DNA of 64,000 bases from assembly GCA_025930755.1 (NCBI GenBank), contig JAICOJ010000009.1, positions 1-64,000 on the forward strand. The letters are read 5' to 3'. The position numbers and the translations under genes are program-made. The notes under the pieces are model-generated. The model was not told the DNA's origin. It worked only from the letters and a program-made list of their open reading frames with translations, and did not search any database. This DNA comes from Gemmatimonadaceae bacterium. Its GTDB lineage: Bacteria; Gemmatimonadota; Gemmatimonadetes; Gemmatimonadales; Gemmatimonadaceae. Shown here one piece after another: positions 1 to 64,000 of this stretch (its first letter is position 1; every line of letters begins with the position of its first letter).

Positions 1-720
1 CAGTGACGCGGCCGCCTCCGCCGAAACGGTGAACCGCTCCTCGTGCATGACGTGCTGCGCGGGATCCTCGACTTCGACCGGCTTGAACGTGCCGGCGCCG
101 ACGTGGAGCACGATGTCGATGCGCCGAACGCCGCGAGCCGATAGCGCCGCGAGCAGCTCTGGGGTGAAGTGGAGACCCGCGGTCGGCGCGGCCACCGACC
201 CCCGCTCGGCGGCATAGACCGTCTGATAGCGGTCGGCGTCCGCGGGGACGTCCGCGCGCGCGATGTACGGTGGCAGCGGAATGTGACCGTGGTGCTCGAT
301 CGCATCGACCAGCGATCCCTCGGCGATGGGGCGAACGATGCGCGTTCGCCGATCGGTGATTTCGAGGATCTCGACGTCGAATCCCGGTGCGATGTTCACC
401 GTTCGCCCCGGCCGAAGCTTCCCCCCGGGACTGACCATTGCCTCCCATCTCCCATCGCCGATCTCGCGCAGCAGCAGAATCTCCGCGCTCGCTCCCGATG
501 CGCGGCGGCCGAGGAGTCGTGCGCGGAAGACTTTGGTGGTGTTGAGGACGAGTGCATCCCCTGGCGCGACGAGGTCGACGAGATCGCGAAAGCGACGATG
601 TTCGATCGCTCCCGACTCCCGCCGTACGATCAGCAGGCGGCTGTCGTCACGCTTGGCCAGCGGTTGCTGCGCGATGCGATCGGCGGGGAGCGTGAAATCG
701 TAGTGGCTCGTCCGCCTCCC
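1..720 (-). CDS. queA: S-adenosylmethionine:tRNA ribosyltransferase-isomerase, partial (runs off window start)
   Basis: Minus-strand translation ...SHYDFTLPADRIAQQPLAKRDDSRLLIV...GDALVLNTTKVFRARLLG...PLPPYIARADVPADADRYQTVYA..GSVAAPTAGLHFTPELL is QueA-like. Not in the ORF track; start codon unresolved (no ATG in frame near 720). Confidence 0.85.
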
Positions 721-777
721 GCGGTCATCGGAGCCTGAAATGAGATCTCTTCAATGCAGGTTTGTCGGCAATCGCGA

Positions 778-982
778 CTGGCATCGAGGTTCAAAGCTGG
801 GACGGTGATTTCGCGGACTCACCTTGTTTCCGCGGATCGCTCCTGGTGGCGTGATCTCTCCTCCACAGGAGCAAACAGCAGTGCTGTCGTCTCGCGCCAG
901 GAGACGTTGCGCCACCGGGAACGATCCGCCCAATCGGCTGCATCCGCGAGATCCGCGTCCCAACTTCGAACCTCGATGCCAG
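778..982. repeat. ~205-bp near-perfect palindrome (intergenic), centre ~880
   Basis: Left ctggcatcgaggttcaaagctgggacg.. versus right ..cgtcccaacttcgaacctcgatgccag; centre cagcagtgctg. Arms contain degenerate 9-mers GCGGATNNN. Confidence 0.85.
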
Positions 983-1030
983 ACTGCCAAGCCCCCATCT
1001 GCGGTGAGGCCTTGCCTCGCCCGCAACGGC

Positions 1031-3178
1031 TCAATCGATCATCGTGACCATGCTCGACCGCGCAATGCGCTGCTTCGCGACGAGGTCCTCCACGTCGACC
1101 GTTACGGTGTACTGACCACGGTCGAGTCCGCCGACGTCGACGGTAAGATAGTCGAGCGCCACGGGGCCGGCGGGCACCTCACGATCGTAGCTCAGCGTCA
1201 CCCGGCCCTCTCCGCGCGACGACCGACCGACCGCCGCCCGCACTCCACCGATGATCGCCGCCCCAATGCGCGCAAGCCCGCCGGGGCGATCGCGCTGCTC
1301 GATCGTGATCGAGACCCGATACCGATTCACTCCGCTGTCGGCGGCGAGCGCGTACGTCTCCCACAGTAGCGCGAGCGGCTCGCTGCGACGCAGCACGCCC
1401 GTCATCGGGAGGACACGGAAGTCCGACCATCGCGCGCCGGTCGATGCTGGCTTCGGCTCGATCATGCGTGCCGCGAGCACATCACTCATGCCGAAGCCCC
1501 CGGCCGCGACGAGCTCGAGCCGGCTCGCCGCGCGCGCCCCGCGCATCGCATCGGGTTGCAGCGCTTCCACGCGATAGAGATAGATCCCCGGCGACAGTCG
1601 CTTGCGCCAGGCGCGCGTGGTCACGACGTCCGCGCGGGCGACGTCGATGACCTCGCGAATCGAGTCGCGTGCGATCCGCTCCGCCCGCCAGTTGAAGATG
1701 TTGAGCCCGACCTCGAGCGCCACGCGCGACAGATCGAGACCGCGCACGAGCGAATCCGCGGGGATATCAGCGATGATGAGCACATCCGACGAATCGCCCT
1801 CGCCGCGGAACCGCACCGCCTGCAGCGGGATCGTGTCGATCGCGCCCTCGACGCCGAGATTTGCCCACGACACCGGAATCGTATCGCGCAGGGCGCGCAC
1901 GTAGCGCTCGTATTCCGTATGAAGCGTGGCGATGCCGTACCCCGGCACCATCCGGAAGATGAACGCGACGCCGTCCGTGTACCACCAGAGCAGGCGTATG
2001 CGCATCTCCTGCGTGTGCTCGGGATCGGGCGGGAACGAGATCACCGCCGGGGGCGGCCCGTAGCGCACGAGCAGATCACCGCGATCCGTGTCCGCCCCAC
2101 GAAGGTCGAATTCCTCCACCGACCATCGGAGCTCGGCCGCCGTCAACCGGCTCAAATACTCCAGGCGGTGCTCGTTCGGTTCTGTCAGCCACAAGGGATC
2201 GGACATGAGCCAGTACAGCCGTTCCGTCACCGCTCGCTCCGCCGCGGGCCGCTGCGCATGCTCGCGACCGTCCTTCGGTGAGAGCACCCGCGCCAACGCG
2301 TCGAGCCGCTCGCGCTCGTGAGGCGGCAGACAGGCGAGCGCGCTGTCGAAGGCGAGCGTGGCCTCGCGCTCCGCGCGGAGTTGGTGGGCCGCCAGCCCGC
2401 GCACCAGCCACGACATCGCCTCGCAGGGCGCGCTCCGAAGCCGGAGCACCGTCTCGTGTCGCGCTTCCTCCCACCGTTTCCGGTCGATCAGCATCGTGTA
2501 GCGGCCGGCACGCGCACGACGGTTGCCCGGGTCGGCCTCGAGCGCCTGCGCGAACAGCTTCCACGCTCCCTCGTACTCGCGCTGCCCTGACCAGTTCTTC
2601 GAGGCCGCGATCCTGGAGGCGTTCTCGACGAAATACGCGATGGCGCGCTCGTCATCGATCAGCCCCTCGCCATCCGGATCGTTGAAGATCGAGCTGTAGA
2701 TGTGCCGGTCGGCCACGCCCTCATAGCGGCGCCAGGCGATGACACCTAACGCGGCGAGCGCCTCGGCCATCAGCGTGCTGTCGTTGTGCTTGCGCGCGAG
2801 ATCGAGGGCGCGCTCGTACAGTCCGCCGGCGCGGCGGCGAGCCATGGACGCGGGCGACGACCACCGAAAGCGGCCGAGCTCGATGAGGTAGCGCGGCTCC
2901 CGCTCGTTGAGCTTCACCGCGCGCTCGAGTGAGGCCTCCGCCACCTGGAGGAGCGACGATCCCTTGTCGGTGTCGTCCCCGCCGTTCCGCCGTTGCTCGC
3001 GTGCCAACGTCCAGGCGACCATTCCTCGCCGGTGCCACGCGTCGTGATCGGCTGGATCGGCGCGGACGGCATCGTCGAGCGAACGGAGCAGGCTCGCCGA
3101 GTCGGTCGATGGCTGCGCGACCACGAGGTGGGCGCGCAGAAAGGCAAGAGCGAGGATGGCGAGCACCGGCCGGCGCAT
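1031..3178 (-). CDS. GWxTD domain-containing protein with N-terminal TPR-like repeats, secreted
   Basis: 715 aa, signal peptide MRRPVLAILALAFLRAHLVVAQ, DPLWLTEPNEHRLEYLSR..RGDLLVRYGPP typical of GWxTD proteins. Confidence 0.75.
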   Translation of the reverse strand: MRRPVLAILALAFLRAHLVVAQPSTDSASLLRSLDDAVRADPADHDAWHRRGMVAWTLAREQRRNGGDDTDKGSSLLQVAEASLERAVKLNEREPRYLIELGRFRWSSPASMARRRAGGLYERALDLARKHNDSTLMAEALAALGVIAWRRYEGVADRHIYSSIFNDPDGEGLIDDERAIAYFVENASRIAASKNWSGQREYEGAWKLFAQALEADPGNRRARAGRYTMLIDRKRWEEARHETVLRLRSAPCEAMSWLVRGLAAHQLRAEREATLAFDSALACLPPHERERLDALARVLSPKDGREHAQRPAAERAVTERLYWLMSDPLWLTEPNEHRLEYLSRLTAAELRWSVEEFDLRGADTDRGDLLVRYGPPPAVISFPPDPEHTQEMRIRLLWWYTDGVAFIFRMVPGYGIATLHTEYERYVRALRDTIPVSWANLGVEGAIDTIPLQAVRFRGEGDSSDVLIIADIPADSLVRGLDLSRVALEVGLNIFNWRAERIARDSIREVIDVARADVVTTRAWRKRLSPGIYLYRVEALQPDAMRGARAASRLELVAAGGFGMSDVLAARMIEPKPASTGARWSDFRVLPMTGVLRRSEPLALLWETYALAADSGVNRYRVSITIEQRDRPGGLARIGAAIIGGVRAAVGRSSRGEGRVTLSYDREVPAGPVALDYLTVDVGGLDRGQYTVTVDVEDLVAKQRIARSSMVTMID

Positions 3179-3237
3179 GCCCTATCCTTTGAAGGCGGGC
3201 AGCGCGATGTCAAGCACGCCGCCCGCTCCTCACACGA

Positions 3238-4266
3238 TCAGAACAGCGTCGGCTGCGATGTTGGCGGCGTGTAGCCGAAGTGGCGATAGGCCTGCGGCGT
3301 CGCGACGCGCCCCCGCGGCGTGCGCTGCAGAAAGCCGTTCTGGACCAGGAAGGGCTCGTACACCTCCTCGATCGTGCTCGCGTCCTCTCCCACCGCGGCG
3401 CCGATCGTCGAGATGCCGACCGGGCCACCATCGAACTTCTCGATGATCGTCTTGAGGACGCGGGCATCCATGTCGTCGAGCCCGAATTCGTCGACGTCCA
3501 GCATGACCAGCGCGCTCGCGGCGACCTCGCGCGTGATGCGCCCGTCGGCCTTCACCTGCGCAAAATCTCGCACGCGCCGGAGGAGCCGGTTCGCCACGCG
3601 CGGGGTGCCGCGCGAGCGACGCGCGATCTCGGTGGCGCCCTGCGCCTCGACATCCACGTGCATGACTTCCGCGGAGCGTCGCACGATGTGCTCGAGGTCG
3701 TCGGCCGGATAGTAGTTGAGCCGCTCGATGATGCCGAACCGCGCGCGCATCGGCGGCGTCAGCATCCCGAAGCGAGTGGTCGCGCCAATGAGGGTGAAGC
3801 GCTCGATTCCCATGGTGATCGTCTGCGCCTTGGGCCCCTCGGAAAGGCGAATGTCGATCTTGTAGTCCTCCATTGCCGGATAGAGAAACTCCTCGATGAT
3901 CGGCCGGAGCCGATGGATCTCGTCGATGAAGAGGATGTCTCCTTCGCGCAGGTTGGTGAGAGTGCCGACGAGATCGCCGGGCTTCTCGAGCGCGGGCCCG
4001 GACGTCGTTCGGATGTTGACCCCCATCTCCCGCGCGATGAGCTCGGCCAGCGTCGTCTTGCCGAGTCCGGGCGGCCCATAGAACAGCGCATGATCGAGCG
4101 GCTCGCGCCTCGCGATCGCCGCGTCGATGTAGATGCGCAGGGCATCCTTGACCTTCTGCTGCCCGATGAACTCGGCCAGCCGCTGCGGCCGGAGTGAAAG
4201 CTCGACGACCGATTCTTCGGCGATGACTTCCGGTGTGGTGATTTCGGCTCTGGACATCGATGTCAA
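3238..4266 (-). CDS. ruvB: Holliday junction branch migration DNA helicase RuvB
   Basis: [54 protein letters not shown]; winged-helix C-terminus. Confidence 0.97.
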
Positions 4267-4269
4267 CGG

Positions 4270-4449
4270 GCGCTGGAGGAGCGCTGGAACAGCGCGAAGG
4301 GCGCTGAGAAGCCTTCGACGAATATAGCCGAATATATGCCGAAACTGGTAGAGCGCCTGAGAAACGCTGGAGGAGCGCTGAAACGGGGCTGGAGAATTTC
4401 GCCAGGCCAGCGCTTTCCCAGCGCTGTTCCAGCGCTGTTCCAGCGCGCC
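4270..4449. repeat. Inverted-repeat element built on GCGCTGGAACA units, abutting ruvB start
   Basis: Left ggcgctggaggagcgctggaacagcgcg; right cagcgctttcccagcgctgttccagcgctgttccagcgc; AT-rich centre aatatagccgaatatatgcc. Confidence 0.75.
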
Positions 4450-4455
4450 CGCGCC

Positions 4456-5628
4456 TCACACATGGGCTCTCACGTTAACGAGCCGCTCGCCTGCGCGCTC
4501 CAGCGTCTCGAGCTTCTTGCAGAAGGCGAAGCGAACCAGCTTTCGCCCCAGGGCAGGGTCGTGATAGAAGCTCGACCCAGGCACCGGCGCGACGCCGATC
4601 TCGCGCGTCAGCCAGCGGGCGAACTCGTCGTCAGGCAGCGTGCTCAACTCGGAGAAATCGGCGAGCACGTAATACGCGCCCTCCGGAATGGAGAACGTGA
4701 AGCCCGCCTCCTCCAGCGCATGCACGATGACGTCGCGGCGCGCGCGGTAGTCGAGCGCGATGTGGTTGTAGTAGTCGGGACCGAACGCCATGCCGACCGC
4801 GCCTGCCGCCTGCAGCGGGGCCGGCGCGCCCACCGTCAGAAAGTCGTGCACCTTCCGGATCGCCTGCGATTGCTCGGCGGGCGCGATGGCGTAGCCCAGC
4901 CGCCATCCCGTGCAGGAGAACGTCTTCGACAGGCCCGAGATCGTGACCGTCCGCTCGCGCATTCCCGGCCAGGTGGCGATCGGATGGTGACCGCCCGCAT
5001 AACGGATGTGCTCGTAGATCTCGTCCGTGATGGCCCACGCGTCGTGCGTGACGCACAGCTCGGCGATCAGCGAGATCTCCTCCTTCGTGAAGACGCGACC
5101 GGTCGGATTATGCGGGGTGTTGACGACGATCGCCCGCGTGCGCGATGTGAAGGCCCTGCGGAGTCGATCGGGATCCAGCCGCCAGTCGGGCATCTCGAGC
5201 GGCACGAACACCGGCGATGCCGCGGCGAGAATGGCGTCGGGACCGTAGTTCTCGTAGAACGGCTCGAGAACGACGACCTCATCCCCTGGATCGAACAGCG
5301 CCAGGAAGGCGGACGCCATCGCCTCCGTCGCCCCGCACGTGACGGTGATCTCGCGCTCGGGGTCGACATCCATCTCGTACCAGCGGCGATACTTCTCGGC
5401 GATCGCCAGCCGCAGCGCCGGTGCTCCCCAGGTGATCGCGTACTGATTGATGTCCCCGTGAATCGCCGCGCACGCGGCATCCTTCATGGGACTCGGCATG
5501 GGAAAGTCGGGAAAGCCCTGGGCGAGGTTGATCGCCTCGTGCTGGTTGGCGAGCCTCGTCATCTCGCGGATCACCGACTCCGTGAACGTCGCGGTGCGCA
5601 GCGCGCGCATTCGGCGGGTGGGGCTCAC
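4456..5628 (-). CDS. PLP-dependent aminotransferase class I/II
   Basis: NLAQGFPDFPMP, YEPFYENYGPDAILAAASPVFVPL, NTPHNPTGRVFTKEE, SGLSKTFSCTGWRLGY; GTG start overlaps upstream TGA (GTGA). Confidence 0.9.
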   Translation of the reverse strand: MSPTRRMRALRTATFTESVIREMTRLANQHEAINLAQGFPDFPMPSPMKDAACAAIHGDINQYAITWGAPALRLAIAEKYRRWYEMDVDPEREITVTCGATEAMASAFLALFDPGDEVVVLEPFYENYGPDAILAAASPVFVPLEMPDWRLDPDRLRRAFTSRTRAIVVNTPHNPTGRVFTKEEISLIAELCVTHDAWAITDEIYEHIRYAGGHHPIATWPGMRERTVTISGLSKTFSCTGWRLGYAIAPAEQSQAIRKVHDFLTVGAPAPLQAAGAVGMAFGPDYYNHIALDYRARRDVIVHALEEAGFTFSIPEGAYYVLADFSELSTLPDDEFARWLTREIGVAPVPGSSFYHDPALGRKLVRFAFCKKLETLERAGERLVNVRAHV

Positions 5629-6128
5629 GGCTTCTTCGGATGGGTCGTGCCGATGTCGGCCAGCACCTTCCAGGAGTTGTCCGCCTGACGACGCCACACC
5701 GTGAGGTAGTGTCCGGTGGCGGCCGAAGCCGCCGAGTCCCTGCCGCGCATGTGGAAGTCCCAGGTGCCGATGGTGTACGCCATGGTCCCATCGGCGGACA
5801 GCTCAGCCATCACCGGCCGCCAGGCGAGAATCTGGGCCGTATCGGGGAACGACTTGGCCATGTAAGCGCGAATCGCTTCATGGCCCTTGGGCACCTCGCC
5901 CTCGCTAGTGACCTGCACTCCCGCGGTGTCGAACCAGGCTACCCACCCCTCGGTGCGGCGCTTGGCGAAATCCGAGTTGAAGTCGCGGTCCGCCTGCATG
6001 ACCGACTCGCGAAGCTCCGCCGTCGTCATGGTGTCCGCGTACGGCGTTCCCCCCGAGGAGGAGGCGGAGCAGGCTGCGAGAAGGGATAGCGCGACCACTC
6101 TGCGCATCGGGACCCAGTCGAGGTTCAT
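5625..6128 (-). CDS. SnoaL/DUF4440-like (NTF2-fold) putative lipoprotein
   Basis: MRRVVALSLLAACSASSSGG lipobox; SVMQADRDFNSDFAKRRTEGWVAWFDTAGVQV..GHEAIRAYM. Confidence 0.75.
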   Translation of the reverse strand: MNLDWVPMRRVVALSLLAACSASSSGGTPYADTMTTAELRESVMQADRDFNSDFAKRRTEGWVAWFDTAGVQVTSEGEVPKGHEAIRAYMAKSFPDTAQILAWRPVMAELSADGTMAYTIGTWDFHMRGRDSAASAATGHYLTVWRRQADNSWKVLADIGTTHPKKP

Positions 6129-6190
6129 CAGCAGAACGTGTGGCGCAGCCGTCGCAAGATCAAGAACCAGTTCCGTCCCGCCAGGAGCCT

Positions 6191-6295
6191 GACCGCAATC
6201 ACCACAGAGGCACAGAGGACACGGAGAGCGGCCAACTGCTGCAACAGCAGTTGGCCGTTCTCCGCGTCCTCTGTGCCTCTGTGGTGATTGCGGTC
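6191..6295. repeat. 105-nt stem-loop: 51-nt arms, 3-nt loop
   Basis: gaccgcaatcaccacagaggcacagaggacacggagagcggccaactgctg / caa / reverse complement with 2 mismatches. Confidence 0.95.
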
Positions 6296-6318
6296 GGCTC
6301 GTCGAGACGAGCCCAAAA

Positions 6319-9300
6319 TCAGTCCCCGATCGCCGGCTCCGGCTCCCGCCCGTGCAACACGCCTTCGACCGGCGCCCGCCGCCGGCTCTTCACCCAGCCG
6401 GCGAAATCGTCGAGCAGCGTGTACATCACCGGCACCACGAGCAGCGTCAACAGCGTCGAGGTGATCAGGCCGCCGATCACCGCACGCGCCATCGGCGCGC
6501 GCTCCTCGGCGCCCTCACCGATCGCCAGAGCGAGTGGCAGCATCCCGAAGATCATCGCGGCAGTCGTCATGATGATGGGACGCAAGCGGATGCGCGCCGC
6601 TTGCAACAGTGCCTCACGCCGCTCGCGGCCCTGGCTGCGCATCAGGTTGGTGAAGTCGACCAGCAGGATGCCGTTCTTCGTCACCAGACCCATGAGCATG
6701 ATGATGCCGACCATCGTCATCACGTTCATCGAGCCGCCGGTGATCAACAGCGCCAACGCGACGCCGATGAACGACAGCGGCAGCGCGAGCATGATCGAGA
6801 GGGGCTGCACGAACGAGCCGAACAGCGATGCCAGAATGAGATAGATGAAGATGACCGCGAGCAGGATCGCCTCCAGCACGTATCCCTTCGTCTCGTTCAG
6901 ATTCTGCACGTCGCCGCCGAACACGGTGCGATAGCCCGGTGGGAAGCCGATCGAGTCGATCGACGCCTTCACCGCGGTCGCGACGTCGCCGACGTTGTAA
7001 CCGGGCAGCACCCCTGACGAGATCGAGATCTGCCGCTGCAGCGAGTTGCGCTCGATCTGCTGCGGACCGATACCCGCCTTGACCTCGGCGACCTGCACCA
7101 GCGGGATGACGGCCTGCTGCCCCGTGCGTGGATCGATGTTGGTGCTGAGCACGGGAATCGTTGCGACGTCCTCCACCGATGCGCGCATCGAGTCGGGGTA
7201 GACGACCACCACGTCGTGCGAGTAGCCGAGCTCGTCCTCCCACTGGGTCGCGCGCTGGCCGGTGAACAGCGGCTGAAGCGTCGACGCGATGCTGCCGATG
7301 CCGAGGCCGGCCGCCCACGCCTGCTGGCGGTCGACCTGCACGTCGAGCTGTGGGACATCCCCCTCATCGCTCGATTGCGGCTCGGCCACTCCAGGGACGG
7401 TGCGCATCTTCTCGAGCACCTGAGCCGCCAGCAGCTTGAGCCGGGACGGCTCCGGTCCCTGCACGTTCACCGCGATCGGACTGCGGTAGCCGCCGAAGAT
7501 CGAGCGCGTGCCTTGCACGTTCGCCCGAATGCCCGGGACCTCGCGCAGGCGCCCGCGCAGCTCGTTCTGTATCTCCGACATGTGCTGCTCGCGCTCGTGC
7601 TTGTCCTTGAGCTTCACGAACACCGAGCCGTTGCTCGGCGCACCGCGGAATCCGCCGCCGATGTTCAGGTACGTGAAGTCCACCGCGGGATTCTCCCGAA
7701 TCATCGAGCTGAGGCGAGTGCCACGGTCCAGCGTGTACTCGAGACGCGATCCCGGCGGCGCGCGGAATCCGACCGAGAATTCGCCGACGTCCGCCTCGGG
7801 CATCCAGGTGAATCCGAGCCTCGGCAGGATCATGAACGCGATGACGATCGAGGCTGCCGCCATCCCCATGACGGTGACTCGCCGTTGGAGCGCCCATTCC
7901 AGCCACTTCGGATAGCGATCGGCAAGACGCTCGAAGCGATCGTTGAAGGCGAACGCGATCCGCCGAATCGAGAACCGACCCAGGTTCCTCTTCGCTTTCG
8001 CCTCCGCGCCGCCAGCCTGCGCACCATGCTCGACTTCCGGGTCGGCCCATACGCTCGAGAGCATGGGGTCGAGCGTGAACGAGACGAACAAGGACACGAG
8101 GACCGCGAACGCCACCGTGACGCCGAACTGGAGGAAGATCTTCCCGATCATCCCGCCCATGAACGCGACCGGGATGAACACGGCGACCACGGCGAGCGTC
8201 GTCGACGTCACGGCGAGACCGATCTCGCTCGTCCCTTCGCGCGCGGCGCGGTAGTGATCCTTCCCCATCTCGATGTGCCTGACGATGTTCTCGCGCACCA
8301 CGATCGCGTCGTCGATCAAGAGACCGATGGCGAGCGACAGCGCGAGGAGCGTCATGGTGTTCACGGTGAAGCCGAACACCCACATGATGAAGAAGGCCGA
8401 GATGATGCTCACCGGCAGCGTGAGCCCGGTGATCACCGTCGACCGCCACGAGTTCAGGAACAGGTAGATAATGGCGATCGTCAGCACGGCGCCGAGCAGA
8501 ATCGTGAGCTGAACGTCGCTGAGCGCCTCGCGGATCCGACGTGAATCGTCGCGGATGACGGCGAGCTTGATGTCGGGCGGCATCTGCTCCCCGATCTCCG
8601 CCACGACGGCGCGCACGGCATCGGCCACGTTCACCGTGTTGGCGCCCGAGATCTTGAGCAGATCGAGCGCGACGGCGGGATCGCCGTTGTAGCGGGCCGC
8701 GCTGCGCTGATCGGCCGTGCCGTCAACGACCGTCGCCACATCCGAAAGTCGAATCGGGACGTTGTCGCGCACGGCCACCACGATGTTGCTGAACGACGCC
8801 GGCTCGACGACGCGTCCCGTGACGCGCACCAATCGCTCCGTCTGCCCGGACTGCACGCGCCCCGCGGGCACCTCCTGGTTCTCGCGCTCGAGCGCGGCCG
8901 ATACCTGCGTTGGGCTCACCGCATAGGAGCGCATGGCGGCGTGGTCGAGCTGCACGCGGATCTGCCGCTCAACGCCGCCGACACGGTTGACGCCGCCGAC
9001 GCCCGGAATCGCTTCCAGCCGGGGCGCGATGATCTCTTCGGCGATGTCGGTGAGCTCGCGCAACGGACGATCCGGGCTCTGAATGGCGATCGACATGATC
9101 GGCCGCTCGTTCGGATCGAAGCGGATGATGATCGGATCCTCGATGTCGCGCGGCAGCTGGCGCCGAATGCGGGCCACCTTCGCCTGCACATCCTGCTGCG
9201 CTTCCATCACGTTCACGCCGAGGTTGAGCTGCACGCGCACGAGCGAGCTCCCCTCGAACGAGGTCGACGTGACCTCGTACAGCCCCTGCACGGTGTTCAG

Positions 9301-9510
9301 CGCTTCCTCGATGGGGCGCGACACCTCGCGCTCCATCACTTCGGGAGACGCGCCGGGATACGTGGTCTGCACGACGACGACCGGATACGTGACGTCCGGA
9401 TATTCGTCGATCGCCAGCCGCTGATAGGACACGACGCCGAGGACGACGAGCGCGACCATGAGCATGGTCGCGAACACGGGTCGCTTGATGGAGACGTCCG
9501 AAAGGAACAT
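6319..9510 (-). CDS. RND efflux transporter permease (HAE1/AcrB family)
   Basis: 1063 aa; MFLSDVSIKRPVFATMLMVALVVLGVVSYQRLAIDEYPDVTYPVVVV, typical RND repeats. Confidence 0.96.
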   Translation of the reverse strand: MFLSDVSIKRPVFATMLMVALVVLGVVSYQRLAIDEYPDVTYPVVVVQTTYPGASPEVMEREVSRPIEEALNTVQGLYEVTSTSFEGSSLVRVQLNLGVNVMEAQQDVQAKVARIRRQLPRDIEDPIIIRFDPNERPIMSIAIQSPDRPLRELTDIAEEIIAPRLEAIPGVGGVNRVGGVERQIRVQLDHAAMRSYAVSPTQVSAALERENQEVPAGRVQSGQTERLVRVTGRVVEPASFSNIVVAVRDNVPIRLSDVATVVDGTADQRSAARYNGDPAVALDLLKISGANTVNVADAVRAVVAEIGEQMPPDIKLAVIRDDSRRIREALSDVQLTILLGAVLTIAIIYLFLNSWRSTVITGLTLPVSIISAFFIMWVFGFTVNTMTLLALSLAIGLLIDDAIVVRENIVRHIEMGKDHYRAAREGTSEIGLAVTSTTLAVVAVFIPVAFMGGMIGKIFLQFGVTVAFAVLVSLFVSFTLDPMLSSVWADPEVEHGAQAGGAEAKAKRNLGRFSIRRIAFAFNDRFERLADRYPKWLEWALQRRVTVMGMAAASIVIAFMILPRLGFTWMPEADVGEFSVGFRAPPGSRLEYTLDRGTRLSSMIRENPAVDFTYLNIGGGFRGAPSNGSVFVKLKDKHEREQHMSEIQNELRGRLREVPGIRANVQGTRSIFGGYRSPIAVNVQGPEPSRLKLLAAQVLEKMRTVPGVAEPQSSDEGDVPQLDVQVDRQQAWAAGLGIGSIASTLQPLFTGQRATQWEDELGYSHDVVVVYPDSMRASVEDVATIPVLSTNIDPRTGQQAVIPLVQVAEVKAGIGPQQIERNSLQRQISISSGVLPGYNVGDVATAVKASIDSIGFPPGYRTVFGGDVQNLNETKGYVLEAILLAVIFIYLILASLFGSFVQPLSIMLALPLSFIGVALALLITGGSMNVMTMVGIIMLMGLVTKNGILLVDFTNLMRSQGRERREALLQAARIRLRPIIMTTAAMIFGMLPLALAIGEGAEERAPMARAVIGGLITSTLLTLLVVPVMYTLLDDFAGWVKSRRRAPVEGVLHGREPEPAIGD

Positions 9511-9522
9511 GCCGTCCTCCGC

Positions 9523-10683
9523 CTAACGCACCGCGGGCCGGTCGTCGCGATCGACGACGCGGACCTGCATGCCGCGGCCAAGTGTGCCGACGTTGCCGAC
9601 GATCACGCGATCGCCCTCCTCGAGACCCGAGGTGATCTCGACGATGCCGGTCGCGTCATCGACGACGCCGATCTGCACCTCTTTCTGGGCTACGGTCTCC
9701 CCCTCGATCGTATAGACGTACGGGCTGCCGCTCTCGGACTGGCGGATCGCCGCGCCGGGAATGACGAGGGCCTGCGGAATCGCGCGACCCACCACCCGCC
9801 CCGACACGAACGTGCCCCCCTTGAGTGTGCCAGACGGGTTCGCGACCTGCACGTAGACCGTGATCGACCGTGTCGCGGGATCGATCGTCGGGCTCACGCG
9901 GACGACGCGTCCTTCGATGGTGCGGCCGTCGGCGATGAAGCGAGCGAGCTGTCCCGTGCGCACGTTGCTCGCGTAGCGCGCCGGAATGGTTGCCGCCAGC
10001 TCGAGCGCATCGGTCCGCACGAGCGTGAAGAGTTGCGCGCCGCGCGCGACGTGCTCGCCACTCTCGATGAACCGCCGCTCGAGCACGCCCGTCGTCGGCG
10101 CCAGCACTCGCGTGTCGCGGGATTCCGTGGACGCCGCCCGGACCTGCGACTCCGCCGCCGCCAGCTGCGCGCGCGCCGCCGCAACGGCCTGCTCGGCGGC
10201 CCGCACGTCGCGCTCCGGAACCGCGCCCGCCTTCAGCAGCTCTCGCCCTTGCTCGAGATTCCACTCGGCCGTCGATAGCGCTGACTGCGCGGCGACGCGC
10301 GATGCGATCGCGCTCTGTCTGGCGCTCTCCTGATCCGCGGCCTCGAACTGCGCGAGCAGCTGGCCTTCTCGAACGTGCGCGCCTTCACGGACGTAGACGC
10401 CGATGAGATCGCCCTCGATGCGGGCGCGGACGTCGACCGTCTCGATGGGACGCAGGTCGCCCGTCAGCGGGACGCTCTCCTCGATAGGCGCGCGGCGTGC
10501 GGTCGCAACGTCTTCGGAGGCGAGCGAGACGGAGGGACGCCCGGCGCCCCCGGGGCCGCCCGGAGCGCCGCCCCCGTTAGGCCCCTGGGCCGCTTGCGCC
10601 TGGTCCTCTTTCCCACTGCCGCACGCGGTGGTCGCGGCGAGAGCAAGGACGCAGAGAAGGCGCGCGAACGATCTATGGTGCAT
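9523..10683 (-). CDS. Efflux RND periplasmic adaptor (HlyD/AcrA family), lipoprotein
   Basis: MHHRSFARLLCVLALAATTACGSG lipobox; VDVRARIEGDLIGVYVREGAHVREGQLLAQF; 11-bp overlap with TolC stop. Confidence 0.93.
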   Translation of the reverse strand: MHHRSFARLLCVLALAATTACGSGKEDQAQAAQGPNGGGAPGGPGGAGRPSVSLASEDVATARRAPIEESVPLTGDLRPIETVDVRARIEGDLIGVYVREGAHVREGQLLAQFEAADQESARQSAIASRVAAQSALSTAEWNLEQGRELLKAGAVPERDVRAAEQAVAAARAQLAAAESQVRAASTESRDTRVLAPTTGVLERRFIESGEHVARGAQLFTLVRTDALELAATIPARYASNVRTGQLARFIADGRTIEGRVVRVSPTIDPATRSITVYVQVANPSGTLKGGTFVSGRVVGRAIPQALVIPGAAIRQSESGSPYVYTIEGETVAQKEVQIGVVDDATGIVEITSGLEEGDRVIVGNVGTLGRGMQVRVVDRDDRPAVR

Positions 10684-12070
10684 TGGCGGTAGTCTGAGGC
10701 GAAATGGCGGTGCCGCCCGGCAGCGGAATGGGGCGCCCGAGGGCGCGCGCCAGCTCGGCGGCCGCGAGGTACAGGTCGACTGCGCTCTGTGCCTCATCGG
10801 TCTGAGAGATGAGCAGCTGCAACTGGGAGTCGGAGACTTCCAGCGACGTCCCGATGCCGCGCGAATAGCGCAGCGACGCGAGGCGGAAGGTCTCGTCGGC
10901 TTCCGTGACCGTCTGGCGCCGCGCAGCGAACACCGCGCGCGAGCGGTTGAGCTCGGCGCGCGCACGCGCCACCTCGAGCGCCACCGCTTCACGCTCCTGC
11001 GCGAGGGCGATTTCGGCCACCGCGAGCTGCGCTTGAGCGAGGTCTATCGCCCCCTTCGCGCGCAGCCCGTCGAACAGCGGCCACGAAAAGTTGACGCCCA
11101 CCGTGCGATCGCCGAACCACCCGCCGTTCTGACAGGAGCGATCCGGCGGCGATCCTTCCGGGCAAAAGCGCGCATCGGTCTCTCCGCGACCGGGAGGGAA
11201 CCCGCTCTGCGGGAATGCCTGCACCCCGGTCTGGAAGAACACCGATATCGTCGGCAGCCAGTCCGCGCGGGCCATCGCGATCGCATCGCGGCGCGCGCGC
11301 ACCGTGAGCTCCGCGGCCCGAATCGAAGCGCGGTCGCTCCCGTCGTCCTGCGTTTGCGCCACAGCGGTCATGATGAGCGGAACCGTGCTCGAGTCGATCG
11401 TCGTCGTCAGGCGGATGGGTGCTTCCGCCGGCAGATTGAGCAATCGCCGAAGCTCGAGGAGCGCAATCTCCCGATCGTTCTGCGCCTGGATGACGAGGGG
11501 CTCGAGGTTCGCGCGTTCCACGCGAGAGCGCAGCACATCGTAGCGCGCGACGCGTCCAGCGGTGAACAGCTGCTCGGACTGCGTCACGCGCTGGCTGGCC
11601 AGAATCAGGTTCTCGCCGCGAATGTGCTCGAAGCGCTCCGCGAGGGACGCGGCGAGATACGCCCGCAGCACGCCCACCGCGACTTCCGAGCGCGTCTCCC
11701 CGGCGGTGAGGCGCGATGCCTCACGAACTCTGCGAGCCGCACGCCACGACGCGAACTCGCGGCCGCCCTGAAAGAGCGTCTGCGAAAAATTCGCGTTGAC
11801 GTTGTACGTGTTCGGCTGGTTGAAAACCTGATTGACGGCGCGCGCCCGGGCGTTGGCGATGACGTGATTGTAGGTCCCGGTGAGTCGGATCTGCGGCAGC
11901 GCGCCGGCCCGCGATGTCGTCACCTGTGCTTCGGTGATCGCGACGTCGGCGTTGGCGCGCTTCACCTCGTCGGCGTCCCGGAGCGCGAGCGTCACGGCCT
12001 CCGGCAGTGAAAGACGCAGGGTATCCTGCTGCGCGACCGCCAGGCTGAGAAAAACGAGAGTGAGAATCAT
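10673..12070 (-). CDS. TolC family outer membrane efflux protein
   Basis: 465 aa, LSLPEAVTLALRDADEVKRANADVAITEAQ..., operon with RND and HlyD. Confidence 0.92.
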   Translation of the reverse strand: MILTLVFLSLAVAQQDTLRLSLPEAVTLALRDADEVKRANADVAITEAQVTTSRAGALPQIRLTGTYNHVIANARARAVNQVFNQPNTYNVNANFSQTLFQGGREFASWRAARRVREASRLTAGETRSEVAVGVLRAYLAASLAERFEHIRGENLILASQRVTQSEQLFTAGRVARYDVLRSRVERANLEPLVIQAQNDREIALLELRRLLNLPAEAPIRLTTTIDSSTVPLIMTAVAQTQDDGSDRASIRAAELTVRARRDAIAMARADWLPTISVFFQTGVQAFPQSGFPPGRGETDARFCPEGSPPDRSCQNGGWFGDRTVGVNFSWPLFDGLRAKGAIDLAQAQLAVAEIALAQEREAVALEVARARAELNRSRAVFAARRQTVTEADETFRLASLRYSRGIGTSLEVSDSQLQLLISQTDEAQSAVDLYLAAAELARALGRPIPLPGGTAISPQTTANAP

Positions 12071-12119
12071 CGAGAGAATACGGCTGAAACGCCTCGATCG
12101 TTGGAACGATCGTGTTTCC

Positions 12120-12719
12120 TTACCGACTGCTGACCTTTGACAGCGCGCGTCGAATCAGCTCGGGGGCGGACATCCCGCGTCCCCCCTCATCGAGCGCACT
12201 CCGGACGGCTTTCTCGGCATCGACCGATGCATAGCCGAGCGAGACCAGCGCCCGCATCGCGTCGTCCGCGCCCGCGCCGTCAGGGCGTGTGGGGCCCCCG
12301 ACGTCGCCCTGGACGTCGTCCAGCTTGTCAGCCAGGTCCAGAATCAGCCGCTCCGCCTTCTTGCGCCCCACGCGGGGCACGCCCTGGAGGGTCGCCACGT
12401 CCTTCTCGCGAATGGCGCGAACGACCCTGTCCGCCGACAGGGCCGACAACATCCCCAACGCTAATGCAGGGCCAATACCCGAGGCGGTGAGAAGGCGCTG
12501 AAAGACGCGCTTTTCGACCACCGTCGCGAAGCCGAAGAGCTGCCAGCCGTCCTCGCGAACCACGAGGTGCGTGTGGAGCGCCGTGTCCTCGCCGACCTTG
12601 GGCAGCATCTCGAACACCGAGAGCGGAACCGAGAGTTCGTACCCGGTTCCGCCCTGGGTCATGATCTCGACCCGGTCGAGATCCTTCGCGACGAGCTTGC
12701 CGCGTACGTGCGCAATCAC
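12120..12719 (-). CDS. ruvA: Holliday junction DNA helicase RuvA
   Basis: MIAHVRGKLVAKDLDRVEI..GIGPALALGMLS..LQGVPRVGRKKAERLILDLADKL. Confidence 0.96.
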   Translation of the reverse strand: MIAHVRGKLVAKDLDRVEIMTQGGTGYELSVPLSVFEMLPKVGEDTALHTHLVVREDGWQLFGFATVVEKRVFQRLLTASGIGPALALGMLSALSADRVVRAIREKDVATLQGVPRVGRKKAERLILDLADKLDDVQGDVGGPTRPDGAGADDAMRALVSLGYASVDAEKAVRSALDEGGRGMSAPELIRRALSKVSSR

Positions 12720-13264
12720 ACTTTGCGTCCGCGTACCGGGCGAACGCCCAGCGTGAGCGTCGCGGCATGCTCGATGTCGCCGAGGCGAGGCACGCGCGCC
12801 GACATGATGTGCGCGAGCGCCACCGCGGCCGCATCGGCGGCATCACTCGGTGAGGGGGTGGTTCGCAACCGCAGCAGTCGCGTCACCATGAACTGGACCT
12901 GCTCCTTCGTCGCCGCGCCCGTGCCGACGACGGCCTTCTTGATCTCCGCCGGCGGATACTCGTGCACGGGAAGATGCGCCTGCTCCCCCGCGAGCAGAAT
13001 CACGCCGCGCGCGTGCCCGAGCACGACCGTCGTGCGCACGTTCCGCGAATAGAACACGTCCTCCACGGCGAGCGCGTCGGGCTGGAGCCGTTCGATGAGC
13101 GCGCTGACGTCCTCGTAGATCTCGCGCAGCCGCACCGGTAGCCGGTCGCGCGCGCTGGTGCGAATGACGCCGCACTCCACGAGCGCGAGCGACCCGAACG
13201 GCTCGCCCCGGACGGCACCGTAGCCGGTGAGCGCGGTTCCCGGATCGATGCCGAGAACTAGCAT
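12716..13264 (-). CDS. ruvC: Crossover junction endodeoxyribonuclease RuvC
   Basis: MLVLGIDPGTALTGYGAV..LAVEDVFYSRNVRTTVVLGHARGVI; the longer ORF to 13411 is read-through of the upstream repeat. Confidence 0.95.
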   Translation of the reverse strand: MLVLGIDPGTALTGYGAVRGEPFGSLALVECGVIRTSARDRLPVRLREIYEDVSALIERLQPDALAVEDVFYSRNVRTTVVLGHARGVILLAGEQAHLPVHEYPPAEIKKAVVGTGAATKEQVQFMVTRLLRLRTTPSPSDAADAAAVALAHIMSARVPRLGDIEHAATLTLGVRPVRGRKV

Positions 13265-13393
13265 GAGGAACGAGGAACGAGGAACGAGAAGGCGAACAGG
13301 AACGAGGAACGAGGAACGAGGAAGCGGCTGGCCGCCCTCCGCGCGCGGGGCCGTCCTGGCCACTTCCTCGTTCCTCGTTCCTCGTTCCTGTTC
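13265..13393. repeat. Heptamer (GAGGAAC)n inverted-repeat element between yebC and ruvC
   Basis: gaggaacgaggaacgaggaacgag...aggaacgaggaacgaggaacgaggaag / loop / cttcctcgttcctcgttcctcgttcctgttca. Confidence 0.95.
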
Positions 13394-14135
13394 ACGCCCC
13401 TGCCATCTCACTCACATCCATGTCGAAGTTCGCCGCCACCTTCTGCACGTCGTCGAGATCCTCGACTTCCTCCAGCAGCTTGAGCAGTTGCTCGGCGGTC
13501 TTTCCCTCGACGCGAACGGTGTTCTTCGGGATGTTCGCGATCTCGGACTCCTGAATCGCGATGCCCTTCGCCTCGAGCGAGCCCTTCACCTGATGGAGCG
13601 AGGTGGGGTCGGTCGTGACGATGAACTGCTCGCCCTCGCGCTTCATGTCCTCGGCTCCGGCATCCAGCGCCGCTTCGAGCGCCGCGTCCTCGCTGACGCG
13701 CGTCGCGTCGAGGTAGATCTGACCTTTCCGCTCGAACATCCAGGCAACCGAGTTCGACGCGCCGAGGTTGCCGCCGAGTCGCGAGAACTTGTGACGAAGG
13801 TCCGCGACCGTCCGCGTTGGGTTGTCGGTGAGGGTGTGCACCAGAATCGCGACGCCCCCGGGACCGAAGCCCTCGTAGGTGATCTCGGAGTAGCTGACTC
13901 CCTCGAGCTCGCCCGTCCCCTTCTTGATCGCGCGCTCGATGTTGTCTTTGGGCATCGACGCCGCCCGCGCCGCCTCGATGGCCGTGCGCAGCCGCGGATT
14001 CCCGTCCGGATCGCCGCCGCCCGACTTGGCGGAGACCGTTATCTCACGGATGAGCTTGGTGAAGAGCGCGCCGCGCTTGGCATCGGCGGCGGCCTTGTAG
14101 TGCTTGATCTGCTTCCACTTGCTGTGACCGGCCAT
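13392..14135 (-). CDS. yebC: YebC/PmpR family protein
   Basis: MAGHSKWKQIKHYKAAADAKRGALFTKLIREITVSAKSGGGDPDGNPRLRTAI. Confidence 0.96.
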   Translation of the reverse strand: MAGHSKWKQIKHYKAAADAKRGALFTKLIREITVSAKSGGGDPDGNPRLRTAIEAARAASMPKDNIERAIKKGTGELEGVSYSEITYEGFGPGGVAILVHTLTDNPTRTVADLRHKFSRLGGNLGASNSVAWMFERKGQIYLDATRVSEDAALEAALDAGAEDMKREGEQFIVTTDPTSLHQVKGSLEAKGIAIQESEIANIPKNTVRVEGKTAEQLLKLLEEVEDLDDVQKVAANFDMDVSEMAGA

Positions 14136-14173
14136 TGGACGGGCGGGAGGGAGTTGGAGGCGGGGAAATATAA

Positions 14174-14289
14174 CGTAACTGCGAACTGCGAGCTGCGAAC
14201 TAGAACCCCGGGAGGCCTCCATTCGGTGGGCGAAGCGTCCCGGGGTGTTAGTTCGCAGTTCGCAGTTCGCAGTTCGCAGTTCGCAGCTT
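14174..14289. repeat. Heptamer (GCAGTTC/GCAGCTC)n inverted-repeat element
   Basis: aactgcgaactgcgagctgcgaac ... gttcgcagttcgcagttcgcagttcgcagttcgcagc; nested loop palindrome accccggga..tcccggggt. Confidence 0.95.
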
Positions 14290-15138
14290 TCACTCCGCCA
14301 TATCCTCGAACCTGAGCCACTGCTTGTAGAAGTACAGATCCACGTACATCCCGCTAGGCCCGTTGCGATTCTTGAGAATCGAGAGCTCCGTGGCGCCCTC
14401 GGCGCCTTGAAGGGCGGGGTAGAGCTCCTCGCGGAAGAGGCCCAGCACGATGTCGGCATGCTGTGCCGGCGCTCCAAGGGCGCCGAGATCGGCGAGCGTC
14501 GGCCGCGGGTCGGCGCGCGTGGAGACGAGGTAGGGCGTATGCCCGGTCAGCATGACGGCGATGTTGAGCTCCACCGCCACCCGCTTCAGCTCGCGGATGG
14601 CGTGCGCGAATTGCTCGTCCTGCGTCGTCGAGCCCACGGCGAGCGCCTGGAGGGGATCGATGATGACGAGTGCCGCATCGGCGATCGAGCGGAGCTCGAG
14701 GGCCAGCGCATCGACGCCGGCGCCTGGCAATCCATAGACGTCGGGCATGCGCTCGCGCAGGCGAACGGCGGCGGCTCCAAGCGAGGCCCGCGTCGCCTCA
14801 TCGAGCGTGCCGCCCCGAATGTCGTCGATGCGAGCGCGGCCCTCGAGAGCGAGCGCCCGCTCGATCACGCGCTCCGTGCTCGCTTCGCCCGTAAAAAAGG
14901 TCGACGCATGTCCGTTTTGGGCGGCCCGCACCGCGATCGCCAGCGCCAGAGCTGACTTTCCGACACCGATGTCGCCCCCGATCAGCACGAGGTCACCGCG
15001 CCGCAAACCGCCGCCGAGCGCGCGGTCGAGGCTCGGGAATCCGGTCGCGATCGTGTCCACCGGCGGGGCGCCGTCGGAGACGGCGTCCACGCGCCGCATG
15101 ACGCGTCCCAGAGGCGAAAGATCGGTGATGCGAGTCAT
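14290..15138 (-). CDS. DnaB-helicase-C-domain/RecA-like ATPase
   Basis: VDTIATGFPSLDRALGGGLRRGDLVLIGGDIGVGKSALALAIAV (Walker A), ALVIIDPLQAL (Walker B). Confidence 0.85.
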   Translation of the reverse strand: MTRITDLSPLGRVMRRVDAVSDGAPPVDTIATGFPSLDRALGGGLRRGDLVLIGGDIGVGKSALALAIAVRAAQNGHASTFFTGEASTERVIERALALEGRARIDDIRGGTLDEATRASLGAAAVRLRERMPDVYGLPGAGVDALALELRSIADAALVIIDPLQALAVGSTTQDEQFAHAIRELKRVAVELNIAVMLTGHTPYLVSTRADPRPTLADLGALGAPAQHADIVLGLFREELYPALQGAEGATELSILKNRNGPSGMYVDLYFYKQWLRFEDMAE

Positions 15139-15536
15139 CGGGAATTGACGAACGGCGCGGCGGTTACGGCACGCAGGTCGGCGAGGCTCGCGTCGTCTAG
15201 CCAGGGGGCCGCGACCTTCACGAGCTCCTCGATGGCCGCGACGATGGCTGTGCGATCGCGCGCCGTTGCATCGAGTGCGCGCGCGAGCGCCGGCCGCGCA
15301 CGCGCCGGCACCGCGATCGACGCGAGCCAGCTCTTGGCCGCCACGGCGCGCTCTTCGCGCTGCCTCACCTCGCCGGCCCTGGGCCCCAGCGCGTCGCACG
15401 AGAGGCGCGCGACCATCAGCGCCGCCATCGCGACCTCGCGCTCCCCACCGAGCGGCGCCCGCCCCACGCGCGCAGCAAGCGCGCGAAAGGGAAAGCGGAG
15501 GGGAGGGACGGCGAACGGTGGCCGGGGCGAAAGCAC
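15135..15536 (-). CDS. Hypothetical protein, translationally coupled (ATGA) to the ATPase
   Basis: 133 aa; ATGA overlap at 15135-15138. Confidence 0.6.
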   Translation of the reverse strand: MLSPRPPFAVPPLRFPFRALAARVGRAPLGGEREVAMAALMVARLSCDALGPRAGEVRQREERAVAAKSWLASIAVPARARPALARALDATARDRTAIVAAIEELVKVAAPWLDDASLADLRAVTAAPFVNSR

Positions 15537-15546
15537 CGGGAGAATC

Positions 15547-15668
15547 TAACTGCGAACTGCGAGCTGCGAACTAGACACCCGCGAGAGGCCCGCAGTTCGC
15601 AGCTCGCAGCTCGCAGCTCGCAGTTCGCAGCTCGCAGCTCGCAGTTCGCAGCTCGCAGTTCGCAGCTT
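15547..15668. repeat. Heptamer (GCAGTTC/GCAGCTC)n inverted-repeat element, strongly asymmetric arms
   Basis: Left arm about 3-4 units (aactgcgaactgcgagctgcgaac), right arm about 11 contiguous units; lies between divergent genes. Confidence 0.95.
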
Positions 15669-15679
15669 AGATTGACCTC

Positions 15680-17242
15680 ATGCCACTCCCCGCGAAGAGC
15701 ATCCTCTGGGTGGACGACGAGGCGGACCTGCTGGAGTCGCACCGGATCTTCCTCCGCGACAAAGGCTACGACGTCGACTCGGCGACCAATGCCGATGATG
15801 CCGTCGAGATGCTCAGGCGTCGGCCGTACGGCCTCGTGCTGCTCGATGAGCAGATGCCCGGCAAGCGGGGCCTCGAGGCCTTTCGCGAGCTGCGCGACGT
15901 CGATCCGGCGCTCCCCATCGTCATGGTCACCAAGAGCGAGGAAGACACGACGATGCGGGAGGCGATCGGCGTCAACGTGAGCGATTACCTCGTCAAGCCG
16001 ATCAATCCGCGACAGGTGCTCACCGTCGTCACGCGTATTCTCGAGGGCCCGCAGATCCGGCAGCAGGCAGTCGCGCGACAATTCGTCGAGCGCTTTCGCG
16101 CGCTCCAGAATGAGCGCGATCATGCGCTCGACTGGCGAGGCTGGATCGAGCGGTACGGTGAGCTCGTCGACTGGAGTATCGATCTGACGCAGATCGGCGA
16201 GGTGGGACTTCACGAGTCGCTCGAGGGGATGTACCCCAACATGCGCCGCGACTTCGCGGCGTACATTCGGCGCGAGTATCCTCGGTGGCTCCGCGATCTG
16301 GAGGGCGATCGTCCTCCCCTCTCCATCGACGTCGTGGGGGAATTCCTGCTGCCGATCCTCGAGCGCGAGCGTGCGGCGATGTTCGTGGTCGTCGACTGCA
16401 TGCGCCTCGACCAGTGGCGCGTTCTCATGCCACTGCTCGCGCCGATGTTCGAGATCGAGACCACGCACTATTTCTCGATACTTCCCACCGCGACCCCGTA
16501 TTCCCGCAACGCCCTCTTCAGCGGCCTCTTCCCCGGGGAGATCGCCGCGCGCTTCCCCGACTGGTGGGGCGATCGCGAGGACGAGACCCTCAACGCACAC
16601 GAGCGGCAGCTCCTCGAAGCGCAGCTCTCGGAGGGGGGGAAGCCGTACCCGGTCCGGTATGAGAAGATCTCGACGGCCGCCGACTCCGACGATCTCGTCA
16701 GGCGGCTGCCGAGCGCGCTCCCGGCCGAGGGCATTGGCGCCTTCGTCTTCAACTTCGTCGATCTGCTCACGCATGGCCGCAGCGAATCGGCGATCCTGTT
16801 CGAGGTCGCACGCGACGAGATCGCGCTCCGGCAGATCACGCGGCAGTGGTTCCAGCGCTCGGGACTCTTCACCCTGCTTCGTGAAGCGCAGCGGCGGAAG
16901 ATTCCCGTTCTCCTGACGACCGATCACGGCTCGATTCACTGCCTCTCGCCGGCCACGGTGTTCGCGAAGCGCGACGCCACCGCGAACCTGCGCTACAAGT
17001 TCGGCGAGGATCTGCGCGCCGAGCGGCCGGAGTTGGCGCTGCTGTTCACGAACTCGGATGACCTGCGCCTGCCGCGACGAGGCATGGGAGGCAACATCCT
17101 CCTGGCGACGGGCGATTCCTTCTTCGTCTACCCGACCAAGCTGCGCGAGTATCAGACGCGCTACCGCGGATCCTTCCTGCACGGCGGCGCCACTCCGGAG
17201 GAGATGATTCTTCCCATCGCGTTGCTCACGCCGCGCCGGTAG
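15680..17242 (+). CDS. PorX-like bifunctional response regulator / PglZ (alkaline-phosphatase-superfamily) protein
   Basis: N-terminal receiver SILWVDDEADLL..LVLLDEQMPGKRGLEAF..MVTKSEE..YLVKPINPRQ; C-terminal PglZ FVVVDCMRLDQW..NALFSGLFP..TTDHGSIH. Confidence 0.85.
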   Translation: MPLPAKSILWVDDEADLLESHRIFLRDKGYDVDSATNADDAVEMLRRRPYGLVLLDEQMPGKRGLEAFRELRDVDPALPIVMVTKSEEDTTMREAIGVNVSDYLVKPINPRQVLTVVTRILEGPQIRQQAVARQFVERFRALQNERDHALDWRGWIERYGELVDWSIDLTQIGEVGLHESLEGMYPNMRRDFAAYIRREYPRWLRDLEGDRPPLSIDVVGEFLLPILERERAAMFVVVDCMRLDQWRVLMPLLAPMFEIETTHYFSILPTATPYSRNALFSGLFPGEIAARFPDWWGDREDETLNAHERQLLEAQLSEGGKPYPVRYEKISTAADSDDLVRRLPSALPAEGIGAFVFNFVDLLTHGRSESAILFEVARDEIALRQITRQWFQRSGLFTLLREAQRRKIPVLLTTDHGSIHCLSPATVFAKRDATANLRYKFGEDLRAERPELALLFTNSDDLRLPRRGMGGNILLATGDSFFVYPTKLREYQTRYRGSFLHGGATPEEMILPIALLTPRR

Positions 17243-17248
17243 TCGCTC

Positions 17249-19090
17249 GTGGCGCGTCAGGAAATCTATCGACGACTGGTTCCCTTCCTCCGCCCACACG
17301 GGTGGCGCATGGTGGCCACCGTCCTGTCGAGCGTCACCGCGGCTGCCCTCGATGGGTTCGCCTTCGCGCTCCTCATCCCCTTCCTCAACGCCCTGTTCGG
17401 CACCGATCCCCTTCCGATCGACGGAGGGTGGGTCACGACCTTTCTGCGCCGCGTCATCGGCGATCTCGTCGATCCCGCCAGCCCGATGGACTCGCTGCGC
17501 AACGTCATCGTCATCCTTCTCGTGACGATCGCCGTCAAGAACTTCTTCGTGTGGTTCGCGGGCCAGATGGGGGTGCAGCTCCAGGAGTACGTCACGCGCG
17601 ACCTGCGCGACGCCGTCTATCGCCACCTCCAGCGCCTGCCGATCGGCTGGTTCACGCGCAACAAGACCGGCCAGATCCTGTCCCGCGTGCTCTCCGACAC
17701 CGCGCAGACGAAGCAGCTCATCACGCAGATCGTCACGTCGGCGATTCAGAGCGCCGCCGTCGTCGTCATCTACATCGCCTACCTGTGGGGCATCTCGCGC
17801 CGTCTCACGTTCATCGCGCTCGTGCTCGCGCCGGCTCTGATCCTCGCGCTGCGTCCGCTCCTCTCGCGCCTTCGCAAGCGGTATCGCCGGCTGCACGACG
17901 ACCACGGCGAGATGATGAGCGTCCTCCAGGAAAGTGTGAGCGGCATTCGCCTCGTGAAATCATTCAGTGCCGAGGGTCACGAGGAAGCAAAGTTCGTCGA
18001 CGCGAGCCATCGCTACTCGAAGGGGCTGGTCCGCACGTCGCGGCTGGCGCTTCTCTCGCAGCCGATCACCGAGACGATGGCGACCGCCATCACGGTGCTG
18101 CTGCTCTGGTACGGTGCGACGCTCGTCCTCGACGCGCGGGTACTGCAGGCGTCGGCGTTCCTCGTGTTTCTCACCCTCGTGATGCGGATGCTCGGGCCGC
18201 TCAAGGCGCTCTCCCAGTTGCCGACGGTCGCGCAGTCGTCGCTCGCCGCCGCCGACCGGCTCTTCGAGGTGCTGGACGTTCCCACCGAGATCGAAGCGGA
18301 CAGCGGGACGCGCACCATCGAGCGCTTCGAGCGTGAGATCGCCTTCGACGATGTGTCCTTCGCGTACGAGGCCGAGCCGGTGCTCTCGAACGTGTCGTTC
18401 GTCGCGCGCAAGGGCGACGTCGTCGCGCTCGTGGGCCCGAGCGGGGCGGGGAAGAGCACGCTGGCCGATCTCATTCCGCGCTTCTACGAGCCGACGTCGG
18501 GTCGCATCACCATCGACGGCATCGACACACGCGACATCCGCCTCCCGTCCCTGCGCAGCCACATGGGTATCGTCAGTCAGGAGACGGTCATCTTCAACGA
18601 TACGGTGCGCAGCAACGTCGCGTACGGGATGACCGACCGGTTCACCGAGGCACAGATCGAGGCGGCCGCGCGCGCCGCGAACGCGCATGGCTTCATCACC
18701 GAGCTCCCGCAGGGCTACGACACACTGCTCGGTGAACGCGGCGCGCGCCTGTCGGGCGGGCAGCGGCAGCGCATTGCGATCGCGCGCGCACTGCTCATCG
18801 ATCCGCCGATCCTCATCCTCGACGAAGCCACGTCGGCACTCGATACCGAGTCGGAGCGTCTCGTTCAGGAAGCGATCGATCGACTGCTCGAGGGACGCAC
18901 GGTCTTCGTCATTGCCCATCGCCTGTCGACCATCCAGCACGCGACGCAGATTCTCGTGCTCGAGCGTGGCCGGGTCGTGGAGCGTGGCACCCACCGCGAG
19001 CTGTTGGCGGCGTCAGGGGCCTATGCCCGGCTGTATCAGCTGCAGTTCCGCGATGAAGGCAAGGCGAAGCGCGAAGAAATCCTGACGTGA
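17249..19090 (+). CDS. MsbA-type ABC transporter (permease-ATPase fusion)
   Basis: 613 aa; VALVGPSGAGKSTLADLIPRFYEPTSG, LSGGQRQRIAIARALL, ILDEATSALD. Confidence 0.93.
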   Translation: MARQEIYRRLVPFLRPHGWRMVATVLSSVTAAALDGFAFALLIPFLNALFGTDPLPIDGGWVTTFLRRVIGDLVDPASPMDSLRNVIVILLVTIAVKNFFVWFAGQMGVQLQEYVTRDLRDAVYRHLQRLPIGWFTRNKTGQILSRVLSDTAQTKQLITQIVTSAIQSAAVVVIYIAYLWGISRRLTFIALVLAPALILALRPLLSRLRKRYRRLHDDHGEMMSVLQESVSGIRLVKSFSAEGHEEAKFVDASHRYSKGLVRTSRLALLSQPITETMATAITVLLLWYGATLVLDARVLQASAFLVFLTLVMRMLGPLKALSQLPTVAQSSLAAADRLFEVLDVPTEIEADSGTRTIERFEREIAFDDVSFAYEAEPVLSNVSFVARKGDVVALVGPSGAGKSTLADLIPRFYEPTSGRITIDGIDTRDIRLPSLRSHMGIVSQETVIFNDTVRSNVAYGMTDRFTEAQIEAAARAANAHGFITELPQGYDTLLGERGARLSGGQRQRIAIARALLIDPPILILDEATSALDTESERLVQEAIDRLLEGRTVFVIAHRLSTIQHATQILVLERGRVVERGTHRELLAASGAYARLYQLQFRDEGKAKREEILT

Positions 19091-19103
19091 CATCGCTCGC
19101 CTA

Positions 19104-20201
19104 GTGCGCCTCCTGTTCTATTACTCGGCACGAGCGTGGTCCGGGGAAGCGCGCGCCTTCGCCGCGGCCGCGCGTGGGCTGCACGCGCGCGGGCATCAGA
19201 TCACCTACGTCTGCAGCCCCGAAGGCACGGTCGAGCAGAAGGTGGCCGCGTCCGGCCACGAAGTCGTGCCGATTCGCCCCGATGGCTGGTGGGCCCTCTC
19301 CGCCCTCCGGCTTCGCCGCGCATTGAAGGGCCGCTTCACCGAAGTCGTGTTCGTGCATACGCCGCGGGAGCACAAGGTCGCATCGCTGGCGACCTTTCTC
19401 GCTGGCCGTGCGGCCGTGATCCGTCGCGTGCCCGCGGGCGCCGCCGCCCAGGTGACGGAGCGGGGCTTTGGGTCGCGACTGGCCGCCGCCGGAGTGCTCG
19501 TCGGCAGCGAGGAAGACCTGCGCGACCTCCCGGTGCTCAAGCGGCTGCGCTTCGAGCCCGCGGCAGCGCCGTTAGGCGTCGACGTCGAGACCTACGACAC
19601 CATCCGCCCGGTTCCCCGCGCGTCCCTGGGCGCCGATGATTCCACCGCGCTCGTCGTCGGCGTTTGCGACCACGGAGCTCGCGCCCGCGCCGCGACGATG
19701 GTTCGCGCTGTGTCGCTCCTCGCGCCCAACCATCCGAACCTGCGGCTCACGCTCGTCGGCCCCGGCTCCGACGATGAGGATCTTCGCATGCACGCCGCGG
19801 CCCTGGGCCTCACGAAGATCGTGACCTTCGCGGGAGAGCGGGAGGATTATCTGGCCGTGTTGCGCGCGGCGGACCTCGGGTGGGTGGTGGCCACAGGCGA
19901 CGCGGCCGCCTTCGCCTGCCTGGATTTCATGGCGATGCGGGTGCCCGTGCTCGCCGAGCGGGGCCCCCTCGCGGGAACCTACGTCGCCGATGGAATTACC
20001 GGGCTGCTCATGCCGCCGACGGACGCCCCGGGGACCGCCGCGGCGCTCGCGCGTCTGCTCGCCCACGATGACCAGCGCGTCGCGATGGGGACGGCCGGCC
20101 GAGCGCGCGTCGCCCGCGAATTCACCGAGGCGGCGCTGCTCGATGGCTTCGAGCGCGCCGCGGCAGCGGCGGCGGACCGCTCGCTCTGGAAGCGGAAATG
20201 A
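19104..20201 (+). CDS. Glycosyltransferase family 4-like
   Basis: GTG start; RLLFYYSARAWSGEARAFAAAARGLHARGHQITYVC ... LRLTLVGPGSDDEDLR..VTFAGEREDYLAVLRAADLGWV. Confidence 0.8.
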   Translation: MRLLFYYSARAWSGEARAFAAAARGLHARGHQITYVCSPEGTVEQKVAASGHEVVPIRPDGWWALSALRLRRALKGRFTEVVFVHTPREHKVASLATFLAGRAAVIRRVPAGAAAQVTERGFGSRLAAAGVLVGSEEDLRDLPVLKRLRFEPAAAPLGVDVETYDTIRPVPRASLGADDSTALVVGVCDHGARARAATMVRAVSLLAPNHPNLRLTLVGPGSDDEDLRMHAAALGLTKIVTFAGEREDYLAVLRAADLGWVVATGDAAAFACLDFMAMRVPVLAERGPLAGTYVADGITGLLMPPTDAPGTAAALARLLAHDDQRVAMGTAGRARVAREFTEAALLDGFERAAAAAADRSLWKRK

Positions 20202-21127
20202 CGCGGCCGGTTCGCCTGGCGCACCGGCTCGAGTACGCCGGGCTCCGCGCCGCGGTCGCTGCGCTCTCGGCGGTCGGATGGCGACGCGCGTCGTCGCTCG
20301 GCGGCGCGCTGGGACGGCTGGGATACCGGCCGTTCGCTGTTCGGCGCGATGTCGTGGAGCGCCAGATCGCCGCGGCGTTTCCCGAGTGGGATGTCGATCG
20401 TGTCGCGCAGGTCGCGCGCGCTTCGTACGACCATCTTGGACGGCTTGCCGTCGAGACCGCGCTCATGCCCTCGCTCGGCCGGGAGCGCATTCTCGATCTC
20501 GTCTCGCGCACGAGCGGGTGGGACCTCGTGGAGCGGGCGATCGAGGCCGGGCGTGGCTTGTTGCTGATCGCGGGCCACTTCGGCAATTGGGAAGTCTCCG
20601 GCGCGTACATTGCCGCTCGAGGCGTCCCCGTCGATGTGATCGTGCGGCGCATGTCCAACCCCATCTTCGATCGGTATCTCAACCAGACGCGCGCCGACCT
20701 CGGGATGACGGTGGTCTACGATGCCGATGCCGTCCGACGCACGACGCGATCGCTCAAGGAGGGACGGGCCATCGGATTCCTCGCCGATCAGGGCGTGCTC
20801 AACCTCGCATCCACCCACGTCCCGTTCTTTGGGCGCCCCGCGAAGACGCCACGCGGACCCGCGGTGTTCACGCTCCGCTACCACGTGCCCACCCTGTTCG
20901 TCGCCGCGATCCGTGAGCCGGATGGACGCTTCCATCTCTCGTTCGAGAACGTGCCTTACGAGGAGACGGGCGACCGCGAGCGCGATGTCGATGGGATCGT
21001 GGCATCCTACACGCGTATCCTCGAGCGCCTGGTGCGGCAGACCCCCGAGCAGTACTTCTGGCAGCACCGCCGCTGGAAGCATCAGCCGGCCGATACGCCC
21101 CCTCCGCTTCGCGATCCCGCGGCATGA
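20198..21127 (+). CDS. LpxL/HtrB-like lysophospholipid acyltransferase
   Basis: LLLIAGHFGNWEVSGAYIAARG..VIVRRMSNPIFDRYLNQTR..IGFLADQGV; ATGA overlap with previous gene. Confidence 0.88.
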   Translation: MTRPVRLAHRLEYAGLRAAVAALSAVGWRRASSLGGALGRLGYRPFAVRRDVVERQIAAAFPEWDVDRVAQVARASYDHLGRLAVETALMPSLGRERILDLVSRTSGWDLVERAIEAGRGLLLIAGHFGNWEVSGAYIAARGVPVDVIVRRMSNPIFDRYLNQTRADLGMTVVYDADAVRRTTRSLKEGRAIGFLADQGVLNLASTHVPFFGRPAKTPRGPAVFTLRYHVPTLFVAAIREPDGRFHLSFENVPYEETGDRERDVDGIVASYTRILERLVRQTPEQYFWQHRRWKHQPADTPPPLRDPAA

Positions 21128-21384
21128 TCGCCGCACCGGAACCGAGGCCCGATCGCTTCCTCTCGGCCTCGGAGCTGGGCGAGTACGCGTATTGTCGCCG
21201 CGCCTGGTGGCTGCGCGCGGTGCGGGGGGTGACGACCGAGACGCAAGGCACGCGGTTCAGCGCGGGCCACGCCGCACATCGCCGGCACGCGTGGTCGCTC
21301 TGGTGGGCGCGCGCGTTAGGCTGGCTTGCGGTGCTGCTCGTCGCGGCGGCGCTCGCGGCGGTGGCGTGGAGCACGTGGCGATGA
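21124..21384 (+). CDS. Cas4-like PD-(D/E)XK nuclease, N-terminal part with C-terminal TM helix (86 aa)
   Basis: RFLSASELGEYAYCRRAWWLRAVRG..GHAAHRRH (N-terminal Cys and His motif I of Cas4/DUF83), then TM ALGWLAVLLVAAALAAVAW. Confidence 0.75.
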   Translation: MIAAPEPRPDRFLSASELGEYAYCRRAWWLRAVRGVTTETQGTRFSAGHAAHRRHAWSLWWARALGWLAVLLVAAALAAVAWSTWR

Positions 21385-21893
21385 TGATCGCGCTCGCCCT
21401 CGTCGGCGCCGCGATTGTGCTCGGCGTCGTGAGCGTGATGCTCCTGCGGCGGTCCGGGGTGCGCGGCCGGATCGTCGCCAGCGATTCGGTGGTCTCGCGG
21501 CCATCGCGCGCGCTTCGTTCCCCGCGCCACGGCATCGTCGGGAAGCCGGACTATCTGGTCGAGGAGCGGGGGCGCATCGCGCCGGTGGAGCTCAAGCCGT
21601 CACGCGAGAGCAATTCGCCATGGCTGCGCGACGTGGTGCAGCTGGCCGCATATTGCCTGCTGCTGGAGGAGACGGAGCCGCGCTTCGCCGGGTATGGCTA
21701 TCTCCGATACGCGAACCGTACCTTTCGGATCGATTTCACCGACCGCGTGCGAGGGGAGCTGCTGCGGACGATCGCCAACATGCGCGCCGACCTGACGGCC
21801 GCGGACGTACCGCCGAATCATCATGACCCGCGCCGATGCGCTCGGTGCATGCTCGTGCGCGTCTGCGGGCGCGCGGTGGTGAGTGGGTCGTGA
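21381..21893 (+). CDS. Cas4-like PD-(D/E)XK nuclease, catalytic part with N-terminal TM helix (170 aa)
   Basis: MMIALALVGAAIVLGVVSVMLLRR TM; GKPDYL, VELKPSR (ExK), QLAAYCLLLEE (QxxxY), C-terminal cluster RRCARCMLVRVCG; ATGATGA overlap with previous ORF. Confidence 0.82.
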   Translation: MMIALALVGAAIVLGVVSVMLLRRSGVRGRIVASDSVVSRPSRALRSPRHGIVGKPDYLVEERGRIAPVELKPSRESNSPWLRDVVQLAAYCLLLEETEPRFAGYGYLRYANRTFRIDFTDRVRGELLRTIANMRADLTAADVPPNHHDPRRCARCMLVRVCGRAVVSGS

Positions 21894-22726
21894 GCGCCGA
21901 GGTGTGGGCCCGACTGTGGCGCGACACCCGGGCGCGGATCGGGCTGATCGTCGTCGCGATGCTCCTGTTGCTCGCCATCCTCGCGCCGCTCCTGGCGCGT
22001 CATGACCCCATTCGCGTCGATCTCCTGCGCCAGCTGCAGCCGCCCTCGGCGGAGCACTGGATGGGGACCGATGTGCAGGGGCGCGACGTGTGGGCGCGTC
22101 TGGTCTACGGAGCCCGGATCTCGCTGGCGGTCGGCCTCATCTCGCAGAGCATCGCGCTGGCCATTGGTCTGACCCTCGGACTCATCGCCGGCTACTTCGG
22201 CCGCTGGATCGACGATCTGGTGATGCGCCTGGCCGATGTCACGCTTGCCTTTCCGACGCTCCTGCTGCTGATCGCGATGGTCGCCGCGCTGCAACCGTCC
22301 CTGATGGTCGTGTTCGTCACGGTCGGCATCGTGGGGTGGGCGGGGATGGCGCGGCTGGTGCGCGGCCAGGTGCTCGTCGTCAGGCAGCTCGAGTACGTGC
22401 ACGCCGCCCGAGCGCTCGGCACCCCCGACTTTCGGATCATCGCGCGCCACGTGCTCCCCAACGTGATCGCGCCAGTGGTCATCGCGACGACGCTCGGCAT
22501 GGCCGGCGCGATCATGGCGGAGGCAGCGCTGTCATTCCTCGGTCTCGGCGTGCAGCCACCGACGCCGAGTTGGGGCGCGATGATCGCCGACGGCCGCGAC
22601 CTGAGCCAGCTCCGCTCGTCGCCGTGGACGTCGCTCTTTCCCGGCCTCGCGATCGGGGTCACGGTCCTCGGCTTCAATCTGCTCGGGGATGCGTTGCGCG
22701 ATGCGTTGGATCCGAGGACGGTCTAG
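21890..22726 (+). CDS. ABC transporter permease (DppC/OppC type)
   Basis: HWMGTDVQGRDVWARLVYGARISLAVGL..EAALSFLGLGVQPPTPSWG; GTG start overlapping TGA. Confidence 0.92.
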   Translation: MSAEVWARLWRDTRARIGLIVVAMLLLLAILAPLLARHDPIRVDLLRQLQPPSAEHWMGTDVQGRDVWARLVYGARISLAVGLISQSIALAIGLTLGLIAGYFGRWIDDLVMRLADVTLAFPTLLLLIAMVAALQPSLMVVFVTVGIVGWAGMARLVRGQVLVVRQLEYVHAARALGTPDFRIIARHVLPNVIAPVVIATTLGMAGAIMAEAALSFLGLGVQPPTPSWGAMIADGRDLSQLRSSPWTSLFPGLAIGVTVLGFNLLGDALRDALDPRTV

Positions 22727-22733
22727 GTTCAAG

Positions 22734-22910
22734 CTGCGAACTGCGAACTGCGAAGTGCGAACGCCAAGGTTAGGGTATTGAACCGGATGGCCCGTGTTCG
22801 AGCTCGCTCCGAATGCAGGTAGCAAACACCTGGGGCTCCTCGACGTCGCGGTTCGCAGTTCGCAGTTCGCAGCTCGCAGTTCGCAGTTCGCAGCTCGCAG
22901 TTCGCAGTCC
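22734..22910. repeat. Heptamer (GCAGTTC/GCAGCTC)n inverted-repeat element, asymmetric
   Basis: Left aagctgcgaactgcgaactgcgaagtgcgaac; right gcggttcgcagttcgcagttcgcagctcgcagttcgcagttcgcagctcgcagttcgcagtc; ~90-nt loop. Confidence 0.95.
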
Positions 22911-22927
22911 CCCTCATCACTTCCCGC

Positions 22928-24088
22928 GTGCCGGACACTTACGATCTCGAAGCCCTCCGCCGCGTCGAGTTTCCGTGGACCACGAGGGGCGATCGCGTCT
23001 ACCTCAATCACGCGTCGACCGGGCCCCTCCCGATGCGCGCGCGGGCGGCGCTCGCCATCTGGACCGACTGGCGCGGTGAGCCGTGGCGCATCAGCGACGA
23101 GATGGAGTTCGAGGTCATGGATCGCGCGCGCACTCACGCGGCGCGGCTGGTCGGTGCGGCGCCACAGGAGATCGCGCTCACCACGAACACCTCGCACGGA
23201 ATCAACATCGCCGCGCGCTGCCTCCCCCTTCGCGCAGGCGACATCGTGGTCTCGTCGGATCGGGAGTTTCCCGCCAACGTCTACCCGTGGATGGCCCTCG
23301 AGCGGGAAGGGATCATCGTCAACCAGATCGCCTGCACGCCGGCGGGGCTGCCTGACGAGGAGCGGATTCTTGCCGCCCTCGAGCGCCCGCGCGTCAAGGT
23401 CCTCACCCTGTCATGGGTGTCGTTCGCGACCGGCTACACGGTGGATCTCGCCCGCCTCGGCCGCGAGTGCCGCGAGCGCGGGATCTATTTCGTCGTCGAC
23501 GCCATCCAGGGGGTTGGCGCGCGCGTCCTCGATGCGCCCGGATGCAACATCGACATCCTCGCCTGCGGCGGTCAGAAGTGGCTGCTCTCCCCATGGGGAA
23601 CGGGGTTCGCCTACATCAGGCGCGCTCTCGCGGAGCAGCTCGAGCCGCGCGAGATCGGATGGTTGGCGGTCCGGGGATCGCGCGACTTCAATCGCCTCGT
23701 GGATTACGACTTCACCTGGCATGATGACGCCCGTCGCTTCGAGGTCGGCACGTTACCCTACCAGGATCTCGCCGCGTTCTGCGCGAGCATGGAGCTGCTG
23801 CACGAGGTGAGCGTCGCGCGGATCGCTACGCATGTGCGCTCGCTCGTCGACGCGATGACGACGCGCCTGCGTGAGGCGGGAGCGACGGTCCTCACGCCCG
23901 CCGAGGCGCAGCGACGCGCGGGCATCCTGACGGTCCGCGTGAAGAACGGCCAGCGGGTCAGCGAGCAGCTTTCGGCCGCGGGAGTCGTCTGTGGGCTGCG
24001 CGAAGGTGCCATTCGTCTGTCGCCGCACCTCTACACCACGCGTGAGGACATCGACCGCGCGCTGGATGTGCTCGTGCGCGCGGTCTGA
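22928..24088 (+). CDS. Class V aminotransferase-fold PLP enzyme
   Basis: YLNHASTGPLPMRARAAL..EIALTTNTSHGINIAARCLP..FVVDAIQGVGA..DILACGGQKWLLSPWGTGF. Confidence 0.88.
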   Translation: MPDTYDLEALRRVEFPWTTRGDRVYLNHASTGPLPMRARAALAIWTDWRGEPWRISDEMEFEVMDRARTHAARLVGAAPQEIALTTNTSHGINIAARCLPLRAGDIVVSSDREFPANVYPWMALEREGIIVNQIACTPAGLPDEERILAALERPRVKVLTLSWVSFATGYTVDLARLGRECRERGIYFVVDAIQGVGARVLDAPGCNIDILACGGQKWLLSPWGTGFAYIRRALAEQLEPREIGWLAVRGSRDFNRLVDYDFTWHDDARRFEVGTLPYQDLAAFCASMELLHEVSVARIATHVRSLVDAMTTRLREAGATVLTPAEAQRRAGILTVRVKNGQRVSEQLSAAGVVCGLREGAIRLSPHLYTTREDIDRALDVLVRAV

Positions 24089-24091
24089 GCC

Positions 24092-25363
24092 TCAGTCCAC
24101 CCTCACCAGCGCGTAGTCGCGCGCACCCTTCCGCAGCAGTAGGTGTCCCCCGGGAAGCAGGCGCTCTCGACCCAGCGTCTGGTCCGCGGCGGACAGCCGA
24201 TCGCCGTTGACATAGAGCCCGCCCTGCTCGAGGAGCCGTCGCGCCGCACCCTTCGATGCGACGAGCTTGGCGCTCGCGAAAAGCTCGAGCACGTCGATGC
24301 CGGCGCCGTCGAAGGAAATCCGCGCGAAAGGCACCTCGTCCGCGAGTGCTTGGAGCGCCTCGAGCGACAGCGCCTTCGGATCCCCCTTCCCGAACAGCAG
24401 TGCCGAGACCTCGGCGGCGACCCGAGCGGCCGCCTCTCCGTGCACCCGCGCGGTAACCTCTTGCGCCAGCGCCTGCTGCGCGGCCCTCCGCTCGGGCTGC
24501 CCGGCCGTCTCACCATCGAGCTGCTCGATCGTCCTTCTCGGGAGCAGTGTGAAGAAGCGCAGGAACCGTCCCACATCCCGATCGTCGACGTTGATCCAGA
24601 ACTGGAAGAACTTGTATGGCGACGTCAGCTCGGCATCGAGCCACACGGCGCCCGCCTCGGTCTTCCCGAACTTCGCCCCGGACGCACTCGTGACGAGCGG
24701 ATACGTCAGCGCGTGCGTTTCGGCGCCGACGACCTTGCGGATCAGCTCCATGCCGGCGGTGATGTTGCCCCATTGATCGCTTCCGCCGACTTGCAGCGTG
24801 CAGCCTTCACGTCGATGCAGCTCCAGGTAGTCGTACGCCTGCAGCAGCATGTAGGAGAATTCCGTGTACGAGATGCCTTCGTCGAGACGCGCTTTCACCG
24901 ATTCCTTCTGCATCATGTAGTTGACGGTGAAGTGCTTCCCGACATCCCGCATGAACCCGATAGCCGTCAACGGAAGGAGCCAGTCCGCGTTGTTCCGCAT
25001 CCGGGCGGCAGTGGGGCCGGTGAAGTCGAGAAAACGTTCGAGCTGATGGTGAATTCCTGCGGCATTCGCTTCGACCATTTCCGGCGTCATCAGCAGGCGC
25101 TCCGTGCGCTTCCCGCTCGGATCGCCGATCATGCCGGTGCCCGCACCGACGAGCGCGATGGGGCGGTGGCCGGCGCGCTGGAGGTGCACGAGTCCCATCA
25201 CCGGAACGAGACTGCCGACGTGCAGGCTCGGCGCGCTGGGATCGAAGCCGCAGTATGCGGTGGTGGGTCCCGAAGCGAGGGACTCTCCGAGGCCTTCGGT
25301 GTACTGGTGGAGGAGCCCGCGCCACGCGAGCTCATCGAGCACCTGTTTGTGATCTGAGACCAT
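24092..25363 (-). CDS. tyrS: Tyrosyl-tRNA synthetase
   Basis: AYCGFDPSAPSLHVGSLVPVMGLVHLQRAGHRPIALVGAGTGMIGDPSGK..GGSDQWGNITAG; C-terminal S4 domain. Confidence 0.96.
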   Translation of the reverse strand: MVSDHKQVLDELAWRGLLHQYTEGLGESLASGPTTAYCGFDPSAPSLHVGSLVPVMGLVHLQRAGHRPIALVGAGTGMIGDPSGKRTERLLMTPEMVEANAAGIHHQLERFLDFTGPTAARMRNNADWLLPLTAIGFMRDVGKHFTVNYMMQKESVKARLDEGISYTEFSYMLLQAYDYLELHRREGCTLQVGGSDQWGNITAGMELIRKVVGAETHALTYPLVTSASGAKFGKTEAGAVWLDAELTSPYKFFQFWINVDDRDVGRFLRFFTLLPRRTIEQLDGETAGQPERRAAQQALAQEVTARVHGEAAARVAAEVSALLFGKGDPKALSLEALQALADEVPFARISFDGAGIDVLELFASAKLVASKGAARRLLEQGGLYVNGDRLSAADQTLGRERLLPGGHLLLRKGARDYALVRVD

Positions 25364-25446
25364 TTCCGAAAGATAGAGAATCGGTTCGCGCGCGTCAGTA
25401 GCGCGCGTTGCCGCGCCCTAACCACGAGTGTAGCTTCTCCGACACC

Positions 25447-27732
25447 ATGGCCGCTTCGCCGTTCTCGCGCCGTTTCTGGCGCTCGCGTCCCCGCCTCGCG
25501 CGCGCCACTGGCCTTTCCGTCGCCTTCATTTTCGCGTTCGCCGCCGGCCTCGCGTACGCGGCGTGGGCGCTCATCTGCCGTGGCGGCGCCTGCCCGTCCA
25601 TTCAGGTGCTCGACGAGTGGACACCGCAGCAAACGTCGAAGCTCTACGCGGCCGACGGCCGCTTCATCGCCGAGATCGGGCTCGAGCGGCGCACGCTCGT
25701 CAAGCTCAACGAGATTCCGAAGCACGTACGTGACGCGTTCGTCATCACGGAGGATAAGCGGTTCTACGACCATGCCGGCATCGACTGGGTGCGCGTGGCC
25801 GGCGCGGCGGGACGCAACATCCTGAGCGGCTCCTACGCGCAGGGGTTCTCGACGATCACCATGCAGCTCGCCCGCAACGTATTTCCCGAGCGCATCTCTC
25901 GCGAGAAGACGCTCACGCGCAAGCTCAAGGAAGCCAAGGTCGCGCGGCAGATCGAAGCGAAGTACTCGAAGGCAAAGATCCTCGAGCTCTACCTCAACCA
26001 GATCTATCTCGGCAACGGCGCGTACGGCGTGGAGACCGCGTCGCAGCGCTACTTCGGCAAGTCCGTTCGCGACCTCAATCTCGCCGAAGCGGCCACGCTG
26101 GCCTCATTGCCGAAGGCACCGGAGCGGTACAATCCGCGCCGCTATCCGGAGCGCGCGATCCAGCGGCGAAACACCGTCGTCGAGCTGATGCGTCGCGAAG
26201 GCATCGTCAACCAGGCCGACGCGCGACTCGCACGCGCCTTTCCGCTTCAGCTCGCGCGACGGGAGGAAGCGGGCGACATGGCCCCCTACTTCGTCGAATG
26301 GGTGCGCCGTCAGCTCGACGATCAGTTCGGTGCCAAGCTCTATCGCGACGGACTGCGCGTGTTCACGACGCTCGACATGGACATGCAGTCCGCCGCCGAG
26401 CGTGCGCTCGAGCGGCAGATCAAGGCGGTGGAGAGCAGCAAGTATGCGCGCTATCGCCACATGACGTACGAGAAATATCTCGCGCAGGCGGCGACGAACG
26501 AGAACGGCGAGGCGGCGAACTCGCCCTATCTCCAGGGGGCCTTCATCGCCATGGATCCCCGGAATGGCGCCATCCGCGCGATGATCGGCGGGCGCGACTT
26601 CGATGACTCGAAGTTCAACCGCGCCACGCAGGCGCTTCGCCAGCCCGGCTCGACCTTCAAGCCGATCGTCTACGCCGCCGCCGTTCGTAACGGGCGTCCG
26701 CCGTCGTACATCGTGCAGGACGAGCCGATCATGGTGCCCGAGATGGGGGGCGAGGATTGGACCCCGCAGAACTACGACGGGCGGTTCGAGGGACCGATGC
26801 CGATGCGGCGCGCGCTGTACATGTCGCGCAACCTCGCGACCGTCGCGCTGGGCATGGAGCTCGGCGAGGGCACGGTGATCGACATGGCGCGCGGCTTCGG
26901 GCTCACCACGCCGATTCCGCCCTATCCATCGATCCACCTCGGCGCCGCCGTCGTCTATCCCCTCGAGCTCGTTTCGGCGTACAGCGCCTTCGCGACGTTA
27001 GGCGTGCGGGCGCAGCCCAACGCGATTCTCCGGGTCGAGAACGCGCGCGGCGACGTGCTCTGGGAGCCGACGCCCACGCGCACGGAGGTCATGTCGCGGG
27101 AAGAGGCGTGGCTCATGATGGACATGATGCGCGACGTGGTTCGCCGCGGCACGGCGTACAGCGCCGTGTGGGGATCGGGGTTCCGCGTTCCCGCCGCCGG
27201 AAAGACCGGCACCACCAATGATGGCACCGATGTCTGGTACATCGGCTACACGCCCGACCTCGTCGCCGGCGTGTGGATGGGACTCGATAGGCCGGCGAAG
27301 ATCCAGTCGAACGCGCAGGGTGGTATTCTCGCCGCGCCGGCATGGACGGCGTTCATGACCGAGGTCTATCAGAAGAAGCCGGCACCACCCGACTGGCCAC
27401 GTCCGGAGGGGTTGCTCGTGCGCGAAGTGGACCGCTCCACCGGCCTCCTGCAGAATCCGTTCTGCCCCCGGGAGGTCGTGAGCACCGAGTTCTTCATCCC
27501 GGGCACCGAGCCGGTACGGGAGTGCGATGTGCATTCCCCGTTCACGATGTTCCAGACGGACAGCACTGGCGCGCTGGTTCCGATCAACCCCGACCCGGCG
27601 GCACCGGGAGCGGAAGGGCGTGTGACGCCTGGCGCCGTCCCCATGCCGCAACCCGCCCGCCCGAGCGACACCGGGCGAGTCCGCCCTCGCGACACCACCC
27701 GCATCCAGGATCCTTTCAAGCTGCCGCGGTGA
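25447..27732 (+). CDS. Penicillin-binding protein 1A (transglycosylase/transpeptidase)
   Basis: VITEDKRFYDHAGIDWVRVAGAAGRNI..QGFSTITMQLARN..RQPGSTFKPIVYAAA..AGKTGTTND. Confidence 0.95.
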   Translation: MAASPFSRRFWRSRPRLARATGLSVAFIFAFAAGLAYAAWALICRGGACPSIQVLDEWTPQQTSKLYAADGRFIAEIGLERRTLVKLNEIPKHVRDAFVITEDKRFYDHAGIDWVRVAGAAGRNILSGSYAQGFSTITMQLARNVFPERISREKTLTRKLKEAKVARQIEAKYSKAKILELYLNQIYLGNGAYGVETASQRYFGKSVRDLNLAEAATLASLPKAPERYNPRRYPERAIQRRNTVVELMRREGIVNQADARLARAFPLQLARREEAGDMAPYFVEWVRRQLDDQFGAKLYRDGLRVFTTLDMDMQSAAERALERQIKAVESSKYARYRHMTYEKYLAQAATNENGEAANSPYLQGAFIAMDPRNGAIRAMIGGRDFDDSKFNRATQALRQPGSTFKPIVYAAAVRNGRPPSYIVQDEPIMVPEMGGEDWTPQNYDGRFEGPMPMRRALYMSRNLATVALGMELGEGTVIDMARGFGLTTPIPPYPSIHLGAAVVYPLELVSAYSAFATLGVRAQPNAILRVENARGDVLWEPTPTRTEVMSREEAWLMMDMMRDVVRRGTAYSAVWGSGFRVPAAGKTGTTNDGTDVWYIGYTPDLVAGVWMGLDRPAKIQSNAQGGILAAPAWTAFMTEVYQKKPAPPDWPRPEGLLVREVDRSTGLLQNPFCPREVVSTEFFIPGTEPVRECDVHSPFTMFQTDSTGALVPINPDPAAPGAEGRVTPGAVPMPQPARPSDTGRVRPRDTTRIQDPFKLPR

Positions 27733-27742
27733 GCCGGACGTC

Positions 27743-28498
27743 ATGAGCTGGCTGCCTCGTGACTGCCACGCCCATACGACCTTCTCCGACGGAACGCTCA
27801 CGGTCGCCGAGCTGGTGGAGCACGTACGCGCTCGCGGTGTTCTGCCCAGTGTGGCGGATCATCTATCCGGCGACGTCGCATACGCGCTGAAGGACGTGAG
27901 CGAGGTGACCGAGTATCTCGAGGAGCTCGAGCAGTACGACGTCGCACGCGGCGGGGAGTTCTGCTGGCACGATTCGCTGTGGCGCGTGCTTCCGCCCGAC
28001 GTCGATCGCCGGTTCACGCATCTCATCGGCTCACTGCACGGCGTCTTCCTTCCCGGCACCGATCAGGTCGTCCACGCCTTTCGCCCGATGCCGGCCGGCC
28101 TCACGCCTGCCACGTACATGGACGTCCACCTCGAGAACGCGGAGCGATTCGCGCTGGAGATGCCGGTGGACATTCTCGCGCACCCGACGCTGGTGCCGAT
28201 GTCACTGCGCAAGGTGCCGGCCGAGGAGCTGTGGAGCGAGGCGCATGAGGAACGGCTCGTGGAGGCGTTGCACCGCGCGGGAATCGCCTTCGAGCTGTCG
28301 ACCCGCTACCCGCCGCACGAGCGGATCGTCAGGCGCGCGGTCGCGACCGGCGTGCGGCTGTCGTTAGGCTCCGACGGGCACACGGCCAAGCAGGTCGGCG
28401 ACATCGCCGCCCCGTTGGCCATGGCCCGCGCCGTCGGCGTTCGGGACGAGGACCTGTACGATCCGATCGTGCACGGCCGCCGACACCCCGCCCGCTGA
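27743..28498 (+). CDS. PHP-domain phosphoesterase (histidinol-phosphatase-like)
   Basis: PRDCHAHTTFSDGTLTVAELVEHVRARGVLPSVADHL. Confidence 0.85.
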   Translation: MSWLPRDCHAHTTFSDGTLTVAELVEHVRARGVLPSVADHLSGDVAYALKDVSEVTEYLEELEQYDVARGGEFCWHDSLWRVLPPDVDRRFTHLIGSLHGVFLPGTDQVVHAFRPMPAGLTPATYMDVHLENAERFALEMPVDILAHPTLVPMSLRKVPAEELWSEAHEERLVEALHRAGIAFELSTRYPPHERIVRRAVATGVRLSLGSDGHTAKQVGDIAAPLAMARAVGVRDEDLYDPIVHGRRHPAR

Positions 28499-29850
28499 TG
28501 CAGGTCTACCAGGCGCGCTGGGTGGTGCCCGTCACGACTCCCCCCCTGCGCGACGGCGCCGTCGCCGTGCAGGACGGACGTTTCGCGTATGTGGGGGTGG
28601 CATCGCGGGCCCCCAGGGGCGACATCCACGACCTTGGCGATGTGCTTCTCATGCCAGGGCTCGTCAACGTGCACACGCATCTCGAGCTCACCGCCATGCG
28701 CGGCTTTCTCGAGGAGCTTCCGTTTTTCGAGTGGATCGTGCGCCTTCAGCGCGCGAAGACCACCGTGCTTACCCCTCAATCGATGCTCGATTCGGCGAAG
28801 CTCGGACTCGCCGAAGGCTTGCTCGCGGGCATCACGACGTACGCGGATACCTGCGATTCCGGGGTGGCGCTCGACGCAATGCGGGAGATGGGAGTTCGCG
28901 GCATCATGTATCAGGAGGTCTTCGGACCCGATCCGGCGTCGTGCGACGAGGCGATCGCATCGCTGCGACCAAGACTCTCGGCCCATCTCGACCGCCGGTC
29001 GGCGCTCGTCCGCGTCGGCGTTTCACCGCATGCACCCTACACGGTGTCCGACCGGCTGTTCGAAGCGGTGACGAGGCTGGCCGCGGAGATGGACCTGCCC
29101 ATGGCGGTGCACATCGCGGAAAGCGAGGACGAGGACCGCTACGTCCGCGACGCCTCCGGCCCCTTCGCCGAGGGGCATCGCTCGCGCGGGCTGACCATCG
29201 TCCCGCGCGCCGAGACGCCGGTCGCGCTGCTGGCGCGCCTCGGGGTGCTCGAGAGACGGCCGCTCCTCATCCATTGCGTTCGCACTCGTGAGGCCGACTT
29301 CCGCGCCATCGCTCGCGCGCGATGTGCGATCGCGCACTGCCCGGCGTCGAACGCGAAGCTGGGGCATGGCATCGCCCCGCTCAACGAGTGGCTGGAGCAC
29401 GGGATCACCGTTGGGCTCGGATCCGATTCCATGGCCAGCAACAACCGAATGCACGTACTGGAGGAGGCGCGACTCGCACTACTCGCGCACCGTGCGCGCC
29501 ACCCCGGGCGTCCCGCGCTCCCGACGTCGCGCGCGCTCGAGCTGGCCACCATCGGCGGAGCGCAGTGCCTCGGCATGGAGGACGAGATCGGATCGCTGGA
29601 GGTGGGGAAGGCAGCGGACTTCGCCGCCTTTTCACTGGGTGATTTGGCGGCGGTTCCGGACGCGGATCCCATCGCGACGGCGGTGTTCGCGCTGGGCGGG
29701 GCGCGCGCGAGTACGGTTGCCGTCGCGGGACTGCTTCGGGTCATCGACGGGCAGCTCCGCGATGCCGACAACGCGCTCGCTGATCGCGTGCGCGCCACGG
29801 GCGAGGCGCTTCGTGCGTCGGCCGTTTCGCCGAATCACGTGAAAGGCTAG
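28498..29850 (+). CDS. Amidohydrolase / cytosine-deaminase-family metal-dependent hydrolase
   Basis: LMPGLVNVHTHLELT..VGVSPHAPYTVSDRLF..MAVHIAESEDE..GLGSDSMASNNRM. Confidence 0.88.
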   Translation: MQVYQARWVVPVTTPPLRDGAVAVQDGRFAYVGVASRAPRGDIHDLGDVLLMPGLVNVHTHLELTAMRGFLEELPFFEWIVRLQRAKTTVLTPQSMLDSAKLGLAEGLLAGITTYADTCDSGVALDAMREMGVRGIMYQEVFGPDPASCDEAIASLRPRLSAHLDRRSALVRVGVSPHAPYTVSDRLFEAVTRLAAEMDLPMAVHIAESEDEDRYVRDASGPFAEGHRSRGLTIVPRAETPVALLARLGVLERRPLLIHCVRTREADFRAIARARCAIAHCPASNAKLGHGIAPLNEWLEHGITVGLGSDSMASNNRMHVLEEARLALLAHRARHPGRPALPTSRALELATIGGAQCLGMEDEIGSLEVGKAADFAAFSLGDLAAVPDADPIATAVFALGGARASTVAVAGLLRVIDGQLRDADNALADRVRATGEALRASAVSPNHVKG

Positions 29851-29902
29851 ATTGCGGGTGCCCTCAGGGCAGCCGCGAATCCCTCCACCGACAAGGACTG
29901 CC

Positions 29903-30856
29903 ATGGCGGATCGTACGAACGGACCCACCAGCAGGATCTGGCGCGACGGCCGGATGGTGAACTGGGAGGACGCGACCATCCACGTGATGAGTCACGTCGT
30001 TCACTACGGCTCGAGCGTGTTCGAGGGAATACGCTGCTACGAGACCCCCAATGGGCCGGCGATCTTTCGCCTGCCCGATCACATCCGGCGCCTCGTCGAT
30101 TCCTGCAAGATCTACCGAATGGACATCCCGCACTCCGCCGAGACGCTCGTGCAAGCGTGCGTCGATACGGTGGCGGCGAACGAGGTCCGTCATTGCTACC
30201 TGCGTCCCATCGTCGCTCGCACGGGCGAGCACATGGGTGTATACCCGGTGGGCGTCCCGATCGAGACCTTCGTGATCGCCTGGATGTGGGGTCGCTACCT
30301 CGGAGAAGATGCGCTCACGAGTGGAGTCGATGCGTGCGTCTCGAGCTGGCGCCGGCCAGCACCCGATACACTGCCGACGCTGGCCAAGGCGGGGGGCAAC
30401 TACCTCATCTCGCAGCTCTCGAAGATGGAGGCCCGCCTCGATCACTACATCGAGGGGATCATGCTCGACGCCTTCGGCTACGTGTCCGAGGGCAGCGGCG
30501 AGAACCTCTTCCTCGTGCGCGACGGGGTGCTGATCACGTCCCCGCTCGCGTCAGGCATTCTCCAGGGCATTACGCGCGATTCGGTGATTCGCATCGCCCG
30601 CGACCTCGGCATCGAGGTCCGCGAGCAGCTCGTGCCGCGTGAGATGATCTACATCTCGGACGAGGCGTTCTTCACCGGCACGGCCGCGGAGATCACGCCT
30701 ATCAAGTCGGTCGACCGCATTCCGATCGGAACGGGACGGCCAGGACCCGCGTGTCGAGCGATCCAGGACGAGTTCCTCGGGATCGCGACGGGGAAGAGAC
30801 CCGATCCCTACGGATGGCTGACAATGGTGCCGGAGGCGGTCGCAGCCGGTCGGTGA
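29903..30856 (+). CDS. ilvE: Branched-chain amino acid aminotransferase
   Basis: ATIHVMSHVVHYGSSVFEGIRCYETPNGPAIFRLPDHIRRLVDSCKIYRM..GSGENLFLVRDGVL. Confidence 0.94.
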   Translation: MADRTNGPTSRIWRDGRMVNWEDATIHVMSHVVHYGSSVFEGIRCYETPNGPAIFRLPDHIRRLVDSCKIYRMDIPHSAETLVQACVDTVAANEVRHCYLRPIVARTGEHMGVYPVGVPIETFVIAWMWGRYLGEDALTSGVDACVSSWRRPAPDTLPTLAKAGGNYLISQLSKMEARLDHYIEGIMLDAFGYVSEGSGENLFLVRDGVLITSPLASGILQGITRDSVIRIARDLGIEVREQLVPREMIYISDEAFFTGTAAEITPIKSVDRIPIGTGRPGPACRAIQDEFLGIATGKRPDPYGWLTMVPEAVAAGR

Positions 30857-30959
30857 GGGGGTTGCGGCACGATTTCCGCTTCGTCAGTGTAATAGGGAGT
30901 ATCGGCGCCGATCGTCGTCCGGCGCCGAGAGGCGCGACGTCGCGCGTGTCGTCGTGTCA

Positions 30960-30990
30960 CTCCCGCCCCAGAGACGGTGGCGGGAGTTTC
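30960..30990 (+). terminator. Terminator-like hairpin
   Basis: ctcccgcc..ggcgggag followed by tttc. Confidence 0.55.
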
Positions 30991-31013
30991 CGTATGCGCC
31001 AGCGGAGGTTGGC

Positions 31014-31619
31014 GTGATTCAGGGATGTTTGGCCCTCAACGCCTCGTTCGAGCCGCTGACCATGGTTCCCATGCGTCGGGCATTGCGGCTCGTTCTCGAT
31101 GGCAAGGCGGAGATCGTCGAAGCTGACGCGGATCGTCTCGTGCGATCCGAGCGGCTTGCGATGCCACGGCCGGCGGTGATCCGGCTCACGCGGTTCATCC
31201 ATGTGCCGCGCCGCTTCCGTCGTCAGGTGACCAACACTTTCCTGTTCGCGCGCGACCACTACCGGTGCCAGTACTGCGGGCGCGGAATCCCCGAGCTCAA
31301 GCCCCGGGAATCCCTCACGCGCGACCACCTGGTGCCGCTGTCCCGAGGCGGTACGAATGAGTGGGCGAACGTGGTAACGGCCTGCTCGCCCTGCAACACT
31401 CGCAAGGGCAATCACATGGCCGAGGAGATCGGGATGCACCCGCTCACCGCGCCGGTGGAGCCGCACTTCGTGCACCTGAGCTGGGCGGTGCGCCGCCTGA
31501 CGCCGACGCAGGCGCACTACATCAAGCTGTTCTATGGGTCGGCGGTGCTGCACCAGCTCGAGCTGCTCGAGCACAAGGGAGCGCGGCATCGGGTGGCGCC
31601 GGTGGTTCCGGGTTATTGA
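31014..31619 (+). CDS. HNH endonuclease
   Basis: HYRCQYCGRGIPELKPRESLTRDHLVPLSRGGTNEWANVVTACSPCNTRKGN. Confidence 0.9.
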   Translation: MIQGCLALNASFEPLTMVPMRRALRLVLDGKAEIVEADADRLVRSERLAMPRPAVIRLTRFIHVPRRFRRQVTNTFLFARDHYRCQYCGRGIPELKPRESLTRDHLVPLSRGGTNEWANVVTACSPCNTRKGNHMAEEIGMHPLTAPVEPHFVHLSWAVRRLTPTQAHYIKLFYGSAVLHQLELLEHKGARHRVAPVVPGY

Positions 31620-31770
<151 letters not shown>

Positions 31771-31778
31771 CCTCCGCT

Positions 31779-32429
31779 TCACGGCGCCACATCAAACCGC
31801 ACCGACCGCTCCTCGTAATGCCTTTTCTCCGCGCCTAGCAGCTTCGCCACCACCGTTCGAACCCCGCGAGTGACCGCAGTCCCCGGATTCCTCTGCCCTC
31901 GGACCGCCGGCCGCAGCTCACCACGAAGCCACCGCTCGACCTCGTCGAGATCGCTCACCGAGAGCATCTCCACGTCGAGCGAGACATTGTAATACACGCG
32001 ATCGCGGCGGCGCGGCGGGAGGATCGGCGCCTCCTGCGGGCGCTCGATGACCGCCTCCACGTTCGCGAAATTCTCCGTGCGGCCGAGGGGGGTCGGGTTC
32101 CCGTCGCCGTCGATGTGCACGATCTCATAGCGGCGCTCGAGCGGCTCGTAGCGGACGATGATGTCCCACTCGACCGTGCCCTTGAGATCATCGAACCAGC
32201 CACGCGTCGACCACACCTCCACTTTCCAGTGCAGCCGGGCAGGGAAGCCATTGCGCAGCAAGTCGCGAAGGCGAGAGTCGGAGAGTACCCGCTGCGCGCG
32301 CACGCGGGGCCCTTCCTCGCTCCGCATCGCCGGCGCCGGCAGATCGATGCGCACTCCCGCCGATCGCTGCGCCAGCGCTGGCGCAGCGGTCGAGAGCAGG
32401 AGGAGTCCGAACGAAGCGAGCGATCGCAC
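31779..32429 (-). CDS. Secreted protein, DUF4390-like
   Basis: Signal peptide; LLRNGFPARLHWKVEVWSTRGWFDDLKGTVEWDIIVRYEPLERRYEI. Confidence 0.6.
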   Translation of the reverse strand: MRSLASFGLLLLSTAAPALAQRSAGVRIDLPAPAMRSEEGPRVRAQRVLSDSRLRDLLRNGFPARLHWKVEVWSTRGWFDDLKGTVEWDIIVRYEPLERRYEIVHIDGDGNPTPLGRTENFANVEAVIERPQEAPILPPRRRDRVYYNVSLDVEMLSVSDLDEVERWLRGELRPAVRGQRNPGTAVTRGVRTVVAKLLGAEKRHYEERSVRFDVAP

Positions 32430-32432
32430 GCG

Positions 32433-34178
32433 CTAGAAGCGGTGGCGCAGGCGAATGAAGAAGTTCGCGGGGATCTTCGCATCGGAGACCGATTTCGCTA
32501 CGAAGAACCCGATCAGCTCGAAGTCGAGGCCTGCGCCGACGTCAGTGCGAAACGTCGACAGCCCCGGCAGCGTGCCGCGGCCGTATTGCAGATCGCCGCT
32601 TCGAGGCCCCACGAGCCAGCCGCGCCCGGCATCGAAAAACACCACCCACTCGCCTTTGCGGCTGTAGTTGAGCCGCCACCAGCGCTTGTCCTCTTCTTCA
32701 TCGAAGCCGCCCTCGCTGCTGAAGCGAAAGGCCAGCGCGCCTCGGTACTCGATCTGCGCGACGACCATGCGTTCGCACAGCCCAGGTCGGCCGGGCACGT
32801 CCACGCCACCGCAGAGCAGGACGTCCTTCGACGGCGGACGCCGGAAATCGTATCCGGGAAGCGACCCGGCGCCGCCTAACGCGAACCGGCGCTGGAGGGG
32901 CAGCTCGTCGCCATCCACCCAGCCGCCCGCGACGAGCCGAAGGTTGAGCTGCCCATCCGGCGAGACGCGGTTGTACCGCCGCGCATCGAGGAAGACCCGG
33001 GTGTACTGGACGCCGACAGGCTCGCTCGCGGGGGCACGAACCACGACCGGCGTCGGGGCGAGGCGCACCGCCGCGCTCCGCCCGTGCTCCACGTCCGCCA
33101 CCACGTGCCATCCCGACGACGGATCGTCCACATCGGTGCGCGTATCGTACGCGACGCGGGCGCTCGTCAGGCGAAACCGCCCTTCATCGGCGACCGGGTT
33201 GGGACGCCACTGCTGCCCGCCGCGGAACAGCGTGAACGGATCGCGCTCGGGAAGCGCGCTCCAGCGCTCCTCGGAGTAGGCGGGGGTGAAAGAGAACGTC
33301 TCTCCGCCGCGCAGGACCAGATAGGCGCTGCCGCCGTGCCTCGCCCAGTAATCGCGATAGTCCCGATGCAGAAAGAACGACGCGAGGCCAACCTCGGCGT
33401 CTCGAAGCTGCCACGCCTCGACCGGCGACACGATGTCGAACGCCCGCGCGCCGATCGCGACCGTGCCCGGACGCCCGAGACCCACCTGTGCCGTGACATC
33501 GTGGCCGACGTTGCGCGACGTCCACTCCCAGTGATCGACCGTGCGCAGGATGCCGTACGCATTCACCCGAACGTCGCCCCATGACGTCGTGCGTCGAACG
33601 CTCGGGCCGCCGTGCACCGCCAGCCCTTCGACGCGATTGTACGAGCCACCGGTCATGAGGCTGAGCTTGCTGTCGGAATCGCGCCGGCGCCGACGCCAGC
33701 GCGTCACCCAGCTCTCGTCCTCGTCGAAAACCGTTTGATCGGTTTCCGCGATGATCCGCTCGTCCTCCTCGCGGAATCGCAGCGGCTCGCGATAGTGTCG
33801 AATCGGCCCGCCGATGGTCGCGCGCTCTCGCCCCTCGAAGTAGCCGCCGACGATGAATACCGCGCCGTCGATGCGCGCTCCTGGCGCCAGCGTCAGGTCA
33901 CCGTTCACCACGATGACGCTGCCGGCGACGCGCCCGCCAATGCTCACCGGGCCGCGCAGCACCGCGACGTTTCCATTGACGATCTGCGTCGCGGCGATAT
34001 CGAGCCGGCCGCTCACGCGCATCGCGGCCGGCTGGTTGTAGAGCGCGGCGATGTCCTGAGCGACTTCCACGTCCAGACCCGTGGCCCGATTCCGTTGAGC
34101 CGGGACAGAATCGGGCTCCTGCGCGTGAGCGTGCACCGCCAGCAGACTGACGAGTGCCAAGAATGCAGTTGAGCGCAT
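32433..34178 (-). CDS. Outer-membrane beta-barrel (BamA/surface-antigen-like) protein with bactofilin-like N-terminal segment
   Basis: Signal MRSTAFLALVSLLAVHAHAQ; GRVAGSVIVVNGDLTLAPGARIDGAVFIVGG; C-terminal LSTFRTDVGAGLDFELIGFFVAKSVSDAKIPANFFIRLRHRF. Confidence 0.7.
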   Translation of the reverse strand: MRSTAFLALVSLLAVHAHAQEPDSVPAQRNRATGLDVEVAQDIAALYNQPAAMRVSGRLDIAATQIVNGNVAVLRGPVSIGGRVAGSVIVVNGDLTLAPGARIDGAVFIVGGYFEGRERATIGGPIRHYREPLRFREEDERIIAETDQTVFDEDESWVTRWRRRRRDSDSKLSLMTGGSYNRVEGLAVHGGPSVRRTTSWGDVRVNAYGILRTVDHWEWTSRNVGHDVTAQVGLGRPGTVAIGARAFDIVSPVEAWQLRDAEVGLASFFLHRDYRDYWARHGGSAYLVLRGGETFSFTPAYSEERWSALPERDPFTLFRGGQQWRPNPVADEGRFRLTSARVAYDTRTDVDDPSSGWHVVADVEHGRSAAVRLAPTPVVVRAPASEPVGVQYTRVFLDARRYNRVSPDGQLNLRLVAGGWVDGDELPLQRRFALGGAGSLPGYDFRRPPSKDVLLCGGVDVPGRPGLCERMVVAQIEYRGALAFRFSSEGGFDEEEDKRWWRLNYSRKGEWVVFFDAGRGWLVGPRSGDLQYGRGTLPGLSTFRTDVGAGLDFELIGFFVAKSVSDAKIPANFFIRLRHRF

Positions 34179-34252
34179 GTGGGCTCCGCGAATGAGCGGT
34201 CGAGGCGACTGGCAGCCTCCGGCGAGGACGAGTCCCCTGTGGCTGTGCACCC

Positions 34253-35635
34253 TTACCCGCCTCCCCAGCCGATGTTCAGGCGCCGCATGCGCCGGTACAG
34301 GTTCGGGCGGTCCGTCTTGAGACGTCGCGCCGCTTCCGCGACGTTGCCGCCCGCGACCGACAGCGCCCGCGTAATCAACGTGCGCTCGTATTCGTCGAGC
34401 ATGTCACTCAGCGGCCGCTCGAGCGCCGATGCATCGGGCAACGGGCCCTTGGGTGTTGGCGTCACCGCGCCATCCACCGGCAGCACGGCGCGCACGTGCT
34501 CGGGGACCACCTCCTGCCCCGCGTGCAGGATGGCGAGGCGCTCGACGATGTTCGCCAGCTCGCGCACGTTGCCCGGCCACCGGTAACGCACGAACAACTC
34601 GAGCGCTCCTTCATTCCACGTCGGCGCCAGGCGTCCGCTCCGCGTGCGATAGAGCGCCGAGAAATGCCTTACGAGCTGTGGGATGTCGTCGGGGCGTTCG
34701 CGAAGGGGCGGGATGTGCATCGGGATGACGTTCAGCCGGAAGAACAGGTCTTCGCGAAACCGTCCGTCCGCCACCGCGCGCTCCAGATCGTGGTTGGTCG
34801 CGGCGAGAATGCGGACATCGACGGCGATGGACTTTCCACCTCCCACCCGCTCGATCTCCTTCGCCTCGATCGCTCGCAGCAGCTTCGCCTGCGCCTCGGC
34901 GCCGAGATCTCCCACTTCATCGAGGAACAACGTCCCTTCGTGCGCCAGCTCGAATCGCCCGATGCGACGATCGGTGGCGCCGGTGAAGGCGCCCCGCTCA
35001 TGGCCGAACATCTCGCTTTCGACCAGATCGCGTGGGATGGCCGCTGAGTTGACGCGCACGAATGCCTTGTCGCGTCGCGCGCTGCCGCCGTGAATCGCGG
35101 CGGCCACCAGCTCCTTTCCCGTCCCCGATTCGCCGATGATGAGCACGCGCGCATCAGTGGGCGCGACGCGCTGGATGAGCTCACGGACCTGCCGCATGCC
35201 CGGGCTGTCGCCCACCATGCGTCCGGGAATGCCCAGGTCCTCGCGGAGCGCGCGTGCCTCACGACGCACGCGTCGCAGCTCGAGGGCCGAGCGGAGGGCC
35301 AGCAGGACGCCCTCCGGGGTGAGCGGCTTCTCGAGAAAATGAAACGCCCCAAGCTTCGTCGCGCGCACCGCGTCGCTCAGTCCCGCGCGCCCGCTCATCA
35401 TGACGACGGGAACATCCGGCACTTTCTCCCGGAGCCGCGTGAGCGTTCCCATCCCATCGATCTCGCCGGGCATCATGAGATCGAGAAGGATGGCATCGGG
35501 CTCGTCGTCGATGGCGCTCGCCGCACCGGCCGCACCGTCGGCGGCCTCGCGCACCGTGAATCCTTCGGCGGAGAGCAGCGCGCCGACCATGCGCCGGATG
35601 TTGGGCTCGTCGTCGATGATCAGGATCGTCGACAT
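34253..35635 (-). CDS. Sigma-54-dependent response regulator (NtrC family)
   Basis: Receiver ILIIDDEPNIRRM; AAA+ IIGESGTGKELVAAAIH, GAFTGA; Fis-type HTH C-terminus. Confidence 0.95.
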   Translation of the reverse strand: MSTILIIDDEPNIRRMVGALLSAEGFTVREAADGAAGAASAIDDEPDAILLDLMMPGEIDGMGTLTRLREKVPDVPVVMMSGRAGLSDAVRATKLGAFHFLEKPLTPEGVLLALRSALELRRVRREARALREDLGIPGRMVGDSPGMRQVRELIQRVAPTDARVLIIGESGTGKELVAAAIHGGSARRDKAFVRVNSAAIPRDLVESEMFGHERGAFTGATDRRIGRFELAHEGTLFLDEVGDLGAEAQAKLLRAIEAKEIERVGGGKSIAVDVRILAATNHDLERAVADGRFREDLFFRLNVIPMHIPPLRERPDDIPQLVRHFSALYRTRSGRLAPTWNEGALELFVRYRWPGNVRELANIVERLAILHAGQEVVPEHVRAVLPVDGAVTPTPKGPLPDASALERPLSDMLDEYERTLITRALSVAGGNVAEAARRLKTDRPNLYRRMRRLNIGWGGG

Positions 35636-35645
35636 GCCGCTCCGG

Positions 35646-35888
35646 TCACCGCTTGGGCTCGGCGCCGCTTTGCGAGCGCTCCGAGAGCAGCTTCGTCATG
35701 AACCGCTGTCCTTCGCCGAGGCGCTCCATCTCGCTCGACATCGACTCGATCGTCCCCTCGAGTCGCGCTACGCGCTCCTCCAGGCGCTGCACGCGCTTGG
35801 GCTCGCCATCGCCCCGCCGATCCATCAGCCGGACGATGACGGCGGCGACGAGCGCCACCGTCGCCAGGAGCATCACGCCGCTGATCAT
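35646..35888 (-). CDS. Small TM/coiled-coil protein, paralog 1
   Basis: MISGVMLLATVALVAAVIVRLMDRR..RLEERVARLEGTIESMSSEMERLGEGQRFMTKLLSER. Confidence 0.75.
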   Translation of the reverse strand: MISGVMLLATVALVAAVIVRLMDRRGDGEPKRVQRLEERVARLEGTIESMSSEMERLGEGQRFMTKLLSERSQSGAEPKR

Positions 35889-36166
35889 GACTGCCTCCGT
35901 GGCTCCGTCAGACGGCTTGCGTCACTCGCGCGCTCGGTGAGCAATTTCGTCGTGAAGCGCTGCCCTTCGGAGATGCGCTCGACCTCGATGGCGATCGCGT
36001 CGACCGCCTGCTCGATCCGCTCAAGGCGGGACGTGACCTCAGGGGCCACCCTGGCCTTGGAGTCTCGCTCCATGCGTCGCGCGAATGCACGCGCTAGCGG
36101 CGCGCCAACGGCGATGGTGGCCACCATCGCGAAGAACCCAAGGGGCACGACGATTCCAGGTTCCAT
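35885..36166 (-). CDS. Small TM/coiled-coil protein, paralog 2
   Basis: MEPGIVVPLGFFAMVATIAVG..TSRLERIEQAVDAIAIEVERISEGQRFTTKLLTER; ATGA overlap with paralog 1. Confidence 0.75.
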   Translation of the reverse strand: MEPGIVVPLGFFAMVATIAVGAPLARAFARRMERDSKARVAPEVTSRLERIEQAVDAIAIEVERISEGQRFTTKLLTERASDASRLTEPRRQS

Positions 36167-36203
36167 AACGAGCCGTCCTCCGAAGTAGAAAGAGCGTCCG
36201 TGC

Positions 36204-36473
36204 CTACTCGGCCCGCTCTGAATATGACCGTGCCTTGTCCGACAGGAGCTTCGTCGTATATCGCTGCCCCTCGGAGATCCGCTCGACCTCGACCGCGATG
36301 GAGTCGATTGCCTGCTCCATGCGCTCCAGCCGGGATGACACCTCAGCGGGGATGCCCTGTGCGTCCGCGCGCTTCTCGAGTCGCTTCGCCCACGCGCGTG
36401 CCAGCGGCACCACGATACTCGCGCCGACGGCGAGCGAGGCGAATGCAAAGGCGAATGGTAGTAGCTCGTCCAT
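36204..36473 (-). CDS. Small TM/coiled-coil protein, paralog 3
   Basis: MDELLPFAFAFASLAVGASIVVPLARAWAKR..SSRLERMEQAIDSIAVEVERISEGQRYTTKLLSDK. Confidence 0.75.
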   Translation of the reverse strand: MDELLPFAFAFASLAVGASIVVPLARAWAKRLEKRADAQGIPAEVSSRLERMEQAIDSIAVEVERISEGQRYTTKLLSDKARSYSERAE

Positions 36474-36481
36474 TAGGTGGG

Positions 36482-37693
36482 TTACTCCGCTCCATCGACG
36501 GGGATGACAAATCGGATTTCGGTACCCTGACCTTCGGCGCTCGCCGCATCGACAGCGCCGCCGTGCGCGAGCACCGTCTGTCGGGCGATCGCCAACCCGA
36601 GCCCGGTCCCGCCCAGCTTCGACGTGACGTACGGTTCCCAGATCCGGGCGAGCTGCGCTGCCGGAATTCCGCATCCGGTATCGCGCACCGCAACCTCGAC
36701 CGCGTCGCGCCCCTCGAGACGCGCCTTCGTGACGCGAACATCGACCTCGCCACCTTCGCGGCATGCTTCGACGGCGTTGATCAGGACGTTGGACAGCGCT
36801 CTCGCCAGCGCATCGTGATGTCCACGAACCATGGGAAGCTCATCCCCCACCTCCAGTCGCAAGGGCACGCGCTCGGCCACCATCGATCGCGCGGTGTACC
36901 GCGCGAGCTCGGCCATGTCGACGTCTGCCGGCGGTCCTTCAGGCAGGCGCCCAAATTGTGAAAAGCTTCGCGCCATCTGCTCCAGCCGTGCCGATTCGAC
37001 CTCGAGGACTTCCACGGGCTCACGCAGCGAATCGGGCGCGTCGCGCTTGAGTCGCTCGACGGCGAACCGAATGGGCGTGAGCGGATTCTTGAGCTCGTGG
37101 GCGACCCGTCTGGCCGTCTCCCGGAACGCCTCGACGCGCTCCGCTTCGCGCTCCTGGGCGCGTGCGGTCTCGAGCTCGCGGGCCATCCGCCGCATCCTCC
37201 GCCGCAGGGTGTCGAACTCGGGAGCGCCCCGTTTCTTGGGAGCGCCCTCCGGGAGCGGCTCCCCCCGTCCAATCAAATCGGTCCATCCGACCAGCTCGTT
37301 CAATGGGCGGCTCATCTGACGACTGAGGTGACCGGCGACCCGTGACGCGAAGAGAGCGAGCAGCCCGGTCCCGACCAGGGCGAACAACGCAATGACGGGA
37401 ACCACGCGCTCGGCGAGAAAGCGAAAGCGGCTCGCCTGAAGCAGCGAGCCCCGCAGCTCCTGCTCGTGAGCATCGAGCGCCGCCCGTTGAGCCGGAGTTA
37501 GGGGCGCCTGGCGGGCCTGTTCGAGCGCGGCGCGCCCGGATTCCGCCACCCGCTCCCACGCCCGGGTCCCGCTGACCAGGGGAACCGCGCGGCTCGCCGC
37601 GAGCGTTCCCCCCAGCATGACGACGCTTGCGGGAAGGACGGCGAACAGGAGGAGATACAGGAAGAGCCGAGTTCGGAAGCTGAGTCGCTTCAC
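36482..37693 (-). CDS. Sensor histidine kinase (NtrY/NtrB-like)
   Basis: FRETARRVAHELKNPLTPIRFAVERL (H-box), DTGCGIPAAQLARIWEPYVTSKLGGTGLGLAIA. Confidence 0.93.
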   Translation of the reverse strand: MKRLSFRTRLFLYLLLFAVLPASVVMLGGTLAASRAVPLVSGTRAWERVAESGRAALEQARQAPLTPAQRAALDAHEQELRGSLLQASRFRFLAERVVPVIALFALVGTGLLALFASRVAGHLSRQMSRPLNELVGWTDLIGRGEPLPEGAPKKRGAPEFDTLRRRMRRMARELETARAQEREAERVEAFRETARRVAHELKNPLTPIRFAVERLKRDAPDSLREPVEVLEVESARLEQMARSFSQFGRLPEGPPADVDMAELARYTARSMVAERVPLRLEVGDELPMVRGHHDALARALSNVLINAVEACREGGEVDVRVTKARLEGRDAVEVAVRDTGCGIPAAQLARIWEPYVTSKLGGTGLGLAIARQTVLAHGGAVDAASAEGQGTEIRFVIPVDGAE

Positions 37694-37875
37694 ACCCTCA
37701 CCGTACGCCGGGTCGCTGGGGCAGTTTCACTCTGCAACACTGCCAATCTACGGCGCGTAGAGGGGAGGGGAACCCTGAGCAATCGCGGCACTTACCACGC
37801 CTGAATTTACCTCGACGCGAATTGCGGCGTCTCCCTTGCAGGGAAGGGCACGGATGGCCGCGGCGCGGAGATGAC

Positions 37876-38217
37876 ATGCAATTCTGGATTGGATTGCTCG
37901 TTGGCGCGATGATCGGCGCCAGCGTCGGACTGCTGGTGCTCGCGTGGCTCCACGCGAGTCGCCGGGCGGACGATGCGGCGGAGCGAGAGGCATCGCGCGG
38001 CGGAGCGCCACGGCAACCCCGGTGGCGTTCGGGCGACGTGCGCGTGCTGGAGCTTCCGCGGTCCATCGCGATCACCTCGAGCGACGCCGACGCACTGCGA
38101 GCTGCCGCTGATGCCCTCGAGGCTCGCGGCGGAAACAGCGACGAAGCGAGCCGGCTTCGCGATCTCGCGAATCGCGCCGCGCCCCCCGAAGAAGCGCGGC
38201 CCGTTCGCCGAGGCTAG
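37876..38217 (+). CDS. Small membrane-anchored hypothetical protein
   Basis: MQFWIGLLVGAMIGASVGLLVLAWLHASRR N-terminal TM; ORF to 38217. Confidence 0.55.
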   Translation: MQFWIGLLVGAMIGASVGLLVLAWLHASRRADDAAEREASRGGAPRQPRWRSGDVRVLELPRSIAITSSDADALRAAADALEARGGNSDEASRLRDLANRAAPPEEARPVRRG

Positions 38218-38224
38218 TTTGAAC

Positions 38225-38250
38225 GCGCGTCTGACCCGGGTCAGACGCGC
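38225..38250. promoter_or_regulatory. 26-bp perfect palindrome (no loop); operator or terminator stem
   Basis: gcgcgtctgacccgggtcagacgcgc. Confidence 0.6.
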
Positions 38251-38472
38251 CAGCCCATGTAAGCGCGGAAGGCCGCGATGGGACGGAATCCCTTCGCACG
38301 GTAAGGACTGTGCCCCTCGGCCAATCGTCGCAGAAGACTGCAGTCCGAAAGATCAACGACATGGCTCGGCAGCCCTGCGGCATTTGGACAGGGGGGACCT
38401 GGCCAACGTGGGGCGCGAGTCCCGGGGCGCCACCGCGGCCTTCTGCGGTTCGATGCTCTTGCGCTATGCGAC

Positions 38473-38895
38473 ATGAAGACCCACACGACGTATCTCACGT
38501 TCAATACGAAGCACCGCCAGGAGATCATCGACATCACCGATGACGTCGAGGCCTGCCGCGCCGCGGCGGGCATCCGCGAGGGCTTCGTCCTCGTCTCGGC
38601 CATGCACATCTCGGCGTCCGTGTTCGTCAACGATCACGAGTCGGGACTGTGGAAGGACATCCTCGACTGGCTCGAGCACCGCATCGCTCCGTGGGACCCC
38701 GACCACTATCGCCACAACTCCGGTACCGGCGAGGACAACGCGGCTGCGCACCTCCGATCGCTCACGGTTGGTCACGAGGTGATCGTCCCGGTGACCGATG
38801 GGAAGCTCGATTTCGGTCCCTGGCAGCGGGTCTTCTACGGGGAGTGGGACGGTCAGCGGAAAAAGCGAGTCGTCATCAAGGCGATGGGGGACTGA
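38473..38895 (+). CDS. YjbQ/UPF0047 family protein
   Basis: VLVSAMHISASVFVNDHESGLWKDILDWLEH..HLRSLTVGHEVIVPVTDGKLDFGPWQRVFYGEWDGQRKK. Confidence 0.93.
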   Translation: MKTHTTYLTFNTKHRQEIIDITDDVEACRAAAGIREGFVLVSAMHISASVFVNDHESGLWKDILDWLEHRIAPWDPDHYRHNSGTGEDNAAAHLRSLTVGHEVIVPVTDGKLDFGPWQRVFYGEWDGQRKKRVVIKAMGD

Positions 38896-39112
38896 GGCCC
38901 TCGCCCCTCGCCCGCTCGTCAAGTAGATTGAACCGTCCCGGTGGGCTGCGCTTACGGCCGATCTCTCGTGCGGGCAACCCCGCCAGCGATCTTCCCGCGC
39001 CGCACCCGAAGTCGAACGACGTCTGCGCGATCGGTGTCCCCCACGATTCGTCTGGGTGAGCGGATCTGCGCATGCGTCGTCAGAACACCCTGATCCTGTT
39101 CGCTTCATGAAG

Positions 39113-39137
39113 CCCTTCCGTCCCGGGCACGGAAGGG
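39113..39137 (+). terminator. Hairpin cccttccgt-cccgggc-acggaaggg
   Basis: 9-bp stem in long leader region upstream of the NYN gene. Confidence 0.4.
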
Positions 39138-39282
39138 TGAAGCGACGGGAGATCGTGCGCGAGGTCGCGCGCGGTCACACAGCCACAGCACAGACGACGA
39201 CATGAAGCCACGACACCCCCGTCCCGCCACCCCCGTGCGTGCGGCGGCGACACCCATCCACCGCGGACCGCAGGCGCATACG

Positions 39283-40998
39283 ATGTCCGCGGCCCCCATT
39301 CAGGCCACCTTTTCGCCCCACGCGCCTAACGCGGCGCTCCTCATCGACTTCGACAACGTCACGATGGGGATCCGGTCCGACCTCGGCAACGAGCTCCGCA
39401 ACCTCCTCTCCTCGGACATCATCAAGGGGAAGGTCGCCGTGCAGCGTGCCTACGCCGACTGGCGGCGCTATCCGCAGTACATCGTCCCCCTCGCCGAATC
39501 CTCGATCGACATGATCATGGCGCCGGCGTACGGGTCGTCGAAGAAGAACGCCACCGACATTCGCCTCGCCGTGGACGCCATGGAGCTCGTCTTCACCCGT
39601 CCCGAGATCGGCACGTACATCCTGCTCTCTGGCGACTCCGACTTCGCGTCGCTGGTGACCAAGCTGAAGGAGTACGGCAAGTACGTCATCGGCGTTGGCA
39701 TTCGCGAGTCCTCGAGCGACCTGCTCGTGATGAACTGCGACGAGTACTACAGCTACAACGCGCTCGCCGGCCTCGTGAAGTCAGGCGAGGAAGAGGTCGT
39801 GAAGAAGGATCCGTGGGAGCTCGTCACCGAGGCCATCCACCGCATGAAGCGGAATGGCGACGTGATGCGCTCCGATCGGCTCAAGCAGGTGATGCAGGAG
39901 CTCGACTCGAACTTCGACGAGAAGACGCTCGGCCACTCGAAGTTCTCGCGCTTCACGCAGGAAGCCGCCGAGCGCGGTCTCCTGAAGATGACGAAGCTCG
40001 AGAACGGTCAGCTCGAGATCGACATTCCCGAGGGCGATGGCGTTCGTCCGGCCCCGCGAGCGACAGAAGGTGAGGCGCGTCCGCGCGAGGATCGGCCGCG
40101 CGGCCGGGGCCGCGAAGAGCGAGGGCGGGGCCGGCGCGGGGGACGGGGCCGCGATCGCGACCGCGAGCCGCGCACCGAGGAGCCGCGCGTCGAGACCCCG
40201 GCCGCCGAATCCGCTGCGCCGGCGGAGGCCGTGCCGCCGGTGGCCGCGGTCGAAGAGCGACGTCCCGAGACGGTGGACATCGCGCGCGATGGCATCGGCA
40301 CGGGGGGCGAGCGCCTCACGAGAGACGAGGCGTTCGATCTCGTTCGCCGCGCGGTGGACATTCTCACCGGCGGTGCGGACACGCCGGTGCTCGCCAGCGA
40401 CGTGCGGCGTAAGGCGCGCGACCTGCTGGGACGCGACAGCGAGTCGCTCAACGAGCGCATGTTCGTCCGCATCTTGCGCGATGCACACGACGCCAACGTC
40501 GTCGATCTTCGGAAGCGGGGCGACGATTGGGAGCTGGCGCCCGCGGCCGATGTCGCGCCGATCGCCGACCAGCTCCAGGCGGCGATTCCCGTTCCGTCGC
40601 AGAGTCAGGCCGGACGGTCGGCTGCGACGGCTGCTTCGTTCCGCCGGGGAATGCGCTCACGTGGCGGACGGACGAGTGGCGCCATGGAGCTGCCGCCCGA
40701 GCTCCTGTCGCTCGGAGTCGTCGACTTCGGCGCACCGGCGGTGCCTGACGAGACCGTGAACCGGGAGCCGGGAGCCGGGCTTGGCGCCCCGCCGGAGAGC
40801 ATTGTTCCCGAGGCCGCCGCGGAAGAGCCGGCGCAGAAGCCGCGTCGTGCCCCCCGTGCTCGCAAGACGGCGAAGAAGGGGAAGGGCGATGCCGCGGAAG
40901 GCGCCGCCGGAGCGGGAACGGCGGCGGCAAAGGCCAAACGCCGCCGTCCACCCCGCGGCCGCGCGAAAAAGCCGGCCGCGACCGGAGGCGAGGGATGA
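39283..40998 (+). CDS. NYN-domain ribonuclease-like protein with OST-HTH/LOTUS-like domains and Arg/Lys-rich low-complexity tails
   Basis: NAALLIDFDNVTMG..YILLSGDSDFASLVTKLKEYGKYVIGVG (NYN); DPWELVTEAIHRMKRNGDVMRSDRLKQVMQELDSNFDEKTLGHSKFSRFTQEA (OST-HTH-like); RGRGREERGRGRRGGRGRDRDRE. Confidence 0.85.
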   Translation: MSAAPIQATFSPHAPNAALLIDFDNVTMGIRSDLGNELRNLLSSDIIKGKVAVQRAYADWRRYPQYIVPLAESSIDMIMAPAYGSSKKNATDIRLAVDAMELVFTRPEIGTYILLSGDSDFASLVTKLKEYGKYVIGVGIRESSSDLLVMNCDEYYSYNALAGLVKSGEEEVVKKDPWELVTEAIHRMKRNGDVMRSDRLKQVMQELDSNFDEKTLGHSKFSRFTQEAAERGLLKMTKLENGQLEIDIPEGDGVRPAPRATEGEARPREDRPRGRGREERGRGRRGGRGRDRDREPRTEEPRVETPAAESAAPAEAVPPVAAVEERRPETVDIARDGIGTGGERLTRDEAFDLVRRAVDILTGGADTPVLASDVRRKARDLLGRDSESLNERMFVRILRDAHDANVVDLRKRGDDWELAPAADVAPIADQLQAAIPVPSQSQAGRSAATAASFRRGMRSRGGRTSGAMELPPELLSLGVVDFGAPAVPDETVNREPGAGLGAPPESIVPEAAAEEPAQKPRRAPRARKTAKKGKGDAAEGAAGAGTAAAKAKRRRPPRGRAKKPAATGGEG

Positions 40999-41648
40999 CA
41001 CGAAACGCCGCGCCCGCCGCGCGGCGTTCTCGTATCGGCGAGGCGCTGCCGGCGTCCTTTTTCGACCGCGAGACGGAGATCGTCTCGCGCGAGCTTTTGG
41101 GCGCGGTGCTATGGTGCCGGTCGCCCGAGGGCGTCGCCGCGGGGCGCATCGTCGAAACCGAGGCCTACCTCGGCGAGCACGATCCCGCCTGTCACGCCGC
41201 AGGCCCCGGACTCACCGAGCGAACCCGCCCGCTCTACGGAGCGCCCGGTATCGCCTACGTGTACTTCATCTACGGCGTGCACTGGTGCTTCAACGCGGTC
41301 ACGCGCGAGCACGGGCAGCCGAGCGCTGTTCTCGTGCGCGCACTCGAGCCGCTCGAAGGGCTGCCGCTCATGCGGGCCCGCCGGCCCGCGGCGAAAACCG
41401 ACCGCGACCTAACGAACGGACCGGGGAAGCTCTGCGCGGCGCTGGGCATCGGCCCCCAGCATAACGGAGTCCCTCTGCAGGCGCCTCCGCTGATGATCAC
41501 GCGTGGAATCAGTTATCCCGATGACGCGATCGTCACCGCCCCGCGCATCGGCGTCACCAAGGCCGCGGACTGGCCACTTCGATGGTATGTGGCGGAGTCC
41601 GAGTGCGTCTCGGTGAAAGAGCGAGCGAGAGCGAAACGTCGCTCGTAG
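40995..41648 (+). CDS. mpg: 3-methyladenine DNA glycosylase (AAG/MPG family)
   Basis: VSRELLGAVLWC..GRIVETEAYLGEHDPACHAAGPGLTERTRPLYGAPGIAYVYFIYGVHWCFNAVT. Confidence 0.95.
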   Translation: MTRNAAPAARRSRIGEALPASFFDRETEIVSRELLGAVLWCRSPEGVAAGRIVETEAYLGEHDPACHAAGPGLTERTRPLYGAPGIAYVYFIYGVHWCFNAVTREHGQPSAVLVRALEPLEGLPLMRARRPAAKTDRDLTNGPGKLCAALGIGPQHNGVPLQAPPLMITRGISYPDDAIVTAPRIGVTKAADWPLRWYVAESECVSVKERARAKRRS

Positions 41649-41721
41649 CATTACCAAGCTTGGTGTCTTGCTTCGAGGCCAGCGGGGCTCTCACGGAATT
41701 GCCTTGGGAACCAAAGCAGGA

Positions 41722-41784
41722 CGCCCCGAGTCGGTTTCCGACTCGGGGCGCCCCTGACCCCTGACTCCTGACTCCTGACTCCTA
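41722..41784. repeat. GC-rich hairpin plus single-arm (AGGAGTC)n heptamer tract
   Basis: cgccccgagtcgg-ttt-ccgactcggggcg followed by cccctgacccctgactcctgactcctgactcct; no left heptamer arm seen. Confidence 0.85.
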
Positions 41785-41787
41785 CGT

Positions 41788-42435
41788 TCAGTCCGGCCGA
41801 TCGATCGACGTGCCGACGTTCCAGCGAATGCCACCCTCGAGGTGGTACACCGGTCTGGAGTTCATCATGAAGCGCGCCTGGGCTGGCATCACCGAGGCCT
41901 GTCCGAAGGCCGAGAATCGCAGATACTGCAGCTGTACCCCCGCCATCACGATGAACGCGGCGCGGTCCTTCGTGTCCATCGCGCGCCGCGCGACCAGCGT
42001 CTCCTGGTCCGCCGAGGTGAAAGGATCCACTGGCGAAACGTTCTGAATGAAGTTCAGAGCGAGTCCCACGCCGCCGTAGGGACGCAGCGTCCCGATGTTG
42101 AACGGGAAGGCGAGACCGGCGAGCGTCACCCGGCGCATGTTCTCCATGCGGATGGTGTGCGGGCCATAGGCCTGCGTGAACACCACCGTCTCCTCGTCGA
42201 AGAACGCTTGATCGTAGGAGGCGTAGAGGCCGCCGCGCGAGCGCGTGATCAGCCACTCGACACCGAGCGATGGAGCGACGGCGTTCTTCACGCGATCGGT
42301 CGAGAAGGACGTGAAGCCGCCTTTCGCGCCCCAGAACCAGGCGTTCTTGAAGAGGCGTCCCTCCTGCGCCGTCGCGACCGACGGAAGTACCGTCGCGAGC
42401 GCGAGGCCGAGGGAGAGCCAGCGGACCGTACGCAT
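41788..42435 (-). CDS. Outer membrane beta-barrel-like hypothetical protein
   Basis: Signal MRTVRWLSLGLALATVLPSVATAQ; GAKGGFTSFSTDRVKNAVAPSLGVEWLITRSRGGLYASYDQA. Confidence 0.6.
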   Translation of the reverse strand: MRTVRWLSLGLALATVLPSVATAQEGRLFKNAWFWGAKGGFTSFSTDRVKNAVAPSLGVEWLITRSRGGLYASYDQAFFDEETVVFTQAYGPHTIRMENMRRVTLAGLAFPFNIGTLRPYGGVGLALNFIQNVSPVDPFTSADQETLVARRAMDTKDRAAFIVMAGVQLQYLRFSAFGQASVMPAQARFMMNSRPVYHLEGGIRWNVGTSIDRPD

Positions 42436-42474
42436 TGTGAGACCTCGTTCGGAAGGATGTCCTGCGGGGATACG

Positions 42475-44964
42475 TCAGCGCCGGCCGACGGATCCTCCGC
42501 CGGAGAGCAGCGCATTGAAGAGCATTCTGAACGTGCCGTACGACTGACCTCGATACTGCGGTCGAAATCCGAACATCACGACGCGCCCTCGTCCAACCGA
42601 CGCCTCGATCGCGGCGGCTTTCCCCGCGATCGACGGCGATCCCTCGAGAAACCCGCTCAGCAGGATGTCATCACCACGGGCTGGATACCGGGCGATCACC
42701 CTCACCGGGGAGCTCGCGGGAACGTCGAACGTCACCGAGTTCGTGAAGTACACCGCGGCCGTATCCGGCATGCCGAATCCAACCGGGTGCGTCGCGTCGA
42801 TCAGCACGCGAAGAATCGATCCCGGCGCGTACAGCTCATGCACCGTGTTGTCGAGCGTGTCTCCCGACCGTTGCTCCCAGTCGTCCCGGCGCGGCGGCAC
42901 CTTCAGGAGCCGCACATCCACGCCGAGCTCGGCGGTTGCCAGCTCGGAAGCGCGATCCAGCAGCACCAGCGTGCCGCCGGCATTCACGAACGCCTTCAAC
43001 CCCTCGATTCCTTCCCGACCAAGTCCGCCCGAATACGGCGGGGGAACGACGGAGTCCGACATCCCCTGTCGCAAGTCACGCAGACTCATGTCTGAGACGA
43101 GGATGGCGTCCATTCGGTCACGGAGACCGCCCGCCCGAACCGCCGAGTCCGTCAGGGACGAGTAGGGGATCTCGAACTGCTCGAGCACCCACCGAGTCCA
43201 CCCCTCGTCCATGTTGGCGGTCCACGGCTTGTAGAGCCCGATTCGGGGGGTTCGATTGACCTGATACGTCCCGCCCGAGCCGGCGACCTCGACCGGCCGG
43301 GACCGCCGCAGCGAGCTGATGATCTGGCGGAAGCAGGCGGTGTTCGCGACGTGCATCAGCACGCGGCTCAGCTTCACATCGGGCCCGCAGAACTCGGTGC
43401 CGACGACTCCCACGGTGCGCGCGCGCGGCGCGATGTACGACACCGCTTCCGCCGGCATGACGTCGACGCCCATCTGCAGTGGGAGCGTCCACCCGGCGAC
43501 GTCGTAGGGGCGCTCAACCGGCCCACCGGGCTGCCGCTCCAACCTCGGGAATCGCTGCGCCTCCAGCAGGTCGAGTGCATGCGCGCGATACGGCTGGTCG
43601 AGCCTGACGACATAGGCGCGTCCCATGGACTTTCCGTCGGCTGTGACGTCATCGGCCGAGTCGACCTCGACGCCGCCGATCGTGAGTACCTCGACCAGGC
43701 GCCGCACGGCCGACGGATCGCGCTGGCTGGAGGGGATGACATACGCCTTCGGCGATCCGCTCTTGCCCAGCGCGATCTGCTTGCGGCCGAGCCTAACGAA
43801 ATTGGCCACGTACTGCGACCGCTGCTGCGAGAGCATCCGGATGAGCGCCTCGGCGGCAATGAGCTCGTAATCGACGATGTCGCGAAGCCGCCACGTCCCA
43901 CCCGGCCAGGGATTGGGGAAGTTCATCCGTCGCTCGTACTTCGGCAGACCGCGCGCGTGCCCTTCGAGCGTCGCCGTGTCCTGCACGATCGGTGTCGCGA
44001 TGCGCACGCTCGCCGCCTCGGTGAGGACGCCGATCATGTTGTGCCGCGTGGGCGTGGATCGCGCGCCGCCGTGCCACCACAGATCGTAGATCGCCTGGTC
44101 TCCCACACCCGTCTTGCCGCGCTCCTCGAGTGCCAGGGCCATCTCGGCGCCGATGTGCGCGATTCCGCGGACGATCAACGGGTCGACGTGCGGGTTGATG
44201 GGATCGACGAACGGCGGCACGAACAGACGCATCCCCTCGTCGCCCATCTGGTGCACGTCGTAGAACACCTCGGGAAACCATTGCCGGTAGAGCAGGTCGG
44301 TGATGAGGCGCGTTTCGCGCTGGGTGACCATGTACCAGTCCCGATTGTTGTCGTGGCCGACATAGGGGTGATACAGCCACGGGATCGGGCCGCCCTCCCA
44401 CCGGGTGCCCACGTTGCGCCGATACCACTCCACGACCATCTGCTCCCCATCCGGATTCGCAGACGGAATGAGCAGGACGACGACATTGTCGAGGGCGTGT
44501 CGCAGCGTGTCGATGGTGACCAGCCGATGCGCCAGCTCCATCGCCATTTGCGCCGAGGCGATCTCCGTCGAGTGGATGTTGCACTGAATCACGACGACGG
44601 CGGGTTGTGACGCCACCAGCGCGCGCTCTTCCGCCGGGGAGAGGGACCTGGGGTCGGCGAGCTTCCGTTGCGCCGCTTGGATCGAGTCGATCTTGCGCAT
44701 GTTCGACGCGGAGGTAATCGTCGCCACGATGAGCGGACGTCCCTGCGTCGTGGGCCCGAGCGTATCGAGCGCGAGCTCCGGGGACGCATCGGCCAGCTTG
44801 GTGAAGTAGCCGACGATTTGGCTCCAGTCGGCGAGCTGGCGGTCAGCGCCGACCTCGAACCCGAGATGGTCGCGAGGCGACGGAGCTTGCGGCGCGGCAT
44901 CTCGCGGGGTGAACAGCACCAGCGAGACCGCGGCGAGAAGCGGCACGAAGGAATGAGTCGTCAT
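42475..44964 (-). CDS. M14-family zinc carboxypeptidase, secreted
   Basis: VVVIQCNIHSTEIASAQMAMELAHRL..LLIPSANPDGEQM..GHDNNRDWYMVTQRETRL. Confidence 0.88.
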   Translation of the reverse strand: MTTHSFVPLLAAVSLVLFTPRDAAPQAPSPRDHLGFEVGADRQLADWSQIVGYFTKLADASPELALDTLGPTTQGRPLIVATITSASNMRKIDSIQAAQRKLADPRSLSPAEERALVASQPAVVVIQCNIHSTEIASAQMAMELAHRLVTIDTLRHALDNVVVLLIPSANPDGEQMVVEWYRRNVGTRWEGGPIPWLYHPYVGHDNNRDWYMVTQRETRLITDLLYRQWFPEVFYDVHQMGDEGMRLFVPPFVDPINPHVDPLIVRGIAHIGAEMALALEERGKTGVGDQAIYDLWWHGGARSTPTRHNMIGVLTEAASVRIATPIVQDTATLEGHARGLPKYERRMNFPNPWPGGTWRLRDIVDYELIAAEALIRMLSQQRSQYVANFVRLGRKQIALGKSGSPKAYVIPSSQRDPSAVRRLVEVLTIGGVEVDSADDVTADGKSMGRAYVVRLDQPYRAHALDLLEAQRFPRLERQPGGPVERPYDVAGWTLPLQMGVDVMPAEAVSYIAPRARTVGVVGTEFCGPDVKLSRVLMHVANTACFRQIISSLRRSRPVEVAGSGGTYQVNRTPRIGLYKPWTANMDEGWTRWVLEQFEIPYSSLTDSAVRAGGLRDRMDAILVSDMSLRDLRQGMSDSVVPPPYSGGLGREGIEGLKAFVNAGGTLVLLDRASELATAELGVDVRLLKVPPRRDDWEQRSGDTLDNTVHELYAPGSILRVLIDATHPVGFGMPDTAAVYFTNSVTFDVPASSPVRVIARYPARGDDILLSGFLEGSPSIAGKAAAIEASVGRGRVVMFGFRPQYRGQSYGTFRMLFNALLSGGGSVGRR

Positions 44965-45000
44965 AAGAGCGAAGTGCGCACCAGGTGAGAACGAGTCACA

Positions 45001-45405
45001 GTGTGCGCGAAGGTAACCCTGAATGCGAGGCGCTCGCTACAACGGGCGCGACGGAGCGAGCGGGTGGAAACACCTCGATATCCACCGTACAACGACCACT
45101 TTCGGACGGCCGTGCACGGCACCGTCTTTGGCCAGCGCACGGCAGTCGTTCACCGCTTGCACGCGGGCGATCGCCTCATTCTCGTTCCCGACCCACCCGG
45201 CACCGACGATCCCTGGGTCTGGGTGCATGCGCCGGGCGGCGACGTGATTGGCCACCTGCCTCCCGACATCTCGCGGTGGCTCGTCCCCTGGATGCTGGAG
45301 GGTGGCCGCTGCAGCGCCTACGTCGACCGAGTCTACGGGGACGATGTCGAGAGCTGGCGACGGCTCGTCATCGAGGTGACGTGCAAGGTGACGAACGAGG
45401 AATGA
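45001..45405 (+). CDS. Stand-alone HIRAN-domain-like protein
   Basis: RTAVHGTVFGQRTAVVHRLHAGDRLILVPDPPGTDDPWVWVHAPGGDVIGHLPPDISRWLVPWMLEGGRCSAYVDRVYG. Confidence 0.65.
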   Translation: MCAKVTLNARRSLQRARRSERVETPRYPPYNDHFRTAVHGTVFGQRTAVVHRLHAGDRLILVPDPPGTDDPWVWVHAPGGDVIGHLPPDISRWLVPWMLEGGRCSAYVDRVYGDDVESWRRLVIEVTCKVTNEE

Positions 45406-45466
45406 GGAACGAGGAAGTGGCAAGGAGCTGCCGATCACGCTTCCTCCTTCCTCGTTCCTCGTTCAC
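45391..45466. repeat. Heptamer (GAGGAAC)n inverted-repeat element overlapping both flanking stop codons
   Basis: acgaacgaggaatgaggaacgaggaag / loop / cttcctccttcctcgttcctcgttca. Confidence 0.93.
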
Positions 45467-46671
45467 TTCAGGAGTCCGACCTTCCGTCCGACTTTCTGGA
45501 AGCTCTTCACCGCGACGTCGAGATCCGCCCGCGTGTGCGCGGCGCTCACCTGGCATCGAATGCGGGCGTGGCCATGCGGAACCACCGGATAGCCGAAGCC
45601 GGTCACGAAAATTCCTTCGTCGAGCATCATGTCGCTGATCTGCATCGCGAGCGACGTTTCCCCGACGATGATCGGCACGATCGGCGTGTCGCCGGCGAGC
45701 GGTGTGAATCCCGCCTCCGTGATCGCCGAGCGAAAGTATCGAGCGTTCTCGTGGAGACGCGTGACGCGCTCGGGATGGGTCTCGATGAACCGCACCGCCG
45801 CGAGGGAGCTTCCCGCGACCGTCGGCGGCAGTGCGTTCGAGAAGAGCTGCGGGCGCGAGCGCTGCGTGAGATAGTCGCTGAGCGCGGCCGACCCGGCGGT
45901 GAAGCCTCCGGCGGCCCCACCCAACGCCTTGCCCAGCGTCGACGTGATGATGTCCACCTCCCCGAAGACGCCATGGTGCTCGGCCGTCCCGCGTCCGGTC
46001 TTGCCGAGTACCCCGGAGGCGTGGGAGTCGTCCATCGCGACGACGGCATCGTGCTCCCGGGCGATCTCGAGGATCTCCGGCAAGCGCGCAACGTCGCCCT
46101 CCATGGAGAAGACGCCATCGGTCCAGATGAGCTTGCGGCGCGCCCCGCGGTTGGCGGCGAGCTTGGCCCGCAGGTCATCCATGTCGGAGTGCCTGTAGAC
46201 GGCCGTCGTGCACTTCGTGATCGCCTTGGCGAGACGGATCGAGTCGATGATCGACGCGTGGTTGAGCGCGTCGGAGATGACGAAGTCGCCCTCCTCGACG
46301 ATCGTCGCGGTGAGCCCTTCGTTCGCGTTCCAGCACGAGACGTAGCTCATCGACGACTCGGTGCCGACGAAGCGCGCCAGCGCCTGCTCGAGCTGGCGGT
46401 GGATCGTGAACGTCCCGCAGATGAACCGCACGCTTCCGGTGCCCGCGCCATACTTGTCGAGCGCCTCATGTCCCGCATCGATCACCGACGGCTCGTCGGA
46501 CAGTCCCAGGTAGTTATTCGACGAGAGGATGAGCACATCGCCGCGCCCCTCCATCTGGACGTGCGAAGACTGCGGCGAGTCGATGTAGTTGAGGCGCTTG
46601 TAGACACGCTCGGCGCGAAGCTGCTCGAGGACGCCCGCGAGCTCCGTGTTGAAGCGACTGTTCAGGCTCAT
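45463..46671 (-). CDS. kbl: 2-amino-3-ketobutyrate CoA ligase (glycine C-acetyltransferase)
   Basis: ILSSNNYLGLSDEPSVIDAGHEALDKYGAGTGSVRFICGTFTIHRQLEQALARFVGTE. Confidence 0.95.
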   Translation of the reverse strand: MSLNSRFNTELAGVLEQLRAERVYKRLNYIDSPQSSHVQMEGRGDVLILSSNNYLGLSDEPSVIDAGHEALDKYGAGTGSVRFICGTFTIHRQLEQALARFVGTESSMSYVSCWNANEGLTATIVEEGDFVISDALNHASIIDSIRLAKAITKCTTAVYRHSDMDDLRAKLAANRGARRKLIWTDGVFSMEGDVARLPEILEIAREHDAVVAMDDSHASGVLGKTGRGTAEHHGVFGEVDIITSTLGKALGGAAGGFTAGSAALSDYLTQRSRPQLFSNALPPTVAGSSLAAVRFIETHPERVTRLHENARYFRSAITEAGFTPLAGDTPIVPIIVGETSLAMQISDMMLDEGIFVTGFGYPVVPHGHARIRCQVSAAHTRADLDVAVKSFQKVGRKVGLLK

Positions 46672-46679
46672 AAAGGAGA

Positions 46680-46768
46680 AGAGTGCGGATTGCCGGTTGC
46701 AGTGCGGATCCGGGAGATGCAGATGGTTCGCCGTTGCAGGCAATCCGCACTCCGCAATCCGCAATCGC
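46680..46768. repeat. Heptamer (GATTGCG)n inverted-repeat element between tdh and kbl
   Basis: gagtgcggattgccggttgcagtgcggatc ... gttgcaggcaatccgcactccgcaatccgcaatc. Confidence 0.9.
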
Positions 46769-46769
46769 C

Positions 46770-47795
46770 TTAGCTCACCTCGAAGATCACTTTCCCCGCC
46801 TCCCCGCTCTTGATCGCGTGGATCGCTTCATCCGCGTCCTCGAGAGGGAAGCGGTGTGTGATCACAGGGGTCGGATCGAACTCGCCCGAGCGGAGAAAGC
46901 GCGTCATCTGGTGCCAGGTGTCGTACATGCGGCGGCCCACGACACCATAGATCGTGATGCCCTTGAAGATGACTTCGGTCGCGAAGTTCACCTCCATCGG
47001 CGTGGCGGGAATTCCCAGCATCTGGACGCGGCCGCCGACGCGGACCAGGGCGAATGCCTGGTGGATCGCGGACGGCACTCCCGACATCTCGAGCACCACG
47101 TCCACGCCGAGCCCGGCGGTGTGACGTTTCACGACTGCCTCGGCCTCGTGCGGCTTCACCGTGTCGTCGGCGCCCATGCGACGGGCGAGCTCGAGCCGCG
47201 TGTCGTTCACATCGCTGGCGATGATGCGGGACGCGCCCGCCGCGTTGCAGATTCCGATCGCGAAGAGGCCAATCGGACCGCATCCCGTCACCAGCACGGT
47301 CGCGCCAGGAATCACGGCGGTGAGCGCCGTGTGGAAGGCGTTGCCCATCGGATCGTGAATGCCGCCAACCTCGAACGACACGTTGTCATCGAGCTGCCAC
47401 ACGTTCACCGCCGGCATGGCGATGTACTCGGCGAAGCATCCATCGCGGTCGACGCCGATGATGCGCGTGTGCGGGCACACGTGCGCATTCCCGGTGCGGC
47501 AGAGCAGACAGCGGCCGTCGACGATGTGGCCTTCCGCCGTGACACGGTCGCCCTCGCTGACGTCGCGCACCAGCGAGCCGACCGCCACGACCTCTCCGGC
47601 GAACTCGTGGCCCACGACGATCGGCGGCTTCACGCGGCCGCGCGCCCATTCGTCCCACTCGTAGATGTGCACGTCGGTTCCGCAAACCCCCGCGCAGCGG
47701 ACGCGGATGAGCACCTCGTCGTCGCGTATCTTCGGCTCCGGGACATCCTTCAGCTTGAAGCCAGGACCCGCGGTCTCCTTCACGAGTGCCTTCAC
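46770..47795 (-). CDS. tdh: L-threonine 3-dehydrogenase
   Basis: MKALVKETAGPGFKLKDVPEPKIRDDEVLIRVRCAGVCGTDVHIYEWDEWARGRVKPPIVVGHEFAGEVV. Confidence 0.96.
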   Translation of the reverse strand: MKALVKETAGPGFKLKDVPEPKIRDDEVLIRVRCAGVCGTDVHIYEWDEWARGRVKPPIVVGHEFAGEVVAVGSLVRDVSEGDRVTAEGHIVDGRCLLCRTGNAHVCPHTRIIGVDRDGCFAEYIAMPAVNVWQLDDNVSFEVGGIHDPMGNAFHTALTAVIPGATVLVTGCGPIGLFAIGICNAAGASRIIASDVNDTRLELARRMGADDTVKPHEAEAVVKRHTAGLGVDVVLEMSGVPSAIHQAFALVRVGGRVQMLGIPATPMEVNFATEVIFKGITIYGVVGRRMYDTWHQMTRFLRSGEFDPTPVITHRFPLEDADEAIHAIKSGEAGKVIFEVS

Positions 47796-47890
47796 GTGCG
47801 ACAGCTCCTGCGTCGGGTCGGTGGACGGGCCGCAGGGGGCGCGGCGAGCGGGAGTAAGCTGGCACGATAGGGGCCATCACGCCAGGTAAC

Positions 47891-48013
47891 GGCAAAGATG
47901 ACAGAATTCAGAAGACGGAATTCAGAATTCAGCAAGAGAAACAGGCAGCCCGTGGAAGCTGCCCGTCGTCGTCGTTGCGGTAGTCTGTATTCTGAATTCC
48001 GTCATCGCTTGCC
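47891..48013. repeat. Heptamer-like (AATTCAG)n inverted-repeat element
   Basis: ggcaaagatgacagaattcagaagacggaattcagaattcag ... gtctgtattctgaattccgtcatcgcttgcc. Confidence 0.93.
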
Positions 48014-48017
48014 GTTC

Positions 48018-50999
48018 TTAATCCGCCGGAACCAACGGCTCGATCCGCTCGACGCTGAGCGCGCGATGCCTGCCCGGCGCAACCGGCTCAATGCGGACCG
48101 CGCAGACCTTGAACTCGGGGATGTGGGCGTACGGGTCGAGCGCCGGGTTCGTCAGCAGATTCGCCGCTGCCTCACGATAGTGCATCGGCACGAACACCTG
48201 ATGCCGCGCCACGCGCGGTGACAGCCGCACCGCGATCTCGATGCTGTTCCGCCGCGAGGTGATGCGCACCGCGTCGCCGTCGCGGACACCCATCTCCGCG
48301 GCGTCGGCGGGAGACAGCTCCACGGTGGGCACCGGCTCGCGCGAATCCAGTCCTTGCGAGCGTCGTGTCATCGTTCCGGTATGCCAGTGATAGAGCTGGC
48401 GTCCGGTGTTCATCCAGAACGGGAACTCCTCGTCTGGCAGCTCCGCGGGCGGCAGGAATTCCACCGGCACGAGCGTCGCCTTGCCGTCGGCGGTCGGGAA
48501 TCGATCGGCGAACAGGAACGCCGTCCCGGGATGTGTCGCGTGCTCCACCGGGTACTGAAGCCCTCCGGTTTCCTGGAGTCGAGCGTGTGTAATCCCACGC
48601 CAGGACGGTGTCACGCTCGCGATCTCCTCCATCACGTCCGCCGCGGTGCTGAAGGGCGTGGGAAGCCCGATGCGGTTCGACAGCTCGAGGAGGATCTCGA
48701 GATCGCCCCGGGCCGCGCCGGGGGCGGGAATCGCCTTACGAGCGAGCTGCACCCGCCGCTCGGTGTTCACGTACGTTCCGTCCTTCTCGGCGAACGACGC
48801 GCCCGGCAGCACGACGTCGGCGTAGCGGGCCGTTTCGGTGAGAAAGAGATCGTGGACCGCGAGGAACTCGAGCCCCAGGAACCATTCCTCGGCGTGCGCC
48901 ACGTCGGGGTCCGAGATGATGGGATTCTCGCCCATGATGTACATGCCGCGCACCGGGCTGCCCTTGGTGACGATCTGCGTGACCTTGAGCCCTGGTGTCA
49001 GCGACAGCCGTTCATCGGGGACGCCCCATGCCTGCGCGAACCGATGACGAATCGATGGGTCCGTCACCGGTTGATAGTCCGTGTACACCATGGGAATCGC
49101 ACCGACGTCGCTTGCGCCCTGGACGTTGTTCTGCCCGCGAATGGGAAGCATCGCGGCGCCCCACCGCCCGATCATCCCCGTCGCGAGGATGAGGTTGAGC
49201 AGGGAAGCGACGATGTCCGTTCCCGTCCGGTGCTGCGTGAGTCCCATTGCCCACAGCGTCGATGACCTCGGACCCCGCGCGTACAGCTCCGCCGCGCGTC
49301 GAATGAGATGCGCGGGGATGCCCGAGATGGTTTCCGCCCGCTCCGGCGTATAGGGCTCGACCGCGCGCGCCACCTCGTCGAATCCGTGGGTCCGCTCCCG
49401 AATGAACGCCTGGTCGTGGAGCCCGAGGTGGATGACGTGATGCAGCATCGCATTGAGGAGCGCGACGTCGGTACCGGGCAGCATCTGCAGATGGATGTCC
49501 GCGCGCTGCGCCAGCTCAATGCGCCGCGGATCGGCGACGATGAGCTTTGCGCCCCGCCGCTGCGCCCGCTTGAGCGCGGCTCCGAACACCGGATGTGACT
49601 CGGTGGTGTTCGCGCCCAGCAGGAAGATCACGTCCGATTCGCACTCCACCTCGCGCATCGATCCCGACGCTGCGCTGGTATTCATCGCGCGCTGCATCGC
49701 GCTCACCGACGACGAATGGCACAGTCGCGTGCAGTGGTCGACGTTGTTGGTTCCGATACCGGCCCGGAAGAGCCGCTGGAGAACGTAGTTCTCCTCATTG
49801 GAGCACTTCGCCGAGCAGAAAACCGCCAGCGAATCAGAGCCGTGGCTGTCGCGAAGGCGAGTGAGCTCCTGCGCCACGATCTCCATCGCTTCTTCCCATG
49901 TTCCTTCGCGGAAGGGCTCATACCAGTCGGCCGGTGTGGCAACGCGATCGCGCGGATCCCCAAGCGGCCCACCAACGGTCGGAAGTCGACGCAGCGGGTT
50001 GATCCTGGGACGGGACTTCTGCGTGTTGGACTCACCCTCGATGTCGCGCCACGGTCCTCCGCGGCGGCCCCATCGCTTCACATCCGCCGGGTCCCCCTCG
50101 TAGCGCCAGCGGCCATCGCGCTTCACCCAGCCCTTGCGAATCAAGGGCGTCGTCAGGCGATCGCGATGCAGCACGAAGTCGGTGCCGAAGCGACCCTTCA
50201 CGCACGTCGAGCCCATGTTCGGCGTCGCTTCCTCGATCCACGGGCTGTTCACGCGCACGACGTCCGTGCCGCGCACCTCCAGGTCGAGCTGACAGCCGAC
50301 GCCGCAGTACGGGCACACGCTGCGCACGGACGTCGCCGGCTTCTGCATCGCGTCGCGCGCGAACTTCGCGAGTGGCAGCACGTCGTGAATGGCCCCGGTT
50401 GGGCAGACGCGAACGCACTCACCGCACCAGGTGCATCCGGCATGCTCGGGATTCCCATCCGCTCCGACAATGATCTCCGCGTGATCTCCGCGATAGGCGA
50501 CGTCGAGGACGCCAACCACCTGAATGTCCGCGCAGGCACGAACGCACCGCGTGCACAGAATGCACGTGGACATGTCGTGCTGGATCATCGGGTCGCCCGC
50601 TCGATCATCGCCGGCGCGAAGCGGGAGCCCCGAGCGGTTCTCGACGCTCACACCGTAGCGCTTCACCATCCGCTCGAACTCGTTCTGCGCCCCGCGCTCG
50701 TCGATCCGTTCCGCGGGATATCGCTCCAGCAGCATCCCGAGGACGCCGCGCCGGTTCTCGACGGCGGCGTACGACTCCGTCGTCACCTTCATTCCGTCTG
50801 CCGCGGTGGTCGCGCATGCCGGCAGGAGCTTCGCGCTCCCTTCCACCGACACGAGGCACACGCGACAATTGCCGACGATCGGCAGCGTCGGATACCAGCA
50901 CAGCGTAGGCACGTCGATGCCGATCTGCCGCGCTGCATCGAGAATGGTCGCGCCGTCGCGAACGGTGACGTCGGTGCCGTTGACGGTAAGTGTCGCCAT
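48018..50999 (-). CDS. Molybdopterin formate dehydrogenase alpha subunit with N-terminal ferredoxin domains
   Basis: ATLTVNGTDVTVRDGATILDAARQIGIDVPTLCWYP; CSVCPYCGVGCQLDL-type 4Fe4S; DHCTRLCHSSSVSAMQ active-site Cys. Confidence 0.93.
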   Translation of the reverse strand: MATLTVNGTDVTVRDGATILDAARQIGIDVPTLCWYPTLPIVGNCRVCLVSVEGSAKLLPACATTAADGMKVTTESYAAVENRRGVLGMLLERYPAERIDERGAQNEFERMVKRYGVSVENRSGLPLRAGDDRAGDPMIQHDMSTCILCTRCVRACADIQVVGVLDVAYRGDHAEIIVGADGNPEHAGCTWCGECVRVCPTGAIHDVLPLAKFARDAMQKPATSVRSVCPYCGVGCQLDLEVRGTDVVRVNSPWIEEATPNMGSTCVKGRFGTDFVLHRDRLTTPLIRKGWVKRDGRWRYEGDPADVKRWGRRGGPWRDIEGESNTQKSRPRINPLRRLPTVGGPLGDPRDRVATPADWYEPFREGTWEEAMEIVAQELTRLRDSHGSDSLAVFCSAKCSNEENYVLQRLFRAGIGTNNVDHCTRLCHSSSVSAMQRAMNTSAASGSMREVECESDVIFLLGANTTESHPVFGAALKRAQRRGAKLIVADPRRIELAQRADIHLQMLPGTDVALLNAMLHHVIHLGLHDQAFIRERTHGFDEVARAVEPYTPERAETISGIPAHLIRRAAELYARGPRSSTLWAMGLTQHRTGTDIVASLLNLILATGMIGRWGAAMLPIRGQNNVQGASDVGAIPMVYTDYQPVTDPSIRHRFAQAWGVPDERLSLTPGLKVTQIVTKGSPVRGMYIMGENPIISDPDVAHAEEWFLGLEFLAVHDLFLTETARYADVVLPGASFAEKDGTYVNTERRVQLARKAIPAPGAARGDLEILLELSNRIGLPTPFSTAADVMEEIASVTPSWRGITHARLQETGGLQYPVEHATHPGTAFLFADRFPTADGKATLVPVEFLPPAELPDEEFPFWMNTGRQLYHWHTGTMTRRSQGLDSREPVPTVELSPADAAEMGVRDGDAVRITSRRNSIEIAVRLSPRVARHQVFVPMHYREAAANLLTNPALDPYAHIPEFKVCAVRIEPVAPGRHRALSVERIEPLVPAD

Positions 51000-51137
51000 G
51001 CGGGGTTCGGGAGGAGTTCGGGCCAGCGGCCTTCCTTATATATAGGGCGCGCCCCCCCTCGTTCAACCTGTCTGAAACGTGACCCTTGAATGGTCGGCAC
51101 AGTCATTCTGACGACTGCACGCCCATAGGCCAGATCA

Positions 51138-52868
51138 GTGTCCGATACTCCCGCTCGCCCCGCGAGCGTCGTCACCTCACGCATAACGCTCTCGGTGACG
51201 TGCCCGCGATGCGGCGCGTCGCTTTCCGCTTCGCTCACGGTTTGCGCGAAGTGCGGAGCCGCGTTGTCCGAGGCGCCCGCCGGTGAGACGACGTATACGG
51301 GTGATCAGACGGACAAGCTCCGCGCTCGGCTTCAGGAGTCGATCGGCGAGGCCTTCGAGCTCATGGAGCTGCTCGGTCGCGGCGGCATGGGCATCGTGTT
51401 TCGCGCGCGCGAACGCGCGCTGGATCGCGAAGTCGCGCTCAAGGTGCTCGCGCTCGATCCGGTGTTCGCGCCCGAGGCCTACGGTCGCTTCGAGCGCGAA
51501 GCGAAGCTCGCCGCCAAGCTCGATCATCCCAACATCGTTCCGATCTTCGCCGTCGGTCACGGAAACTCGATCGCGTATTACACCATGCGCCTCGTGCGCG
51601 GTGGCACGCTCGAGAGCATCGTCGCCAGCAAGAAGGCGCTCGAGTTCGACTATTGCGTGCGTGTTCTGCGCGACGTCGCCGCCGCGCTCGACCATGCCCA
51701 CCGCCAGGGCGTCGTCCACCGCGACATCAAGCCGGCGAACATTCTCCTCGGCGAGTCGGGGCATGCCATGGTCGCCGACTTCGGTATCGCGAAGGCGCTG
51801 GGCAACACGACGGCGAACGCGACAGGCACCGGCATCATTGGATCGCCCGCGTACATGTCCCCGGAGCAGTGGCGCGGCGAAGAGCTCGATGGACGCGCCG
51901 ATCAATACGCGCTGGCGGTGGTCGCCTACGAGATGCTCTCCGGGGTGCGGCCCTTCGAGACCGCTCGCGTCGAAGATCTGCTCACGTTGCATCTCTCCGC
52001 GGAGATGCCCGACATCACCGCGATTCGTCCCGCATTGCCGGCGAGCGCGGATGCGGCGCTGCGCCGCGCGATGTCGAAGCTGTCATCCGAACGCTTCTCG
52101 ACCGTCACCGGCTTCGTCGAAGCACTCGCGGGACGCCGACCGGCGGGTCCGTCCCCGACCACCGCGCGCGGTCCTCGATATGAGCCGAGGCGAAAGCGTC
52201 GCGGGTTTCCGTGGAAGACGACCGTCGCCGTCGCGGCGCTCGCGGCCGTAGTATATGGCGTTCCCCCGGTGCGCGCGCAGGCGCTGGAGTTCTGGGGCGG
52301 GCTGGTTCATGCCGCCACCCTGCTTCGCGATCAGGCGCAACAGCTCGCCGCTTCCGGGGCAGCAGCGCAACCGGTCACCGCCGCGGTTGCGATGCAGGAC
52401 TCCGCGGTGCCGAAGGACACGGGTGCCGCACCGGATACGACTCGGCGACCCGACTCGGTCATGGCCGCTCCTCTGGAGCTCGAGCGCGCGCCGCTCGTGC
52501 TCGATGACTCGAGTGTCGTCCGATCACCTGTTGGGCCGGCGCCATTCCGCATGACCGGCGCCCGACATGGTTGGATCAAGGTCACTGTCGCCGGCGGCAC
52601 GGCTCCGATCATCATCGACGGCCGCTCATACGGCTCGGCCCCGCAGGTCATCCGCGTCGACAAGGGACTGCACATCGTCACCGTGCGCGGTGCCGGCGAC
52701 CTGTTCATGCCCTTCCAGCATGATGTTCAGGTGGCGGAAGGTGACACCGTCATCGCGGCGTTCGAGGTCCCCGTGCGTCGCGTCGCGCCAGTCCAGCCGG
52801 CGCAGAGCGATACGACGGCCCCACAACCGCCGGCGGCCGACAGTACGACGCCACCCGCGTCCCGCTGA
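51138..52868 (+). CDS. Serine/threonine protein kinase with N-terminal zinc ribbon and C-terminal PEGA-like segment
   Basis: VTCPRCGASL..CAKCGAAL; LLGRGGMGIVFRARERALDREVALKVL; VVHRDIKPANILLGESGHAMVADFGIAKAL. Confidence 0.93.
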   Translation: MSDTPARPASVVTSRITLSVTCPRCGASLSASLTVCAKCGAALSEAPAGETTYTGDQTDKLRARLQESIGEAFELMELLGRGGMGIVFRARERALDREVALKVLALDPVFAPEAYGRFEREAKLAAKLDHPNIVPIFAVGHGNSIAYYTMRLVRGGTLESIVASKKALEFDYCVRVLRDVAAALDHAHRQGVVHRDIKPANILLGESGHAMVADFGIAKALGNTTANATGTGIIGSPAYMSPEQWRGEELDGRADQYALAVVAYEMLSGVRPFETARVEDLLTLHLSAEMPDITAIRPALPASADAALRRAMSKLSSERFSTVTGFVEALAGRRPAGPSPTTARGPRYEPRRKRRGFPWKTTVAVAALAAVVYGVPPVRAQALEFWGGLVHAATLLRDQAQQLAASGAAAQPVTAAVAMQDSAVPKDTGAAPDTTRRPDSVMAAPLELERAPLVLDDSSVVRSPVGPAPFRMTGARHGWIKVTVAGGTAPIIIDGRSYGSAPQVIRVDKGLHIVTVRGAGDLFMPFQHDVQVAEGDTVIAAFEVPVRRVAPVQPAQSDTTAPQPPAADSTTPPASR

Positions 52869-52877
52869 CCGTACTCG

Positions 52878-54206
52878 TCAGGCACGCGCCAGGATTCTGG
52901 CGATGCGGCCGGCCGCGCGTTCCCCACTCACGACGGCGCCCTCGACGAGGGGCATCGTGAGATAATCTCCCGCCAGCGCCACTGGCAGCTCCAACGCCTC
53001 CTCGAGGCCGCGGCCGAATGCGCGATGCGCGAGAAACCCCGGCTCCGCGAGCGGCGTCCCTTCGTCGAAACGAAATACGCGGGCGCGTGCGACCGCTCCG
53101 CGTGTCTCCGGGACCAGCCGTTCGATCTCCGGCATCATCGCGGCGACGATCTCGGCCACTGGATGATTCGCGAGCCGCTCGACGGCATCCGGAGTCGGCC
53201 ACGCGAGCACAATTCCCGCCGACCGATCCTCGGCAGTCCACCGGCCCGCCGGGAGTGCGCACGCGCTCACCATCGTGGCCTCGGATGGATCGGCGAGCAC
53301 GCCGAACGTCTCTGCGCGCAGCGGCTGCTCGAGAGTCAGCATCACCGTCCAGGTCGGTCGCGTGACGACAGAGGCGAGCCAGCGCACCAGGGCGTGCGTC
53401 TCGCCGACGATGGGTCCGAGGAAGGCGTGCGCGACCGCGGCGCTGGTCGCGATCACGATCGCGTCCGCGCGCCATTCCCGATGCGTGCGATCGCGAGCCA
53501 CGGCGCCCGCCGGCGTGATCTGAATCACGTCGACGTGCGCATTGAGCTCCAGTCGCACGCCATCGGCGGCCGTCGCGAGGACATGCGACCACCCGTCGCG
53601 ACTCGCGAGCAGTGTGGCATCGCTGCCATATCGTCCGAGTGCGAGAAAGAACGCCAGACTCGTTTCACGGCCGCGCGCGCCGTAGAACGCATTCAACGGC
53701 GGCTCGACGAGCACGTTCGCCGCACGCTCGCTGATCGCCCGTTCCACGAAGGAACGCGCTGATACACCGTCCAGCGCCTCCAGCCCGTCGTTGTCGTCCG
53801 CACGGAGCGAGCCCGCGTGCCGCGCGAGGAGGGGGAGCAGGGTGGTGCCGAGCTTCAGCTTGTCGCCCGGCCCCAGTCCGCCGAAGCGCAACATCGAGGC
53901 GATCGAGCCGAAGCGAATGGGAAGCCGCTTGCCGTCGCGCACGAAGACGTCGCGCGCGTTCGTTGCATCGAGCCGAGCGGCGGCGAGAAGGCGCATCGTG
54001 TGCGTGAAGCTCGACGCGATCAGCTGTGCGCCGGTGTCGACGGCGCCCTCGCTGCGCGCATCGCTCCGCGCGCGTCCGCCGAGCACGGCGTGTCGCTCGA
54101 GGAGTGTCACGACATGTCCCCGTGCGCGAAGCGCAGCCGCCGCGGCGACGCCACTGAAACCGCCTCCGATCACGAGGATGTGTGCCGATGTGCGTGCATC
54201 GCTCAT
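52878..54206 (-). CDS. FAD-dependent amine-oxidase-like flavoprotein (HpnE-like)
   Basis: HILVIGGGFSGVAAAAALRARGHVVTLLERHAVLGGRARSD; C-terminal LAGDYLTMPLVEGAVVSGERAAGRIA. Confidence 0.85.
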   Translation of the reverse strand: MSDARTSAHILVIGGGFSGVAAAAALRARGHVVTLLERHAVLGGRARSDARSEGAVDTGAQLIASSFTHTMRLLAAARLDATNARDVFVRDGKRLPIRFGSIASMLRFGGLGPGDKLKLGTTLLPLLARHAGSLRADDNDGLEALDGVSARSFVERAISERAANVLVEPPLNAFYGARGRETSLAFFLALGRYGSDATLLASRDGWSHVLATAADGVRLELNAHVDVIQITPAGAVARDRTHREWRADAIVIATSAAVAHAFLGPIVGETHALVRWLASVVTRPTWTVMLTLEQPLRAETFGVLADPSEATMVSACALPAGRWTAEDRSAGIVLAWPTPDAVERLANHPVAEIVAAMMPEIERLVPETRGAVARARVFRFDEGTPLAEPGFLAHRAFGRGLEEALELPVALAGDYLTMPLVEGAVVSGERAAGRIARILARA

Positions 54207-54264
54207 TCGTCGCAGGTCGCTCGCATGATGGTTGACGTGCTGTAAAAAAACTTCCTTGCGCTAT

Positions 54265-54293
54265 TGCATGTGTCTGAGGGCATTTCTATATTC
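54265..54293 (+). promoter_or_regulatory. Sigma70-like promoter TTGCAT-N17-TATATT upstream of the tldD/tldE cluster
   Basis: ttgcat gtgtctgagggcatttc tatatt. Confidence 0.5.
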
Positions 54294-54390
54294 GCGCCGG
54301 AAGACGATACCTGCACGCGATGCGCGTCGCGCCAGCTCGAGTGCTGCGTCGACGACGAGAGTTCACCGAGTGCGAGCACGAGGGTGTTGA

Positions 54391-56013
54391 GTGCCGCAGA
54401 CACGACGCGAATTCATCACGCAAGCCGCGGCCGCGAGCGCCGCCATCGGAATCGCCGGATGCGCGCCGGCCACCGTTTCTCCCCCTGCTCCCGCGCCGTC
54501 GCCCGCTGCTGCCGCTGGTGACCCTACCTTCAAGGACCTGGCCATGCTGGCGCTCGACGCGGCGAAGTCCGCCGGCGCGAGCTACGCCGACATTCGCATC
54601 AGCCGAAATCGGAATCAGGCCATCTTCACGCGCGAGCAGCGCGTGCAGAATCTCGTCGACAACGAGACCTTCGGCTTTGGGGTGCGGGTGCTCGTCGAGG
54701 GCGCGTGGGGGTTCGCGGCCAGCCGCGATCTCTCGCGCGAAGAGGTCGCGCGCGTGGCGCGGCAGGCGGTCACGCAAGCACGCGCAAATCGGACCACGAT
54801 GGTGCGCCCGGTCACGCTTGCTCCCGTCACGCCGACGCCCGATGGATCGTGGCGGAGTCCCGCGCGCATCGACCCCTTCGACGTTCCGGTCGAGGAGAAG
54901 GCCGCGCTCCTCCTCGCCGCGAATGCGGCGGCCCTCGGTGTCCAGGGTGCCCGGTTCGTCAACTCCCAGATGTTCTTCCTGCGCGAAGAGAAGACGCTGG
55001 CAACGACCGACGGCACCTACGTCGTGCAAACGATCTTCCGCGCGCAGCCCTCGATGACCGTCACCGCGGTCGCGTCCGGCGATTTTCAGACGCGCCAGTC
55101 GAACGATGTGCAGCCGATGGGCAGGGGCTACGAGCACGTGATCGACGCGAAGCTCGTCGAAAACGCGCCGCGGTGGGCCGAGGAAGCGGTGAGAAAGCTG
55201 TCGGCGAAACCGGTGGAAGTGGGGCGGTACGATCTGATTCTTCACCCCTCGCATCTCTGGCTCACCATCCACGAGTCGATCGCCCATCCCACCGAGCTCG
55301 ACCGCGCGATGGGATACGAGGCGAACTACGCCGGAACCTCGTTCGTCGCGCCGCCGGAGAAAATGCTCGGCAGCCTCAAATACGGGCCCGAGTTCATGAA
55401 CGTGCAGGGCGATCGGTCGCAGTCGGGCTCGCTCTCCGCCGTCGGGTGGGACGATGAGGGCGTGCGGCCGGAAGAATTCCTCATCATCAAGAACGGAGTC
55501 TTCAACGATTACCAGACCACGCGCGAGCAGGCGCCGTGGCTCCAGTGGTGGTATTCGCGGCAGAACCAGGAGACGCGCTCGCACGGATGCTCGTACGCAC
55601 AGTCGTGGGCCGATGTGCAGTTCCAGCGCATGCCGAACGTATCGCTCCTTCCTGGGGAGCAGAACCACTCGTGGGACGACCTCATCGCCGCTACCGATCG
55701 CGGCATCGCCATCGTGGGTGAAGGCTCGTTCTCGATCGATCAGCAGCGATACAACGCGCAGTTCGGCGGCCAGGTCTTCTACGAGGTTCGCGGCGGAAAG
55801 ATCGTCGGCATGTTGAAGGACGTCGCCTATCAGCTCCGCACCCCTGAATTCTGGAATTCGATGGACATGATCGGCGGCCGCGATAGCTACATGCTCGGCG
55901 GCGCGTTCAACGATGGGAAGGGGCAGCCGAGTCAGTCCAACGCCGTGAGTCATGGCTGCGTGCCGGCGCGATTCCGGAACGTCAACGTCATCAACACGGG
56001 GAGACAGGCATGA
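54391..56013 (+). CDS. TldD-family metallopeptidase, Tat/lipoprotein signal (copy 1)
   Basis: TRREFITQAAAASAAIGIAGCAP (RR plus lipobox); HESIAH (HExxxH) in LTIHESIAHPTELDRA. Confidence 0.9.
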   Translation: MPQTRREFITQAAAASAAIGIAGCAPATVSPPAPAPSPAAAAGDPTFKDLAMLALDAAKSAGASYADIRISRNRNQAIFTREQRVQNLVDNETFGFGVRVLVEGAWGFAASRDLSREEVARVARQAVTQARANRTTMVRPVTLAPVTPTPDGSWRSPARIDPFDVPVEEKAALLLAANAAALGVQGARFVNSQMFFLREEKTLATTDGTYVVQTIFRAQPSMTVTAVASGDFQTRQSNDVQPMGRGYEHVIDAKLVENAPRWAEEAVRKLSAKPVEVGRYDLILHPSHLWLTIHESIAHPTELDRAMGYEANYAGTSFVAPPEKMLGSLKYGPEFMNVQGDRSQSGSLSAVGWDDEGVRPEEFLIIKNGVFNDYQTTREQAPWLQWWYSRQNQETRSHGCSYAQSWADVQFQRMPNVSLLPGEQNHSWDDLIAATDRGIAIVGEGSFSIDQQRYNAQFGGQVFYEVRGGKIVGMLKDVAYQLRTPEFWNSMDMIGGRDSYMLGGAFNDGKGQPSQSNAVSHGCVPARFRNVNVINTGRQA

Positions 56014-57383
56014 GCGCCCCCCGTTCGCTGCTCGAGCCTGCGCGCTATCTCAGCCGCGCCGAGGCGGAGGCGCTGGCGAAGCGCGTGCTCGCCCTCGCCA
56101 CGGCCGACGCAACCCGAGTCACGCTGCAGGGCGGAAGCCGGGGCAATACCCGCTTCGCGCTCAACCAGATCTCCACTGCGGGCGATGACTTCAATACGAC
56201 CGTCACGGTGCGCAGCCTCTTTGGAAAGCGCAGCGCGAACGTCACCACGAACAAGCTGGACGACGCGGGCCTGCGCTACGCCGTCGAGACTTCCGAGCGG
56301 CTCGCGAAGCTCGCCCCCGAAGATCCCGAGGAAATGGGCGAGCTGGATCCACAGCAGTACGCCGAGTCCCGGTCGTGGAGTGACGCCACGGCGTCGCTCG
56401 ATCCCGCCGCCCGTGCCGACGCCGTGCGTGCGATCACGCAGGCGACGAGCGCCGCGGGATTGCACGGCACCGGCTACCTCGAGACGAACGCGGGATCGTT
56501 CGCGGTCGCGAATTCGAAGGGGCTGTTCGCGTACGCGCGCGGAACCGGGGCGGCGCTCACGACGACCGTCCGCACGCCCGACGGCAATGGCTCGGGATGG
56601 GCGGGTGCCGCGCATAACGATTGGTCGCGGCTTCGCCCCGCCGAGCTCGGCGCGCGCGCGATCGAGAAGGCGCGACGGTCTGCCAACCCGGTCGCGATCG
56701 AGCCGGGACGCTACACGGTCGTACTCGAGCCCACCGCCGTCGGTAATCTCGTGCAGAACATGGGCTTCGCGCTCAACGCACGAAACGCCGACGAAGGCCG
56801 GTCCTTTTTCTCGAAGCAGGGCGGCGGCAACAAGATCGGAATGAAAATCGTCGACGAGCGTGTCACGATCGTGTCCGATCCGCTCGATCCCGAGGCGCCG
56901 GCGAACACGTTCAACAACGAGGGGCTGCCCACGGCGCGCACGGTCTGGATCGAGAACGGGGTCGTCCGCAACCTGGCCTACGATCGGTTCTGGGCGCAGA
57001 AGATGGGGAAGCAACCGCTGCCCTTCGTCGCGTCGCTGTCGATGAGTGGCGGCACCGCCACGATCGAGGAGCTGATCGCCTCCACACAGCGCGGAATTCT
57101 CGTGACTCGCTTCTGGTACATCCGGCAGGTCGATCCGCGGGTGCTCCTCGTCACCGGTCTCACGCGCGACGGCACGTTCCTCATCGAGAACGGGAAGATC
57201 ACCAACGCGGTGAAGAATCTGCGCTTCAACGAGTCCCCGATTTTCATGCTGAACAACGTCGAGGCCATGGGACGCCCGGTGCGTGTGAGCGCATCGGAGA
57301 GCGGCAGCCCCGGCGTCGCCGTTGTCGTCCCGCCCCTCAAGGTGCGTGACTTCAACTTCACCAGTCTCAGCGATGCGGTCTAA
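56010..57383 (+). CDS. TldE/PmbA-family protein (copy 1)
   Basis: GGSRGNTRFALNQISTAGDDFNTTVTVRSLFGKRSANVTTNKLDD..IEPGRYTVVLEPTAVGNLVQ; ATGA overlap; no signal peptide. Confidence 0.88.
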   Translation: MSAPRSLLEPARYLSRAEAEALAKRVLALATADATRVTLQGGSRGNTRFALNQISTAGDDFNTTVTVRSLFGKRSANVTTNKLDDAGLRYAVETSERLAKLAPEDPEEMGELDPQQYAESRSWSDATASLDPAARADAVRAITQATSAAGLHGTGYLETNAGSFAVANSKGLFAYARGTGAALTTTVRTPDGNGSGWAGAAHNDWSRLRPAELGARAIEKARRSANPVAIEPGRYTVVLEPTAVGNLVQNMGFALNARNADEGRSFFSKQGGGNKIGMKIVDERVTIVSDPLDPEAPANTFNNEGLPTARTVWIENGVVRNLAYDRFWAQKMGKQPLPFVASLSMSGGTATIEELIASTQRGILVTRFWYIRQVDPRVLLVTGLTRDGTFLIENGKITNAVKNLRFNESPIFMLNNVEAMGRPVRVSASESGSPGVAVVVPPLKVRDFNFTSLSDAV

Positions 57384-59017
57384 TGACTGACCGGCGAGAG
57401 TTCCTCAGACACGGCTCCCTTGCTGCCGCCGCGCTGTGGACCGGCGCCTGCGCGAGCGGTGCCCCCGCGACGGTGCCGGCGCCGACCCGGACTCCGCAGC
57501 CCACTCGACCCACCGACGTCGAGGTGCCGACCCGCGAGCTCATGATGCGGGCGCTCGACGCCGCTCGCGATGCGGGCGCGGGCTACGCGGACGTTCGCAT
57601 CGGCCGATACCGGAACAACTTCATCGTCACCCGCGAGCAGCAGATCATCAACGTCGTCGATACCGATTCCATCGGGTGCGGCGTTCGAGCGCTCGTCGAT
57701 GGAACCTGGGGCTTCGGCGCCACGCGCACGCTCACCGCCGATGCGGTTGCGGCGGCCGCGCGAGAGGCGGTCGCCATCGCGAAGGCGAGCCGGATCGCCC
57801 GCGATCGGCCCGTCGAGATGGCCCCCACCGAAGTGCACCGGAACGTGACCTGGAAGAGCAGCTACGAGATCGACCCGTGGACGGTGCCGATCGAGCAGAA
57901 GGTCGACCTGCTCCTCCGCGCCAATGCCGAGGCGCTCAAGGTTCCGAACGTCAAGTACGTCTTCAGCGTCATGTACTTCGTCAAGGAAGACCGGCATTTC
58001 GCGAGCACGGAGGGATCGCTCATCGACCAGACGCTCATTCGCAGCTGGGTCCCGATGCAGATCACCGCGGTCGCGCCGGACTTCTCCGATTTCCAGAATC
58101 GCTCCAGCGTGGTGCAGCCGGCGGGGCGCGGATACGAGTACGTGCTCGCCCAGGACATCGTCGGCAATGCGCCGAAGTGGGCTGAAGAGGCGGCGGCGAA
58201 GCTCAAGGCGAAGCCGGTGGAGGTTGGCAAGTACGATCTCATCCTCCACCCCTCGCACCTCTGGCTCACCATTCACGAGTCGATCGGGCACCCGACGGAG
58301 CTCGACCGGGCATTGGGCTACGAGGCGAACTACGCCGGAACGTCGTTCCTCGCGCCGCCGGAGAAGATGCTCGGCAAGCTCAAGTACGGGCCCGAGTTCA
58401 TGAACGTGCAAGGCGATCGCTCGCAGCCGGGCGCCTGTGCGACCATCGGCTACGACGATGAAGGGGTGAAGCCCGAAGACTTCCTCATCGTCAAGAACGG
58501 CATCTTCAACGACTACCAGACCACGCGCGAGCAGGCCAACTGGCTCAAGTGGTGGTACGACCAGCAGAACGTGACGCCGAGGTCGCACGGCTGCTCCAAC
58601 GGCGACTCCTGGGCGAGCATTCAGTTCCAGCGCATGCCTAACGTGTCGCTGCTCCCGGGTGAGCGCGACATCGGGTGGGAGGAGATCATCGCCGACACGG
58701 ACCGCGGGATCGCGATCGTCGGCGACGGCTCCTTCTCGATCGATCAGCAGCGCTACAATGCGCAGTTCGGTGGGCAGGTGTTCCACGAGATCCGCGGCGG
58801 CAAGATCGTCGGGATGTTGAAGGACGTCGCCTACCAGATGCGAACCCCCGACTTCTGGAACGCGATGGACATGATTGGCGGGCGCCGCAGCTACGAGCTC
58901 GGGGCCAGCTTCTTCGATGGCAAGGGTCAGCCGCCGCAGATCAACGCGGTGAGTCACGGGTGCCCGCCCGCACGCTTCCGTCAGATCAACGTGATCAACA
59001 CGGGGAGGAAAGCGTGA
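57383..59017 (+). CDS. TldD-family metallopeptidase, Tat/lipoprotein signal (copy 2)
   Basis: MTDRREFLRHGSLAAAALWTGACAS; LTIHESIGHPTELDRALGYEANYAGTSFLAPP; TAATG overlap. Confidence 0.9.
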   Translation: MTDRREFLRHGSLAAAALWTGACASGAPATVPAPTRTPQPTRPTDVEVPTRELMMRALDAARDAGAGYADVRIGRYRNNFIVTREQQIINVVDTDSIGCGVRALVDGTWGFGATRTLTADAVAAAAREAVAIAKASRIARDRPVEMAPTEVHRNVTWKSSYEIDPWTVPIEQKVDLLLRANAEALKVPNVKYVFSVMYFVKEDRHFASTEGSLIDQTLIRSWVPMQITAVAPDFSDFQNRSSVVQPAGRGYEYVLAQDIVGNAPKWAEEAAAKLKAKPVEVGKYDLILHPSHLWLTIHESIGHPTELDRALGYEANYAGTSFLAPPEKMLGKLKYGPEFMNVQGDRSQPGACATIGYDDEGVKPEDFLIVKNGIFNDYQTTREQANWLKWWYDQQNVTPRSHGCSNGDSWASIQFQRMPNVSLLPGERDIGWEEIIADTDRGIAIVGDGSFSIDQQRYNAQFGGQVFHEIRGGKIVGMLKDVAYQMRTPDFWNAMDMIGGRRSYELGASFFDGKGQPPQINAVSHGCPPARFRQINVINTGRKA

Positions 59018-60408
59018 GCGCCCCGAAGCGGTTGATTCCCGCCACGCCACGCCACGCCGCGGTGGCGAACGCGAACGTCCTCACGCGCGACGAGGCGCAG
59101 GCGATCGTTGGGCGCGCGATCGGATTCTCGAAGGCCGAGTCGGTGCGCGTCACCATCGACAGCAGCTATCAGGGGAACGTTCGCTTCGCGGCCAACCAGA
59201 TGAGCACCTCGGGCGGGGTGATCAATGCGAACGTCGTCATCGAGAGCGCGTTCGGTCCCAAGCACGCCGCCGTCACGACCAACGATCTCTCCGATGAGGC
59301 GTTGCGCCGGACCGTCGAACAGTCGGAGGTGCTCGCGCGCCTCGCGCCCGACGACCCGGAGTCGATGCCGCCCCTCGGTCCGCAGCAGTACGCGACGGTC
59401 CAGGGCTGGTTCGACGGGACGGCCAATCTCACCCCCGACGATCGTGCCCGGGCCGCCCTCACGGCGTTAGGTCCCGCGCGCGACGCCAGGGATCTCGCGG
59501 CCGCCGGCTACATCGTCACCTCGGCGCAGTCGAACGCCATCGGCAACAAGGCGGGGCAGTTCGCGTATCACCGGTCGACCACGGCGAACTACACGCTGAC
59601 GGTCCGCACGTCTGACGGTACGGGCTCGGGGTGGGCGGGGGCCGACGACAACGACTGGTCGAAGATCAACTTCGCCGAGGTGAGCAAGCGCGCCATTGAC
59701 AAGGCGCGCCTCTCGCGCAGCCCGGTCGCGATCGAGCCAGGGCGGTACACCGTGATCCTCGAGCCGCAGGCCGTGGCGGATCTCGTCCAGCTGCTCGTGT
59801 TCTACGCCGACGCGCGCTCCGCGGATGAAGGCCGCAGCCCGTTCGTCAAACAGGGCGGTGGCAACAAGATCGGTGAAAAGCTCGTCGACTCGCGCGTGAC
59901 ACTGATCTCCGATCCCACGGATCCCGATCTGTCGTCCCAGCCCTACGACGGTGACGGGCTGCCGTTAGGCCGCCAGGTCTGGATCGAGAACGGCGTCTTG
60001 AAGCAGCTGTACTATTCGCGGTTCTGGGCCCAGAAGAGCAACACGACGCCCACGGGATTCCCGAGCTCGGTCAAAATGCTGGGCGGCACCGCGTCGCTCG
60101 ACGACATGATTCGCTCCACCCCGCGCGGCGTTCTCGTGACGCGGCTCTGGTACCTTCGCGAGGTCGACCCGCGCACCGTGCTCTACACCGGGCTCACGCG
60201 GGACGGCACGTTCCTCATCGAGAACGGCAAGATCGCCAAGGCGATTCGCAATCTGCGGTTCAACGAGTCGCCGCTGTTCATGCTCAACAACCTGGAGATG
60301 CTGGGGCGGCCGATGCGCGTGGCGGGCACGGAGGCGGGAGGTGCCGTGGTGATGCCACCGATCAAGGTACGGGACTTCAACTTCACGAGCCTGTCCGAAG
60401 CCGTCTGA
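59014..60408 (+). CDS. TldE/PmbA-family protein (copy 2)
   Basis: GTG start overlapping TGA; SVRVTIDSSYQGNVRFAANQMSTSGG..IEPGRYTVILEPQAVADLVQ. Confidence 0.88.
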   Translation: MSAPKRLIPATPRHAAVANANVLTRDEAQAIVGRAIGFSKAESVRVTIDSSYQGNVRFAANQMSTSGGVINANVVIESAFGPKHAAVTTNDLSDEALRRTVEQSEVLARLAPDDPESMPPLGPQQYATVQGWFDGTANLTPDDRARAALTALGPARDARDLAAAGYIVTSAQSNAIGNKAGQFAYHRSTTANYTLTVRTSDGTGSGWAGADDNDWSKINFAEVSKRAIDKARLSRSPVAIEPGRYTVILEPQAVADLVQLLVFYADARSADEGRSPFVKQGGGNKIGEKLVDSRVTLISDPTDPDLSSQPYDGDGLPLGRQVWIENGVLKQLYYSRFWAQKSNTTPTGFPSSVKMLGGTASLDDMIRSTPRGVLVTRLWYLREVDPRTVLYTGLTRDGTFLIENGKIAKAIRNLRFNESPLFMLNNLEMLGRPMRVAGTEAGGAVVMPPIKVRDFNFTSLSEAV

Positions 60409-60493
60409 GACGTGGGCGGGCCGCAGACCCGCCACACTCGCCGACCCACCGGGGGATCGGCGGTTCCCTCACTCCTTCAACGGAGAAGAACCA

Positions 60494-60625
60494 ATGCCTG
60501 CGAGGAAAAAAGGCGCGAGAAAGGGCGGTCGGAAGTCGACGCGCAAGTCCACGCGGAAGAAAGGCGGCGCCCGCAAGGGCGGCGCCCGGAAGGCCACACG
60601 GAAGCGCTCGCGCCGGAAGATGTAG
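60494..60625 (+). CDS. 43-aa extremely basic small protein (histone H1-tail-like)
   Basis: ATG..TAG translates MPARKKGARKGGRKSTRKSTRKKGGARKGGARKATRKRSRRKM; absent from ORF track (<60 aa); followed by terminator. Confidence 0.75.
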   Translation: MPARKKGARKGGRKSTRKSTRKKGGARKGGARKATRKRSRRKM

Positions 60626-60643
60626 GCACCTGGTGAAACATAA

Positions 60644-60668
60644 GGGCCGGCGATGTCGCCGGCCCTTT
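60644..60668. terminator. Bidirectional hairpin terminator
   Basis: gggccggcgatgtcgccggccctttg. Confidence 0.8.
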
Positions 60669-60684
60669 GTCCATCGATCACCGG

Positions 60685-61665
60685 CTAGCGGGCATAACGA
60701 GCCGCCGCCAGCTCGACGATGCGCTCGATGAGGGCGTCGTAGTCCAGCCCCCCGCGCGCGGCCGCCCGCGCGAATTCGCTCTCCCGCTCGAGATAGCAGT
60801 TGGGATTCACCTCGATGACGAAGATCTCCCCGGCCTCCGTCACGCGAAGGTCGATGCGCCCGTAGTCGCGCAGCCGCAGCGCGTGGAACGCATCGACGGC
60901 GGCTTTGTGGAGCCGCTCGGTCAGTTCCTCGGACAGGTCGTCCGGAAAAATCGACGTCGTGCCCTCGAACTCCGCGCCCCCGCCCGCGTCGTCGCCCCAC
61001 TTCGCTTCCCAGCTCGCCATTCGCGGACGGTCCTTCGGAAACTTCGAGAAATCCAGCTCGATCACCGGAAGCGCACGCGCGTTCGCGTTTCCGAGCACGC
61101 CGACGTAGAACTCGCGTCCGTCGATGAACTCCTCGACGAGCACCGGCTGCTCGAACTCGCTCTGCAGAGCATCCATCTGCTCGAGGAGCTGCTTGAGGTC
61201 GCGTACGACCGAGGCGCTCGTGAGGCCGACCGACGCGTCTTCCTGCGGCGGCTTCACGATCACAGGGAAGTGCAGCTCCTCCGCCCAATCCAGGGCCCCG
61301 CGATAGACCGTGGCGAAGCGTGGCGTGGTGATGCCGTGGAAGGTCAGCATCTTCTTCGCGAGAATCTTGTCGCCGGCGAGGATGAGCCCGGCGGGACTGG
61401 ACCCCGTGTACCGCATCCCCATGAGATTGAGGAGCGCCGCGACGTTCGACTCCAGCGCGCTCTTTCCCTGAAACGACTCGGCGATGTTCACGATGAGGTC
61501 GGGCTCCCACTGGCGAAGCGCGCTCACGAGCGGCTCCACCCGCTTGTCGACCTCCACCGGCTGCACCTCGTGCCCCAGACGGCTGAGCGTGTCCGACAGC
61601 TGACCGAGCACGGGGTCGGTCGGCGCCTCGGCCGCCTCGCGTGTGTGCAACAGAGCGATTTTCAT
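60685..61665 (-). CDS. ATP-grasp ligase (D-Ala-D-Ala ligase-like)
   Basis: MKIALLHTREAAEAP..DLIVNIAESFQGKSALESNVAALLNLMGMRYTGSSPAGLILAGDKILAKKMLTFHGITTPRF..VFVIEVNPNCYLERESEFA-type C-terminus. Confidence 0.88.
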   Translation of the reverse strand: MKIALLHTREAAEAPTDPVLGQLSDTLSRLGHEVQPVEVDKRVEPLVSALRQWEPDLIVNIAESFQGKSALESNVAALLNLMGMRYTGSSPAGLILAGDKILAKKMLTFHGITTPRFATVYRGALDWAEELHFPVIVKPPQEDASVGLTSASVVRDLKQLLEQMDALQSEFEQPVLVEEFIDGREFYVGVLGNANARALPVIELDFSKFPKDRPRMASWEAKWGDDAGGGAEFEGTTSIFPDDLSEELTERLHKAAVDAFHALRLRDYGRIDLRVTEAGEIFVIEVNPNCYLERESEFARAAARGGLDYDALIERIVELAAARYAR

Positions 61666-62714
61666 CCGGCGCTTCGCTTCCGTCGTCCCAGTACGCTCGT
61701 GTAGCGGTAGTTCATCATCACCGCCGTCCCGAATGATGTCAGCTCGATGAGCGTCGCCGCCTCGAGTCCGGAAACGCGCAAATCCAGGATGTCCGCGCGG
61801 GCGGCGAGGAAATCGATGAAGGCCCGCAGGATCGTGGGACTCTCGCCCGTCCAGTAGGCAATGCGCCTGACGATCTCACGACGATGCCGTCGAAGGACGT
61901 CCGTCGCGCGCTCGCCCCGCGGGGCGACCGCCGACGACGCGAAGACCGTGCGGAGGTCGCCATCGAAATGGCGCTCATCCTCGATCGGAAGCCGCTCCTC
62001 GGCCGATCGATAGTGCTCCTCGACGGTGTAGTTCATCGCCTCCACGGGGAGGTCGTCATCGGTCGGCGCCGGAACGATCGGAATGGTCGATCCCACCTCC
62101 CGCATCACCGCGTCGACGTACTCGAGCTTCGCGAGCGCGGGCCACCCGGCGTAGTCGGTCCGCCAGTCGAGACCCGGGGTGAGCCACACCGCGAACGTCT
62201 CGGCGAAGTCTTCGTCGGGGTGCTTCTGCGCATACCATCCGAGAATGTGACGAACATGGTCCCGCGAGAACGGGTCCGCGCGGTAGCGTTCGCGATACGG
62301 GCGCGAGTACGGTCCGAAGAGCGCGTGCCAGTCCGACCGCTCGTAGAGGCGGTATGCATAGTTGAAGGCGTGGCCGGCCTCGTGGCGGAGATAGCGCATC
62401 GCGTCGAGCTCCCCTTCCACGTCGACCGCCATCTCCTCCTCCAGCTTCGTTAGGCGTGGGTCGGCGAGATAGAACGGCACTCCGATGAGCGGCGTGCCGT
62501 CCGGACAGCCCCACTGGTCGCTGAGGTAAACGGGCGGACGGAATGCGAGGCCGCGCGTCTCGAGCTCGCGGTAGAGTCGCTCCACGAGCTGCTCCACCAG
62601 CGTTCCGCGGATCGACAACCCGAGCTCGGAGATGCGTTGGGAGAGCAGCGAGCGGCGCTGTCCTTCCCAATCATCGGAGGTGTCGTGCACGCGTGCGTCA
62701 TGGGCAAGCGGCAT
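61662..62714 (-). CDS. Putative zinc-binding metallopeptidase (HExxH)
   Basis: MRYLRHEAGHAFNYAYRLYERSDWHALFGPYSRPYRERYRADPFSRDHVRHILGWYAQKHPDEDFAETFAVWLTP; ATGA overlap with ATP-grasp gene. Confidence 0.85.
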   Translation of the reverse strand: MPLAHDARVHDTSDDWEGQRRSLLSQRISELGLSIRGTLVEQLVERLYRELETRGLAFRPPVYLSDQWGCPDGTPLIGVPFYLADPRLTKLEEEMAVDVEGELDAMRYLRHEAGHAFNYAYRLYERSDWHALFGPYSRPYRERYRADPFSRDHVRHILGWYAQKHPDEDFAETFAVWLTPGLDWRTDYAGWPALAKLEYVDAVMREVGSTIPIVPAPTDDDLPVEAMNYTVEEHYRSAEERLPIEDERHFDGDLRTVFASSAVAPRGERATDVLRRHRREIVRRIAYWTGESPTILRAFIDFLAARADILDLRVSGLEAATLIELTSFGTAVMMNYRYTSVLGRRKRSAG

Positions 62715-62727
62715 ACCCTGAATGAAA

Positions 62728-62760
62728 CGAGCGCCGGAAGCGGTTCGCTTCCGGCGCTCG
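62728..62760. terminator. 15-bp-stem hairpin terminator/attenuator between the 50-aa ORF and the metallopeptidase
   Basis: cgagcgccggaagcg-gtt-cgcttccggcgctcg. Confidence 0.8.
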
Positions 62761-62776
62761 TCCTGCCGCGGAATGC

Positions 62777-62929
62777 CTAGGCAGCCTTTGAATCGGTCGC
62801 CGGCTCGGGCTCGGGCGCGGGTCCCCAGACGTACACACTGAACGTCGGCGGTGGCTCCTCGCGCGACCCGCGAGAAATCACGATACCCAGCGGCTCCTCA
62901 GCCGCGCGAATGCGCTTGGTCTTGGCCAT
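62777..62929 (-). CDS. 50-aa peptide, possible substrate of adjacent ATP-grasp/peptidase
   Basis: MAKTKRIRAAEEPLGIVISRGSREEPPPTFSVYVWGPAPEPEPATDSKAA; SD-like gaggtgtggg before ATG. Confidence 0.7.
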   Translation of the reverse strand: MAKTKRIRAAEEPLGIVISRGSREEPPPTFSVYVWGPAPEPEPATDSKAA

Positions 62930-62949
62930 CCCACACCTCGATGTAATGA

Positions 62950-62972
62950 GCGCCCCGGAACGGTCGGGGCGC
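62950..62972. promoter_or_regulatory. Leader hairpin upstream of the 50-aa ORF
   Basis: gcgccccg-gaacggt-cggggcgc. Confidence 0.45.
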
Positions 62973-63139
62973 GCCCTGATGCCCACGGGCGCATACCCTA
63001 GAAGCACCCCACGTGCCGTTCCGTTCCCGTTGTGTATCCAGCTGTGGAACAACGAGATACGAAAGCACAACAACTCCGGCGAGGTCTCCGGTGTTGCACT
63101 CCGACACGTCGACAATTGTAGAATTCGTGTCGTTCTACG

Positions 63140-63904
63140 TCAGGCGACGGCCTTCCGCGCGAGGAAAGTCTCGCGCTCGTCGTGCTGAAGCTCGACCGTC
63201 CAGCCGAGGTATCGCTGCTGGAGCTCCTCGACGGACAGCGCTCGGTGCCCGGCAACGAGGGTCTGCACGAGGTGGACGCCGCCGTCGGCGGTCGCGTTCT
63301 GGAGCAGCGTGATGACGTGCCCCCGCTCGCTATCAGACAGGCCGCCGAACGCTGCCGGGGTACAGACAACCGCATTGAGCGGGATATCGGGACGCCACAC
63401 CCCGAGATCGGAGACGAAGCCGCGAATCCGGCCGGTGAGGCCGACCTCCACCGCGCAGCTGATCACCCTCTCCACGATCTCCTCTTCCGCCTCCACCGAG
63501 GTGACGGCGCACCCCCGGGCGGCCAGGTAAAGCGCGGGACCCTCGGCCGCCGCTCCGGCGACGAGCACATGTCCGTCGGATGCAATCGGAACTTCACGAA
63601 CGAGCGGCTCGTTGGGGCTCAATCCCCAGCGTTCGGGACGCGAGTAATCCTTGATCGCGCGAAGGCGTCGGCGCCGCCACGTCTGATAGCTCGGGAGGCG
63701 CAGCCGCGCCTTGATGATCCGGTCGACCTCGTCGCACAGAATGAGCTCGGTGAGCGCAAGCTGCTGTTGCGTCGCCAGCGTCTGAACCGCCTCGTCACCG
63801 ATGCCGAGGAGAATCCCCCTGGACACCGACTCCTTGTAATGCTCAATCTCCTGCTCCACGAAGAGCGTGTATTCGTGCTGCAGTGATTGGAGACGTTGGG
63901 CCAT
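63140..63904 (-). CDS. Class I SAM-methyltransferase-like protein
   Basis: 254 aa; DGHVLVAGAAAEGPALYLAARGCAVTSVEAEEEIVERVI resembles TehB/UbiE-type SAM-binding region. Confidence 0.65.
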   Translation of the reverse strand: MAQRLQSLQHEYTLFVEQEIEHYKESVSRGILLGIGDEAVQTLATQQQLALTELILCDEVDRIIKARLRLPSYQTWRRRRLRAIKDYSRPERWGLSPNEPLVREVPIASDGHVLVAGAAAEGPALYLAARGCAVTSVEAEEEIVERVISCAVEVGLTGRIRGFVSDLGVWRPDIPLNAVVCTPAAFGGLSDSERGHVITLLQNATADGGVHLVQTLVAGHRALSVEELQQRYLGWTVELQHDERETFLARKAVA

Positions 63905-64000
63905 TGACGAGGCTGCTGGTGGGGACGACGCTCCTAAGGTAGACGCTCTGTGAAGACGCGCAAGTATCGAGTACGTCGCTATTTAGCAGCACTACAGCAC

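Follow-up and report, generated by a model that had tools for sequence, protein, structure and literature searches.

Known Cas4-like nucleases are single soluble chains, and the related nucleases Dna2, AddB and AdnB carry three C-terminal cysteines plus one that lies far towards the N-terminus. Solo-Cas4 proteins, which are independent of CRISPR, have been reported from many Chloroflexi (PMC5704561). The text of that report does not mention a split or transmembrane Cas4, and whether its Chloroflexi solo-Cas4 proteins are the B proteins considered below cannot be told. No report of a membrane-bound or split Cas4 was found in the literature searched, which left out most subscription papers.

The locus described here encodes two proteins, A and B, which are likely to be the two subunits of one membrane-anchored Cas4-type nuclease, their physical assembly, Fe-S binding and DNA cleavage being inferred. 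With Cas4 and solo-Cas4 (PF01930, TIGR00372; PDB 7mi4, 8d3l, 4r5q, 4ic1) the pair has in common the PD-(D/E)XK core, the QxxxY motif, the four cysteines and the order of the motifs, and the predicted fold of B is shared with Cas4. Unlike those proteins, A and B are two chains with a transmembrane (TM) helix on each at the cut point. The Fe-S nuclease domains of Dna2, AddB and AdnB have the same nuclease and cysteine layout as A and B together, and Dna2 (5ean) is a Foldseek match; these, however, consist of one chain that is joined to a helicase and lacks a membrane anchor, whereas A/B has no fused helicase, Pfam detecting no helicase domain in either A (86 aa) or B (170 aa). The CRISPR Cas4 proteins and Cas4-Cas1 fusions of the same phylum (L014-L036) belong to the same superfamily and all have the N-terminal Cys/His motif, but they are single ORFs in 22 of 22 cases, lack the hydrophobic helix at the cut point and occupy a separate branch of the tree.

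A/B departs from the Cas4 family in not being one polypeptide, save for two fusions. The pair does qualify as solo-Cas4, being located outside CRISPR-cas loci, and does not qualify as CRISPR-associated, which would require adjacency to cas1/cas2. No match to Cas1 was found in the host genome, the only Cas4 match in that genome is the one studied here, and cas genes are absent from the recurrent neighbours of the pairs that were examined.

Organization of the locus

The window, by which we mean the whole stretch of 64,000 nucleotides that was analysed, contains both ORFs where the original prediction had placed them. The features of the pair and of its two adjoining genes are all on the forward (+) strand. 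ORF A (21124-21384) encodes 86 aa comprising a Cas4 N-terminal half that is followed by a TM helix at the C-terminus; ORF B (21381-21893) encodes 170 aa with an N-terminal TM helix, the Cas4 catalytic core and a C-terminal cysteine cluster. The two genes share an ATGA start/stop overlap (21381-21384), and a similar or the same overlap is found in most relatives. The stop codon of A is TGA (21382-21384) and B may start either at the ATG at 21381, which gives the 4-base overlap, or at the ATG at 21384. By direct reading of the sequence, a possible Shine-Dalgarno sequence for B, GGAG, lies within A at 21368-21371, 9 bases upstream of the ATG at 21381.

The gene upstream of A encodes an LpxL-like acyltransferase (20198-21127), which overlaps A by ATGA at its end, and the gene downstream of B encodes an OppC-like ABC permease (21890-22726), which overlaps B by GTGA at its start. 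Besides the window, the LpxL-like gene is upstream of A only in G001, which is another species of the same genus, and in G242; a permease follows B in G242 as well.

Elsewhere in the window, a protein that combines a PglZ domain and a response-regulator receiver domain is encoded at 15680-17242, directly upstream of the ABC exporter. The window also has numerous short, apparently intergenic arrays of tandemly repeated heptamers (13265-13393, 14250-14286, 15591-15667, 22734-22908, 31621-31773 and 41753-41783), which differ in their unit (GAGGAAC, AGTTCGC, CGCAGCT, TCGCAGT, AGGAGTC and CCTGACT).

Cas4 identity of the two halves

In ORF A the motif region SASELGEYAYCRRAWWL...GHAAHRRH is followed, at the end, by a hydrophobic helix. 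ORF B starts with a hydrophobic helix, followed by GKPDYL, VELK, QLAAY and RRCARCMLVRVC. Against Pfam, B aligns to positions 53-158 of Cas_Cas4 (E 3.8e-9, over the cut-off) and to positions 121-246 of PDDEXK_1 (E 1.5e-7), and with 65.9 bits it is barely over the cut-off of 65 for the NCBI cas4 equivalog. Protein A aligns to the first 41-43 positions of the PDDEXK_1/Cas4 profiles with E-values of 0.0028 and 0.064, below the cut-off. The PADLOC models are consistent with this placing of A and B on Cas4. The expectation that profile searches would place B in PD-(D/E)XK thus held, B exceeding both Pfam and NCBIfam cut-offs and having a predicted Cas4/Dna2 fold; the expectation that A would be its N-terminus was met in position, but only below threshold.

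Among 63 A proteins, Cys24 (21193-21195), the predicted fourth Fe-S ligand, is conserved in 98% and His52 (21277-21279), the predicted motif-I active-site histidine (GxxxH), in 84%. The histidine is missing chiefly in a diverged group from large Chloroflexota genomes, in which the profile match is weak over this residue. In the 67 B sequences, conservation reaches 90% for Asp57 of GKPDY (21549-21551), a predicted metal ligand, 90% and 97% for Glu70 and Lys72 of ExK (21588-21596), 97% and 90% for Gln87 and Tyr91 of QxxxY (21639-21653), and 100% for Cys153, Cys156 and Cys162 (C-x2-C-x5-C, 21837-21866), predicted to be the other three Fe-S ligands. The PD-(D/E)XK motif set is complete only across the pair, with the histidine in A and the Asp, ExK and QxxxY in B, and the four cysteines of an Fe-S nuclease are likewise present only when A, with one, and B, with three, are taken together. 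One split pair (L148, genome G414) has a B without ExK and QxxxY that keeps the cysteine cluster, and it may be an inactive form.

An AlphaFold2 model of B built from 15 alignment rows had a pLDDT of 85.7 and was low only in the C-terminal cysteine region, which is what the model would be expected to give with the partner missing. Foldseek matched it to Cas4 (7mi5, E 6e-7) and Dna2 (5ean, E 4e-6) with probability 1.00, and Cas4 8d3q and 8d3l were also among the matches at this probability. The model of A consists of two helices, of which the second (39-85) is membrane-spanning, and its N-terminal part is of low confidence. Searching the PDB with the A profile gave weak Cas4 matches (E 0.12 to 0.43; 8d3l residues 4-63 and 4r5q residues 54-110), which were position-matched to those of B. 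Since the match of A to solved Cas4 chains is weak, what identifies it as the N-terminal half is its motifs, its position on the profiles and the genetics. A single-sequence PDB search with L146, one of the natural fusions described below, returned no match, so that the Cas4 homology rests on the profile and fold of B.

Predicted membrane topology

The predicted TM helices cover about residues 64-82 of A (21313-21369) and 2-23 of B (21384-21449), by both hydropathy and the models. A hydropathy scan, which is a crude TM predictor, detected the segment in 63 of 63 A and 65 of 67 B proteins. Lysine and arginine are enriched on the soluble side (59 to 1 for A, 65 to 1 for B), and by the positive-inside charge pattern this is consistent with a cytoplasmic location of the N-terminal part of A and the C-terminal part of B, a topology that is inferred from sequence. 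As a control, the same scan found no TM segment before the core in 22 ordinary Cas4 relatives; a few of these reach the TM threshold elsewhere, within long C-terminal parts. The claim of a TM helix and positive-inside charge in both halves, first made for this locus only, held across about 60 pairs.

Distribution of the split

The LpxL gene is present in G001 too, again followed by the two ORFs. Differences between the window and G001 at the first, second and third codon positions are mostly at the third (8/8/28 in A and 7/5/19 in the first 59 codons of B), which points to purifying selection in both frames. The split with its overlap is retained in G001, G018, G128, G131, G242, G207 and G310. 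In G018, G128 and G131, from another genus of the family, the pair is just upstream of holA (tested by Pfam in G018), and in G207 and G310 it is present with strongly diverged sequence.

Scanning the genome collection with the B alignment recovered further Gemmatimonadota and a set of Chloroflexota, in which A is upstream in a different frame or one gene off. With an A profile made from Gemmatimonadota only, seven Chloroflexota genomes each gave a single strong A (E 1e-14 to 5e-20). Strong B matches were present in 7 of 395 sampled Gemmatimonadota genomes. Among 400 Chloroflexota genomes, 161 matched the B profile, 119 of them strongly, and 120 matched the A profile. In this set every one of the 85 genomes whose B reached E<1e-45 also had A at E<1e-10 and, conversely, a strong B was found in 90 of the 91 genomes whose A reached that level (Fisher p 1e-74, without correction for relatedness). 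Nine genomes had a strong B without an A match; two of these are fusions and three that were examined (L141, L144 and L147) have a diverged A beside B.

The pair was also found, with a 4-base overlap, in two planctomycete plasmids (Paludisphaera and Singulisphaera), where A is annotated as hypothetical and B as a PD-(D/E)XK nuclease. In the Marinobacter plasmid pMAQU02 (L154:2513-3447) a gene for a Cas4-like core is overlapped by a 'CFI-box-CTERM' gene with the Cas4 N-terminal Cys/His motif. Although the N-terminal motif is present in the first gene there, that gene lacks a clear TM helix and matches nothing in Pfam, and we tentatively regard this as a looser form of the split and a possible further version of it.

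Evidence for two separate chains

B directly follows A in 59 loci. The genes overlap in 34 of them, by exactly 4 bases in 25, and in the others they are at most 225 bases apart. A YkuD-like gene (Pfam tested on L038 only) lies between A and B in L038, L039, L042 and L091. Moreover, in at least ten genomes, checked in fetched DNA, A and B are far apart and both intact, with the TM helix and motifs kept. On a single contig they are separated by about 2.8 Mb in G613, 887 kb in G693 and 182 kb in G754; in G557, G688, G667, G709, G442, G730 and G681 they are on different contigs, both genes lying away from the contig ends. In G403 (Chloroflexota) A is also on a different contig from B. With genes this far apart, A and B must function as two separate polypeptides. 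The recurrence of the pair across phyla, along with these distant copies, indicates that the split is conserved by design rather than the result of a gene having been broken.

Two natural fusions, L135 and L146, are single ORFs in the order A motif, TM, TM and B core. The original prediction had offered one chain with a TM hairpin as its alternative, and such a chain does exist in nature in these two cases. Both fall within the split forms in the tree of B cores, where L146 and the split L144 are sisters (support 100/99); on this basis the L146 fusion most likely arose after the split. The ordinary Cas4 rows form their own group, except for one Bacillus plasmid row. The tree rests on few columns and many of its forks are weak, and a single origin of all split forms is not shown. 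Distance matrices of A and B correlate at 0.84, with at most 0.24 in 500 shuffles, although such a correlation is also expected from common descent alone.

Genomic context and possible role

The neighbours of the pair vary by lineage. In Gemmatimonadota holA is found; nadK, identified by NCBIfam, is downstream in 12-13 loci together with recN, which was recognized from its sequence; rseP is upstream in 19, and an HD-domain protein is a neighbour in 11. Where the genes are unlinked, A is beside smc and B beside rarA or dnaX. Several of these neighbours are replication or repair genes, which is possibly informative but no more than a lead, untested against lineage background. Since the neighbours vary, no single pathway is implied. 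The planctomycete plasmid copies are near an MmeI-like enzyme and genes for Y-family polymerase, or else near a gene annotated as N-6 DNA methylase and a MobF relaxase. A 407-aa protein adjoining a plasmid pair (L150:2021-3244) has no Pfam match, and its C-terminal part resembles, by eye, a restriction-type nuclease fold.

A Translin-like gene was considered as a fixed partner and dropped, being upstream of A in only 11 of 69 loci (L038, L039, L040, L041, L048, L091, L101, L113, L125, L127 and L129) plus L042. The gene has this position in many Chloroflexota. It matches PF01997 in L038, and the L113 copy matches NCBIfam 'haloacid dehalogenase superfamily protein' models below threshold. A phage origin was rejected, as B had no match in 50,697 phage records and a scan of viral contigs found no relative. 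PADLOC matched Cas4 and, weakly, DruK, and nothing else. A general role in the envelope was also dropped because the neighbours are not conserved; the predicted link to an envelope-type operon is weaker and local, retained only in the genus of the window and in G242. The role that we favour, inferred and unproven, is that the pair processes DNA ends at the membrane in connection with replication or repair.

Alternative explanations

One objection is that an ordinary Cas4 has been split by a frameshift, an assembly error or gene decay, and in its favour many of the genomes are draft assemblies and the overlap is short. Against it, the same split is found in many species of three phyla, both frames are under purifying selection, the catalytic residues are conserved, the TM helices are at the split and genes intervene in some loci; the unlinked copies already refute it, and we consider it all but excluded. 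The case that would have refuted the original prediction, homologs that are single ORFs without TM segments, did not arise, the split being common to species, genera and phyla, and the concern that an indel had created it in the window can be set aside. Programmed frameshifting at the overlap could instead yield a single hairpin chain. Hairpin fusions do exist and overlaps are common, but spacings that range from overlap to hundreds of bases, intervening genes, distant loci, and a start codon and possible Shine-Dalgarno sequence of B's own make this very unlikely.

It could also be argued that B alone is the complete nuclease and A a regulator or membrane receptor whose N-terminal Cas4 motif is a mere relic. 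The histidine of A is less conserved (84%) than the residues of B, and the metal-binding acid residues and the lysine are all in B. However, the cysteine of A is 98% conserved, B has only three of the four cysteines, the fusions keep the Cas4 order and A and B co-occur almost without exception, so we regard this as unlikely. The remaining rival concerns the role and fits the two-subunit architecture: a membrane nuclease for defence or plasmid control that degrades incoming DNA. The plasmid copies beside an MmeI-type enzyme, or an N-6 DNA methylase with a MobF relaxase, would suit it, as would a membrane site for DNA entry. On the other hand, the chromosomal copies that were examined have housekeeping or replication/repair genes around them (holA, recN with nadK, smc, rarA, dnaX, rseP) and are outside recognisable defence islands, and neither the phage records nor PADLOC lend it support. 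It is still a possibility.

Proposed mechanism and significance

The reading that we prefer, a nuclease rebuilt from two membrane-anchored subunits, was the main claim of the original prediction and is supported, with assembly and activity inferred. Its computed basis is the conserved split, the TM helices, the charge pattern, the residue conservation, the near-obligate co-occurrence, the unlinking, the hairpin fusions and the Cas4 fold of B. By analogy with Cas4 and Dna2, in which the four cysteines and the histidine must meet, A and B would form one unit. Both would be single-pass proteins of the inner membrane: A would have a cytoplasmic N-terminus and end with its TM helix, and B would begin with its TM helix and have its core in the cytoplasm. 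Pairing of the two helices within the bilayer would join Cys24 and His52 of A with Asp57, Glu70-x-Lys72, QxxxY and Cys153/156/162 of B, and would so complete, on the side facing the cytoplasm, a single Fe-S cluster together with a single PD-(D/E)XK active site. The product would be a membrane-tethered, CRISPR-independent DNA nuclease, probably acting on single-stranded DNA ends like Cas4 and Dna2. A bolder reading, no more than possible, is that the Fe-S cluster and the catalytic site become complete only on the meeting of the two subunits, so that lipid, redox state or this encounter switches cleavage on at the membrane, which would make this a regulated split enzyme that is conserved in at least three phyla.

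Current annotation gives the name 'Cas4' to half an enzyme and overlooks its partner A, which exceeds the cut-off of no Pfam family and is only a hypothetical protein in the planctomycete records. The pair offers a natural two-part system for studying the assembly of Fe-S nucleases, and it raises the question of why some bacteria need DNA cleavage that is located at the membrane.
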